Under the pieces are notes generated by a model, which saw only the letters and a list, made by a program, of their open reading frames with translations, ran no database searches and was not told the DNA's origin. A DNA stretch of 40,544 nucleotides from Bacteroidota bacterium (GTDB lineage: Bacteria > Bacteroidota > Bacteroidia > Chitinophagales > Chitinophagaceae): the NCBI GenBank assembly GCA_029560415.1, contig JAKQKY010000211.1, positions 1-40,544 on the forward strand, read 5' to 3'. Positions 1 through 40,544 of this stretch are shown piece after piece (position 1 is the first letter of the stretch; every line of letters starts with the position of its first letter). A program made the translations under genes and the position numbers.

Positions 1-140
1 AGCAGCCCCAATATACTTACGGTAAGAAATAACCGATACCATACCAACAGTCCTTCCTGTAAGCCGATGAGCTTACCAAGGATGGCGGTAAATCCTGCCA
101 GGAATACGGCTATGTGCAATTGAAGGAATGCTTTTCTCAT
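1..140 (-). CDS. EamA/DMT-family transporter, N-terminal fragment
   Basis: Reading the minus strand from an ATG at 140 gives 46 open codons before the window edge, so only the N-terminus is present. It starts MRKAFLQLHIAVFLAGFTAI, then continues through a Gly-Lys-Leu-Ile turn and Gln-Glu-Gly-Leu-Leu-Val-Trp-Tyr-Arg into a second hydrophobic stretch. This is how the first two helices of Bacteroidota EamA-type drug/metabolite transporters usually look. Proteins of this family are about 10-helix inner-membrane permeases, often for amino acids or metabolites, but the substrate cannot be read from this fragment. The family call rests on a short hydrophobic stretch, so another small transporter family is possible. 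Confidence 0.55.
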   Translation of the reverse strand, partial: MRKAFLQLHIAVFLAGFTAILGKLIGLQEGLLVWYRLFLTVSILGL

Positions 141-222
141 GAATGGACAAAGATATTGATTGTCTTAAGGAGGATTCACGGATTTATTGTTGCACCTATG
201 ATTGATACAGGATTTATTGATA

Positions 223-262
223 CACGGATTGAACGGATCACGCGGATAACGCGGATTTACGT
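223..262 (-). repeat. Degenerate 9-bp tandem array (inverted copy of ATCCGCGTN units)
   Basis: The plus strand reads as CGGATNACG-type 9-mers (CGGATCACG, CGGATAACG, CGGATTTACG). This is the reverse complement of the ATCCGCGTN units at 360-438 and 496-571. It lies in the 513-bp gap between the transporter start (140) and the DUF2723 gene (654). That gap holds no gene I can support and is mostly repeat. Confidence 0.75.
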
Positions 263-287
263 TGCTTATATTTTGTGCACTTTAGTA

Positions 288-332
288 ATTGTGCCGCGAT
301 TGCAATCTCTAAAATTTGTACCATTTGTGCCT
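288..332 (+). repeat. Short 9-mer repeat of type TTTGTRCCN
   Basis: Two adjacent units, TTTGTACCA (315-323) and TTTGTGCCT (324-332), and a related ATTGTGCCG at 288-296 sit between the inverted and direct ATCCGCGTN blocks. This appears to be a separate 9-bp family. There are few units, so it could be partly chance. Confidence 0.4.
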
Positions 333-359
333 TCCGCATTAATAGTGTTTCTAATAAAA

Positions 360-438
360 AATCCGTGTTATCCGCGTAATCAGCGTCATCCGTGATCCGA
401 TTTGTATTATCCGACCAATCCGCGTCATCCGTGATCCT
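360..438 (+). repeat. Degenerate 9-bp tandem array, unit ATCCGCGTN
   Basis: Successive units read ATCCGTGTT, ATCCGCGTA, ATCAGCGTC and ATCCGTGAT, then after a drifted stretch ATCCGACCA, ATCCGCGTC, ATCCGTGAT. The 17-mer at 418-434 recurs exactly at 514-530. Because 9 is a multiple of 3, the array stays open in translation and produces spurious reading frames on both strands. Confidence 0.8.
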
Positions 439-495
439 ATTTATATAAACCATTAATTAAGATTCATTCACTTCAACCTGGAGCCAATTAATAAA

Positions 496-571
496 ATCCG
501 TGCCGTCCATGTCATCCGCGTCATCCGTGAATCTATATTCACATCATCCGTGAATCTATGTCATCCGCGGC
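496..571 (+). repeat. Degenerate 9-bp tandem array, second direct block
   Basis: Units ATCCGTGCC, GTCCATGTC, ATCCGCGTC and ATCCGTGAA are followed by a 14-bp direct repeat (523-536 and 546-559) and a final ATCCGCGGC. It has the same family and orientation as 360-438 and ends about 55 bp before the promoter of the DUF2723 gene. Confidence 0.78.
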
Positions 572-624
572 TAAAAAAAGCCCATAAAAATTATGAGAGG
601 CATCCACCCAAAAGCAAACATGAT

Positions 625-632
625 TATATTTG
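625..632 (+). promoter_or_regulatory. Bacteroidota -7 promoter element for the DUF2723 gene
   Basis: TATATTTG matches the TAnnTTTG consensus exactly and ends 21 bp before the ATG at 654. I see no clear -33 TTTG at 19-21 bp upstream. A TTG at 630 is in frame with the gene but overlaps this box, which argues for the ATG at 654. Confidence 0.55.
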
Positions 633-653
633 CCCACTTATAACTATAACCAT

Positions 654-3600
654 ATGAATTTTAAACGTATCAACAACATTACGGGCTGGCTGGTTTGTAT
701 CATCGCTTGTTCGGTGTACATCATGACCATGGAAGCAACTGGCAGCTTCTGGGATTGCGGCGAATTTGCCTCCAGTGCCTATAAATTGCAGATCCCCCAT
801 CCACCCGGGGCTCCCCTGTTTGTGTTGATCGGAAGACTCTTCATGGTACCCTTCGACGCCCAGCATGCTGCCACTGGAATTAACCTGATGAGCGCCCTAG
901 CCAGCGGGTTTACCATCCTCTTCCTTTTCTGGAGCATCACCCATTTTGCCCGTAAAATTGTACAGAAAGATGGTACAGAACTTTCAAATGATAAGATCGT
1001 AAGTGTAATGGCGGCCGGTATCGTAGGCGCTTTAGCTTATACCTTCTCCGATTCATTCTGGTACAGCGCCGTAGAAGGTGAAGTATATGCCTTATCATCT
1101 TTCTTCACTGCATTGGTATTCTGGGCCATGCTTAAATGGGAACACAATGTTACTGAAGAACAAGCCGAGGGCATCAAAGGACATTTTACCAAGGCCGATC
1201 GTTGGATCATCCTCATCTTTTACCTGATGGGTTTATCCATTGGCGTTCACTTGTTGAACCTCCTTACCATTCCCGCCATCGTGATCATCTACTATTTTAA
1301 AAGATATAAATCTACCAACTGGGGTACCTTCTTTGCCTTCATCATTGGTTGTATCCTCACTGGTTTGATTCAAAAAGCCGTGATCCAATGGAGCATCAAA
1401 GGTGCAGGTAATATGGATGTACTGTTCGTGAATGATTTTGGTCTGCCCTTCTTCAGTGGTTTTGCATTCTTCTTTGTGTTGCTGGGTGTACTCATTTATT
1501 TCGGGCTCCGCATTGCCAATAAACGCAACTGGAATTTCCTTAAACTCGGTCTATGGAGTTTTGCGTTTATGCTGTTGGGTTATTCCACCTATTTTACTAC
1601 CATGGTAAGAAGTAGCGCCGATCCTTCGGTAGATATGTTCAATGTAGACAACCCGGTGAGTCTTGTAGGCTATGTAAGCCGCGAACAATATGGCGACTGG
1701 CCGATTTTATTCGGACAAGACTTCACCGCACAGATCCAGGAAACCAAGATCACAGAAACGTATATTAAGTCGAATGGAAAATATGATAAGAGCGGTCGTA
1801 AAGTAGAATATGTATATGCACCCGAAGACATACATTTCTTTCCACGTATGTGGGATCAAAGCAACGACCAGGGCCATGCAGATTATTATGCAGGCTGGGC
1901 AGGAATCACCAAAGACAAACAAGGCAATTGGGAGCGGGCTCCTACCATGGCAGAAAACATCGGGTTCTTCATGAGTTACCAGATCAACTGGATGTACTGG
2001 CGTTATTTCATGTGGAACTTCGCCGGTAAACAGGATGATATACAAGGGGTGAGCATGGGTAATGTACGCGATGGTAACTGGAAGACCGGCATCGGGTTCT
2101 ACGATAATTTCCGCCTGGGTAACCAGGATGCACTGCCCGACAGTTTAAAGCACAATAAAGCCAATAACAGCCTCTACGCATTACCGTTAATACTTGGATT
2201 GCTCGGGTTATTCTACCAGATCAAAAAAGATAAAAAGGATGCGCTTATTACCACCCTGCTATTCTTTTTTACCGGCTTTGCTATTTGCATATATCTTAAC
2301 CAGGCGGGCAACCAGCCGCGTGAAAGGGATTATGCATATGTTGGTTCATTTTACGCATTCGCCATCTGGATCGGCCTGGGTGTATTGTATGTAAAAGACC
2401 TGCTGATGCCAGCCGTTAAAAATCTGCGTTTAGCCGGTATCGTTGCAGGGGTTCTTTGCCTGTTACTCGTACCAGTTTTGATGGCAAGCCAGGAATGGGA
2501 CGACCATGACCGTAGCAACAAAGTACTGGCGAGGGACCTGGCAACCGATTATCTTGAAAGTTGTGCACCTAATGCCATTGTAATATCATTTGGCGATAAC
2601 GATACATACCCACTCTGGTATGCACAGGAAGTGGAAGGCATCAGGAATGATATCAGGGTGATCAACAGCAGCCTCTTAGGAACCGATTGGTATATTAACC
2701 AGCTCAGGTACAAAGTAAATGGCAGCGACCCGATAGACCCGGTATGGTCTGCAGCACAGATCGAAGGATCTAAGCGTGATGTTATTTATAATGCACCAAA
2801 ACCCGGCTTCGATCCTAACCAGTACACAGACCTTTATTCCATGATGAAAGATTATGCGGGTAGTGATGATCCTTCTAAAATGGAGCAGGTAAGAGATGGA
2901 AGTTTCATCAATGTATTCCCATCTAAAAAAGTAAGTGTTCCGGTTGATGTGAACCTGGTACGTACGAATGGTACAGTAAATGCAAATGACAGTGTATTAA
3001 CTGATCTACGTTTCGAAATTCCGAAGAATGTTTTATATAAAAATGATGCAGCCATCCTGAACATCATTGCTGCCAACAAATGGAAACGCCCCATCTATTT
3101 CACATCACCTTATGGTGAGCTGGGCTTCCAGAATTACCTGCGCCAGGATGGACTAACCTATCGGCTTGTTCCGGTAGATAACAGCGAAGTGAACCAGGAT
3201 TGGGTGGTAGATAAGATGATGAACAAATTTGTGTTTGGCAATGTAGATAAGCCAGGTGTATATTTTGATGAAGAGAACAGGCGTCACCTCAACAGTATCC
3301 GTTTGGCTTATGCCCAGGCTGCTGCAAGTCTTGCTCAATCGGGCCGAACAGAGGATGCCAAGAAACTGCTCAACAAATGCGATAAAATGATGCTGGAAGG
3401 TAATTTCTCTTATGGCATGGTTAGCCGTAACCAGCAACACAACCAGATATCACTGCAGTTCTTATTGTCAGCTTATCGTGCAGGTGATACTGTTTTAGCT
3501 GCAAAAGTTTCGAAGAACCTGCGCAAAGACATGGAGCAACAGATGAATTATTACCAGGCGCTGACAGATGAAAAAAGGGATAACCTGAGTTATGAAGAAG

Positions 3601-3731
3601 ACCGCAATCAAAACCTGTTGAAGGCACTGATGGGTATGGAGCAGCAGTTCAAGAACATGCCGCCACCGACCGATAACCCGGCTAAATTAAACACGCAACC
3701 TGTTGCACCGGGTGATAGCCAGCAACCATAA
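654..3731 (+). CDS. DUF2723 / TMEM260-like membrane protein, probable O-mannosyltransferase
   Basis: A 1025-residue protein starting at ATG 654 (MNFKRINNIT). The N-terminal half is polytopic with about 10-12 hydrophobic helices. The first luminal/periplasmic loop carries Trp-Asp34-Cys-Gly-Glu37-Phe, the acidic motif expected of the GT-C fold. A later RERDYAYVGSF segment precedes the last helices, and a soluble helical C-terminal half with a TPR-like stretch follows. DUF2723 is the bacterial counterpart of eukaryotic TMEM260, a protein O-mannosyltransferase. By homology this enzyme would transfer a sugar from a lipid-linked donor to exported proteins at the inner membrane; donor and acceptor are unknown. 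The gene stands alone between its own promoter and a strong terminator. Family call is confident, activity is inferred. Confidence 0.85.
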   Translation: MNFKRINNITGWLVCIIACSVYIMTMEATGSFWDCGEFASSAYKLQIPHPPGAPLFVLIGRLFMVPFDAQHAATGINLMSALASGFTILFLFWSITHFARKIVQKDGTELSNDKIVSVMAAGIVGALAYTFSDSFWYSAVEGEVYALSSFFTALVFWAMLKWEHNVTEEQAEGIKGHFTKADRWIILIFYLMGLSIGVHLLNLLTIPAIVIIYYFKRYKSTNWGTFFAFIIGCILTGLIQKAVIQWSIKGAGNMDVLFVNDFGLPFFSGFAFFFVLLGVLIYFGLRIANKRNWNFLKLGLWSFAFMLLGYSTYFTTMVRSSADPSVDMFNVDNPVSLVGYVSREQYGDWPILFGQDFTAQIQETKITETYIKSNGKYDKSGRKVEYVYAPEDIHFFPRMWDQSNDQGHADYYAGWAGITKDKQGNWERAPTMAENIGFFMSYQINWMYWRYFMWNFAGKQDDIQGVSMGNVRDGNWKTGIGFYDNFRLGNQDALPDSLKHNKANNSLYALPLILGLLGLFYQIKKDKKDALITTLLFFFTGFAICIYLNQAGNQPRERDYAYVGSFYAFAIWIGLGVLYVKDLLMPAVKNLRLAGIVAGVLCLLLVPVLMASQEWDDHDRSNKVLARDLATDYLESCAPNAIVISFGDNDTYPLWYAQEVEGIRNDIRVINSSLLGTDWYINQLRYKVNGSDPIDPVWSAAQIEGSKRDVIYNAPKPGFDPNQYTDLYSMMKDYAGSDDPSKMEQVRDGSFINVFPSKKVSVPVDVNLVRTNGTVNANDSVLTDLRFEIPKNVLYKNDAAILNIIAANKWKRPIYFTSPYGELGFQNYLRQDGLTYRLVPVDNSEVNQDWVVDKMMNKFVFGNVDKPGVYFDEENRRHLNSIRLAYAQAAASLAQSGRTEDAKKLLNKCDKMMLEGNFSYGMVSRNQQHNQISLQFLLSAYRAGDTVLAAKVSKNLRKDMEQQMNYYQALTDEKRDNLSYEEDRNQNLLKALMGMEQQFKNMPPPTDNPAKLNTQPVAPGDSQQP

Positions 3732-3754
3732 TACCGTTACTATTCATCATATTA

Positions 3755-3788
3755 AAAAAATCCTGTGGTTCATTTCACAGGATTTTTT
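3755..3788 (+). terminator. Rho-independent terminator after the DUF2723 gene
   Basis: A perfect 13-bp stem (3755-3767 with 3776-3788) built on AATCCTGTG/CACAGGATT encloses an 8-nt loop and ends in a T-run. The A-tract and T-tract flanks could let it work on both strands. Confidence 0.88.
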
Positions 3789-3826
3789 ATTTAACAATAG
3801 AACCAAACGGATACTTAAATTGTTAC

Positions 3827-3880
3827 GTACATTGTGCCGGTAACCTGTCGTTCAACACCAGGATGATTGGCTCAATGTAC
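3827..3880 (+). promoter_or_regulatory. Long imperfect inverted repeat upstream of the VWA-ATPase pair
   Basis: GTACATTGTGCC (3827-3838) pairs with GGCTCAATGTAC (3869-3880) with one mismatch in 12. The 30-nt interior holds a second small pairing (CCTG/CAGG). It starts about 40 bp after the DUF2723 terminator and lies 66 bp before the ATG at 3946, so it may be a 5' leader structure or an operator. There is no T-tract, so it is not an ordinary terminator. Confidence 0.45.
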
Positions 3881-3945
3881 ACTGACCGTCAAACATCATC
3901 TTTACTATAGACGACCTGGACGATCTGAATTTTTAAATATCTTCC

Positions 3946-5043
3946 ATGCGCAGTTTTCACTTTTCAAAATATGATCCTTCGGCGAATGAGAAAAGCGGTT
4001 TTGATAAACTGCTCGATCTCTTCCTGCAATTACTCACGTTTACCAGCGGCGACTTTAATGAGGCCATGCAATGGCTTAATGAGCTGGATAAAGAATATGA
4101 TCTTACAAATGATGATTACGGCATCGGCGATTTCCTGGAAGACCTGAAGGAAAAAGGATACATCGATGAGAATAAACAAAATGGCACGATCAAGATCACT
4201 TCTAAAACGGAACAGGGTATCCGAAAAAAAAGCCTGGAAGAGATCTTTGGAAAACTGAAGAAGACCAGGCAAGGAAACCATGCAACTTTTAAACCTGGTG
4301 GCGGTGACGAAATAAATCCGGAGACAAGACCATTCCAGTTTGGCGATACAATGGAACAGATCGATTTCACAGCATCCATCCGCAACGCACAGGTGAACCA
4401 TGGCATTGATAGTTTTCGAATGCAGGAAGATGACCTGGAGATCAGGGAAACCGATTTTAAATCACAGACATCTACCGTGTTGATGATCGACATTTCACAT
4501 TCCATGATTCTTTATGGTGAAGACAGGATCACCCCGGCGAAAAAAGTGGCGATGGCATTGAGTGAACTCATCCAGACAAAATATCCAAAAGATACACTTG
4601 ACATCGTAGTATTTGGCAATGATGCCTGGACGATAGAAGTAAAAGACCTGCCCTATTTACAGGTGGGGCCTTATCATACCAATACTGTTGCCGGGCTGGA
4701 ACTGGCCATGGACATCCTTCGGAAAAGAAGAAATCCGAATAAGCAGATATTCATGATCACAGATGGAAAGCCAACCTGCCTGAAAGTGGGTAAAAATTAT
4801 TACAAAAACAGTTTTGGAGTAGATCGCAAGATCCTTAACCGGTGTATGAGCCTGGCTACTCAATGTAAAAAATTAAAGATACCGATCACCACATTCATGA
4901 TCGCATCTGATCCTTACCTGCAACGCTTTGTACAGGAATTCACGGAAACCAATAATGGCAAAGCTTTTTTTGCTTCACTGGATAAACTGGGTGCTTTTAT
5001 TTTCAAGGATTTTGAGAGCGGCAAACGCAAAACGGTGTACTAA
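3946..5043 (+). CDS. VWA (von Willebrand factor A) domain protein
   Basis: A soluble 365-residue protein. Residues 1-170 are an acidic, helical region. A VWA fold follows from about 175, with a complete MIDAS metal site: D182-x-S184-x-S186 in DISHS, a threonine in the HTNT segment near 245, and the Asp of MITDGKPT (D273). There is no signal peptide or membrane segment, so it should be cytoplasmic. The next gene, 110 bp downstream on the same strand, is a MoxR/Mg-chelatase-like AAA+ ATPase. Such VWA proteins commonly act as the adaptor or substrate-binding partner of that ATPase in metal insertion or protein remodelling. The target is not evident from the neighbours. Confidence 0.85.
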   Translation: MRSFHFSKYDPSANEKSGFDKLLDLFLQLLTFTSGDFNEAMQWLNELDKEYDLTNDDYGIGDFLEDLKEKGYIDENKQNGTIKITSKTEQGIRKKSLEEIFGKLKKTRQGNHATFKPGGGDEINPETRPFQFGDTMEQIDFTASIRNAQVNHGIDSFRMQEDDLEIRETDFKSQTSTVLMIDISHSMILYGEDRITPAKKVAMALSELIQTKYPKDTLDIVVFGNDAWTIEVKDLPYLQVGPYHTNTVAGLELAMDILRKRRNPNKQIFMITDGKPTCLKVGKNYYKNSFGVDRKILNRCMSLATQCKKLKIPITTFMIASDPYLQRFVQEFTETNNGKAFFASLDKLGAFIFKDFESGKRKTVY

Positions 5044-5099
5044 AGGCAGGCTTCTAAACAGCACCTTCAATTAAGCTGAACATAAACATCACGTATAGA

Positions 5100-5115
5100 C
5101 GAAGTCAATACTTCG
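5100..5115 (+). promoter_or_regulatory. Small perfect hairpin in the VWA-ATPase spacer
   Basis: CGAAGT-CAAT-ACTTCG forms a 6-bp stem with a 4-nt loop, followed by an A-rich tract up to the ATPase start at 5154. It has no T-run, so it is unlikely to terminate. It could stabilise or process the mRNA between the paired genes. Confidence 0.3.
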
Positions 5116-5153
5116 CCAAGAAAAAAAATTTAAAGAATTTATAAAAATAAAAA

Positions 5154-6674
5154 ATGGATATCAGTAACATCAAAACATTCGGACAATTAAAAAAGAGCGG
5201 ATATATTTCAAAGTCTATTAAAGACGAATTAAGAGACAACCTGGTCAAAAAATTAAAGTCAAAAGAAAATCCTTTCCCCGGCATATTAGGTTATGAAGAC
5301 TCGGTGATTCCAGACACAGAACGTGCATTGCTCAGCAGGCACAATATCCTTTTCCTGGGGTTACGCGGACAAGCAAAAACGAGGATGGCCAGGCAGATGG
5401 TAGAACTGCTGGATGAATACATACCCATCATCAGCGGCAGCGAAATTAATGATGATCCTTTTCATCCCGTTTCTGGTTATGGTGCAGACCTGCTTGCCGA
5501 AAAAGGCGATGAAACCCCGATCACCTGGTTACACCGTAGCCAGCGTTATGGAGAAAAACTGGCCACACCGGATGTAAGCGTAGCTGATCTTATTGGTGAT
5601 ATCGATCCCATTAAAGCAGCAAACTTAAAGCTCAGTTTTGCCGATGAACGTGTATTGCACTACGGGATCATTCCCCGCAGCAACCGAAGCATATTTGTGA
5701 TAAATGAATTACCCGATCTGCAGGCAAGGATACAGGTTTCCCTTTTTAATATTCTTGAAGAAGGTGACCTCCAGATCCGTGGCTTTAAACTACGGTTACC
5801 CCTCGACGTGATGTTTGTATTCACGGCTAACCCCGAAGACTATACGAACCGTGGCAGCATTGTAACCCCATTGAAAGATCGTATTGAAAGCCAGATACTC
5901 ACCCATTACCCCAGGCTGCTGGAAACGTCCCTGGCCATCACCGCACAGGAAGCCGCCATTTTAGAAGCACAGCACAACCGGGTAAAGATCAGCGACCTTA
6001 TCAAACGCCTCATTGAGCAGGTTGCTTTTGAAGCCAGGGAAAGTGAATTGGTTGATAAGAAAAGTGGCGTGAGCGCCAGGCTTACCATATCGGCTTATGA
6101 AAATGCCATCAGCGCAGCAGAAAGAAGGGCCATTGTGCAGGATGAAAAGACCACCCAGGTTTGGTTAAGTGATTTGACGGGTATCATCCCATCGATCACC
6201 GGTAAAATAGAACTGGTATATGAAGGTGAACAGGAAGGTCCGTACCAGGTTGCTTATAACCTGCTCGAAAAAGCCATCCGAACCCAATTCATCCAGTATT
6301 TCCCCAATCCCGAAACCCTCAAAAAGAAAAAAGGGAAAGACAGCCAGCCGGCCGACAATCCTTACAAATCCATAACCCGTTGGTTTGATGAAGGCAACCA
6401 CCTGAATATATTTCTCGAATCAAAGGATAGCGACAAAATTCAACTCTTGTATAAGGTCGACGGATTGCATTCATTGGTGAAAAAATACTACCATTCAGCT
6501 GATGACAAAGAAAATGCATTGCTGATGGAATTTGTACTTCATGGACTTGCGGGCTATTCACTCATCAGTAAAAAAGTTCTGGAAGGCCGCATTGAATTCA
6601 AAGATTTGATGGGAAGCATGTTAAACTTTAACAACGCAGAAGCAGACACAGAGCATTTTGATGATGACCTATAA
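5154..6674 (+). CDS. MoxR / Mg-chelatase ChlI-like AAA+ ATPase
   Basis: 506 residues, cytoplasmic. Walker A is GLRGQAKT (69-76). The Walker B position reads IFVINELPDL, so the usual DE pair is N184-E185. Sensor 1 is FTANPEDY around N226, followed by TNRG and a probable arginine finger in LKDRIES (R243). A ChlI/MoxR-type lid follows to about residue 350, then a roughly 150-residue C-terminal extension with a Lys-rich linker. It is probably co-transcribed with the VWA gene and would remodel or load a partner through the VWA protein. The D-to-N change in Walker B could slow ATP hydrolysis or be a subfamily trait; the rest of the ATPase site is intact. Confidence 0.85.
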   Translation: MDISNIKTFGQLKKSGYISKSIKDELRDNLVKKLKSKENPFPGILGYEDSVIPDTERALLSRHNILFLGLRGQAKTRMARQMVELLDEYIPIISGSEINDDPFHPVSGYGADLLAEKGDETPITWLHRSQRYGEKLATPDVSVADLIGDIDPIKAANLKLSFADERVLHYGIIPRSNRSIFVINELPDLQARIQVSLFNILEEGDLQIRGFKLRLPLDVMFVFTANPEDYTNRGSIVTPLKDRIESQILTHYPRLLETSLAITAQEAAILEAQHNRVKISDLIKRLIEQVAFEARESELVDKKSGVSARLTISAYENAISAAERRAIVQDEKTTQVWLSDLTGIIPSITGKIELVYEGEQEGPYQVAYNLLEKAIRTQFIQYFPNPETLKKKKGKDSQPADNPYKSITRWFDEGNHLNIFLESKDSDKIQLLYKVDGLHSLVKKYYHSADDKENALLMEFVLHGLAGYSLISKKVLEGRIEFKDLMGSMLNFNNAEADTEHFDDDL

Positions 6675-6690
6675 GATTCATGCATTGTGA

Positions 6691-6714
6691 CTTCGTGCCT
6701 TCGTGTCTTCGTGT
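6691..6714 (+). repeat. 8-bp tandem repeat CTTCGTGY, three copies
   Basis: CTTCGTGC, CTTCGTGT, CTTCGTGT directly in tandem between the convergent ends of the AAA+ gene (6674) and murB (6756). It is the 8-bp member of the set of short intergenic repeat families seen in this window. Confidence 0.65.
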
Positions 6715-6755
6715 TTCAAAAAAAATCCAACAGCAAAAAATAAATTCAAATCACG

Positions 6756-7799
6756 TCAAACAATATTGACTTCCCTTTCGAGCCTGACAGAAAAGTTTTG
6801 CCATACAGATTGAATAATGGCATCGCTCAAAGCTAATATTTCGCTTCCTGGTGCCTGTCCGTAATTGACCAGCACCAGGGCCTGTTTGGCATGGCAACCT
6901 GCATCTCCTATTCGGTAACCCTTCCAACTAATTCCTTTTGCAGGTCCGCTATGTTCTATAAGCCATCCTGCAGCGAGTTTAACACGGCCATTATCGAGCC
7001 GGTAACCAACCAGGCCAGGAAACTGATCTTTCAGCTTTTCAAAAACAGCTGCTTCCACTTCAGGATTTTTAAAAAAACTTCCTGCATTACCGATCACTGC
7101 CGGGTCGGGTAATTTACTACTTCGTATACGCATGACCGCTTGTGCGATGGCACCTATACTCAACTTAGTTACCTGCATGGTTTCTAACTCCTGCGTAATA
7201 GCTCCATAGGAAGTATTGAAAACAGGTTTCTTATTCAATTGATACGTAACCGCACCGATGATGAATTGCTGTTTAAATTTATTTTTAAAAACACTTTCGC
7301 GGTAACCAAATGCACATTCCATTTTATTGAAGGTCACCCATTTTTTATCTGCAATGTGATAGGCTTCGAGTGAATGAAAAACATCTTTGATCTCTACCCC
7401 ATAAGCCCCGATATTCTGCATCGGCGAAGCGCCTACACTGCCAGGAATCAATGCCAGGTTTTCTACACCAGCATAATCCTTTTCAATACAATGCATCACA
7501 AACCGATGCCAGTTTTCACCGGCCCCGGCCTTTATAAATACATGATCATCATCTTCCCCGATTGTTTCAATACCGGTGATTTCATTTTTTAATACGAGTC
7601 CATCTACATCGCGGGTAAAAAGGATATTACTTCCACCACCAAGGATCAAAGGATGAAGCGACAAAGACTGATTTAATTTAGAAGCATCTTCTAAACAAGC
7701 TTCAAGACTATTCTTATCGGCAAACGAAGCGAAATATTTCGCCCGTACTTCGATGCCAAAACTATTTAGATTTTTTAAGGAGATGTGTTCGGTTATCAT
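6756..7799 (-). CDS. murB: UDP-N-acetylenolpyruvoylglucosamine reductase (MurB)
   Basis: 347 residues, the length of a type I (E. coli-like) MurB. It uses FAD and NADPH to reduce enolpyruvyl-UDP-GlcNAc to UDP-MurNAc in the cytoplasm, the second committed step of peptidoglycan synthesis. Visible signatures are the FAD-binding LGGGSNIL (residues 53-60), the segment from LIPGSVGASP to NIGAYG (117-134), YRES with R167, the proton donor region GNAGSFFKNP with S241, and a C-terminal RLERE that carries the catalytic Glu. The ATG start at 7799 lies 20 bp after the priA stop, so it is the last gene of a plsC-priA-murB operon. Confidence 0.96.
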   Translation of the reverse strand: MITEHISLKNLNSFGIEVRAKYFASFADKNSLEACLEDASKLNQSLSLHPLILGGGSNILFTRDVDGLVLKNEITGIETIGEDDDHVFIKAGAGENWHRFVMHCIEKDYAGVENLALIPGSVGASPMQNIGAYGVEIKDVFHSLEAYHIADKKWVTFNKMECAFGYRESVFKNKFKQQFIIGAVTYQLNKKPVFNTSYGAITQELETMQVTKLSIGAIAQAVMRIRSSKLPDPAVIGNAGSFFKNPEVEAAVFEKLKDQFPGLVGYRLDNGRVKLAAGWLIEHSGPAKGISWKGYRIGDAGCHAKQALVLVNYGQAPGSEILALSDAIIQSVWQNFSVRLEREVNIV

Positions 7800-7819
7800 G
7801 ATCCGTTATTTGAATCCTT

Positions 7820-10303
7820 TTAATTGGTATCCACATCAGTAATGACGTTCACTGATTTAAATGGCTTTTCCTGCAACAGCAAGTTAATGTGATTACGGAT
7901 AACTTTCTTATACGTCAGGCTCATGCCCGGTTCCTTGGGAAGTTTTATGAGTATTTCCGCCAGGTATTCATTGCGCAGGCGGCCAACAACTGGCGTAGCC
8001 GGACCAACTACATAATCCTTCAGATCCTGGCGGATAAGATTCGCCAGTTTATGAGCAGCAGCATCCACGTTATCTTTTACCTTATGCTTCAACGTTATTA
8101 AAATGACCCTGCTGAAAGGAGGATAAAAGAAAGCCTTCCTGTTCTCTATTTCATAATCAAAGAATTTTTGATAGTCGTGCTGCTGTACCATCGCAATCAC
8201 CGGATGATTTACATTTACGGCTTGAATGATTACTCGGCCACGGGCATGCTTACGACCTGCCCTTCCACTTACCTGTTCCATCAGTTGAAAGGCCCGTTCA
8301 TTCACCCTGAAATCGGCGAAGCTTAGTAAGCCATCGGCATCCAGGATACCCACCAGGTTTACGTGGTCAAAATCCAGGCCCTTTACCACCATCTGCGTAC
8401 CTACCAGGATATCGAGCCGTTGCTGTTCAAATAATTGAATGAGCTGATCATGTGCTGTTTTACCGCGGACACTGTCCACATCCATGCGGGCAATTTTGTA
8501 TTTAGAAAAATCTGCTTCCAGTTGCTCTTCGATCTTTTCGGTACCAAAATTCTTCTCGAGCCAGGCCTGGCTTCCGCAGGCCGGACAAACTACCAGTTTC
8601 GGATAGGTGCTTCCGCAATAGTGGCAATGCAGTTTATTGCTGAACTTATGCAAGGTGAGCGATACATCGCAATGGGTACATTGGGGAATGAAGCCGCAGG
8701 TGCCGCAGATGAGATAAGGATTGTACCCTCTCCTGTTCTGGAACAGGATGACCTGTTTGCCTTCGTCAAGTGTTTTTTGAATGGCATCTTTTAGTTGCGG
8801 GCTGATCATCACTTTACCTTTTTGCACCACCTGCCGGGTATTTACAATCTCGATCTCCGGCAATAGAATGCCGCCGAAACGTTCGTCTAATTTTACCAGA
8901 CCATATTTACCAAGTTTCGCATTGTGATAAGATTCCAGCGAAGGTGTTGCACTTCCCAACAAAACTTTAGCATTGAATAAAGATGCATAGAAAATGGCGG
9001 CATCCCGTGCATTGTACCTGGGAGCCGGATCCTGCTGCTTGTAGGAGGCATCGTGCTCTTCATCTACTACCACCAGCCCCAGGTTGTCGAATGGCAGGAA
9101 GAGGGCGCTACGGGCTCCCAGGATGATGCTCACTTCGCCCGACTTCACCTTATTCCATAATTCTATCCGTTCCTGGTCGTTGAACTTAGAATGGTAGATG
9201 GCAATATGGCCCCCGAAATGATGACTTAATCTTCGTATGATCTGTGCCGTTAGCGCAATTTCCGGTAAGAGATATAAGACCTGGTTGCCTGAACGCAATT
9301 GTTCTTCAATTAGGGTAATATACAACTGTGTTTTACCACTCCCGGTGACGCCATGCAAAAGACAAACATTCTTCGTTGTAAAAGCATTTCTCAGTTCAGC
9401 AAGACTTTGTTGCTGGCTGGCGCTCAGTTCAAAATCGATCTGTATATTTTTTGGCAATGTATGAATGCGACCGATGCTCCTGCTTTCGACCTGCAGGATC
9501 TGTTTATCGGACAAACCTTTCAATTGAGCTGCGGTGGCACCTGATTTTTTTAATAACGCCGATTGAGTTACTTCGCCCACCGTTTGATCGAGGTGAAGAA
9601 AGGCCAGCAACAATTCCATCTGCTTTGGCGCTCCCTTCCAATCATTTAACAGGGTTGATAAAGATTCTTCATTATTGAAAGCAGGATTGAGCAGCACATA
9701 TTTTTCTTTCTTTGCTTTGTATCGCTCATTAAGTTTTTCCCAGGCAAAACAAACCTGTTTATCGATTAGTTTTTTAATGACTGGGTATACATGGGTAGAA
9801 TCGAGCAATTGCTGCACTTCTATGAGCTGAAGTTGCTTCCTGATCAGCAATGCTTCTGCTACAATAAATTCTTCATCAGATAGCCCTGTGAAATCTTCCC
9901 CGATGGTTTCATTATAAATAAGGATGGTTTCACTGCTGAGTTTGAAATTGGCAGGCAGTGCTGCAGCCATCACTTCTCCTTCGGAACACATATAATACTG
10001 GCTCATCCATTCCCAAAGCTTCAATTGCTGTGGAAAAAGGATTGGATTGTCGTCGAGAATATTTAACAGCGGCTTGGTTTTGTAAGCAGGTTCATTTGTG
10101 CTTACCGACCTGATGATGCCGGCATACTTTTTATTCTTTCCAAAAATCACCTCGGCCCTGCTGCCCGGTACCGACTGTTTGAGTAAATGTAACGGTATCG
10201 AATAGGTGTACACCGTTGGGAGTGCCAATGGCAATATGATCTCGGCCCAATGGCCTGATTGTTCTGAAGTAAAATTTAATTCGGGTTCTTCCTGCATGTT
10301 CAC
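7820..10303 (-). CDS. priA: Primosomal replication helicase PriA
   Basis: 827 residues. PriA binds stalled or repaired forks and reloads the replicative helicase. The N-terminal 3'-DNA-binding domain covers about 1-110. The helicase core starts near 295 with Walker A GVTGSGKT (318-325) and Walker B DEEH (about 415). Between the two helicase lobes is the zinc module, with eight cysteines in four CxxC pairs (from CGTCG through CPACG). The ORF opens with GTG at 10303, whose bases overlap the plsC stop in a GTGA arrangement; an ATG two codons later (10297) is an equally good start. The overlap with plsC indicates translational coupling. Confidence 0.96.
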   Translation of the reverse strand: MNMQEEPELNFTSEQSGHWAEIILPLALPTVYTYSIPLHLLKQSVPGSRAEVIFGKNKKYAGIIRSVSTNEPAYKTKPLLNILDDNPILFPQQLKLWEWMSQYYMCSEGEVMAAALPANFKLSSETILIYNETIGEDFTGLSDEEFIVAEALLIRKQLQLIEVQQLLDSTHVYPVIKKLIDKQVCFAWEKLNERYKAKKEKYVLLNPAFNNEESLSTLLNDWKGAPKQMELLLAFLHLDQTVGEVTQSALLKKSGATAAQLKGLSDKQILQVESRSIGRIHTLPKNIQIDFELSASQQQSLAELRNAFTTKNVCLLHGVTGSGKTQLYITLIEEQLRSGNQVLYLLPEIALTAQIIRRLSHHFGGHIAIYHSKFNDQERIELWNKVKSGEVSIILGARSALFLPFDNLGLVVVDEEHDASYKQQDPAPRYNARDAAIFYASLFNAKVLLGSATPSLESYHNAKLGKYGLVKLDERFGGILLPEIEIVNTRQVVQKGKVMISPQLKDAIQKTLDEGKQVILFQNRRGYNPYLICGTCGFIPQCTHCDVSLTLHKFSNKLHCHYCGSTYPKLVVCPACGSQAWLEKNFGTEKIEEQLEADFSKYKIARMDVDSVRGKTAHDQLIQLFEQQRLDILVGTQMVVKGLDFDHVNLVGILDADGLLSFADFRVNERAFQLMEQVSGRAGRKHARGRVIIQAVNVNHPVIAMVQQHDYQKFFDYEIENRKAFFYPPFSRVILITLKHKVKDNVDAAAHKLANLIRQDLKDYVVGPATPVVGRLRNEYLAEILIKLPKEPGMSLTYKKVIRNHINLLLQEKPFKSVNVITDVDTN

Positions 10304-11052
10304 GCTTTTATCCAGCTTGCCTGGTACCGGATGAGGCCGGCTTCCATGATATCATACACTTTTTGTTTAAGCGCCGTCATATCATCGCCGGGTAAAATCT
10401 CCGGCAAAAATACAGCCCTTGACCTTCCCGGGTTCATAGAAAAAACACTGTTGTAATGCAGCCGGTTGTAGCCATCCAGGAACAAAACCGGCTGAATCGG
10501 CGTATTGGTTTCAACGGCTATCTTAAAAGCCCCATTATAGAATTCCTTCAAAGGTTTATGGGTCATATTGAACGTGCCTTCCGGCGCAATAACCACGGAA
10601 ATATTTTTAGACAATACTTTTTTCAATTCATTCACACTTTGTACCCGGCCTGCATCGCTTTCACGATTCACCATCACGGCAGCCTTCCGATAAATAAACC
10701 CGAATACAGGAATATTGGCCATTTCGGCCTTACCCAACACCCTGATCGGCTTTTTCCGAAAAGCCTTCAGCATCATCGGGATATCAATATAAGAGAGGTG
10801 GTTAAACACATAGATCACCGCATGATCTCCGGCAACGGGAGCTTCGTAGATATTTTTATGAGGCATGCCCCAACAGAACATGGCACAGTCGGACCATATC
10901 CTACAAATAGTATAGATCATATTGCCTCCCCTTACTTTACCAAAGAACGTGGCGATCACCACGAAAGGGAACAGCAGGAACATCAACGCAATGAATATCA
11001 CAAATGCGTACACACTAAAAATTGCCCTGCAGATTTTTCTGATTATTTCCAT
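10300..11052 (-). CDS. plsC: 1-acyl-sn-glycerol-3-phosphate acyltransferase (PlsC family)
   Basis: 250 residues with one long N-terminal hydrophobic segment (about 12-38) anchoring it in the inner membrane. The acyltransferase motifs are in order: H85-LSYI-D90 (HX4D), a glycerophosphate-binding region near VFGFIYRKAAVMVNR, and APEGT with E158-G159-T160. It makes phosphatidic acid from lysophosphatidic acid. The family includes related acyltransferases of ornithine lipids and other lipids, so the acceptor is inferred. It is first in the minus-strand operon with priA and murB. A -7-like CGAATATA on the plus strand (TATATTCG on minus) lies at 11062-11069. Confidence 0.88.
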   Translation of the reverse strand: MEIIRKICRAIFSVYAFVIFIALMFLLFPFVVIATFFGKVRGGNMIYTICRIWSDCAMFCWGMPHKNIYEAPVAGDHAVIYVFNHLSYIDIPMMLKAFRKKPIRVLGKAEMANIPVFGFIYRKAAVMVNRESDAGRVQSVNELKKVLSKNISVVIAPEGTFNMTHKPLKEFYNGAFKIAVETNTPIQPVLFLDGYNRLHYNSVFSMNPGRSRAVFLPEILPGDDMTALKQKVYDIMEAGLIRYQASWIKA

Positions 11053-11180
11053 TACCGGTCACGAATATAAGAATAAGATACAGATGCCGGGTCTTTTGAA
11101 AACTGTTTATGGAGGATGCGATTCGAGGTAATAAATTACCAGGATTGATTTTTGACATTCGACCTTGATGAGTTAAGCAT

Positions 11181-11188
11181 TACATTTG
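11181..11188 (+). promoter_or_regulatory. Bacteroidota -7 element for the EEP-family gene
   Basis: TACATTTG matches TAnnTTTG exactly and ends 18 bp before the ATG at 11207. A TTG at 11186 is in frame but lies inside this box, which supports the later start. Confidence 0.55.
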
Positions 11189-11206
11189 ATACATAAAACG
11201 AATTCC

Positions 11207-12058
11207 ATGAAATGGATCATCATAATCATGCTAAATATGACTATCCTGGGCACATCAGCGCAGGAATCACTGAATGTTATGACGTTTAACATCAGGCTCA
11301 ACCTGGAAAGCGATAGTGGCAATGCGTGGAGGTTCCGTAAAGACAAAGTTGCCTCACAGATTTTATTTCATGATGCCCATCTGGTGGGTGTGCAGGAAGC
11401 ATTGCCTGCACAAATGAACGACCTGGCGCAATTACTCAAAGGACATAGATGGATTGGAGTGGGAAGAGAAGATGGAAAACAGGGCGGTGAATATTCTGCC
11501 ATTTTTTTTGATAGCAGCAGGCTCAATTTACTTGCATCGGAAACATTCTGGCTATCCGAAACACCAACTGTGGCAGGAAGCAAAGGTTGGGATGCCGCAT
11601 TGCCCCGCATCGTGACCTGGGCAAAATTCAAGGACATTAAAACTGGTAAGGTCTTTTTTCATTTCAATACCCATTTCGATCATATGGGCAAAGAGGCCCG
11701 TAAACAGAGTTCATTGCTTATCCTGAAACAAGTATCTCAATTAGCAGGCAAATTGCCAGTGTTGGTTACCGGCGATTTTAATGCCGATCCAACGGATGAA
11801 CCCATACAGGTGATCCTTGATAACAAGAACCCGATGCATCTCACAGATGCAGAAGCCGTTTCACAAACACCGCATTATGGACCTAACGCCTCATTCAACG
11901 GCTGGAAGATCCATGAAGACAATCTAAAGGAACATATTGACTATATATTCTTCCATGGCCCAGTTACCGTATTAAAGCATGCTACCCTGGCCCAGTTATG
12001 GGGAACCCGGTTTTCATCGGATCATTTCCCGGTGATGGCAACAGTGGTGGTGGAGTGA
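11207..12058 (+). CDS. Secreted endonuclease/exonuclease/phosphatase (EEP) family protein
   Basis: 283 residues from ATG 11207. A signal peptide (MKWIIIIMLNMTILGTSAQ) is cut near the Ala-Gln at 18-19. The EEP fold has its metal and catalytic residues: LNVMTFNIRL near the start, VGVQEA with the metal Glu, HFNTHFDH with His and Asp, TGDFNADP, and DYIFF followed by SSDHFPV with the C-terminal catalytic His. Proteins like this in Bacteroidota hydrolyse phosphodiesters or phosphomonoesters outside the cytoplasm, for example nucleic acids, sphingomyelin or phosphatidylinositol. The substrate cannot be chosen from sequence. It is divergent from plsC and followed by a repeat-filled gap. Confidence 0.85.
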   Translation: MKWIIIIMLNMTILGTSAQESLNVMTFNIRLNLESDSGNAWRFRKDKVASQILFHDAHLVGVQEALPAQMNDLAQLLKGHRWIGVGREDGKQGGEYSAIFFDSSRLNLLASETFWLSETPTVAGSKGWDAALPRIVTWAKFKDIKTGKVFFHFNTHFDHMGKEARKQSSLLILKQVSQLAGKLPVLVTGDFNADPTDEPIQVILDNKNPMHLTDAEAVSQTPHYGPNASFNGWKIHEDNLKEHIDYIFFHGPVTVLKHATLAQLWGTRFSSDHFPVMATVVVE

Positions 12059-12063
12059 GGGTC

Positions 12064-12177
12064 GTTCAAGACGTTCAGAACGTTCGGGACGTTCAAGACG
12101 TTCGGGAGGTTCAAGACGTTTGGAACGTTTAGGAGTTTTAAGTCGTTTAAGGGTTGAAAAGTTTAAGGGTTTAAGGG
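12064..12177 (+). repeat. Degenerate 9-bp tandem array, unit GTTCRRGAC (composite element copy 1)
   Basis: Ten consecutive 9-mers occupy 12064-12153: GTTCAAGAC, GTTCAGAAC, GTTCGGGAC, GTTCAAGAC, GTTCGGGAG, GTTCAAGAC, GTTTGGAAC, GTTTAGGAG, TTTTAAGTC, GTTTAAGGG. Shorter TTTAAGGG-like units follow. The array starts 5 bp after the stop of the EEP gene. The last 27 bp match 31014-31040 with one difference, so the two loci share ancestry. Confidence 0.88.
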
Positions 12178-12205
12178 ATGATTTTCAACCTTTTACTTCA
12201 ACCAT

Positions 12206-12303
12206 CTTGTATCTTGTATCCTGTATCCATCATCTTGCATCCAGTATCTTGTATCCCGTATCCTGCATCCCCTATCCAGCATCCAGAATCAAGTATCCAG
12301 CAT
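12206..12303 (+). repeat. Degenerate 7-bp tandem array, unit CNNGYAT (composite element copy 1)
   Basis: Fourteen in-register heptamers, for example CTTGTAT, CCTGTAT, CTTGCAT, CCAGTAT, CCCGTAT, CCAGCAT, CAAGTAT. Position 1 is always C and positions 6-7 are always AT, while positions 2-3 vary freely. With the 9-mer array it fills the 345-bp gap between the EEP gene and rplU; the remainder is an A/T-rich rplU promoter region. Confidence 0.9.
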
Positions 12304-12373
12304 CGACCTCCCCCTTCTTTTCCACATATTCTAAAAAAAGAATAAAAAACTGCTCAAAATCTGTTAAAACCCT

Positions 12374-12381
12374 TACCTTTG
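12374..12381 (+). promoter_or_regulatory. -7 element of the rplU-rpmA operon
   Basis: TACCTTTG fits TAnnTTTG and lies 22 bp before the rplU ATG (12404). The 9-mer/7-mer composite ends 70 bp upstream of it, so the element sits next to, but not inside, the ribosomal-protein promoter. Confidence 0.55.
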
Positions 12382-12403
12382 CCGTCCTAAATTTGGGTAT
12401 GTT

Positions 12404-12709
12404 ATGTTAGCAGTAGTTAAAATCGCAGGTCAGCAATTTAAAGTAAAAGCCGGAGACAGCTTGTACGTTCCTCACATCGAGGGCAAAGCAGGAGATTCAG
12501 TAGAATTTTCTGATGTATTGATCACACATAGCGGCGATAATGTCGTAAGTGGATCAGATGTAAAAGCAGTTGTAAAAGCCGAAATTATCAGCGACCTTAT
12601 TAAAGGTGATAAAGTAATCGCTTTTAAAATGAAAAGAAGAAAAGGTTTCCGTAAAAAGCACGGTCACCGTACGCAGTATACTCACATTAAAGTAACTGCA
12701 ATTGCATAG
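12404..12709 (+). CDS. rplU: 50S ribosomal protein L21
   Basis: 101 residues, normal for L21. It has the typical opening (VVKIAGQQFKVKAGD), the central beta-rich part and the conserved basic C-terminal segment (FKMKRRKGFRKKHGHRTQYT) that contacts 23S rRNA. It is followed by rpmA with a 50-bp spacer, the standard bacterial order. The upstream neighbourhood is unusual because the composite tandem repeat lies between the preceding gene and the promoter. Confidence 0.98.
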   Translation: MLAVVKIAGQQFKVKAGDSLYVPHIEGKAGDSVEFSDVLITHSGDNVVSGSDVKAVVKAEIISDLIKGDKVIAFKMKRRKGFRKKHGHRTQYTHIKVTAIA

Positions 12710-12711
12710 TT

Positions 12712-12751
12712 AATTTTGAATGACAACATTCGAAATTTAAAATTCAAAATT
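12712..12751 (+). promoter_or_regulatory. Inverted repeat in the rplU-rpmA spacer
   Basis: AATTTTGAAT (12712-12721) pairs with ATTCAAAATT (12742-12751), and a T-run follows, just before the rpmA start at 12760. It could be a weak attenuator or an mRNA-stability element that sets the L21/L27 ratio. The stem is A/T-rich, so the effect may be small. Confidence 0.4.
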
Positions 12752-12759
12752 TTTTAGAC

Positions 12760-13026
12760 ATGGCACACAAAAAAGGTGAAGGCTCGGTAAAAAACGGTCG
12801 TGATTCACAAAGTAAAAGATTAGGCGTGAAAATTTTTGGAGGGCAGTCTGCCATCGCCGGAAATATAATCGTTCGTCAACGCGGAACAACCTATCATCCT
12901 GGTAAAAATGTTTCCTTAGGAAGAGATTTTACCATCTTCGCATTAACAGATGGTGTGGTTGAATTCAGAAAAACAAAGGGTGATAAAACTTTTGTTTCGG
13001 TAGCTGCTATCGAGGCCACCGCATAA
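12760..13026 (+). CDS. rpmA: 50S ribosomal protein L27
   Basis: 88 residues, full length. It starts directly with MAHKKGEGS, without the cleavable N-terminal extension known from Firmicutes, so the mature tail would reach the peptidyl-transferase centre without processing. The core [23 protein letters not shown] and FALTDG stretches are typical. It is co-transcribed with rplU. Confidence 0.98.
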
Positions 13027-13042
13027 TTTTTTTGATATTTTT

Positions 13043-13073
13043 TTTGGTAGTTTCAAAATAGTATTTATTTTTA
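13043..13073 (+). promoter_or_regulatory. Promoter of the Lys/Ala histone-like gene
   Basis: TTTG at 13043-13046 (-33) is followed after 19 bp by TATTTTTA at 13066-13073, one base off TAnnTTTG. The spacing fits the 19-21 bp of Bacteroidota promoters. The gene starts 34 bp downstream. Confidence 0.5.
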
Positions 13074-13107
13074 AGGTATTATTTACTAACCAATTAAATT
13101 CAAAAAA

Positions 13108-13239
13108 ATGGCAACAAAGAAAAAAGCTGCTCCAAAAAAAGCTGCTGCAAAAAAAGCTGCTCCTAAAAAAGCCGCTGCAAAGAAAGCCGCTCCTAAAAAA
13201 GCTGCTCCTGCAAAAAAAGCTGCTGCTAAAAAGAAGTAA
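13108..13239 (+). CDS. Lys/Ala/Pro-rich histone H1-like small protein
   Basis: 43 codons from ATG 13108 to TAA 13237-13239. The composition is essentially Lys, Ala and Pro, arranged as a roughly 10-residue period KKAAPKKAAA after the leader MATKK. It resembles the C-terminal tail of eukaryotic histone H1 and bacterial H1-like proteins such as HctB-type tails, which bind DNA through charge and lack a fixed fold. Support for a real gene comes from the plausible promoter upstream, a strong terminator 30 bp after the stop, an A-rich leader, and synonymous variation among codons (GCT/GCC/GCA, AAA/AAG). It probably helps compact DNA, or could bind RNA given its place behind ribosomal genes. Confidence 0.8.
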   Translation: MATKKKAAPKKAAAKKAAPKKAAAKKAAPKKAAPAKKAAAKKK

Positions 13240-13269
13240 GCTTTGCTTAATAAAAGAGCAAAAAATAGT

Positions 13270-13299
13270 AAGTCCTGGTTTTTACCGGGACTTTTTTTA
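13270..13299 (+). terminator. Rho-independent terminator after the histone-like gene
   Basis: AAGTCCTGG (13270-13278) pairs with CCGGGACTT (13285-13293) with one T-G wobble, a 6-nt loop and a run of Ts to 13298. It ends the small Lys/Ala gene's transcript. Confidence 0.88.
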
Positions 13300-13435
13300 T
13301 GCCCTAAAACCAGCTACTGGCAAGCTTTTCAGCTCATCCGTATTTTTTCTCCTCTACAATCCGGATTTCCATCTTCAAAAAAAATGTTTTCAGGTTGCTT
13401 TAAAATAATCCGGATCGATTGATTAATTTTATTGC

Positions 13436-15115
13436 ATGGACAATTATCAAATCGCCGATTCTTTTTCATTGCTTTCGAAGTTGATGGACATTCATGGTGA
13501 AAATAGTTTTAAATCAAAATCGTATGCATCAGCTGCATTTGCGATTGAAAAGTTATCGGTTCAACTCGCCGATCTGCCCTCAGAAAAAGTTGCTTCGCTA
13601 AAAGGCATCGGGACGTCTTCGGCCCAAAAAATTGCAGAATTACTCCAAACCGGCCATTTAAAGGCTCTCGATGAAATTATTTTAACAACGCCTCCAGGGG
13701 TCATAGAAATGCTCAATATTAAAGGAATCGGGCCGAAAAAAATTTCTACCATCTGGAAAGAAATGGAGATTGAAAGCATCGGTGAATTATTATACGCTTG
13801 TAAAGAAAACAGGTTAAAACTTTACAAAGGCTTTGGTGAAAAAACACAACAACAGGTGATCGATACCATTGAATTTTATTTCAAAAACAAGGGCAGTCAT
13901 CTCTATGCACAGGTAGCGCTCATCGCTCCTCAAATTGAAAGTTTTTTACAGAAAATATTTCCCGAATGCCGCATCGCCATAACCGGAGATTATAAGCGTC
14001 AACTTGAATCAATGGAAGAACTTGCATTCGTTATAGAAACAACACAGGATCACCTAGAGAAAAGTATGCTGGAAGTAGAAGGATTTACGCTAACAGAAAA
14101 ATCGGCAAGCAGTTTCAGCTACCAAACCAGCGTGGGCGTTTCTGTACGCATCTACCCTTCTACTCCATCTCAATTTATACATACACTTATCAAAACATCT
14201 TCCTCTGAATCGTTCATAAACGACCTGCAACTGGTGAATAATTTCCCCCTGGATGAAGCAGGTTCCGAAGAACAATATTTTGAAAAAGCCAAATTGCCCT
14301 TTGTCCCGGCCTATGTAAGGGATTCATTCAATATTCTTTCACAAGCGGTTGACGGGCAATTACCTGCCGTAATTCAACCCGGCGATATCAGGGGTATCAT
14401 CCATTGTCATAGCAACTGGAGCGATGGCAACAATACCATTGAGGAAATGGCACAGGCCGCCATAGCGCTTGGACTGGAATATCTCGTGATCAGCGATCAT
14501 AGTAAAACGGCGTTTTATGCTAATGGACTTTCGGAAGAAAAAATACAACAGCAACACCAGTATATTGATGAGTTGAACGCTAAACTCGCTCCTTTCCGCA
14601 TTTTTAAAAGCATTGAATCGGATATTCTCAACGACGGGAGCCTGGATTATTCGAACCAGGTGTTGTCAACATTCGACTTAGTGATCGCATCGGTACACAG
14701 CAATTTGAAGATGACAGAAGAAAAGGCCATGATGCGACTGATGAATGCAATTGAGAATCCATATACTACCATACTTGGCCATATGACCGGCCGTTTATTG
14801 CTGAGCAGGCCGGGTTACCCGGTAGATCATCAGAAGATCATTGATGCATGTGCAGCAAACCAGGTGGTGATCGAGCTGAATGCACATCCCAACAGGCTCG
14901 ATATCGACTGGAGACATATCAGCCATGCGCTCAATAAAAATGTACTCATCTCTATAGATCCTGATTCGCATCATGTAGATGGACTAACCGATACCCGGTA
15001 TGGCGTGCTGGTGGCACAAAAAGCTATGTTGACGAAAGAAAAAAATCTCAGTAGTTTCCCGCTTGAAGCATTTGAACGCTATATTCAAAACAGGAAAGCT
15101 GCGAAAAATATTTAA
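13436..15115 (+). CDS. polX: PolX-family HhH/PHP protein with degenerate polymerase site
   Basis: 559 residues with the PolX order: an N-terminal 8-kDa-like/helix-hairpin-helix region (KGIGT at 56-60, KGIGP at 96-100, KGFGEK at 131-136), a nucleotidyltransferase-like middle (about 150-300) and a C-terminal PHP phosphoesterase domain (320-555). The PHP metal ligands are present: HCHSNWSDG (H323, H325, D330), SDHS (D354, H355), and later Glu, His and Asp-rich stretches ending in IDPDSHH. In the middle domain the usual Gly-Ser and Asp-x-Asp palm motif is replaced by GDYKRQ...MEELAF (184-198), and the third Asp region reads SVRIYPS. The polymerase activity is therefore probably lost, leaving a PHP 3'-5' exonuclease or AP-processing enzyme for base-excision repair. 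Its stop codon overlaps that of the convergent kinase. Confidence 0.85.
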   Translation: MDNYQIADSFSLLSKLMDIHGENSFKSKSYASAAFAIEKLSVQLADLPSEKVASLKGIGTSSAQKIAELLQTGHLKALDEIILTTPPGVIEMLNIKGIGPKKISTIWKEMEIESIGELLYACKENRLKLYKGFGEKTQQQVIDTIEFYFKNKGSHLYAQVALIAPQIESFLQKIFPECRIAITGDYKRQLESMEELAFVIETTQDHLEKSMLEVEGFTLTEKSASSFSYQTSVGVSVRIYPSTPSQFIHTLIKTSSSESFINDLQLVNNFPLDEAGSEEQYFEKAKLPFVPAYVRDSFNILSQAVDGQLPAVIQPGDIRGIIHCHSNWSDGNNTIEEMAQAAIALGLEYLVISDHSKTAFYANGLSEEKIQQQHQYIDELNAKLAPFRIFKSIESDILNDGSLDYSNQVLSTFDLVIASVHSNLKMTEEKAMMRLMNAIENPYTTILGHMTGRLLLSRPGYPVDHQKIIDACAANQVVIELNAHPNRLDIDWRHISHALNKNVLISIDPDSHHVDGLTDTRYGVLVAQKAMLTKEKNLSSFPLEAFERYIQNRKAAKNI

Positions 15116-18100
15116 GCCACTACAGGAAGCTTCACATAAAAACTGGTGCCTTTACCTGGATTAGATTCGAACCAGATGTCTCCCTCGGCCTGTTCTACCA
15201 TTCGTTTGCACATGGCGAGTCCCAGCCCGGTACCCGACGTTTTAGTTGTGAAATTAGGCGCAAATATTTTCGGGCGTATCGTATCATCAATACCTTGTCC
15301 ATTGTCGCTGATCTGCACCAATACATAACCGTCACGGATAGACTCAATAACGCCGATCCTGGCCATTTCCTGGTCTGGCACGGCCTGTATGCCATTCAAC
15401 ATCAGGTTTGTGAATAGCCTGTTGATATGGGTTTTATCGGCATTGATGATGATGGGTTGATCGAGAAGCTGTGCTGATATTTGTAAATGATCATTTGCAG
15501 AATAAAGATGCAATACGCTGCGCAATGTTTCATTGAGGTCGAACAATTCCTTTTTGGAATCACCGATATTGGCAAACTGGCTGAATTCACCGGCAATGTG
15601 ATTGAGGTGATCGATCTGTTCTACCAGCGTTTTTGCAACATTGTTGGTAAGCTCCGGAATATTGGGCGCATTGCTTTCAATCGATTTCTGCAGGTACTGC
15701 AGGCTAAGCTTCATGGGAGTTAGCGGGTTCTTGATCTCATGCGCTACCTGCCGGGCCATTTCCCGCCAGGCTCCCTCCCGTTCGGTTCGGGCCAATACAT
15801 TGGCACTCTCCTCCAGTTTACTCACCATCTTATTGTATTCGTTCACCAACTCACCCAGTTCATCATTGCGCTTCCATTCAATGGCTTCATTACGCGAACC
15901 CAGGTTGATCTTTTTCATTTTATCGCCTATTACCGAAAAGGAACGCGTAATGCGGTTGGTAATGAACAGGGCCACTATGCCTGCGATGAGGAATATGAAA
16001 GCGTTCAGGTTGATGATGGTTACAAGGAAATTTGAAATCTCCTGGCGCAGGTTACTCTGTGAGGTGAAATAGGGAATATTCAGGTATGCATAATCGTTAC
16101 CTTCTCCATCGAGCACGGGCACATAGTTGCTGGCAAACTGCAACTTGCCGATATTCTCTTTCTGGTAAAACTGCACTTCTTTTTCGTTGTTGAGATGAAA
16201 ATAAGCCAATGGGTGCATGCGGGTGCTTACGATGCCCTTCACATACAGCAGCGGCAGGGAAGAAACACGCAGGTTGCCCTGCAGATCATACAGGTTCACA
16301 TCCACACCATGTATCTCCGAAATTTTATTGATCATCTCTTCGAGACCCTGTCCGTAATTTTTTTCGTTAAGCTGCAGGCTGTCGTTCATGTTCCAGCCTT
16401 TGGAAATGGAATTCTTCACTTCACCTTCCATGATATGGATGGTACGGCTTAGTTTTTCCCGGTTGTTATTTTCATACCGGATGATAAAAAACAGGATGGT
16501 GGCAAACCCAATGATTATGAAAGAGAACACGCTGATGAAAATTATGGTGCCATGGATCTGGTTACGGATCGACAGTTGCCAATAACTACGGATACGGTTT
16601 ATCCGGAACCCAGATCGTATAAGGATATTAATGATCCAGAATAAAGCGGTCAGGAGCAGGAATGAGCAGAACAGGTAGGAGAACAGCGTAATGGATTCGA
16701 TAGACAAGCTGTTTTCCTTGGCAATGACCACCACTTTATCGGCACCGGCATAATACCACAATTCGCTATGGTCTTTCTTCTGCACTCTTTCGAAATGTTC
16801 GTTGCGAAGTCCTTTTTTCTTTAATACCGACGGGAACGGGTAATCGTTGTGAATACTGATAAGTTTCCAGTTATTGTAAATGGCAAATGCATACAACGAT
16901 GAGTTTTCGATGGAATTATTGGTACCCCGGCTGAGCAATTCGGGCGACAGGGCTTCCCGTTTAGATTTCTTCGGACTGGCCAGGATGAATACATAGCCAA
17001 GCAATATTCCATCATGATCTTTCAGTGTTTTCTTACAGATATAACTGAACATATCATAGGACTCATCAAAATAATACAGCCCTTCGGTACCCGTGGGTTT
17101 GGCCTGGGTATTCAGGATCGCATTGATCTCATTGTAACCGGTGGAATCATCGTTATACAAAGGTTTTTCCGAAGCATCATAAGCAAGAACCCTTGTTTCA
17201 AATTTATTGGTGTAGCTCGTAATGTTCTCGTTCAACAGGCTGTCTTTAAACGGCTGGTTGGTAGATTGCTGCCGGAACCTGTCGAAATGATCGGCCAGGT
17301 AATCGTCCCTGAATACCGTGATCATTGAATTGATAAGGGTTTCACTGGAAGGGTCGGCTTTCTTCGACAAAATTTCTGCGTAATGTTCGCGATTGCTGAG
17401 TTCCTTTTTATTGTTTTCCACTACGATGATTCCGGTGATGGAAACAGAAAAGAAGAATAACCAAAACACCAGTTTGGATGAAATGATCTTTGAAGCTAAC
17501 AGGTTCAGGTAGGTGCTGTTCAACAGGAAAAGAAAGAACAGCAACCAAAGCAAAACAAATATTTCAAACCCTCCCGAAATATGGCCAACCTGGAAACTGA
17601 GTATGCCCAGCCCGATGATTGTTACAAAAAGGAAAAGCGGGATGAAATGCCTTGAAAACAAAGGTTTAAGGAAATAGATGATCAGTTGGCAAAGGAAAAA
17701 ATAACCAATGGCGATGCAACATAGAATAACAAAACCTGTAACACTGTACATGTTAAGGGTAAAAAAGTTGATGACGTCGAAAGATATCTGTGAGTCGGCC
17801 ACCAATGAGCGTATGATGGAACTGCCGGTAAAAGTAACCGTGATGATGACGATGGAACCGATGCCAAGTAATATCCACCTCGCCGCGGGAGATTTTAATC
17901 GCAGCTGTACATTGTTCTCATGAACATAATGACGCAGGAAAAGGATAAGCCATACAAAAAGCAAGGCATTGATCAACAGGTCGCCAAGGGAACGCAGGAT
18001 CATATTAGACCCGTAAATGGCCGGATCGAAGAGTTCGAACTGGCGGAAATTCAGGGGCACAGGGAAATAATATCCGGATATTCTAACGGAAAGGATTACC

Positions 18101-18861
18101 AGCAGCAATAGCAAGACTCCTTTCCAAAGCCTTCCCGTAGTGGCCAGGAAGGATGCCCACAAATGAACAAACAATAAAACAACCAGGGAAGCAAGGATGA
18201 GCAATAATACAGCTACAGGATTGTTTTTACTGATCTGTGTTGTTTTCTTTTCATACACATAAAACAGGTCCTTACCACTGATCGATTTTACAGCCACTCC
18301 CTTTCCGGGCCGGGCGCTGATATCATAATTACTGGTAATTGACCGGTCATTGACAAAATCATTGGGCAGGTAATCTGTTGATATAAAATAATTCCATTTT
18401 ACAGGGAACAGGGCAATGGCTTTGATGGCGCCCAGGTCGTAGCGGTTCCAAACATAGTACCCGTTTTCCTGTAACACAAATCCTTCGTTCCTCTTTTCAT
18501 ATAACAGGGAAGGATATGGCAGCACCTGTTGGGTGTTCCAGCAAAGGAGGGATTCCTGTGAACCCGGATCGGTTGTATAAAAAAAGATGAAGTATTTTTT
18601 ACTGGTAAGACCAGACAGGAAAGACTCCGAAAAATTACCAGACGCTACCGTACTGATGACACCAGGATCTTTCACCAACGCTTTGAAATCTTTCTCCTGC
18701 TGTTGAATTTCATTGCTGATTTCCTTCTGCACTTTCGTGATAGAAGAATTAGCCGACCAATAATTATCCACCCCGAAAGACAGGGTGATCAGCCAGGCCG
18801 CGAGCACCAGCAGGTAGCTGTTCTTAAAAAAGAATGTCCTGAATAAGTTCGTGTTTTGCAA
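15112..18861 (-). CDS. Large NtrY-like membrane sensor histidine kinase
   Basis: 1249 residues starting at TTG 18861; no in-frame ATG is near. Layout: first helix (about 15-30), first extracytoplasmic domain (to about 210), a polytopic section of roughly eight helices (215-480), a second extracytoplasmic domain (485-720), two helices, a third sensor domain (810-950), a helix, HAMP (about 970-1020), HisKA with H1041 in VAHEIKNPLTP, and HATPase_c with N-box NLMLNGIQAV, DNGQGID and TGLGLAMCKRM. The phospho-acceptor box is of NtrY type. It is far longer than the usual 600-750 residues because of the extra membrane block. No response regulator is adjacent, so the partner is elsewhere. It lies 28 bp behind mazG in a minus-strand operon and overlaps the polX stop. 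Confidence 0.9.
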   Translation of the reverse strand: MQNTNLFRTFFFKNSYLLVLAAWLITLSFGVDNYWSANSSITKVQKEISNEIQQQEKDFKALVKDPGVISTVASGNFSESFLSGLTSKKYFIFFYTTDPGSQESLLCWNTQQVLPYPSLLYEKRNEGFVLQENGYYVWNRYDLGAIKAIALFPVKWNYFISTDYLPNDFVNDRSITSNYDISARPGKGVAVKSISGKDLFYVYEKKTTQISKNNPVAVLLLILASLVVLLFVHLWASFLATTGRLWKGVLLLLLVILSVRISGYYFPVPLNFRQFELFDPAIYGSNMILRSLGDLLINALLFVWLILFLRHYVHENNVQLRLKSPAARWILLGIGSIVIITVTFTGSSIIRSLVADSQISFDVINFFTLNMYSVTGFVILCCIAIGYFFLCQLIIYFLKPLFSRHFIPLFLFVTIIGLGILSFQVGHISGGFEIFVLLWLLFFLFLLNSTYLNLLASKIISSKLVFWLFFFSVSITGIIVVENNKKELSNREHYAEILSKKADPSSETLINSMITVFRDDYLADHFDRFRQQSTNQPFKDSLLNENITSYTNKFETRVLAYDASEKPLYNDDSTGYNEINAILNTQAKPTGTEGLYYFDESYDMFSYICKKTLKDHDGILLGYVFILASPKKSKREALSPELLSRGTNNSIENSSLYAFAIYNNWKLISIHNDYPFPSVLKKKGLRNEHFERVQKKDHSELWYYAGADKVVVIAKENSLSIESITLFSYLFCSFLLLTALFWIINILIRSGFRINRIRSYWQLSIRNQIHGTIIFISVFSFIIIGFATILFFIIRYENNNREKLSRTIHIMEGEVKNSISKGWNMNDSLQLNEKNYGQGLEEMINKISEIHGVDVNLYDLQGNLRVSSLPLLYVKGIVSTRMHPLAYFHLNNEKEVQFYQKENIGKLQFASNYVPVLDGEGNDYAYLNIPYFTSQSNLRQEISNFLVTIINLNAFIFLIAGIVALFITNRITRSFSVIGDKMKKINLGSRNEAIEWKRNDELGELVNEYNKMVSKLEESANVLARTEREGAWREMARQVAHEIKNPLTPMKLSLQYLQKSIESNAPNIPELTNNVAKTLVEQIDHLNHIAGEFSQFANIGDSKKELFDLNETLRSVLHLYSANDHLQISAQLLDQPIIINADKTHINRLFTNLMLNGIQAVPDQEMARIGVIESIRDGYVLVQISDNGQGIDDTIRPKIFAPNFTTKTSGTGLGLAMCKRMVEQAEGDIWFESNPGKGTSFYVKLPVVA

Positions 18862-18889
18862 CCAGGCGGGTGATTTAAATTTGGCTAAA

Positions 18890-19654
18890 TTATTTTTTCT
18901 TTATTTTATTCCAAAGGGCATCCATTTCTTCCAGGCTCATATCGTGTAAGAAGCGATTTTCCAGTGCCGCCGCTTCTTCCATCCTGGTAAACCTGCTGAT
19001 AAACTTCTTATTTGTTCGTTCAAGTGCATTCTCTGCATCCAACTGCAAAAACCTTGCAAAATTTACGAGCGAGAAAAAAACGTCGCCCAATTCATCCTCC
19101 ATGTCATCTTTATTTCCGGAGGCAATGGCCACCTGTAGTTCGTTCAGTTCTTCCTGTACCTTATCCCAAACCTGGCCTGTATTTTCCCATTCAAACCCCA
19201 CTTGTTTGGATTTATCCTGCAACCGCATGGCTTTTACCATTGAAGGCAATGAGGCAGGAACGCCACCTAAAACCGATTTCTTTCCTTCCTTTAGTTTTAG
19301 TTTTTCCCAGTTTTGTTTTACATCTTCTTCATTGTTCACTTTTACATCGCCATAAATATGCGGATGCCGGGATATTAGTTTTTCGCATACCCCATTGATC
19401 ACTTCATCCAGCGTAAACGCTTTCTTTTCAGAAGCGATCTTAGCATAAAACACAATGTGCAGCATCAGGTCGCCCAGTTCTTCACGGATGCCTTTCCAGT
19501 CGGATGCCGAAATGGCATCAGCCAGTTCATAAGTTTCTTCAATGGTTAAATGTCGAAGCGATTCGATCGTTTGCTTTTTATCCCAGGGACATTTTTCCCT
19601 AAGGTCGTCCATAATATTTATCAACCGCGTAAAAGCTTTTTCGTTTTCAGGCAT
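18890..19654 (-). CDS. mazG: Nucleoside triphosphate pyrophosphohydrolase MazG
   Basis: 254 residues, the two-domain E. coli-type size. Cytoplasmic, Mg-dependent; hydrolyses (d)NTPs to NMP and PPi to clean nucleotide pools or modulate ppGpp stress. The N-terminal domain has CPWDKKQT, EETYELADAI and EELGDLMLHIVF, which form the acidic metal-binding EExxE...ExxD set. The C-terminal domain repeats it with EELNELQVAI and EDELGDVFFSLVNFAR. The start ATG is 4 bp from the upstream DUF3667 stop, and the histidine kinase follows 28 bp later. Confidence 0.95.
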   Translation of the reverse strand: MPENEKAFTRLINIMDDLREKCPWDKKQTIESLRHLTIEETYELADAISASDWKGIREELGDLMLHIVFYAKIASEKKAFTLDEVINGVCEKLISRHPHIYGDVKVNNEEDVKQNWEKLKLKEGKKSVLGGVPASLPSMVKAMRLQDKSKQVGFEWENTGQVWDKVQEELNELQVAIASGNKDDMEDELGDVFFSLVNFARFLQLDAENALERTNKKFISRFTRMEEAAALENRFLHDMSLEEMDALWNKIKKK

Positions 19655-19658
19655 TGTA

Positions 19659-20696
19659 TCAGACTTTCATTAATGATAATAATATAAATATCGTAAACAG
19701 GATCATCATGATCACGAGCATCAATAGGTTCAACAAGATAAACTTGAGGATGGTCTTGCCACGCCTTTGTTCATAAAAATTTCGCATGGCCTTGTATTCA
19801 TAAAATAAAATCCCCAGGAGCAGGATGCCCATCACCGTGCCTGCGTCCCAACTTAGCAGCTCTGAAAGTTCATCTACACCTATCATCACTAAAAGGATGA
19901 TAAATACAAATACATATAAGTGAATACTAAAGATGGCATGGTTGGCATAATAATACTCTTTTCGTCGCTTGTAAAGTAGTTTCAACATCAGCGCAAACAA
20001 TGGAAGGGAAATGAACAACATTTGCGGGAAACTGTGCATCAGGTTATTGGTAAACGCTTTCATTATCTGCCCCTGGTTGTTCGTATATTTTTCATTCACC
20101 TCAAGTTCTTTATATACCAATTGCCGCTCTATCCAATTGTGTTTCTTTTTCCCGGATCGAAGTACCGAATCATAGGCTGCTTTGCTGGCATATTTCGACG
20201 TGGTGAAGTGTATCCCACTTCGGCTTTGAGTACTATCAATATATTTTTTAAACGCATCCCTGGTCATGGGTTTACCTTTTGTGACCAGGCGGCTGAAAGC
20301 ATCGAAACTGGTAGAATCCATGGCATCGATCTGTTCCAATGATTTACCTTTTACTGTTGTATTGAGTGCTTTATCATCTTGCTTACTGATAGAAAAAAAG
20401 ATGAGGAAAAAGATGGCAGAGGTAAAAACATACATCCTCACCGGGTTCAAATAACTGGTTCGGCGGCCGATCATGTATTCCTTGCTGACAAAACCCGGCT
20501 TGAAGATCAAATATTTCACGGTGCTGAAAAACTTTCCGTCGAAATGTGTTATATCTTTAAAGAAATGTGATACCAGGTGCCAGGCGGTTTCAACGGGTTC
20601 GATGTTTTCCTGCCCGCAAACATGACAAAACCGGCCATGGACTTCGGCATTACAATTCAAACAATTTTTATGTGACCGTTCGTTTAAATGGCTCAA
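19659..20696 (-). CDS. DUF3667 zinc-ribbon membrane protein
   Basis: 345 residues from TTG 20696; the frame is open upstream but offers no ATG. The N-terminus has a zinc ribbon with C12-x2-C15 and C24-x2-C27, followed by the DUF3667 signature region (HFDGKFFSTVKYLIFKPG and the RTSYLNPVRMYVF segment) leading into the first helix. A soluble insert of about 110 residues comes next, then four more hydrophobic helices. The family is widespread in Bacteroidota without an assigned function. It is the first gene of the DUF3667-mazG-kinase set. The zinc ribbon should face the cytoplasm. Confidence 0.85.
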   Translation of the reverse strand: MSHLNERSHKNCLNCNAEVHGRFCHVCGQENIEPVETAWHLVSHFFKDITHFDGKFFSTVKYLIFKPGFVSKEYMIGRRTSYLNPVRMYVFTSAIFFLIFFSISKQDDKALNTTVKGKSLEQIDAMDSTSFDAFSRLVTKGKPMTRDAFKKYIDSTQSRSGIHFTTSKYASKAAYDSVLRSGKKKHNWIERQLVYKELEVNEKYTNNQGQIMKAFTNNLMHSFPQMLFISLPLFALMLKLLYKRRKEYYYANHAIFSIHLYVFVFIILLVMIGVDELSELLSWDAGTVMGILLLGILFYEYKAMRNFYEQRRGKTILKFILLNLLMLVIMMILFTIFILLSLMKV

Positions 20697-20797
20697 GCAA
20701 GATAATTTTGTTAAAAATAATAAAGTTTAGCCGCTTATAAGGGAAAGGCTGTTTTTAGAAACTAACTTTACCCGGCTAACCCGAAAATGAATATTCA

Positions 20798-21625
20798 ATG
20801 AATAAACTATTTGCAAGCATTACATTGTGTTTCCTGGCCACAGGCAGCTTTGGTCAGTTTTATTACAAAGACATTCTCAGCAACCGGCAGATCATCACGG
20901 AGATGAATTTGTTTAAAGAAAATAAGATACGCCATATCGAGATCAAAAGTTTTGAAGACAATGGTGAGCCTAGTGAAGGTTTCTTCTGCGAGCGAAAAAT
21001 TTCCAAAGATTACCGAAAAGCTGAATTGTTCACCCGATCCGATATTTCAGGTGCTTCGCTGTTCAGTTCAGTATTCAACAAGCAAGGGCAATTGATCTTT
21101 ACATCTGATAGTTCAAATATAGCCGTAAGCCATAACGATTATTCTTATGATGCCCAGGGAAGGATCAGTAATATAACCTCAACCGTGCGTTCGAGTGATG
21201 ATGATTTTATGAATGAAATTGCTGAAGAACACATTTATTCATACAATGAACAGAACATTCCTGTAAAAATGATCAGGGTTAAGAACAGGCAGGACAGTAT
21301 AGTGATCCTCTTTTCCACAGATGAACAAGGCAATGTTTCTATTGAAAAAGACAGCAAGAACGGTAGCAAGTATTATTATTACTATGATGCCAAAAACAGG
21401 CTGACTGATATCGTACATACGAATGAATATACTTCGAATATGCTTCCCGATTATATGTTTGAATATAACGGTGCCGGGCAGTTGACGCAAATGACCACGA
21501 TTGAAGAAGGTGGTAAAAACTATTTTATCTGGAAATACCTGTATGAAAACGGCCTTCGCACCAGGGAGAAGGTTTATTCCAAGGAAAAGAAATTAATGGG
21601 CAGCATAGAGTATGTCTATGATTAA
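20798..21625 (+). CDS. Secreted protein with YD/RHS-like repeats
   Basis: 275 residues with a signal peptide (MNKLFASITLCFLATGSFGQ). The mature part is a string of weak YD-type repeats, each with a Tyr-rich strand followed by Gly/Asn-x-Leu: YDAQGRISNI, YSYNEQNIPVKM, YYYDAKNRLTDI, FEYNGAGQLTQM, YLYENGLRTRE, ending in EYVYD. In larger RHS proteins these repeats form a beta-shell. Here there are too few for a shell and there is no toxin tip or immunity gene nearby. The protein may be a short periplasmic or surface beta-solenoid. Function unknown. It is convergent with the next gene, 17 bp away. Confidence 0.65.
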   Translation: MNKLFASITLCFLATGSFGQFYYKDILSNRQIITEMNLFKENKIRHIEIKSFEDNGEPSEGFFCERKISKDYRKAELFTRSDISGASLFSSVFNKQGQLIFTSDSSNIAVSHNDYSYDAQGRISNITSTVRSSDDDFMNEIAEEHIYSYNEQNIPVKMIRVKNRQDSIVILFSTDEQGNVSIEKDSKNGSKYYYYYDAKNRLTDIVHTNEYTSNMLPDYMFEYNGAGQLTQMTTIEEGGKNYFIWKYLYENGLRTREKVYSKEKKLMGSIEYVYD

Positions 21626-21642
21626 CATACAACCAGCACATT

Positions 21643-22287
21643 CTATTTGATAACTTCAAAAGAGAAAAGAATGTCTTCGGCCTGGTTCAACATATCCCTT
21701 TCATTGGGAAAAAGTGTTTTCCTGTTTTGTCTTACATAAGAGTCCATGCGCAATGCCGGGTAACTATCTACATCAGCATTATTATAAGCCGAAATGGTAA
21801 AGTCGGTATTCTTAATGTAAATATCATCCGGCGGAGAAAGTACCAGGTCTTTCAATGCAACGCCGTCTTTATTCAACAAACGCAAAGAAATATATACACT
21901 GTATTCGATATAGGCCTGGTAAGTAGCAGCTACCCCGGAAACTGAGCGGGCCGGGCCTCTCGGAGGTATTACCCTGCCATTGATATCTTTGTAGGCGGTT
22001 TTGGTACGATAGGTTTCACTCCTGCTTTTTTCGCTATAACGCTGGCTGATGATCCTGATGCGTTCGCTGTATAATTCAATCACGTAAGGTGCATCACATT
22101 CCAGGCAAAGTTGTTTGTCTTTGATTTCCTCAAATGCCAGGCTGGCTACTTCAGTAACCTGTTGCAGGATCTTTGCATTCTTCTTCCATTCCGTTGGCAA
22201 ATTCAATCGGTACTTACCTGAGTAGTTAGGTTGGGCAAAAAGATCAACTGACAAGAATATTAATAAGCAACAGACAATTATTCTCAT
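21643..22287 (-). CDS. Secreted hypothetical protein
   Basis: 214 residues. A signal peptide (MRIIVCCLLIFLSVDLFAQ) is followed by a mature protein with a KYRLNLPTEW opening, a Cys pair (CLEC) near residue 62, many beta-forming stretches and Tyr-rich segments. I do not recognise the family. The ATG at 22287 has no co-directional close neighbour upstream, so it is probably transcribed alone. Periplasmic or outer-membrane location is inferred only from the signal peptide. Confidence 0.6.
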   Translation of the reverse strand: MRIIVCCLLIFLSVDLFAQPNYSGKYRLNLPTEWKKNAKILQQVTEVASLAFEEIKDKQLCLECDAPYVIELYSERIRIISQRYSEKSRSETYRTKTAYKDINGRVIPPRGPARSVSGVAATYQAYIEYSVYISLRLLNKDGVALKDLVLSPPDDIYIKNTDFTISAYNNADVDSYPALRMDSYVRQNRKTLFPNERDMLNQAEDILFSFEVIK

Positions 22288-22385
22288 AATGTAGTTTTAA
22301 CGAAAAATGCAGTTATAGAAAATTATGGATTCAATTTTATAACCATGCAAAAATCAATCAAAACATTTGTTAATACTTTAAAAGA

Positions 22386-22409
22386 AAGCCCCCGTTTTAC
22401 CGGGGGCTT
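22386..22409 (-). terminator. Rho-independent terminator after ompA
   Basis: AAGCCCCCG (22386-22394) pairs with CGGGGGCTT (22401-22409) around a 6-nt loop. On the minus strand it starts 25 bp after the OmpA stop and is followed by a T-rich stretch. Confidence 0.85.
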
Positions 22410-22434
22410 CTTTCAAATGATGTATGTTCTGGTA

Positions 22435-23760
22435 TTAGAAATTGCGAACGTTCATTTCAACACGCCTGTTCTTAGCCCTTCCTGCAGCTGTTTTATTGCT
22501 GGCTACAGCTTTATCGGGACCATAACCTGTGGCGGTCATCCTGCTTTCTGTAATTCCTTTACCTAGCAAATACGCTTTCACTGAATTGGCACGTCCTTCA
22601 GATAATAGCATATTCTTTTCACGCTTACCTGTTGTATCGGTATGTCCGTCGATGCTGATCAGCAATGATTCATCTGCTTTCAGCAAAGTTGCTACTTCAT
22701 CCAATGATTTGAATGATTTAGGCAACAGTTTGGTACTACCGGTTGCAAAGAAAATATTTTTTGCGGCGATATTAATCCTGTCTACCACTTCTTTGGCAAT
22801 CACCGGGCAGCCCTGGTTGCTGGCCGGGCCTGGACGGCTTGGGCATTTATCTTCTTCATCATTTACACCATCAGCATCCGTATCAGGTATCGGGCAACCC
22901 TGGTAACGGGCGAAGCCTTTATCTGTAGGGCATTTATCCATTTCATCGTTGATGCCATCTCCATCTGTGTCCGGAATCGGGCAACCCTGGTATTTAGCAA
23001 GTCCCGCTACATCAGGGCATTTGTCATCGCCATCAGCAATGCCATCACCATCTCTATCCGGGCAACCCATCAGCGCAGCGATACCTGGTGTATCGGGGCA
23101 TTTATCATCGGCATCCAACACGCCATCATTATCACGATCGAGTACGATCGGCATTGGCGGAGGTGCTGTGATAGGTTCTGGCTTTTTAGTAAGTGAACTG
23201 GCTACGCCAATACTATGATAAAAATGATAAACAGCCTTATCGGTAACCGGTATGCGATACTGAGAATTTAACAGGAAGAAAACTTCATCGCTTGCTTTTA
23301 CCTGTATACCCAATCCTGCAGGAATGAAAGCACCATAGGAGCTCTTATACCGGAATGCGCCAACACCCCCTGTAATAAAGGGGTTGATGCAATATTTATC
23401 AGATAATAATTTCAGGTTGGCTGTAGCAGCGGCTTCCATGAAAATTTCTTTTTTGCCATCGGAAATGCCATTGGGAACATCATAGTTCACAATACTTCCC
23501 GATAAGGTAGCGGCGAAATCAACATGTTCGCTTAACCCCTGGATATAACTTACCGCAATACCCGGACTAAGTCGCTTGCCCTTGGTATATTGCTTGTTCT
23601 TGATAACTGAAGAGAGGCCGTTGGCACGGATTTCTTTCGCCGTTTCAAAATCATTCGCGAAAAAATGAATGCCCAGTGCAGGTAATTTCTTGTAATCATT
23701 TTGCCCGAAACCCACTTGAAAAATGGCCAGGGTCAAAATGGAAAGAATCGTTTTCTTCAT
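22435..23760 (-). CDS. OmpA-family outer-membrane protein with TSP3 calcium repeats
   Basis: 441 residues from ATG 23760 (MKKTILSILT), which gives a clean signal peptide ending in VGFGQ; the upstream in-frame Met at 23781 would spoil it. The N-terminal part (about 20-195) looks like an outer-membrane beta-barrel. Four thrombospondin type 3 calcium-binding repeats follow, each DxDxDGxxDxxDKCP...GCP (about 205-320), giving a stiff calcium-loaded linker. The C-terminal OmpA domain starts around 330, with IDGHTDTTG and the RVEMNVRNF end, and should bind peptidoglycan. It tethers outer membrane to cell wall. Its own promoter and terminator bracket it. Confidence 0.93.
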   Translation of the reverse strand: MKKTILSILTLAIFQVGFGQNDYKKLPALGIHFFANDFETAKEIRANGLSSVIKNKQYTKGKRLSPGIAVSYIQGLSEHVDFAATLSGSIVNYDVPNGISDGKKEIFMEAAATANLKLLSDKYCINPFITGGVGAFRYKSSYGAFIPAGLGIQVKASDEVFFLLNSQYRIPVTDKAVYHFYHSIGVASSLTKKPEPITAPPPMPIVLDRDNDGVLDADDKCPDTPGIAALMGCPDRDGDGIADGDDKCPDVAGLAKYQGCPIPDTDGDGINDEMDKCPTDKGFARYQGCPIPDTDADGVNDEEDKCPSRPGPASNQGCPVIAKEVVDRINIAAKNIFFATGSTKLLPKSFKSLDEVATLLKADESLLISIDGHTDTTGKREKNMLLSEGRANSVKAYLLGKGITESRMTATGYGPDKAVASNKTAAGRAKNRRVEMNVRNF

Positions 23761-23783
23761 ACATATCAGTTTAGTAAACATAA

Positions 23784-23791
23784 CAAAAATA
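23784..23791 (-). promoter_or_regulatory. -7 element of the OmpA gene
   Basis: On the minus strand TATTTTTG fits TAnnTTTG exactly and ends 23 bp before the ATG at 23760. A T-rich TTTTAA lies at about the -33 distance. The 124-bp gap from rlpA supports an independent promoter. Confidence 0.55.
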
Positions 23792-23884
23792 GCAGCTTAG
23801 TTTCAATTGTTAAAATTAATTGCACATATAGATATACCCACTATGTTAGTTACTGTATAATCTGGCCCTAAATGCCCTATAGGG

Positions 23885-24319
23885 CTATTTTTTGTTGATC
23901 ACTTCTACCTTCACCCTGGCCAATCCATGGCCAATATAGCCAAGTTTTTGTGCAGCAACCCGGCTAAGATCTACCAGTCGACGCATTTTTGGGTGTAACC
24001 TGTCGGTGGTTTTTACAACAACCGACCGCCCATTACGAAGATTGGTTACTTTAATCCAGGTTCCCAGGGGCAGTACATTGCAGGCTGCGGTATACTTATC
24101 CTGGCTGAATATTTCCCCATTAGCTGTTTTCCGGCCATGAAATTTATTAGCATAATAACTGGCCTGCCCATAAAAGATTCTTTTCCCTTTTGAATAAGTG
24201 GAAGGTTTTGCTTTTCCGATTGAATCGGCCTGCGCCCTCGAGGTAGAAGTACAGGCAATGAAAATAAAAACCAATAAACCGGTTTTAATGGCAGGATATA
24301 AATGCTTGGTTAGTTTCAT
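23885..24319 (-). CDS. rlpA: RlpA-like double-psi beta-barrel protein
   Basis: 144 residues with a signal peptide (to about residue 29, ending TSTSRAQ). The rest is one RlpA double-psi barrel: GQASYYANKFHGRKTANGEIF at about 50-70, AACNVLPLGTWIKV, then TTDRLHP...LVDLSRVAAQKLG with the catalytic-type Asp. Unlike E. coli RlpA there is no SPOR domain. Proteins of this type cleave denuded glycan strands or act as barwin-like wall proteins in the periplasm. It follows the L,D-transpeptidase with a 20-bp gap on the same strand, pointing to joint cell-wall work. Confidence 0.88.
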   Translation of the reverse strand: MKLTKHLYPAIKTGLLVFIFIACTSTSRAQADSIGKAKPSTYSKGKRIFYGQASYYANKFHGRKTANGEIFSQDKYTAACNVLPLGTWIKVTNLRNGRSVVVKTTDRLHPKMRRLVDLSRVAAQKLGYIGHGLARVKVEVINKK

Positions 24320-24339
24320 GCAAAAGATTGTCGTAAATA

Positions 24340-26100
24340 TTATTTACCGGCAAAATATTTTTCTTTCAGCCTTTTATCTTCACCATAAATATCGTCATAA
24401 AATTTAATACTTCCATTATTTCCTTCGCAACTAAAATAACGGATGAACAATGGGATTTTATTCTTAACGGGAATGCGATGGCGTTCCTTGTTGGCGATCC
24501 AGTTGGTAATAGAATCGGTATTGTAGGCAAGGGTATCGCCGGTCGGCATTTTTGTGCTGTCGTTGCGGATGATATAGAATGCCAGTTTTTCCCATTCCTG
24601 CACCCGAACACAACCATGACTGAGTGAACGCATGCCATTCTTAAAAAGATAACGTTGATTGGTATCGTGCAGGTAAACGAAATAAGGATTTTCAAAATTA
24701 AATTTGATCACTCCGAGCGCATTATCATTTCCACTACCCTGTTGTATCTTATAAGGAATTCCCTTTGTGTATTTTGCCCAGTTCACCGTTGACGGATCTA
24801 CCGGCACTCCATCAAACGTATATAATTGCAACCCTTTTCGGGCCAGGTAGCCGGCGCTTTTTTTAAGGGCGGGTAACATTTCTTTTTTGATGATGCTTTC
24901 TGGTACCGTCCAGGTAGGAAATATCACAATATCACTGATGGCACTTGTTAAAGTTGGAGTAGGCGTACCGGGTTTTCCACAAATGATCTTTGATGTTAAA
25001 TTGATGGTATCGGAATCCCATAGCTGCAGGTAATAACCTGGCAGGTTCACCCATATGTATTTTTCCGGCATGGAATCGGGCAACAGTTTATAACGGTCGA
25101 GCGTAATGGCTATACGGTTATATTTTTCCCTATCGGTAAGGTTTAGTGATTTAATCAAAGCAGATGAAATTTTTCCATCTGCAGTTGTCTTCTTTAATTT
25201 CTGGTATTTTTTAATGGCATCTGCCAGGTTTGCCGAATCGGGCAATGCGTCTTTAGAATAAATTATACAGTTACTCTCGCTAAGGCGTAGCTGCAATTTC
25301 CTGATGAATGCGGTAGAATCTTTTACATCGCCTGCTTTATAATGATACGTGAGATAAGTATAGGTTTTGGGATCCATGCTATCAACAAATCTTTTAATGC
25401 CATTTTTAAGCAACGCATAACCCGGCATTTTTGGCTGAACCTGTTTCCATACAGAATCGAGTGGTTCCCCTTGCAGGAAACGATCCAGGTTCTTCCTGAA
25501 AAACCTGGTAAACCTTGCCGTATCATGTTTCCAGGAAACACTGTCGGGCTGAAGCCTGCCCTGCCCCAGGTCGGCCAGGATGTGCATGAACGCATCGGAA
25601 AACAGCATGTCTGCCTTTGCCCAAATCACAGCATCTTTTCTTTTAACTGAATCTGCATCGAGGGATTGCTTGATCTCCTTTATTTTATTGTATTGATAAT
25701 CGGATTTGAATAACCCGTCCCTTTCGGCCGTATCCAGGTAAGCCATGAGCCTGCTGGCCTGCGGATGCCAAATACCTGTATCACACCATGCCGGCTGGTA
25801 TTCCCTGTCCGAATAAAAATCCTGTATTACAGCGCTGTATTGAACCTGCAGGCTGTCGTTCACCTTACCATCTTTTTCCATGGCAACAGAAAGGTAGGCC
25901 TTGATATTATCCTGCACATAACCATTGATATTGCGGGGATCGTTGATGAGTTCCTTATCTTTTAATTTTTCTGAACGATGGCAACCAATGATGCAGATCA
26001 GCAGGATGACGGGGAAATAAAATGCCGGCGTTTTCGGTTGATGCAAATCAAGCGTAAATTGCCTGACCTGAAAATAGATTTTTTGTAGATGCAAGGCCAA
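24340..26100 (-). CDS. L,D-transpeptidase (YkuD/YcbB-like), probable lipoprotein
   Basis: Up to 586 residues. The C-terminal YkuD domain carries the catalytic signature LSHGCVRV with Cys497, preceded by the His-containing and PGTPTPT segments typical of YcbB/LdtD-type enzymes. The middle (about 100-330) fits the L,D-transpeptidase scaffold plus a peptidoglycan-binding region. The N-terminus includes LLICIIGCHRS, a lipobox, so the protein is probably lipid-anchored in the periplasm, where it would form 3-3 cross-links or attach proteins to the wall. There is no ATG near the start: TTG at 26100 or, giving a more compact lipoprotein signal, TTG at 26046. Confidence 0.9.
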   Translation of the reverse strand: MALHLQKIYFQVRQFTLDLHQPKTPAFYFPVILLICIIGCHRSEKLKDKELINDPRNINGYVQDNIKAYLSVAMEKDGKVNDSLQVQYSAVIQDFYSDREYQPAWCDTGIWHPQASRLMAYLDTAERDGLFKSDYQYNKIKEIKQSLDADSVKRKDAVIWAKADMLFSDAFMHILADLGQGRLQPDSVSWKHDTARFTRFFRKNLDRFLQGEPLDSVWKQVQPKMPGYALLKNGIKRFVDSMDPKTYTYLTYHYKAGDVKDSTAFIRKLQLRLSESNCIIYSKDALPDSANLADAIKKYQKLKKTTADGKISSALIKSLNLTDREKYNRIAITLDRYKLLPDSMPEKYIWVNLPGYYLQLWDSDTINLTSKIICGKPGTPTPTLTSAISDIVIFPTWTVPESIIKKEMLPALKKSAGYLARKGLQLYTFDGVPVDPSTVNWAKYTKGIPYKIQQGSGNDNALGVIKFNFENPYFVYLHDTNQRYLFKNGMRSLSHGCVRVQEWEKLAFYIIRNDSTKMPTGDTLAYNTDSITNWIANKERHRIPVKNKIPLFIRYFSCEGNNGSIKFYDDIYGEDKRLKEKYFAGK

Positions 26101-26316
26101 TTTGTATTTACTAACAAGTTAATGATTCGTTTGTATTCTTTCTTTATTTACGCGTTTTATTTATACACGGGATAATATTCCTGGCAAATAAGAGTATTAA
26201 GTAATTCATAATACCCAATTACTGTAAAGGGCTGTTCACCAGGATTTAAAATGATGCAGCAATTCTATCTGCCATTACGGCTTCTTTTGTATTAATTTGC
26301 ATCCGAATCTTATCGC

Positions 26317-27438
26317 ATGAAGTATTATATCATTGCCGGGGAAGCCAGTGGCGACCTGCATGGCAGCAACCTTATCAAACAATTAAACAAGCTGGATACA
26401 GCTGCATCGGTACGTTGCTGGGGTGGCGATAAGATGGAAGCCGCTGGTGCTACATTGGTTAAACATTACCGCGATCTCGCTTTTATGGGATTTACCGAAG
26501 TGATTAAAAACCTCCCAACGATTTTTAAAAACCTGGCCTTTTGTAAAAAAGATATTCTCGAACATAAGCCCGATGTACTCATCCTCGTAGATTACCCAGG
26601 ATTCAACCTGCGCATTGCAAAATGGGCCCGGCAACAGGGACTTCGCATAGTATATTATATATCTCCGCAGGTTTGGGCATGGAAGGAGAACCGGGTGCAC
26701 AGCATTAAAAAAAATGTTGACAAAATGATGGTGATACTTCCCTTTGAAAAAGCCTTTTACCAAAAATGGAATTTTGAAGTAGATTATGTAGGTCATCCAC
26801 TGGTAGAAGTAGTAGATGCATTTAAACAAACAGGGAACAATGCAAGTGTAGCCGATTTGATGCAAGATCAGAAAGAGATCATCGCCTTATTACCCGGTAG
26901 TAGAAAACAGGAGATACTGAAAAAATTGCCGGTGATGCTCGAACTCACGAAACAATTTCCCGAATATCAATTTGTAGTAGCCAAAGCTCCGGGGCTGGAT
27001 GAACATTTTTATACAAACTTGTTACAGCCTTATCACAATGTAAGTTCGGTGTTGAATAAAACCTATGAATTACTAAGTTTGTCGAAAGCCGCACTGGTGA
27101 CCAGCGGCACCGCTACCCTGGAAACAGCTCTCTTCGCGGTTCCTGAGATCATTTGTTACAAAGGAAATGGCATTTCGTACCAGATCGCCAAAAGATTGAT
27201 CAATATAAAATTCATCGGGCTGGTAAACCTGATCATGGATAAAGAGGTAGTGAAGGAATTGATACAGGATGAACTTACCGTAAACAACCTGGCAACTGAA
27301 CTAAAAAAGCTGCTCGACGATCCCATTAAAATAAAGCAGGTACAGGAAGATTATCGCCAGCTGAAAGCACTGTTGAGCCAGGGTGGCCACGCTTCGGCCA
27401 ATGCGGCCAAACTGGTTTACGACATGATAAAACGCTGA
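26317..27438 (+). CDS. lpxB: Lipid-A-disaccharide synthase
   Basis: 373 residues, normal for LpxB (GT19). It joins UDP-2,3-diacylglucosamine and lipid X into the lipid A disaccharide at the inner face of the cytoplasmic membrane. It opens with the family hallmark IIAGEASGDLHGSNL. Also present are the IDYPGFN-like LVDYPGFNLR, YYISPQVWAWKENR, LPFEKAFY, ALLPGSRKQEI and TSGTATLETAL (sugar-nucleotide binding). It has its own start region (TTAATTTG at 26292-26299, close to a -7 box) and is divergent from the transpeptidase. Its presence shows a Gram-negative envelope. Confidence 0.97.
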   Translation: MKYYIIAGEASGDLHGSNLIKQLNKLDTAASVRCWGGDKMEAAGATLVKHYRDLAFMGFTEVIKNLPTIFKNLAFCKKDILEHKPDVLILVDYPGFNLRIAKWARQQGLRIVYYISPQVWAWKENRVHSIKKNVDKMMVILPFEKAFYQKWNFEVDYVGHPLVEVVDAFKQTGNNASVADLMQDQKEIIALLPGSRKQEILKKLPVMLELTKQFPEYQFVVAKAPGLDEHFYTNLLQPYHNVSSVLNKTYELLSLSKAALVTSGTATLETALFAVPEIICYKGNGISYQIAKRLINIKFIGLVNLIMDKEVVKELIQDELTVNNLATELKKLLDDPIKIKQVQEDYRQLKALLSQGGHASANAAKLVYDMIKR

Positions 27439-27441
27439 CGA

Positions 27442-27609
27442 TTATTTCCTCAGAAATAATTTAACTGCAATGATGACCAGGGCAATCAAAAAAAGTATGA
27501 TCGACAGCCGGTTGATGCCGTGCATATATTTCATCCATTGGGAAGGCTTTTCATTAGGATCGCGTTTCCTGATGTAAAGGTATTCTGCTACTTGTTTTAA
27601 CACACCCAT
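27442..27609 (-). CDS. Small single-helix membrane protein, DUF6728-like
   Basis: 55 residues from ATG 27609 (MGVLKQVAEYL); an earlier in-frame Met at 27639 is less likely. The N-terminal half is basic and soluble (YIRKRDPNEKPSQWMKYMHGINRLS) and the C-terminal half is one hydrophobic helix ending in KLFLRK. The RDPN and MHGINRLSI stretches recall DUF6728 of Bacteroidota; this is from memory and moderately sure. The stop is 3 bp from the convergent lpxB stop. Function unknown. Confidence 0.65.
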   Translation of the reverse strand: MGVLKQVAEYLYIRKRDPNEKPSQWMKYMHGINRLSIILFLIALVIIAVKLFLRK

Positions 27610-27703
27610 GATGTTGCTACATTTGAAAATGAATAACAAAGATAATTAAACAAAAAAGCTTGTTAAAGGTTTATGGTATAAATCCATTCTTCTCCATCTA
27701 TCG

Positions 27704-27711
27704 TAGTTTTG
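27704..27711 (+). promoter_or_regulatory. -7 element of msrB
   Basis: TAGTTTTG matches TAnnTTTG exactly, 13 bp before the msrB ATG at 27725. I see no convincing -33 TTTG at the expected distance. Confidence 0.5.
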
Positions 27712-27724
27712 AAAAATAATATAT

Positions 27725-28213
27725 ATGAAAAGGATCTTACCAGCATTGATTTTGATTGCAACCTCTGTTGGCTGCAATGCGCAACAGAAAAAAACTGCCG
27801 AAAAAGCGAAAACAACCCATACTTATGAAGTAACGAAAACAGATGCTGAATGGCGCAAGCAATTAAGCCCGATACAATACCAGGTTACCCGGCAAAAAGG
27901 AACTGAAAGGCCCTATACCGGCGTATATTGGGATAATCATGCTTCAGGAACGTATTCCTGTGTATGCTGCAACCTGCCTTTATTCAGTTCCACTACAAAA
28001 TTTGAAAGTGGTACCGGTTGGCCAAGTTTTTTTGCCCCTATTGATCAAAAGAACCTGGAAGAAATAACCGACAATAGTTTGGGCATGGTGCGTACGGAAG
28101 TGAATTGCCGCCGTTGCGGAGCACACCTCGGCCATGTATTTGACGATGGACCCAAACCAACCGGTTTACGATACTGCATGAACGCAGCATCATTGCTGTT
28201 TGTAAAAAAATAA
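27725..28213 (+). CDS. msrB: Lipoprotein peptide-methionine (R)-S-oxide reductase
   Basis: 162 residues. A signal sequence with lipobox TSVGC (Cys17) places it in the periplasm, lipid-anchored. The MsrB domain fills residues 38-160: the zinc site C79/C82 and C128/C131, GTGWPSF (96-102), GAHLGHVF and the catalytic Cys151 in RYCMN. It reduces the R form of methionine sulfoxide in proteins. No resolving Cys is evident in the usual upstream position, so recycling would need an external thiol or redox partner. It leads a plus-strand block with a Crp/Fnr regulator and b561/molybdopterin redox genes. Confidence 0.94.
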
Positions 28214-28241
28214 AATTAATTCATTCAGAATATTAACCCTT

Positions 28242-28961
28242 TTGCCGAATAACAGCTGCGATAACACTTTACTGCTCATCCGGGGCTTTGATATATTTGC
28301 CCATATCACGAATGAAGAATACGAAGAATTAAATCTCGTACATAATTTCCTTGAGGCCAAGAAAGGAGAGTTCATCTATTTTCCATCTCAAAACAAACGC
28401 AAGCTGTATTTTACCAAGCAAGGATATATCAAGATCGGTTATATTGATTCGGATGGAAATGAATGTATCAAAGAGATCATACAAAAGGGGGAAATATTTG
28501 GACAGTTAACCCTGGAACAAAACAACCTGGAAGATGAATTTGCCCAGGCTTATAAAGCTGATGTGAGTTTATGTGCTTTTAATATTGAAGATTTTTTTTC
28601 AATACTACAGAAAAAACCCGGGATGGCCCTGAGTTTCAGCATACACCTGGGCAATAAGGTAAAAAAAGTAGAAAACAGGTTGCTGAACCTGCTCAATAAA
28701 AATGTACAAAGCCGGCTCATCCATTTTTTGTTGAGCATGGTTGACCTGGCTGAATTAAAACGGTCGGGTAAAACAAATGTGGAAAGATATTTAACACACG
28801 ATGATATTGCCAAACTAATAGGATCTACCCGGCAAACGGTAACCACTACCCTAACCCAGCTTGGCAACGAGGAACTTATTGCTATAAACAAAACACATAT
28901 AGAGATCCTTAAACCCAACGAACTGAAAAATCTTGCAGATGTCGGCCACGTGACCAAATAA
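28242..28961 (+). CDS. Crp/Fnr-family transcription regulator
   Basis: 239 residues from TTG 28242; no ATG is available until deep in the protein. It has an N-terminal cyclic-nucleotide-binding-like beta-barrel (about 15-125), a long dimer helix (140-165) and a C-terminal winged HTH with THDDIAKLIGSTRQTVTTTLTQL (about 186-208). The four-Cys Fe-S cluster motif of FNR is absent. The few cysteines (C6, C64, C93) do not match it, so the signal is probably a small ligand or redox change of another kind. It sits 28 bp after msrB and 76 bp before the DM13 gene, so it is the likely regulator of this redox block. Confidence 0.88.
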   Translation: MPNNSCDNTLLLIRGFDIFAHITNEEYEELNLVHNFLEAKKGEFIYFPSQNKRKLYFTKQGYIKIGYIDSDGNECIKEIIQKGEIFGQLTLEQNNLEDEFAQAYKADVSLCAFNIEDFFSILQKKPGMALSFSIHLGNKVKKVENRLLNLLNKNVQSRLIHFLLSMVDLAELKRSGKTNVERYLTHDDIAKLIGSTRQTVTTTLTQLGNEELIAINKTHIEILKPNELKNLADVGHVTK

Positions 28962-28978
28962 AAAAGGCACACACCGTA

Positions 28979-29030
28979 GTTTTAGGAAATAGAAAAAGTA
29001 TGCAAATCACTTCATTCGATCACCTAAAAC
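28979..29030 (+). promoter_or_regulatory. Inverted repeat between the Crp/Fnr gene and the DM13 gene
   Basis: GTTTTAGG (28979-28986) and CCTAAAAC (29023-29030) are exact inverted copies 36 bp apart, the second ending 7 bp before the DM13 ATG at 29038. They could be two half-sites for the neighbouring regulator or the foot of a leader stem-loop. Between them a tandem-like ATCACTTC/GATCACC is seen. Confidence 0.4.
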
Positions 29031-29037
29031 ATTTTAT

Positions 29038-29484
29038 ATGAAAAAAATACCAGGACTTGTTTCGCTCCTTTTTACAGGAATATTTTTTTTATCGGCCTGC
29101 AAAAAAGCTTCAACAGAAATGATTAATGAAACGATTGTTGCCAATCCGTTAGATACAACCGCCAACGCTGCCATGTTAAAATACAGTGGACGATTTATGA
29201 ATGGTCCATATGGTACCGTTTCGGGCAGGGCAAAGATCTACCAGCAAAACGGGTTGTATTCGTTGGCTCTTGAAGGATTCAGCAGTGGCAATGGTCCGGA
29301 TCTGAAAGTATATCTCAGCAAAGAAATGATGCCATCAACGTTTATCAGCCTTGGCAGCCTACGGTCTACCAATGGCAACCAGGTTTATACCATTACAGGT
29401 TTGCCTGATTTCACACAATTTAAATTTGTATTGATCCATTGCGAACAATACAATCATTTGTTTGGCAGCGCAGAACTGGAATAA
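29038..29484 (+). CDS. DM13-domain lipoprotein
   Basis: 148 residues. Lipobox LSAC (Cys21) marks a periplasmic lipoprotein. Residues 48-148 match the DM13 domain: SGRF...GTVSGRAKIY, LALEGFSSGNGPDLKVYLS, SLGSLRSTNGNQVYTI and the near-invariant Cys135 in LIHCEQYNHLFGSAEL. DM13 was predicted to be a redox or electron-transfer domain because of this Cys and its association with cytochrome b561 and DOMON domains. Here it directly precedes a cytochrome b561 gene (41 bp), which supports that role. Confidence 0.86.
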   Translation: MKKIPGLVSLLFTGIFFLSACKKASTEMINETIVANPLDTTANAAMLKYSGRFMNGPYGTVSGRAKIYQQNGLYSLALEGFSSGNGPDLKVYLSKEMMPSTFISLGSLRSTNGNQVYTITGLPDFTQFKFVLIHCEQYNHLFGSAELE

Positions 29485-29525
29485 GCCGATAAACAGTACC
29501 GCATAATTAAGTGTATATTGTATAG

Positions 29526-30251
29526 ATGAAAAAAATTGTAAAAAAACATCCCCTTGCCATCCGTTGGTTTCACTGGTTGAATTTTCCGGTGCTGGCCGTG
29601 ATGATCTGGAGCGGTATGTTGATTTACTGGGCCAATGATGTATACAAACTGGGCTGGGGTGACAAAACCGTATTGAAATTTTTCCCTGATTCTTTTAATA
29701 AAGCATTGAATATTCCATTTCGCCTTGCAGAAGGCATGAACCTTCACTTTGTATTTATGTGGGTATTTGCGCTGAATGGATTGTTGTATTTTTTATACCT
29801 GGTTTTTTCAGGAGAGTGGAAACTACTGGCGCCAGGTAAAAAATCATGGAAGGAAGCCTGGCAGGTTTTACTACATGACCTGCGTATCCGGAAAGAAATG
29901 CCGCCGAAAAAAAAATACAACGCTGCCCAGCGTATAGCCTATACTGCGGTATTGATCATGGGTTTTCTGATGTTACTAACCGGGCTGGCCATATATAAAC
30001 CTGCACAACTATATTGGTTGTGTGCCATGTTGGGTGGATACGAATGGGCCCGTGCCGAACATTTTATCATTACAATCTTATTTGTTTTATTTTTCGTAAT
30101 ACACATCATACAAGTGGTGCTTGCCGGTTGGAATAATTTCAGGGGAATGGTCACAGGCTTTGAAGTAGTACCTGGCGAAAAAGAACCATCTGCAAAGGAT
30201 GCTGCAACGGTCAACCAATCATCTGATCACCACCCCAATCAAGCTATATGA
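29526..30251 (+). CDS. Cytochrome b561-type di-heme membrane protein
   Basis: 241 residues with four to five hydrophobic helices and four candidate heme-ligand histidines, one per helix: H16 (RWFHWLN), H74, H179 and H193. This is the PF01292 (Ni/Fe-hydrogenase/b561) layout. A soluble loop of about 40 residues lies between helices 2 and 3, and the C-terminal tail is cytoplasmic or periplasmic and polar. It should pass electrons between the quinone pool and a periplasmic partner. Its stop overlaps the start of the molybdopterin gene in an ATGA junction, so the two are translationally coupled and probably form one enzyme. Confidence 0.9.
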   Translation: MKKIVKKHPLAIRWFHWLNFPVLAVMIWSGMLIYWANDVYKLGWGDKTVLKFFPDSFNKALNIPFRLAEGMNLHFVFMWVFALNGLLYFLYLVFSGEWKLLAPGKKSWKEAWQVLLHDLRIRKEMPPKKKYNAAQRIAYTAVLIMGFLMLLTGLAIYKPAQLYWLCAMLGGYEWARAEHFIITILFVLFFVIHIIQVVLAGWNNFRGMVTGFEVVPGEKEPSAKDAATVNQSSDHHPNQAI

Positions 30252-31000
30252 AAAACAAGGAACAATGGCTCACCGCTTCGCAGATCAGGAACAAAACCAT
30301 CGTTGGGCTTATCTCCCTTTTTGCATTTTGCGCTGTTTGCTTTTTCGGTTGGCGATGGCTACATAACCAACCAAAGGATGCAGGTGCATTAAAACCTTTA
30401 CGTACGGTATTGAATGCCAATGAATCGATCTTTTCGGGCATGTTCAGCAACAATCATTTGTCGAAAACATTTTCAAAAGAACTGGCAGCACCACGGGTAC
30501 GGGTAAACGGAGATGTGGGTGTTGGCAAAGATTTCGATACTGCACAATGGAAATTACAGCTGATCCGGAATGCAGGTGACACGCAATATATATCCCTGGC
30601 AGAAATAAAAGCTTTACCCAAAACAGAGATCATCTTCGATTTTAAATGCATTGAGGGATGGAGCCAGGTTACCCATTGGGGCGGTGTACGTTACAGTGAC
30701 TTCATTAAAAAATACGGACTGGATACCCAAAGCAAACTACAATTTACCGGGCTGCATACGCCCGACAATGAATATTATGTTGGCATCGACAACAAAAGCA
30801 TGATGCATCCGCAAACCCTTCTATGTTATGAAATGAATGGAAAGCCGTTACCGATGAACCAGGGAGCTCCGCTTCGTCTAATCATTCCCGTTAAATACGG
30901 CGTTAAACACCTGAAACGTATCGGAACCATTTTCTTCAGCAGCCAGCGTCCGCCGGATTATTGGTACGAACGGGGGTATGATTATTATTGTGGGTTGTGA
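30248..31000 (+). CDS. YedY/MsrP-like molybdopterin oxidoreductase
   Basis: 250 residues with an N-terminal membrane anchor (about 16-38) in place of the twin-arginine signal of MsrP. The sulfite-oxidase-fold domain has the molybdenum-binding Cys134 in FKCIEGWS, very close to the CVEAWS of E. coli MsrP. It continues with GLHTPDNEYYVG, LLCYEMNGKPLPMNQGAPLRLI and the IPVKYGVKHLKRI end. MsrP repairs methionine sulfoxide in periplasmic proteins using electrons from heme protein MsrQ. Here cytochrome b561 takes the MsrQ position, and MsrB and DM13 lipoproteins are linked. The exact substrate is unproven; sulfoxides, N-oxides or nitrite-type acceptors are alternatives. Confidence 0.86.
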   Translation: MKNKEQWLTASQIRNKTIVGLISLFAFCAVCFFGWRWLHNQPKDAGALKPLRTVLNANESIFSGMFSNNHLSKTFSKELAAPRVRVNGDVGVGKDFDTAQWKLQLIRNAGDTQYISLAEIKALPKTEIIFDFKCIEGWSQVTHWGGVRYSDFIKKYGLDTQSKLQFTGLHTPDNEYYVGIDNKSMMHPQTLLCYEMNGKPLPMNQGAPLRLIIPVKYGVKHLKRIGTIFFSSQRPPDYWYERGYDYYCGL

Positions 31001-31004
31001 GAAG

Positions 31005-31080
31005 GTTTAGGACGTTTAGGAGGTTTAAGTCGTTTAAGGGTTTAAAGGTTGAAGGGTTTAAAGGTTGAAGGGTTTAAGAG
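31005..31080 (+). repeat. Degenerate 9-bp tandem array (composite element copy 2)
   Basis: GTTTAGGAC, GTTTAGGAG, GTTTAAGTC, GTTTAAGGG (31005-31040) followed by alternating TTTAAAG and GTTGAAGGG units to 31080. It begins 4 bp after the molybdopterin gene stop. The stretch 31014-31042 matches 12127-12155 with one mismatch. Confidence 0.88.
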
Positions 31081-31095
31081 TTCTATTAATTTCGA

Positions 31096-31122
31096 GAGAA
31101 CTTATGGAATTGGAAAGTTCTC
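31096..31122 (+). repeat. Inverted repeat inside composite element copy 2
   Basis: GAGAACTT (31096-31103) and AAGTTCTC (31115-31122) form an 8-bp stem with an 11-nt loop in the stretch between the 9-mer and 7-mer arrays. Copy 1 has no equivalent hairpin at the same place. Confidence 0.5.
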
Positions 31123-31153
31123 CAAATTGTCGTAAATTATATACCACTTTCAC

Positions 31154-31279
31154 CAAGTATCAAGTATCAAGTATCAAGTATCAAGTATCAAGTATCAAGT
31201 ATCAAGTATCAAGTATCAAGTATCAAGTATCAAGTATCAAGTATCAAGTATCTTGTATCCCGTATCCCGTATCCCGCAT
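31154..31279 (+). repeat. 7-bp tandem array: 14 perfect CAAGTAT plus four variant units
   Basis: Fourteen identical CAAGTAT units (31154-31251) are followed by CTTGTAT, CCCGTAT, CCCGTAT, CCCGCAT. The variant units are the same ones found in the degenerate array at 12206-12303. Perfect identity means recent expansion, so copy number is likely to vary between strains. The array ends 44 bp before the guaD ATG; with the 9-mer array it fills the 323-bp gap. Confidence 0.95.
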
Positions 31280-31298
31280 CCTCTACCCATCTTTTCCC

Positions 31299-31306
31299 TA
31301 TCTTTA
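31299..31306 (+). promoter_or_regulatory. Possible -7 element of guaD
   Basis: TATCTTTA differs from TAnnTTTG only at the last base and lies 17 bp before the guaD ATG. A -33 element would fall at about 31274-31280, in the last 7-mer units, so a change in array length could move or alter the upstream half of the promoter. Confidence 0.35.
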
Positions 31307-31323
31307 TCCCCAGATTTCATGCT

Positions 31324-31797
31324 ATGACCAGAGAAGAAAAATTTATGCACGAAGCGATTGCTTTATCGTTAGATGGCATCCGGCAAAATCATGGCGGGCC
31401 ATTTGGCTGCGTGATCGTAAAAGGTGATACCATTGTTGGCCGTGGAAATAACCAGGTCACTTCCACCAACGATCCAACTGCCCATGCAGAAGTAGTAGCC
31501 ATCCGGGATGCCTGTAAAAACCTGGATACTTTTCAACTCGATGGATGTGAAGTATATACCAGCTGCGAGCCTTGCCCCATGTGCCTTGGCGCTATTTACT
31601 GGGCCCGGCCAAAAGTTATCTATTTCGCCAATAACCGTGAAGATGCCGCCAATGTTGGGTTTGATGATTCCATGATCTATGATGAAATGTCGGCGCAAAT
31701 TGAAAAAAGAAAGATCCCAATTCTTTCTTTGGGAAGAGAAGAGGCCTTAAAAGTTTTTATGGAGTGGAAAGACAAGGCAGATAAAACTACCTACTGA
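31324..31797 (+). CDS. guaD: Guanine deaminase (cytidine-deaminase fold)
   Basis: 157 residues, the size of the B. subtilis GuaD type. Zinc site H54-A-E56 (DPTAHAEVVAIRDAC) and PCPMC with C84 and C87. The C-terminal stretch GFDDSMIYDE is the part that distinguishes guanine deaminases from tRNA adenosine deaminases, which are also similar here. It turns guanine into xanthine and ammonia in the cytoplasm. It converges on xdhC with a 7-bp overlap of coding ends and feeds the xanthine dehydrogenase route encoded on the other strand. TadA is the alternative, but the C-terminus and neighbours favour GuaD. Confidence 0.88.
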   Translation: MTREEKFMHEAIALSLDGIRQNHGGPFGCVIVKGDTIVGRGNNQVTSTNDPTAHAEVVAIRDACKNLDTFQLDGCEVYTSCEPCPMCLGAIYWARPKVIYFANNREDAANVGFDDSMIYDEMSAQIEKRKIPILSLGREEALKVFMEWKDKADKTTY

Positions 31798-32744
31798 TCT
31801 TTATTTTTTACTGCAATGATCTCTGCGGCAATGCTGATGGCAATTTCATCGGCCGTCTGGCTTTTGATGGGAATACCGATGGGTGAATAAATGTTTGATA
31901 ACATACTTTCATCGATGCCTTCCCGCCGGTATGCTTCAAACATTTTTTCCATTTTACTGCGGCTGCCCAATACACCCAGGTAAGCATACTGATGGCTTAT
32001 CAAACTTCTTAGCGCTTCATCATCTGTTCGATATCCCATGGTCATGATGGCTATATAAGTATGGTCGTCTCCCTGGATATATTTTTTCAAATCAGCATAA
32101 CCTGGTACCGCAATCTTTTGATGAGCATATACATTCTGTTCAAAAGTATTCAACCCTTCCCTTTCTTCATAGATGCTGATGTGAAAATCAATGCTGCTCA
32201 TGAGTTTCGACAATGCCAATGCACAATGACCGCCGCCGATGATGTGGAGATGATAACGGTATCCTGTTTTAATGGTCAGCAGAAAATCTTCATCGTACGC
32301 TTCATATTGAAAATCACGTTGAGGCATATCCGCTGAAAATGAAAGTCCTGACTTTGTGATTTCCAAACTTCCATTGTTTCCGGCTGTGAGCGATTGAATA
32401 AGCCGCCCTATGGCCTGGCTATCTTTTTCCCGGATGGTATAAATAAATATGGTTTGTTCACCTGAGCAGATCATACCGCTTTGGTCTGTAACGGCCATTT
32501 TATCATGCACCTGTCTATGTACTTCAGAATAGGGCATTCCTTCTTTCAGCAATGCTTTGGCCATTTCTACAAACTTATGCTCCATGATGCCGCCGCCAAT
32601 GGTTCCGCAGAATTGTCCATTTGAAGAAACTGCCATGTGAAATCCCCTTCGCCCCGGTGAACTGCCAATGCTTTCGAGTACATACATCAGGATAACGGGT
32701 ACCCCTGTACGCTGATTGTCATAAATGAATTGCCAGGCCTGCAT
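31791..32744 (-). CDS. xdhC: XdhC-type maturation factor of xanthine dehydrogenase
   Basis: 317 residues. N-terminal XdhC/CoxI region with ESIGSSPGRRG (24-34) and GTIGGGIMEH; C-terminal Rossmann domain with HIIGGGHCALALSKLM binding a nucleotide, then MTMGYRTDDEALRSLI and YLGVLGSRSKM. XdhC binds molybdopterin cofactor, promotes its sulfuration and hands it to the large xanthine dehydrogenase subunit. It is the last gene of the purine operon, with a 3-bp gap from the DUF6986 gene. The substrate enzyme subunit is encoded at the right edge. Confidence 0.94.
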   Translation of the reverse strand: MQAWQFIYDNQRTGVPVILMYVLESIGSSPGRRGFHMAVSSNGQFCGTIGGGIMEHKFVEMAKALLKEGMPYSEVHRQVHDKMAVTDQSGMICSGEQTIFIYTIREKDSQAIGRLIQSLTAGNNGSLEITKSGLSFSADMPQRDFQYEAYDEDFLLTIKTGYRYHLHIIGGGHCALALSKLMSSIDFHISIYEEREGLNTFEQNVYAHQKIAVPGYADLKKYIQGDDHTYIAIMTMGYRTDDEALRSLISHQYAYLGVLGSRSKMEKMFEAYRREGIDESMLSNIYSPIGIPIKSQTADEIAISIAAEIIAVKNKDQ

Positions 32745-32747
32745 GAT

Positions 32748-34172
32748 CTATTTTTTCCTGTTTTCAAGTATCTTCTTGAATGAACGTCCGCGTATTTCCT
32801 CCAGCGTAAGACCAGTTACCAATACTTCTTCTTCGGTAATGGCCCCGCTATTCAATGCCCGCAGGAAATAGTTTAAAAGTCCCTGCCCGGTAGCTGCATC
32901 GTCAAACACATCGCCGATCAGTGTTGCCCTGGCAGCCTTTTCTACAAAGGTTTTCAGGCGCTCAACTGCATCATCATAGCTTTCGAGGAAGAAGGCGAAT
33001 ACAGCTGCATAACGCATCGGGAACTGGGCAGGATTCAAATCCCAGCCCTGGTAAAACCCGTTCCATAATGAATGACGGATATGATCATAACCTTTTTTCC
33101 AGGCACGGTGTACCGTTTCCCTGTTCTCCCTTAATTGATCTTCGGTCATGTTATCACCTCGGTGAGGGCCAATGGGCATGGTGTTCGTAGCACCATCAGA
33201 TAGCCAGATGCCGGTATGAGCGAGGGCAACCTTGGTCATGTGATGGGCAAAATCGCAGACAGGATGATCCATTTCCTGGTATCGTGCCGTGATGCTGCAG
33301 GAAGCAGTATAATCATAAGTTCCAAAATGCATGGCAATACAACGCCCCTTACTGGCTTGTACAAAACGATATAATGGATTGGTACCATCGGCATCCATGA
33401 TCGATTGGGTAGTTTCCACCATCATTTCCATTTTCAAAACACCGCTCTTCAGGTCAAGCTCTTCTTCCAGGATATCGAGGAAACTAACGAGGGTGCTTAC
33501 CTGCTCAGGGATGGTCACTTTAGGCAGCATGATCACGAAATTAGCAGGCAGCTTGCCGTTTGTTTTTTTAACGAGTGTACTTACAAACAGATCCAAAGTT
33601 CGCAACCCTCTTTCTTTCATTTCTTCGGTAAAAGGTTTGATGCGGATACCGATGAATGGAGGCAATGAATGTTCTTCCAGTCCTTTGGCAACTTCCAATG
33701 CAGCTTCAATGGCAGTTTGATCCTCTTCTTCATTGCTGCGGTTTCCGTAACCATCTTCAAAATCGATGCGGAAATCTTCAATGGCTTCCGAAGTAAGTTT
33801 ATTGATCACCTTATTATACACTTCAAGCGACAAACGCACAGGGTGCTTTTTTTTCTGTTCAGCATTCAATGCTTTGTATTCGTTGTATAGATCAAATGCC
33901 GATTGATTTTCATTCACCTGGTTGATGCCATCCATTCCGAAAATTTTTCCAAACTGTATGAAATCCGGTGCATAAAAATTAAATGTTTCCAATGCCCGCA
34001 GGCCAAGGGTTTTAGCCGAATCGGATTTAAACAGGTTGGCACCGCCATATACCGTGTGCACGGCCTGCCGGTCGGGCTTATCGCCTGGATAAATTTTCTG
34101 AAAAGATGTATTCGCTTTTCTTAATTTTTCAAACAACTGTTTTCTTTTCTTAGAAGGAATCGTTGCACTCAT
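32748..34172 (-). CDS. DUF6986 protein, CitE/HpcH/malate-synthase-like TIM-barrel
   Basis: 474 residues, no signal or membrane segment. It has a TIM-barrel lyase/synthase look: FRIDFEDGYGNR (D137, E139, D140), IGIRIKPF with R177, MMVETTQSIMDA with E253 and HFGTYDYTA with D287. The Glu/Asp pair would hold Mg2+ as in CitE, HpcH and malate synthase. The C-terminal 180 residues carry the conserved LAHTGIWLSDGATNTMPIGPHRG and a helical lid. It lies between uraD/uraH and xdhC inside a purine operon. Allantoate degradation ends in glyoxylate, which malate synthase normally uses, so a glyoxylate condensation or cleavage is a reasonable hypothesis; I know of no proven activity. Confidence 0.8.
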   Translation of the reverse strand: MSATIPSKKRKQLFEKLRKANTSFQKIYPGDKPDRQAVHTVYGGANLFKSDSAKTLGLRALETFNFYAPDFIQFGKIFGMDGINQVNENQSAFDLYNEYKALNAEQKKKHPVRLSLEVYNKVINKLTSEAIEDFRIDFEDGYGNRSNEEEDQTAIEAALEVAKGLEEHSLPPFIGIRIKPFTEEMKERGLRTLDLFVSTLVKKTNGKLPANFVIMLPKVTIPEQVSTLVSFLDILEEELDLKSGVLKMEMMVETTQSIMDADGTNPLYRFVQASKGRCIAMHFGTYDYTASCSITARYQEMDHPVCDFAHHMTKVALAHTGIWLSDGATNTMPIGPHRGDNMTEDQLRENRETVHRAWKKGYDHIRHSLWNGFYQGWDLNPAQFPMRYAAVFAFFLESYDDAVERLKTFVEKAARATLIGDVFDDAATGQGLLNYFLRALNSGAITEEEVLVTGLTLEEIRGRSFKKILENRKK

Positions 34173-34226
34173 GGTATGATGATTTATATTTTTATTGTTT
34201 GGATTGAATTCAATTTACATTACAGA

Positions 34227-35093
34227 TCAACTACCCCGGTACGTTGAATAACCAAAAGGATTGATGAGCAATGGTACATGATAATGGCTGTTGTCAAAAA
34301 TGGTGAATTGTATGTCTACCTGCGGGTAAAAACCTTTCAAACTCATGGCTTCAAAATAGGCCGCAGTTTCAAAAACCATTTTATAATTTCCAGGCTGAAG
34401 GTTGCGGGAAAGTGGCAACAGGTCAGGGATCCTGCCATCGGCATTTGTAACGCCCTGTGCAATAGTTTGCCAACTAATGCCGCCTGATTTTTGCAATCGT
34501 ATGCTGATGTCTCTCCCCGGCTTCCCGATCGATGTATCCAATACATGCGTGGTAAGCTGGCTAACCTTTAAGAACGACCAGTTGGCTTCATCCAGTAGTT
34601 TCTTAAAACGGAGTTGCGTTATTTTATGTTGTTCACCCATGGCGATGTTCAATTCTTCCTCCCTTGTATTCATAAGACGATCTGTGAGCAACCTCAGCAT
34701 TTCATTGGCTGATTTCCCGGTTGCACAAACAATAAAGATGAACCCAAATTTTTGTTCATACGCCAAGTTCGCTTTTGCAAGGTCTTCGATCACTTGTTGC
34801 GAAGCGGTATTTACAGATGACTGCTCGTTACCAGCCAGGTGTTGGGTAGATGCAAATTTTTCGGTCAGACTTTTCACATCCCCGATCTTTGGATGATGTG
34901 TAAAGGCTTCCAGCCAATCGGCTTCTGAACATTGATCGTACCAGGTCCGTTCAGCATTAAATATTAAATCTTCTTCCGATTTAAATGGAAAAGCATTCAG
35001 CAAATTTGTTAACCAAGTGGAAGAACCACAACAGGTTTCCAACAGTTTCCTGGCTTCATTTTTATCCAGTTTATTCAGATCATTTAATGTCAT
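34227..35093 (-). CDS. uraD/uraH: OHCU decarboxylase - HIU hydrolase fusion (UraD-UraH)
   Basis: 288 residues from ATG 35093 (MTLNDLNKLD); the longer frame from 35156 would overlap puuD by 34 bp. Residues 1-172 are OHCU decarboxylase with the catalytic FTHHPKIGD (H67), the GNEQSS loop and FGFIFIVCATGKSA. Residues 178-288 are the transthyretin-like 5-hydroxyisourate hydrolase with TTHVLDTSIGKPG (H183), a central Arg and the hallmark C-terminal YRGS. The second domain opens HIU to OHCU, and the first decarboxylates it to S-allantoin, so the two unstable intermediates are handled in one chain. The order matches plant allantoin synthase (TTL). It follows puuD by 29 bp. Confidence 0.95.
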   Translation of the reverse strand: MTLNDLNKLDKNEARKLLETCCGSSTWLTNLLNAFPFKSEEDLIFNAERTWYDQCSEADWLEAFTHHPKIGDVKSLTEKFASTQHLAGNEQSSVNTASQQVIEDLAKANLAYEQKFGFIFIVCATGKSANEMLRLLTDRLMNTREEELNIAMGEQHKITQLRFKKLLDEANWSFLKVSQLTTHVLDTSIGKPGRDISIRLQKSGGISWQTIAQGVTNADGRIPDLLPLSRNLQPGNYKMVFETAAYFEAMSLKGFYPQVDIQFTIFDNSHYHVPLLINPFGYSTYRGS

Positions 35094-35122
35094 AAAAATC
35101 GGTATTACTTGATGGTAATGTA

Positions 35123-36535
35123 TTACTTCAATGAAGCGCCTTGTTCTATCCAGCAACGGATCATATCTCTTTCTTTTTCTGTGATATTTGTTTTGTTATT
35201 CTGTGGCATCGTTTTCGTAACTACAACGCGTTGCATGATAAGATCTTTCTTTTTAACGATATCTTCCGGCGTATCATACATCACACCGTTGGGTGCGGCT
35301 GTATATACATCATCGGTAGGTTTGGATGAATGACAGCTTACACATCTTTTCTGGATGATAGCATTCACTTCGGGGAAACTGATGGTGGTGGAACAGGCCC
35401 CCGGTTTCTCGGGAGCTGAAATGAATGCACCCGCCAGCAATACCACAACTGAAAACGGCATTACCCAAACAGATAACTGCCCCTTTTCTTTCAGGTTCAG
35501 GTAATGCTTCACCCCGGCTGTACCAAGTGTGATGATGGCCAGTATCAGCCACGGGTATTCGTAACCGAAAGTGCTGGGAAAATGATTGCTGATCATCACA
35601 AAAAGCACGGGCAATGTAAAATAGTTATTGTGCAAAGAACGGAGGCCGGCATGTTTTCCCAATGATGGATCCAGTGGTTTGCCTTCCTTCGCTGCCTTCA
35701 CCATGGCTTTTTGTGAAGGAATGATCACAAAAAATACATTTGCCACCATAATAGAACCCAGCATCGCCCCAAAATGAATATAAGCAGCCCGGGCACTGAA
35801 AACATGACTGTAAAAGTAAGCGAAGCCTACTGCGATGACGAATCCGACCAGGGTGAACCATATTCCCTTTTTCACCAGCGCTGTTTTACAAAGAAAACCA
35901 TAAATAATCCAGGCTACCACGAACGAACCCACACCAATGGCAATGCCCTGCAGTGGCGTGATATCCAAAATATTTTTATCGATCAATAAAGCAGAAGCAT
36001 TGAAATAATATACCACAAACAACAGGCAGAACCCTGAAAGCCAGGTAAAATAAGCTTCGTACTTAAACCAATGCAGGTGCTTTGGAATTTCTTTTGGTGC
36101 TACTTTGTATTTTTCAAGATAATAGAAACCGCCGCCGTGTACTGCCCAAAGATTTCCCGCCAGTTCATCCCGAACATCACGGGTACGATTAAGTGCATTT
36201 TCAAGAAACACAAAATAAAAGGAAGCGCCAATCCAGGCAATACCAAAGGTGATGTGCATTAACCGGATGACGATGTTGAGCCATTCCATGAGATGTCCTT
36301 CCCAAACGGTACCCTTCACCGTGAGGTAAAAAGCCACTACCATGCTTACAATGGTGAGCACAATGGCAGTATAAATAAAATTCTGGGAGCTCAGGACAGA
36401 TTCCTGCCGGCCATCGGTATCCCCGTTTTCCTCCTCCTCATCCGCAGTTTTTTTAACGGTACGCAGGAAATAGGTCATCACCACCAGCATGATGAGGATG
36501 GCCAGCAATACCACGAGTAAAATAATACCAGTCAT
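35123..36535 (-). CDS. puuD: Membrane urate hydroxylase with C-terminal cytochrome c (PuuD)
   Basis: 470 residues. A first helix (1-25) and an acidic linker (33-45) precede the PuuD core of about eight helices (52-375), with many conserved His/Trp/Tyr residues including GNLWAVHGGGFYYLEKYK and LRSLHNNYFTLP. The C-terminal domain is a class I cytochrome c: CVSCH (C398, C401, H402) with M443 in TMPQNN as likely axial ligand. PuuD oxidises urate to 5-hydroxyisourate and sends electrons through the heme to the respiratory chain, avoiding the peroxide made by soluble uricase. The stop-start gap to alc is 3 bp. No uricase (UOX/HpxO) is needed alongside. Confidence 0.95.
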   Translation of the reverse strand: MTGIILLVVLLAILIMLVVMTYFLRTVKKTADEEEENGDTDGRQESVLSSQNFIYTAIVLTIVSMVVAFYLTVKGTVWEGHLMEWLNIVIRLMHITFGIAWIGASFYFVFLENALNRTRDVRDELAGNLWAVHGGGFYYLEKYKVAPKEIPKHLHWFKYEAYFTWLSGFCLLFVVYYFNASALLIDKNILDITPLQGIAIGVGSFVVAWIIYGFLCKTALVKKGIWFTLVGFVIAVGFAYFYSHVFSARAAYIHFGAMLGSIMVANVFFVIIPSQKAMVKAAKEGKPLDPSLGKHAGLRSLHNNYFTLPVLFVMISNHFPSTFGYEYPWLILAIITLGTAGVKHYLNLKEKGQLSVWVMPFSVVVLLAGAFISAPEKPGACSTTISFPEVNAIIQKRCVSCHSSKPTDDVYTAAPNGVMYDTPEDIVKKKDLIMQRVVVTKTMPQNNKTNITEKERDMIRCWIEQGASLK

Positions 36536-36538
36536 AAA

Positions 36539-37570
36539 TTATCCCTTTTTCTTTCCAAATAACCGCAACCTGCTCACCCCGCCATCAGGGAAAATATTCA
36601 GGCGTACATGCGTATACGTTTGTTGACCTGTGATCTCATTAATGAACTCATGCTCTTTATCTGCTTCCAGTTTTTGTTGTGGCAACAGGGTTTCCCATGT
36701 TACGCTGTTTTGTTTTACCATTTCATCATCGGCACTGTTACAGGCTTCGATGGAGCAACTATCGGGGTAATTACCTTTAAAATGACAAGTATCTACCACA
36801 ATTCGTTGTATGGTACCAGCTGTGGCCAGTTTCAGGATCACCCAATCACGGTTGCCAGGTGTGCGGTTGCGTTTGGTTTCCCATCCGTCGCCCATATTTA
36901 CGCCCCTGTTTGGCATGATGAGATTTCCCATGGCACTAAAAAACATATCATTGCAGGCAAGCGCCTTACCCCCATGGATAGCCGCTGCCAGGTCGATCTC
37001 CGTTTCAGGGGAAATAGCATCCCAGTTTTTAAATACCTCACCATATACCCTGAGCCTGGCAACACCACCATCGGGATAAATGTGCAGGCGAAGATGGGTG
37101 AATAGTTCTTCGCTGTTTACCAGGTAAAAATTCTGGCTCCCCGCATCCAGGTGCGATTTGGGAAGTATTTCTTTCCACCGGATCGAATCACTATCCCATT
37201 GGGTAACAGGAGCGGCATCATCGAGATAAACTGCTTCTATAGAGGCATGAGGAGGATGATTGCCCAGGAAAAAATTGGTATCTATATCTACCCCGATGAT
37301 CTTACCAGGCGTAGCCAGTTGTATGATGGCCCAATCGTGACCCGGAGTGCGTTTACGCCGGCTTTCCCAGCCATCCATCCATTTGCCCCGATCGGTATAC
37401 TTATCGGTTATAAAGATGCCCCTGCCAGGTTTCAGCAGGTTTTCTTTTTCTGCAAAAAAGTCATCTGTTGCATGCAACACTTTACCACCAAGGCGTTCAG
37501 CTGCAAGGTCGGTAAACCGGGTGAAATAAGGAGACTCTTTAATGATCTCTGTAACTTTTTGAAATGCCAT
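36539..37570 (-). CDS. alc: Allantoicase
   Basis: 343 residues made of two tandem allantoicase jelly-roll repeats: about 15-178 and 190-342. Each repeat shows ATDDFF or ACNDMFF, then GW..KR.RTPG with DW.I..LA..G.I, D.DTNFFLGN or DTCHFKGN, and ends in TH.RL.IYPDGGVARLR or TH.RLNIFPDGGVSRLR. It splits allantoate into (S)-ureidoglycolate and urea. It lies directly before puuD (3 bp) and 55 bp after allB. Its use means that half the allantoate nitrogen leaves as urea, yet no urease genes are in the window. Confidence 0.96.
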   Translation of the reverse strand: MAFQKVTEIIKESPYFTRFTDLAAERLGGKVLHATDDFFAEKENLLKPGRGIFITDKYTDRGKWMDGWESRRKRTPGHDWAIIQLATPGKIIGVDIDTNFFLGNHPPHASIEAVYLDDAAPVTQWDSDSIRWKEILPKSHLDAGSQNFYLVNSEELFTHLRLHIYPDGGVARLRVYGEVFKNWDAISPETEIDLAAAIHGGKALACNDMFFSAMGNLIMPNRGVNMGDGWETKRNRTPGNRDWVILKLATAGTIQRIVVDTCHFKGNYPDSCSIEACNSADDEMVKQNSVTWETLLPQQKLEADKEHEFINEITGQQTYTHVRLNIFPDGGVSRLRLFGKKKG

Positions 37571-37625
37571 AATATATTATTTATATAAGCTGAAACTAAT
37601 TAAGGGTCATTCAGCTTTTGATTTT

Positions 37626-38966
37626 CTACTTCACATTTATAATATTCATTCCGGCGTGATCTGTTTCATTGATGAATACCCCTTCAGAAAAAACGGTTCT
37701 TCCGTTTACGATAGTTTTCTTCACGACACCATACATGGTTTCGCCAGTATACGGACAAGCCTTATGCCGGTGATATATACCAGGTTCACATACCTGCATT
37801 TTTTCCTCCGGCGACCAAATTACGATATCCGCATCATAGCCCACAGCGATCTTCCCTTTGCTGTCATCAATACTTAAAAAACGAGCAGGCTTTTCCGTTA
37901 GTAATGGAATGAATGTATCAAGAGAGAGTGTATCTTTTAATGCAGTCCATCCCGCAGGTAATAAATATTGCAGGCCAGCGATACCGCCCCAGGCTTTTTG
38001 CAGGTTACCTGATAGCAACTCCTTGATCTCAGCTGGTGCGGGCGAATGGTCGGTAGCCAGGAAATCGAGTACGCCTGACTGTAATGCTTTCTTTAAAAGT
38101 GAATTATTTGCTTTTTCCCGGATGGGTGGTGCACATTTGAACAAACAATTGCCATCTGGAATATCTTCTGCATTAAAATAAATATAATGTGCACAGGTTT
38201 CGGCGGAAATTGGTAAGCCTTCCTCCTTTGCAAGCCTGATCGATTCCAGTGCTTCGGCAGATGATACATGTACAATATGCACCCTGCAACGATGTTTCCT
38301 GCACAGCCTGATCATCATGTTTATGGCATCATTCTCCCATTGTTTTGGCCTGCTGGCCAGGTACTCAGCATAACTGCTTGGCTTACCGTCGAGGTCACAC
38401 GGAGCTACCTGTTCATCTATCTCACAATGAACCAGTAACGGTAACCCATATGCGGCGATGATGGGCATGGCCGCATCTATATCCTGTTCAGCCACATTGG
38501 GAAATTCATCGATACCAGAATGTACCAGGAAACATTTTATGCCCAATACACCGGCCTGCATCATCGGTACGAGTTCGTTTAAATTGCCTGGGATCAAGCC
38601 GCCATAATAACCTACGTTTACATGCTTCTTTTCTTGTGCCGATTTTAATTTCTCCTTTAAAGCAGCAAGGGAAGAAGTGACAGGGCTTGCGTTCAGTGGC
38701 ATATCAACTATGGAAGTTATACCACCCGCAGCAGCGGCTTTTGTTGCCGTTTCGAATCCTTCCCATTCAGTACGACCTGGCTCATTCACATGCACATGAG
38801 CATCTATCACGCCAGGCATGATCACATCACTTCCTACATCAATTGCATCAACCTCACGCTCCAAACGAATGCGAGTGATCTTTCCTTGTTCAATAGTTAT
38901 CGTTGCCGGAGCTAACTTCCCATTTACCCAACACCTGTTACTAAATATTTTTGTTGATTGATTCAA
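37626..38966 (-). CDS. allB: Allantoinase
   Basis: 446 residues, cyclic amidohydrolase fold. Zinc ligands are visible: H57 and H59 (DAHVHVNEPGRTEWEGFE), the carboxylated K144 (LGIKCFLVHSG), H180 (LLVHCE), H233 (HIVHVSS) and D306 (LATDHSPAP). The N-terminal NEPGRTEWEGF and the short insertion pattern favour allantoinase over dihydroorotase or hydantoinase. It opens the allantoin ring to allantoate. The only start near the conserved N-terminus is TTG at 38966, with an in-frame TAG shortly upstream. Spacing is 37 bp from xdhB and 55 bp to alc. Confidence 0.95.
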   Translation of the reverse strand: MNQSTKIFSNRCWVNGKLAPATITIEQGKITRIRLEREVDAIDVGSDVIMPGVIDAHVHVNEPGRTEWEGFETATKAAAAGGITSIVDMPLNASPVTSSLAALKEKLKSAQEKKHVNVGYYGGLIPGNLNELVPMMQAGVLGIKCFLVHSGIDEFPNVAEQDIDAAMPIIAAYGLPLLVHCEIDEQVAPCDLDGKPSSYAEYLASRPKQWENDAINMMIRLCRKHRCRVHIVHVSSAEALESIRLAKEEGLPISAETCAHYIYFNAEDIPDGNCLFKCAPPIREKANNSLLKKALQSGVLDFLATDHSPAPAEIKELLSGNLQKAWGGIAGLQYLLPAGWTALKDTLSLDTFIPLLTEKPARFLSIDDSKGKIAVGYDADIVIWSPEEKMQVCEPGIYHRHKACPYTGETMYGVVKKTIVNGRTVFSEGVFINETDHAGMNIINVK

Positions 38967-39003
38967 TAAAAAAATTTTATGCTACTTAATACTGTTAATA
39001 AAT

Positions 39004-40544
39004 TCAGGATTGGTTTAGTGTTGCTGATTGGTTTGCATCCACAAGCCTGGCTTCCTTGTTACCACTATACAACCCCATCAATAGCTTTTCGGGTGTCATG
39101 GGCGCCGAAAAACCAATGTGACTGGAAGGGTTAAACGCTTTTATAGCATTTCGCAGTGCAAAATAAACACCGATGCCATACATGAGTGGTGGCTCTCCTA
39201 CTGCTTTGGAGCGAAAAATGGCCAGGTTGTCTTTACTGGTTTCAAGGAAATCCAGTTCGATTTTGCGGGGTACAGAATAAATGTCCGGCACTTTATAAGT
39301 AGATAAAGCATTGCTGCGCAATCTACCTTCCGCATCATAAACGATCTCTTCCATCGTCATCCAGCCAATACCCTGTACGATCCCCCCTTCGATCTGGCCC
39401 CTATCGATCATTTCATTCATAGTATCTCCCACATCATGTACCAATTGCACAGCATCGGTTTCATAAACTCCCCGGAGGCAGTCAACCGTAACCGTTGTGA
39501 TGGCCGTTCCATATACATGATATGCAAATGGGTGTCCTTTTTCAATTGTATTATCAAAATGTATATCAGGCGTTGCATAATGGGCATGTTCGCTGAGGCT
39601 TACCCGCTTCAGGTAGGCTGCAATTACCAGATCATTCCAGGTTAAGGGTGCCGGATTTCCATTTACCTGTATCACCTCATGTTGTATACTGATGGCCGAA
39701 GATTCGCAGGAAAGGATTTCACCTGCGGCAGATTTTAAACGTTCGAGTATTTGTTCACAAGCCATTTGCACCGCTTTACCATTGAGGTCAGCCGTAGCAC
39801 TTGCTGCTGAAGGCGACGTATTGGCAATGCGGTAAGTATTGGTACTATTAACTTTTATCTTCTTAGGATCCACCGAAAAAATGGCTGATGCAACCTGGAG
39901 CATCTTGGTGTTTACCCCCTGTCCCATTTCCACAGCTCCTGTACTTATGTTGATACTACCGTCCATGTATACATGCACCAATGCCCTCGCCTGGTTCATG
40001 AGTATCTTCGTAAAAGAAATACCAAAACAGATTGGCATAAATGAAATGCCTTTTTTAAACTGATGATTGGCTGCATTGAACTGCTCTATGTCCTGGCGCA
40101 TCTTCTCAACCTGGAAATGTACAGAAGCTTTTTCCCAGCAGGCAGCCGCTTCGCTAACAGCCCGTTGGCCATAGGGAAATTCATCGCCGCTATTGATGAG
40201 ATTCTTTTGCTGGATAACGGCAGCGGGTATACCCAATTTATCGGCCGCTTTGGCAATGGCCGCTTCGATTACGAACATTCCCTGCGGGCCGCCAAAACCC
40301 CGGAAAGCCGTGTTTGGAGGCAGGTTCGTTCTGCAACTATAGGCCGTTGCCGTTACATTGGGAATAAAATAACTGTTGGTACAATGAAAGAGTGTTCTTT
40401 CCAAAACTGCCGGCGACAGGTCTGCAGCAGCTCCGGCGTTCTGGTGAAACACTGCTTCGTAAGCTAATATCTTTAAATCGGCATCGAGGCCAATTTTAAA
40501 ATCAGACGAATAGGGGTTACGCTTACCGGTCATGCGCATGTCTT
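39004..40544 (-). CDS. xdhB: Xanthine dehydrogenase molybdopterin-binding subunit (partial)
   Basis: The last 513 or so codons of a gene that continues past the right edge; the frame is open to 40544 and the residue before MRMTGKR is Asp, as in the conserved DM..TGKR motif, so the Met at 40539 is internal. Present are PPNTAFRGFGGPQGMFVIE (Arg of the substrate pocket), GAVEMGQGVNTKMLQVAS contacting the cofactor, and KAVGEPPLMYGIGVYFA with the catalytic base Glu. It oxidises hypoxanthine/xanthine to urate. The iron-sulfur/FAD subunit (xdhA) is expected just outside the window. It is the first visible gene of the purine operon. Confidence 0.95.
   Translation of the reverse strand, partial: DMRMTGKRNPYSSDFKIGLDADLKILAYEAVFHQNAGAAADLSPAVLERTLFHCTNSYFIPNVTATAYSCRTNLPPNTAFRGFGGPQGMFVIEAAIAKAADKLGIPAAVIQQKNLINSGDEFPYGQRAVSEAAACWEKASVHFQVEKMRQDIEQFNAANHQFKKGISFMPICFGISFTKILMNQARALVHVYMDGSINISTGAVEMGQGVNTKMLQVASAIFSVDPKKIKVNSTNTYRIANTSPSAASATADLNGKAVQMACEQILERLKSAAGEILSCESSAISIQHEVIQVNGNPAPLTWNDLVIAAYLKRVSLSEHAHYATPDIHFDNTIEKGHPFAYHVYGTAITTVTVDCLRGVYETDAVQLVHDVGDTMNEMIDRGQIEGGIVQGIGWMTMEEIVYDAEGRLRSNALSTYKVPDIYSVPRKIELDFLETSKDNLAIFRSKAVGEPPLMYGIGVYFALRNAIKAFNPSSHIGFSAPMTPEKLLMGLYSGNKEARLVDANQSATLNQS

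Follow-up and report, generated by a model that had tools for sequence, protein, structure and literature searches.

We found that a cytochrome b561 and a sulfite-oxidase-fold molybdoprotein, encoded in the window (the whole 40,544-nucleotide stretch of the Chitinophagaceae contig JAKQKY010000211.1 that was analyzed), form a core unit of two genes, sometimes one, and our observations support its repeated linkage to methionine sulfoxide genes. The reading that we favor, by analogy and as a probable rather than a secure one, is that the pair would be a quinol-linked, b561-based counterpart of MsrPQ, distinct from MsrPQ itself, that reduces methionine sulfoxide in the envelope. A search chiefly of the open-access literature found no publication that assigns methionine repair to a pair of b561 and molybdoprotein.

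The window locus and its core pair

Five genes follow each other on the forward strand, as the initial annotation had described, and the Pfam matches of all five proteins exceed the family cut-offs. They encode an MsrB predicted to be a lipoprotein (27725..28213; Cys17, judged by eye; Pfam SelR 176.5 bits), a Crp/Fnr-type regulator with a TTG start (28242..28961; HTH_Crp_2 55.5 and cNMP_binding 36.6 bits), an accessory DM13 protein, also a predicted lipoprotein (29038..29484; Cys21, by eye; PF10517 52.6 bits, cut-off 25), the cytochrome b561 (29526..30251; PF01292, Ni_hydr_CYTB, 81.7 bits, cut-off 30.1) and the molybdoprotein, predicted to be membrane-anchored (30248..31000; PF00174, Oxidored_molyb, 99.5 bits). 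The successive gaps are 28, 76, 41 and -4 bases, the last being the 4-bp overlap already noted. As context only, the gene for LpxB (lipid-A-disaccharide synthase; PF02684 328.6 bits) lies upstream on the same strand (26317..27438).

The b561 has four hydrophobic helices, and its four proposed histidines are indeed invariant (H16 in all 151 aligned sequences, and H74, H179 and H193 in all 153); these predicted heme ligands and the PF01292 score place the window protein in the prokaryotic cytochrome b561 group. PF01292 is its sole Pfam match, and PF01794, the ferric-reductase-like transmembrane domain which we take to define MsrQ, was not matched.

That the b561 and the molybdoprotein belong together is evident from their distribution: the identical 23 of 117 family genomes carry them, they are adjacent in all 23, and they are fused into one gene in family genomes G095 and G065. 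We further compared 155 loci, namely 80 named loci, which are the best 80 of 374 confirmed relatives and hence biased to close kin, five f23 loci and 70 loci from the order of genome G738. These sets have no sequence in common, and with the near-duplicates L106/L107 and L226/L227 they amount to about 153 distinct loci; the named 80 overlap with 22 family loci (e.g., L032 and L099), and counts from the two were never summed. A b561 gene lies near the molybdoprotein gene in 79 of the 80 named loci (the sequence of the exception, L159, begins at the molybdoprotein), 5 of 5 f23 loci and 68 of the 70 loci of G738's order, and loci L052, L053 and L160 encode single-chain fusions.

Methionine sulfoxide reductases and other neighbors of the pair

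The proposed check on msrB co-occurrence gave a divided result: the refuting condition stated in the initial annotation, msrB usually unlinked to the other three genes, holds for DM13 and partly for the pair. An MsrB gene is near the pair in 26 of the 80 named loci and an MsrA gene in two, and our fixed queries found neither within 4.5 kb in 54 of the 80 named, all five f23 and 64 of the 70 G738-order loci. Of the 76 named loci whose upstream sequence reaches 400 bases or more, 26 have an MsrB gene upstream of b561 and on its strand, 32–345 bases away except in L097 (741 bases). Six of the 70 loci of G738's order have MsrA and/or MsrB near the pair; MsrA is likewise near in six, sharing the strand of the pair in L219, L222, L223, L249 and L286, and in L223 and L286 an MsrB gene additionally precedes b561, both L286 proteins scoring above the NCBIfam cut-offs. 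In Segetibacter koreensis (L144) the order is MsrB-MsrA-MsrB-b561-molybdoprotein. An Msr gene is near the pair in 32 of 155 loci vs. none of 20 control stretches, a modest contrast (Fisher p 0.027, kinship ignored). The controls, arbitrary 20-kb stretches of pair-bearing genomes, were hand-picked at round coordinates, all of them in the f23 genomes or G738's order and none in the window's family, and contained no MsrA, MsrB, DUF1223, ECF sigma, anti-sigma or Met-rich peptide gene.

The window MsrB scores 198.9 bits with TIGR00357 (cut-off 113.05), and we take Cys79, Cys82, Cys128 and Cys131 to be its zinc ligands and Cys151 its catalytic residue. The initial annotation had found no obvious resolving cysteine, and a threonine does occupy the usual site (SGTGWPSF) in the window protein and in 27 of 28 linked MsrBs inspected, the 28th (L100) being truncated by a contig end before that site could be read. 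Judged from sequence, a resolving cysteine is likely to be lacking; its absence is unproven because an extra cysteine, C81, lies between two zinc-site cysteines.

Other genes recur beside the pair. DUF1223, a thioredoxin-clan family according to the available part of its description (PMC3091736), is encoded near it in 9 of 80 named, 4 of 5 f23 and 32 of 70 G738-order loci. Across the 155 loci an ECF sigma gene is near in 24, an anti-sigma-like gene, scoring slightly below the NCBIfam cut-off, in 21, and a Met-rich peptide, without any family match, in 13. The Met-rich filter gave 17 matches, of which 12 were kept and five (L086, L088, L099, L032 and L070) dropped by eye as non-peptide frames, and L218 was added by hand despite its lower Met fraction; applied to 0.30 Mb in 22 stretches away from the pair, the filter matched only the dropped L070. 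Locus L215 resembles the Met-rich peptide loci and was left out of the count. A fasciclin gene precedes b561 in eight named loci and a metallo-beta-lactamase-fold gene in two.

Ten loci (L147, L152, L160, L164, L214, L216, L218, L226, L227 and L276) combine, within 4.5 kb of the pair, genes for an ECF sigma, an anti-sigma-like protein and a Met/Lys-rich peptide predicted to be secreted. This set resembles a published HOCl-induced locus in which ECF sigma, anti-sigma and Met-rich peptide genes accompany MsrQP; loci of this kind are bcrS-abcS-bcrXQP in Brucella and yedYZ-mrpX in Azospira, as these appear in the available part of the report (PMC8315932). In our relatives, however, b561 and the molybdoprotein replace MsrQP, often with DUF1223, and the queries and filter used for the relatives found no MsrA, DUF1223, ECF sigma, anti-sigma or Met-rich peptide gene in the window.

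Could the pair respond to the same stress with another reaction? It would then be a quinol-dependent reductase of some other oxidized compound (free S- or N-oxides, chlorine oxyanions, chloramines), and what connects it to MsrA, MsrB and the Met-rich peptide would be no more than a common reactive-chlorine or oxidative regulon. The neighbors do differ by lineage (MsrB, MsrA, DUF1223, fasciclin, metallo-beta-lactamase fold), the ECF sigma genes point to stress control, and the majority of loci have no nearby Msr gene; moreover, our reading of the pair as an MsrPQ counterpart is weakened because a common stress regulon alone would also yield linkage without a common reaction. Nevertheless, MsrA, MsrB and the Met-rich peptide are methionine-specific neighbors, and a published locus with a matching sigma/anti-sigma/peptide set has MsrP in the molybdoenzyme slot, on which grounds we consider this alternative unlikely, though it survives better than the others.

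Identity and export of the molybdoprotein

The molybdoprotein had been described as YedY/MsrP-like, and part of this description stands. Its CIEGWS aligns with CVEAWS of PDB 1xdq, an entry titled 'bacterial sulfite oxidase' that is presumably the E. coli protein now named MsrP, and the predicted Mo ligand Cys134, aligned with 1xdq, is invariant in 21 of 21 sequences. The C-x-E-x-W-S motif with its Mo-ligand cysteine and the sulfite-oxidase fold are both present, features common to much of the wider fold family. An assignment as MsrP proper was rejected, its score of 81.8 bits lying far below the 207-bit cut-off of the equivalog model NF003767. That model has no match over its cut-off in any of the 117 family genomes.

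Do electrons instead flow in reverse, with a sulfite-oxidase-like dehydrogenase taking them from sulfite, or some related donor, and passing them via b561 to the quinone pool? Foldseek matched the molybdoprotein to 1xdy (E 5.6e-11), and its top E-values belonged to chicken sulfite oxidase and Starkeya sulfite dehydrogenase, not MsrP. By sequence, on the other hand, 1xdq ranks first among solved structures (E 1e-14 vs. 4.7e-9 for sulfite oxidase), MsrP is the best NCBIfam model (SorA scores 51.6 bits), and no sulfite-metabolism gene was recognized beside the pair among neighbors labeled with a fixed query set, all of which makes reverse flow improbable.

At the twin-arginine site the window molybdoprotein has RN instead of RR and lacks a Tat signal in the strict sense. 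A simple script, which assigns dipeptides in a fixed order, called RR in only 47 of 103 homologs, rows that include repeated loci. Two TatC matches were found in the window genome, whose contamination is 7.3%. With RR absent in the window and called in so few homologs, the export of a loaded molybdoprotein is left unexplained, which counts against the MsrPQ-counterpart reading. A related architecture is that of Sco3746, for which the available part of the source describes five TM helices, of which TM 2-4 carry the heme histidines, followed by a MoCo domain, and a twin-arginine conserved among homologs (Tooke et al., 2017; PMC5449189); no assay with methionine sulfoxide is found in that part. 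Our L052, L053 and L160 are also fused chains, whereas the window and most relatives have two genes and RR is far less general; the window pair does not have heme TM helices, a twin-arginine helix and a MoCo domain in one chain.

The LpxB-MsrB locus

A frequent gene order in the named relatives is LpxB-MsrB-b561-molybdoprotein, and LpxB is near the pair in 20 of the 80 named loci. A single old insertion of the pair at this locus may account for much of the MsrB linkage, because the same-genus genomes G319 and G258 have LpxB-MsrB without the pair. If the association were positional only, the pair having landed by chance beside an old LpxB-MsrB locus, both observations would be expected; MsrA or MsrB genes, however, sit beside the pair, with no LpxB found, in L144, L156, L161 and six loci of G738's order, in other gene orders, and we think chance placement quite improbable. 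On a tree the MsrB linkage changes at least seven times, with 40 of 88 inner branches open. The seven best MsrB scores (E below 1e-53, window included) all come from pair-bearing genomes; we rejected this as strong evidence, since similar MsrBs lie beside LpxB in the two pair-lacking same-genus genomes.

DM13 and the Crp/Fnr-type regulator

The conserved cysteine claimed for DM13 is real (Cys135, invariant in 17 of 17 aligned sequences), but fixed membership of DM13 and Crp in the cluster did not hold up, msrB and the pair being usually unlinked to DM13, which apart from the window lies near the pair in one of the 155 other loci (L156). That DM13 would be the obligate electron carrier of a five-gene machine, recycling MsrB with b561 electrons, is very improbable: its gene ends 41 bases before b561 in the window, a 56% identical DM13 opens the L156 run DM13-DUF1223-MsrA-MsrB-b561-molybdoprotein and the domain has that one invariant cysteine, but DM13 is uncorrelated with the pair (by Pfam it is in 2 of the 23 family genomes with the pair vs. 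10 of the 94 without, p 1.0; at order level 2 of 17 vs. 21 of 281, p 0.63), three same-genus loci lack it (G245, i.e., L090; G342, i.e., L105; and G289, the only one outside the named loci), and in the family sample's 11 other genomes with DM13 neither an MsrB nor a b561 gene was found close to it. By protein search G064, also pair-bearing, encodes a weak DM13 relative and would be the third such genome.

In 8 of those 11 genomes (L074, L075, L076 and L078-L082) DM13 is near YHS, DoxX, YceI, DinB or NRDE genes, and in L077, L083 and L084 it is not; neighbors were labeled by eye, except that YHS, DoxX and YceI of L076 were scanned. Crp proteins 52–55% identical to that of the window are near DM13 in L076 and L079. 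We therefore rejected DM13 and Crp as core members; they were probably inserted between MsrB and b561 from another cluster. Fold searches with DM13 returned weak matches only (best Candida SOD5, E 0.018, TM 0.5), and phmmer against solved structures two matches at E of about 0.4; we base no mechanism on either.

A model for the pair and its relation to known systems

In the MsrPQ-counterpart reading, the four-helix b561 would take electrons from quinol, occupying the place of MsrQ, and pass them to a molybdoprotein anchored by one N-terminal helix, whose catalytic domain would lie outside the inner membrane and, like MsrP, would act on envelope proteins by reducing their methionine sulfoxide or a close S-oxide. 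In the window the pair would work beside the thiol-based lipoprotein MsrB, which would handle R-sulfoxides, with Crp and DM13 placed between them; in relatives the neighboring slots would be filled by secreted MsrA, by DUF1223 or by the ECF-sigma/anti-sigma/Met-rich-peptide set.

The likeness to MsrPQ (YedYZ) of Proteobacteria lies in a sulfite-oxidase-fold molybdoprotein with C-x-E-x-W-S, a membrane partner of b-heme type and, at some of the loci, linkage to genes of methionine repair. MsrQ, however, is a ferric-reductase-like protein and the window partner is a PF01292 b561, and the window molybdoprotein falls far under the MsrP equivalog cut-off and has an N-terminal membrane helix. Similarly, the window MsrB resembles the envelope MsrA/MsrB enzymes in being thiol-based, with zinc and catalytic cysteines, but differs in having no resolving cysteine at the usual site and in lying beside a b561-molybdoprotein pair.

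More tentatively, and with some doubt, Bacteroidota may have built a b561-based, quinol-driven envelope methionine-sulfoxide reductase separately from MsrPQ, one that can fill the MsrPQ slot in the sigma/anti-sigma/Met-rich-peptide bleach-defense module and that feeds or cooperates with thiol MsrA/MsrB via DUF1223, with DM13 recruited, in the window and in L156, as an additional carrier; the role of DM13 is a guess. If this were true, the pair would be an MsrPQ counterpart with a different heme partner, DUF1223 and possibly DM13 would gain a testable role, and the MsrPQ slot of bleach-defense loci could be filled in another way.

In the window, Crp and DM13 may share a transcript with MsrB, b561 and the molybdoprotein. 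A putative -7 promoter element, TAGTTTTG (27704..27711, forward strand), ends 13 bases before the msrB start and fits TAnnTTTG, which we take to be the Bacteroidota consensus; as one of four forward-strand matches in 27.4–31.0 kb it is weak. Antisense between LpxB and MsrB lies a gene for a small protein with one TM helix by eye (27442..27639, reverse strand), homologs of which occur at the equivalent position in many relatives.

The b561-molybdoprotein pair

We confirmed the positions of the five open reading frames proposed in the initial annotation, all on the + strand, and Pfam and NCBIfam label them MsrB, Crp/Fnr, DM13, a prokaryotic b561 and a sulfite-oxidase-family molybdoprotein, with intergenic gaps of 28, 76, 41 and -4 bases, respectively. 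The last two genes, b561 (29526-30251) and the molybdoprotein (30248-31000), are paired and genomically linked well beyond the window. Searches of 117 family genomes (E <1e-80 for the molybdoprotein, <1e-90 for b561) found both in the identical set of 23 genomes, where they are neighbours in 23 of 23 and fused in two (nominal Fisher p 7e-25, kinship ignored). Similarly, a b561 gene lies within 4.5 kb of the molybdoprotein gene in 79 of 80 named loci (the best 80 of 374 relatives), in all five loci of the group f23 and in 68 of 70 loci from the order of genome G738; f23 is presumably a Mucilaginibacter-like group, and G738's order is presumably Cytophagales. The closest named relatives among the matches listed are from Chitinophagaceae and Ferruginibacter. 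The distribution of the pair is patchy, the molybdoprotein being detected in 17 of 298 order genomes (E 1e-30), 15 of 395 phylum genomes (E 1e-25) and 70 of 370 genomes of G738's order (E 1e-40).

Four histidines of b561 are invariant in the alignment. A single hydrophobic helix lies near the N-terminus of the molybdoprotein (hydropathy places it at residues 17-35, the predicted model at 10-39), and the predicted fold is that of sulfite oxidase (mean pLDDT 78.5). A distant fused b561-molybdoprotein paralogue of about 557 aa was seen in two loci (L055, 3764-5440; L056, 6810-8483), and matches with open frames of like length occur in genomes G018, G030, G035, G040, G045 and G074. Two far phylum genomes (loci L224 and L225) have the genes the other way round, with a short relative of the molybdoprotein ahead of b561.

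Relation to MsrPQ and proposed function

How far does the pair resemble MsrPQ? On the features compared it falls outside that system: the molybdoprotein scores 81.8 bits against the MsrP equivalog cut-off of 207, in the window it lacks the twin-arginine of MsrP's Tat feature, and its partner is a PF01292 protein. That the pair functions like MsrPQ is a separate claim, and one we lean towards. Its nearest described relative in build is Sco3746 (PMC5449189), whose authors state that distant homologues are widespread as separate chains, with MsrP/MsrQ given as the example.

By analogy with MsrPQ and with what is generally known about b561 proteins, on which the proposed topology is based too, electrons would most likely pass from quinol to b561 and from b561 to the molybdoprotein, which would most likely reduce methionine sulfoxide of envelope proteins. 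MsrB, together with MsrA in relatives, would be thiol-dependent, the thiols perhaps coming from DUF1223 where it occurs.

Linkage of MsrB and MsrA

Does MsrB also belong to the block, as initially proposed? In its favour, 76 of the named loci (the best 80 of 374 relatives) reach at least 400 bases upstream, and 26 of these have a co-directional MsrB 5' of b561, at a distance of 32-345 bases, or 741 in L097, where an antisense gene intervenes. LpxB, a small antisense gene, MsrB, b561 and the molybdoprotein often follow one another in this order; in the window, too, LpxB (Pfam) is the left neighbour of MsrB, and the gap between them holds a small antisense protein (27442-27639, - strand) kept there in many relatives. 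However, two same-genus genomes (G319 and G258) retain LpxB-MsrB and have no pair, and the position of MsrB beside LpxB is therefore independent of the pair. The MsrB linkage within the window's clade may go back to a single event; mapped on a tree built from 91 molybdoproteins, MsrB linkage requires at least seven changes, with 40 of 88 inner branches open.

MsrA accompanies the pair in several arrangements: MsrB-MsrA-MsrB-b561-molybdoprotein in Segetibacter koreensis (L144), DM13-DUF1223-MsrA-MsrB-b561-molybdoprotein in Chitinophagales bacterium 62-2 (L156), b561-molybdoprotein-DUF1223-MsrA on a single strand in L249, and MsrB-b561-molybdoprotein-sigma factor-MsrA in L223 and L286. In these last two loci, the first zinc-site pair of MsrB has the sequence YYCAAD, one zinc cysteine being replaced by Asp. 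Of the 70 loci from G738's order, 6 have MsrA and 2 have MsrB in the vicinity of the pair.

Our controls were 20 arbitrary, hand-picked 20-kb stretches, all drawn from f23 and G738's order, in genomes that carry the pair, and MsrA, MsrB, DUF1223, the queried sigma factors and Met-rich peptides were absent from all 20. MsrA or MsrB is near the pair in 32 of 155 loci versus 0 of 20 controls (p 0.027), and any of MsrA, MsrB, peptide or DUF1223 in 78 of 155 versus 0 of 20 (p 3.5e-6). Both p values ignore kinship, and both use the hand-picked controls, which lie outside the window's family, the source of most MsrB cases.

DM13 and Crp

The suggestion that DM13 and Crp are fixed members of the block did not hold. 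By Pfam, DM13 occurs in 12 of 117 family genomes, only two of which have the pair, and by protein search in 23 of 298 order genomes, again with the pair in two (G000 and G064). Moreover, three same-genus genomes (G245, G289 and G342, two of them also counted in the named set) have LpxB-MsrB-b561-molybdoprotein and neither Crp nor DM13. Among the other DM13-bearing family genomes, 8 of 11 have YHS, DoxX, YceI, DinB or NRDE genes near DM13, and two of those eight loci carry a Crp 52-55% identical to that of the window. The simplest account is that Crp and DM13 entered the MsrB-b561 gap within the window's lineage. The DM13-led run of L156 indicates that DM13 has joined an MsrB-b561-type run outside the window as well. 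In L081 (4533-8003), from a genome in which the search did not find the pair, a co-directional DUF1223 gene follows DM13 by 2.4 kb; taken with L156, this makes a DM13-DUF1223 connection possible but not general.

DUF1223 and sigma factor neighbours

DUF1223, a member of the thioredoxin clan according to PMC3091736, neighbours the pair in 9 of 80 named loci (here and below the best 80 of 374), 4 of 5 f23 loci and 32 of 70 in G738's order. The corresponding counts are 5, 5 and 14 for ECF sigma factors of the queried kinds, 5, 5 and 11 for anti-sigma-like genes, and 6, 3 and 4 for short secreted Met/Lys-rich proteins, and in ten loci all three lie jointly beside the pair. In L214 and L226, sigma factor, anti-sigma-like gene and peptide stand in a row, all on the complementary strand relative to the pair. 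The L214 sigma factor clears the TIGR02937 and TIGR02943 models, whereas the anti-sigma-like genes score 45.3 (L214) and 46.5 bits (L226) on NF052368, both below its cut-off of 50, and three Met-rich peptides checked against NCBIfam matched no family. None of these three kinds of gene was found in the window. PMC8315932 describes an HOCl-induced sigma/anti-sigma system adjoining MsrQP and a Met-rich protein of the MXKDX kind; the loci of our relatives are similar in make-up to the locus described there, with b561-molybdoprotein filling the MsrQP slot.

Other neighbours

A secreted fasciclin-domain protein is encoded 5' of b561 in L120, L123, L124, L134, L135, L143, L153 and L154, and also in L038, L039, L041, L042 and L047 (Pfam-confirmed for L038 only). 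Directly 3' of the window's molybdoprotein are tandem 'aagtatc' repeats (about 31150-31260). To its right Pfam identifies a deaminase-family gene, then XdhC; the run that starts with these two (31324-40539, the first of the cytidine/guanine-deaminase family) resembles purine or ureide breakdown, and the open reading frame at 34227-35156 looks by eye like an OHCU decarboxylase/HIU hydrolase fusion.
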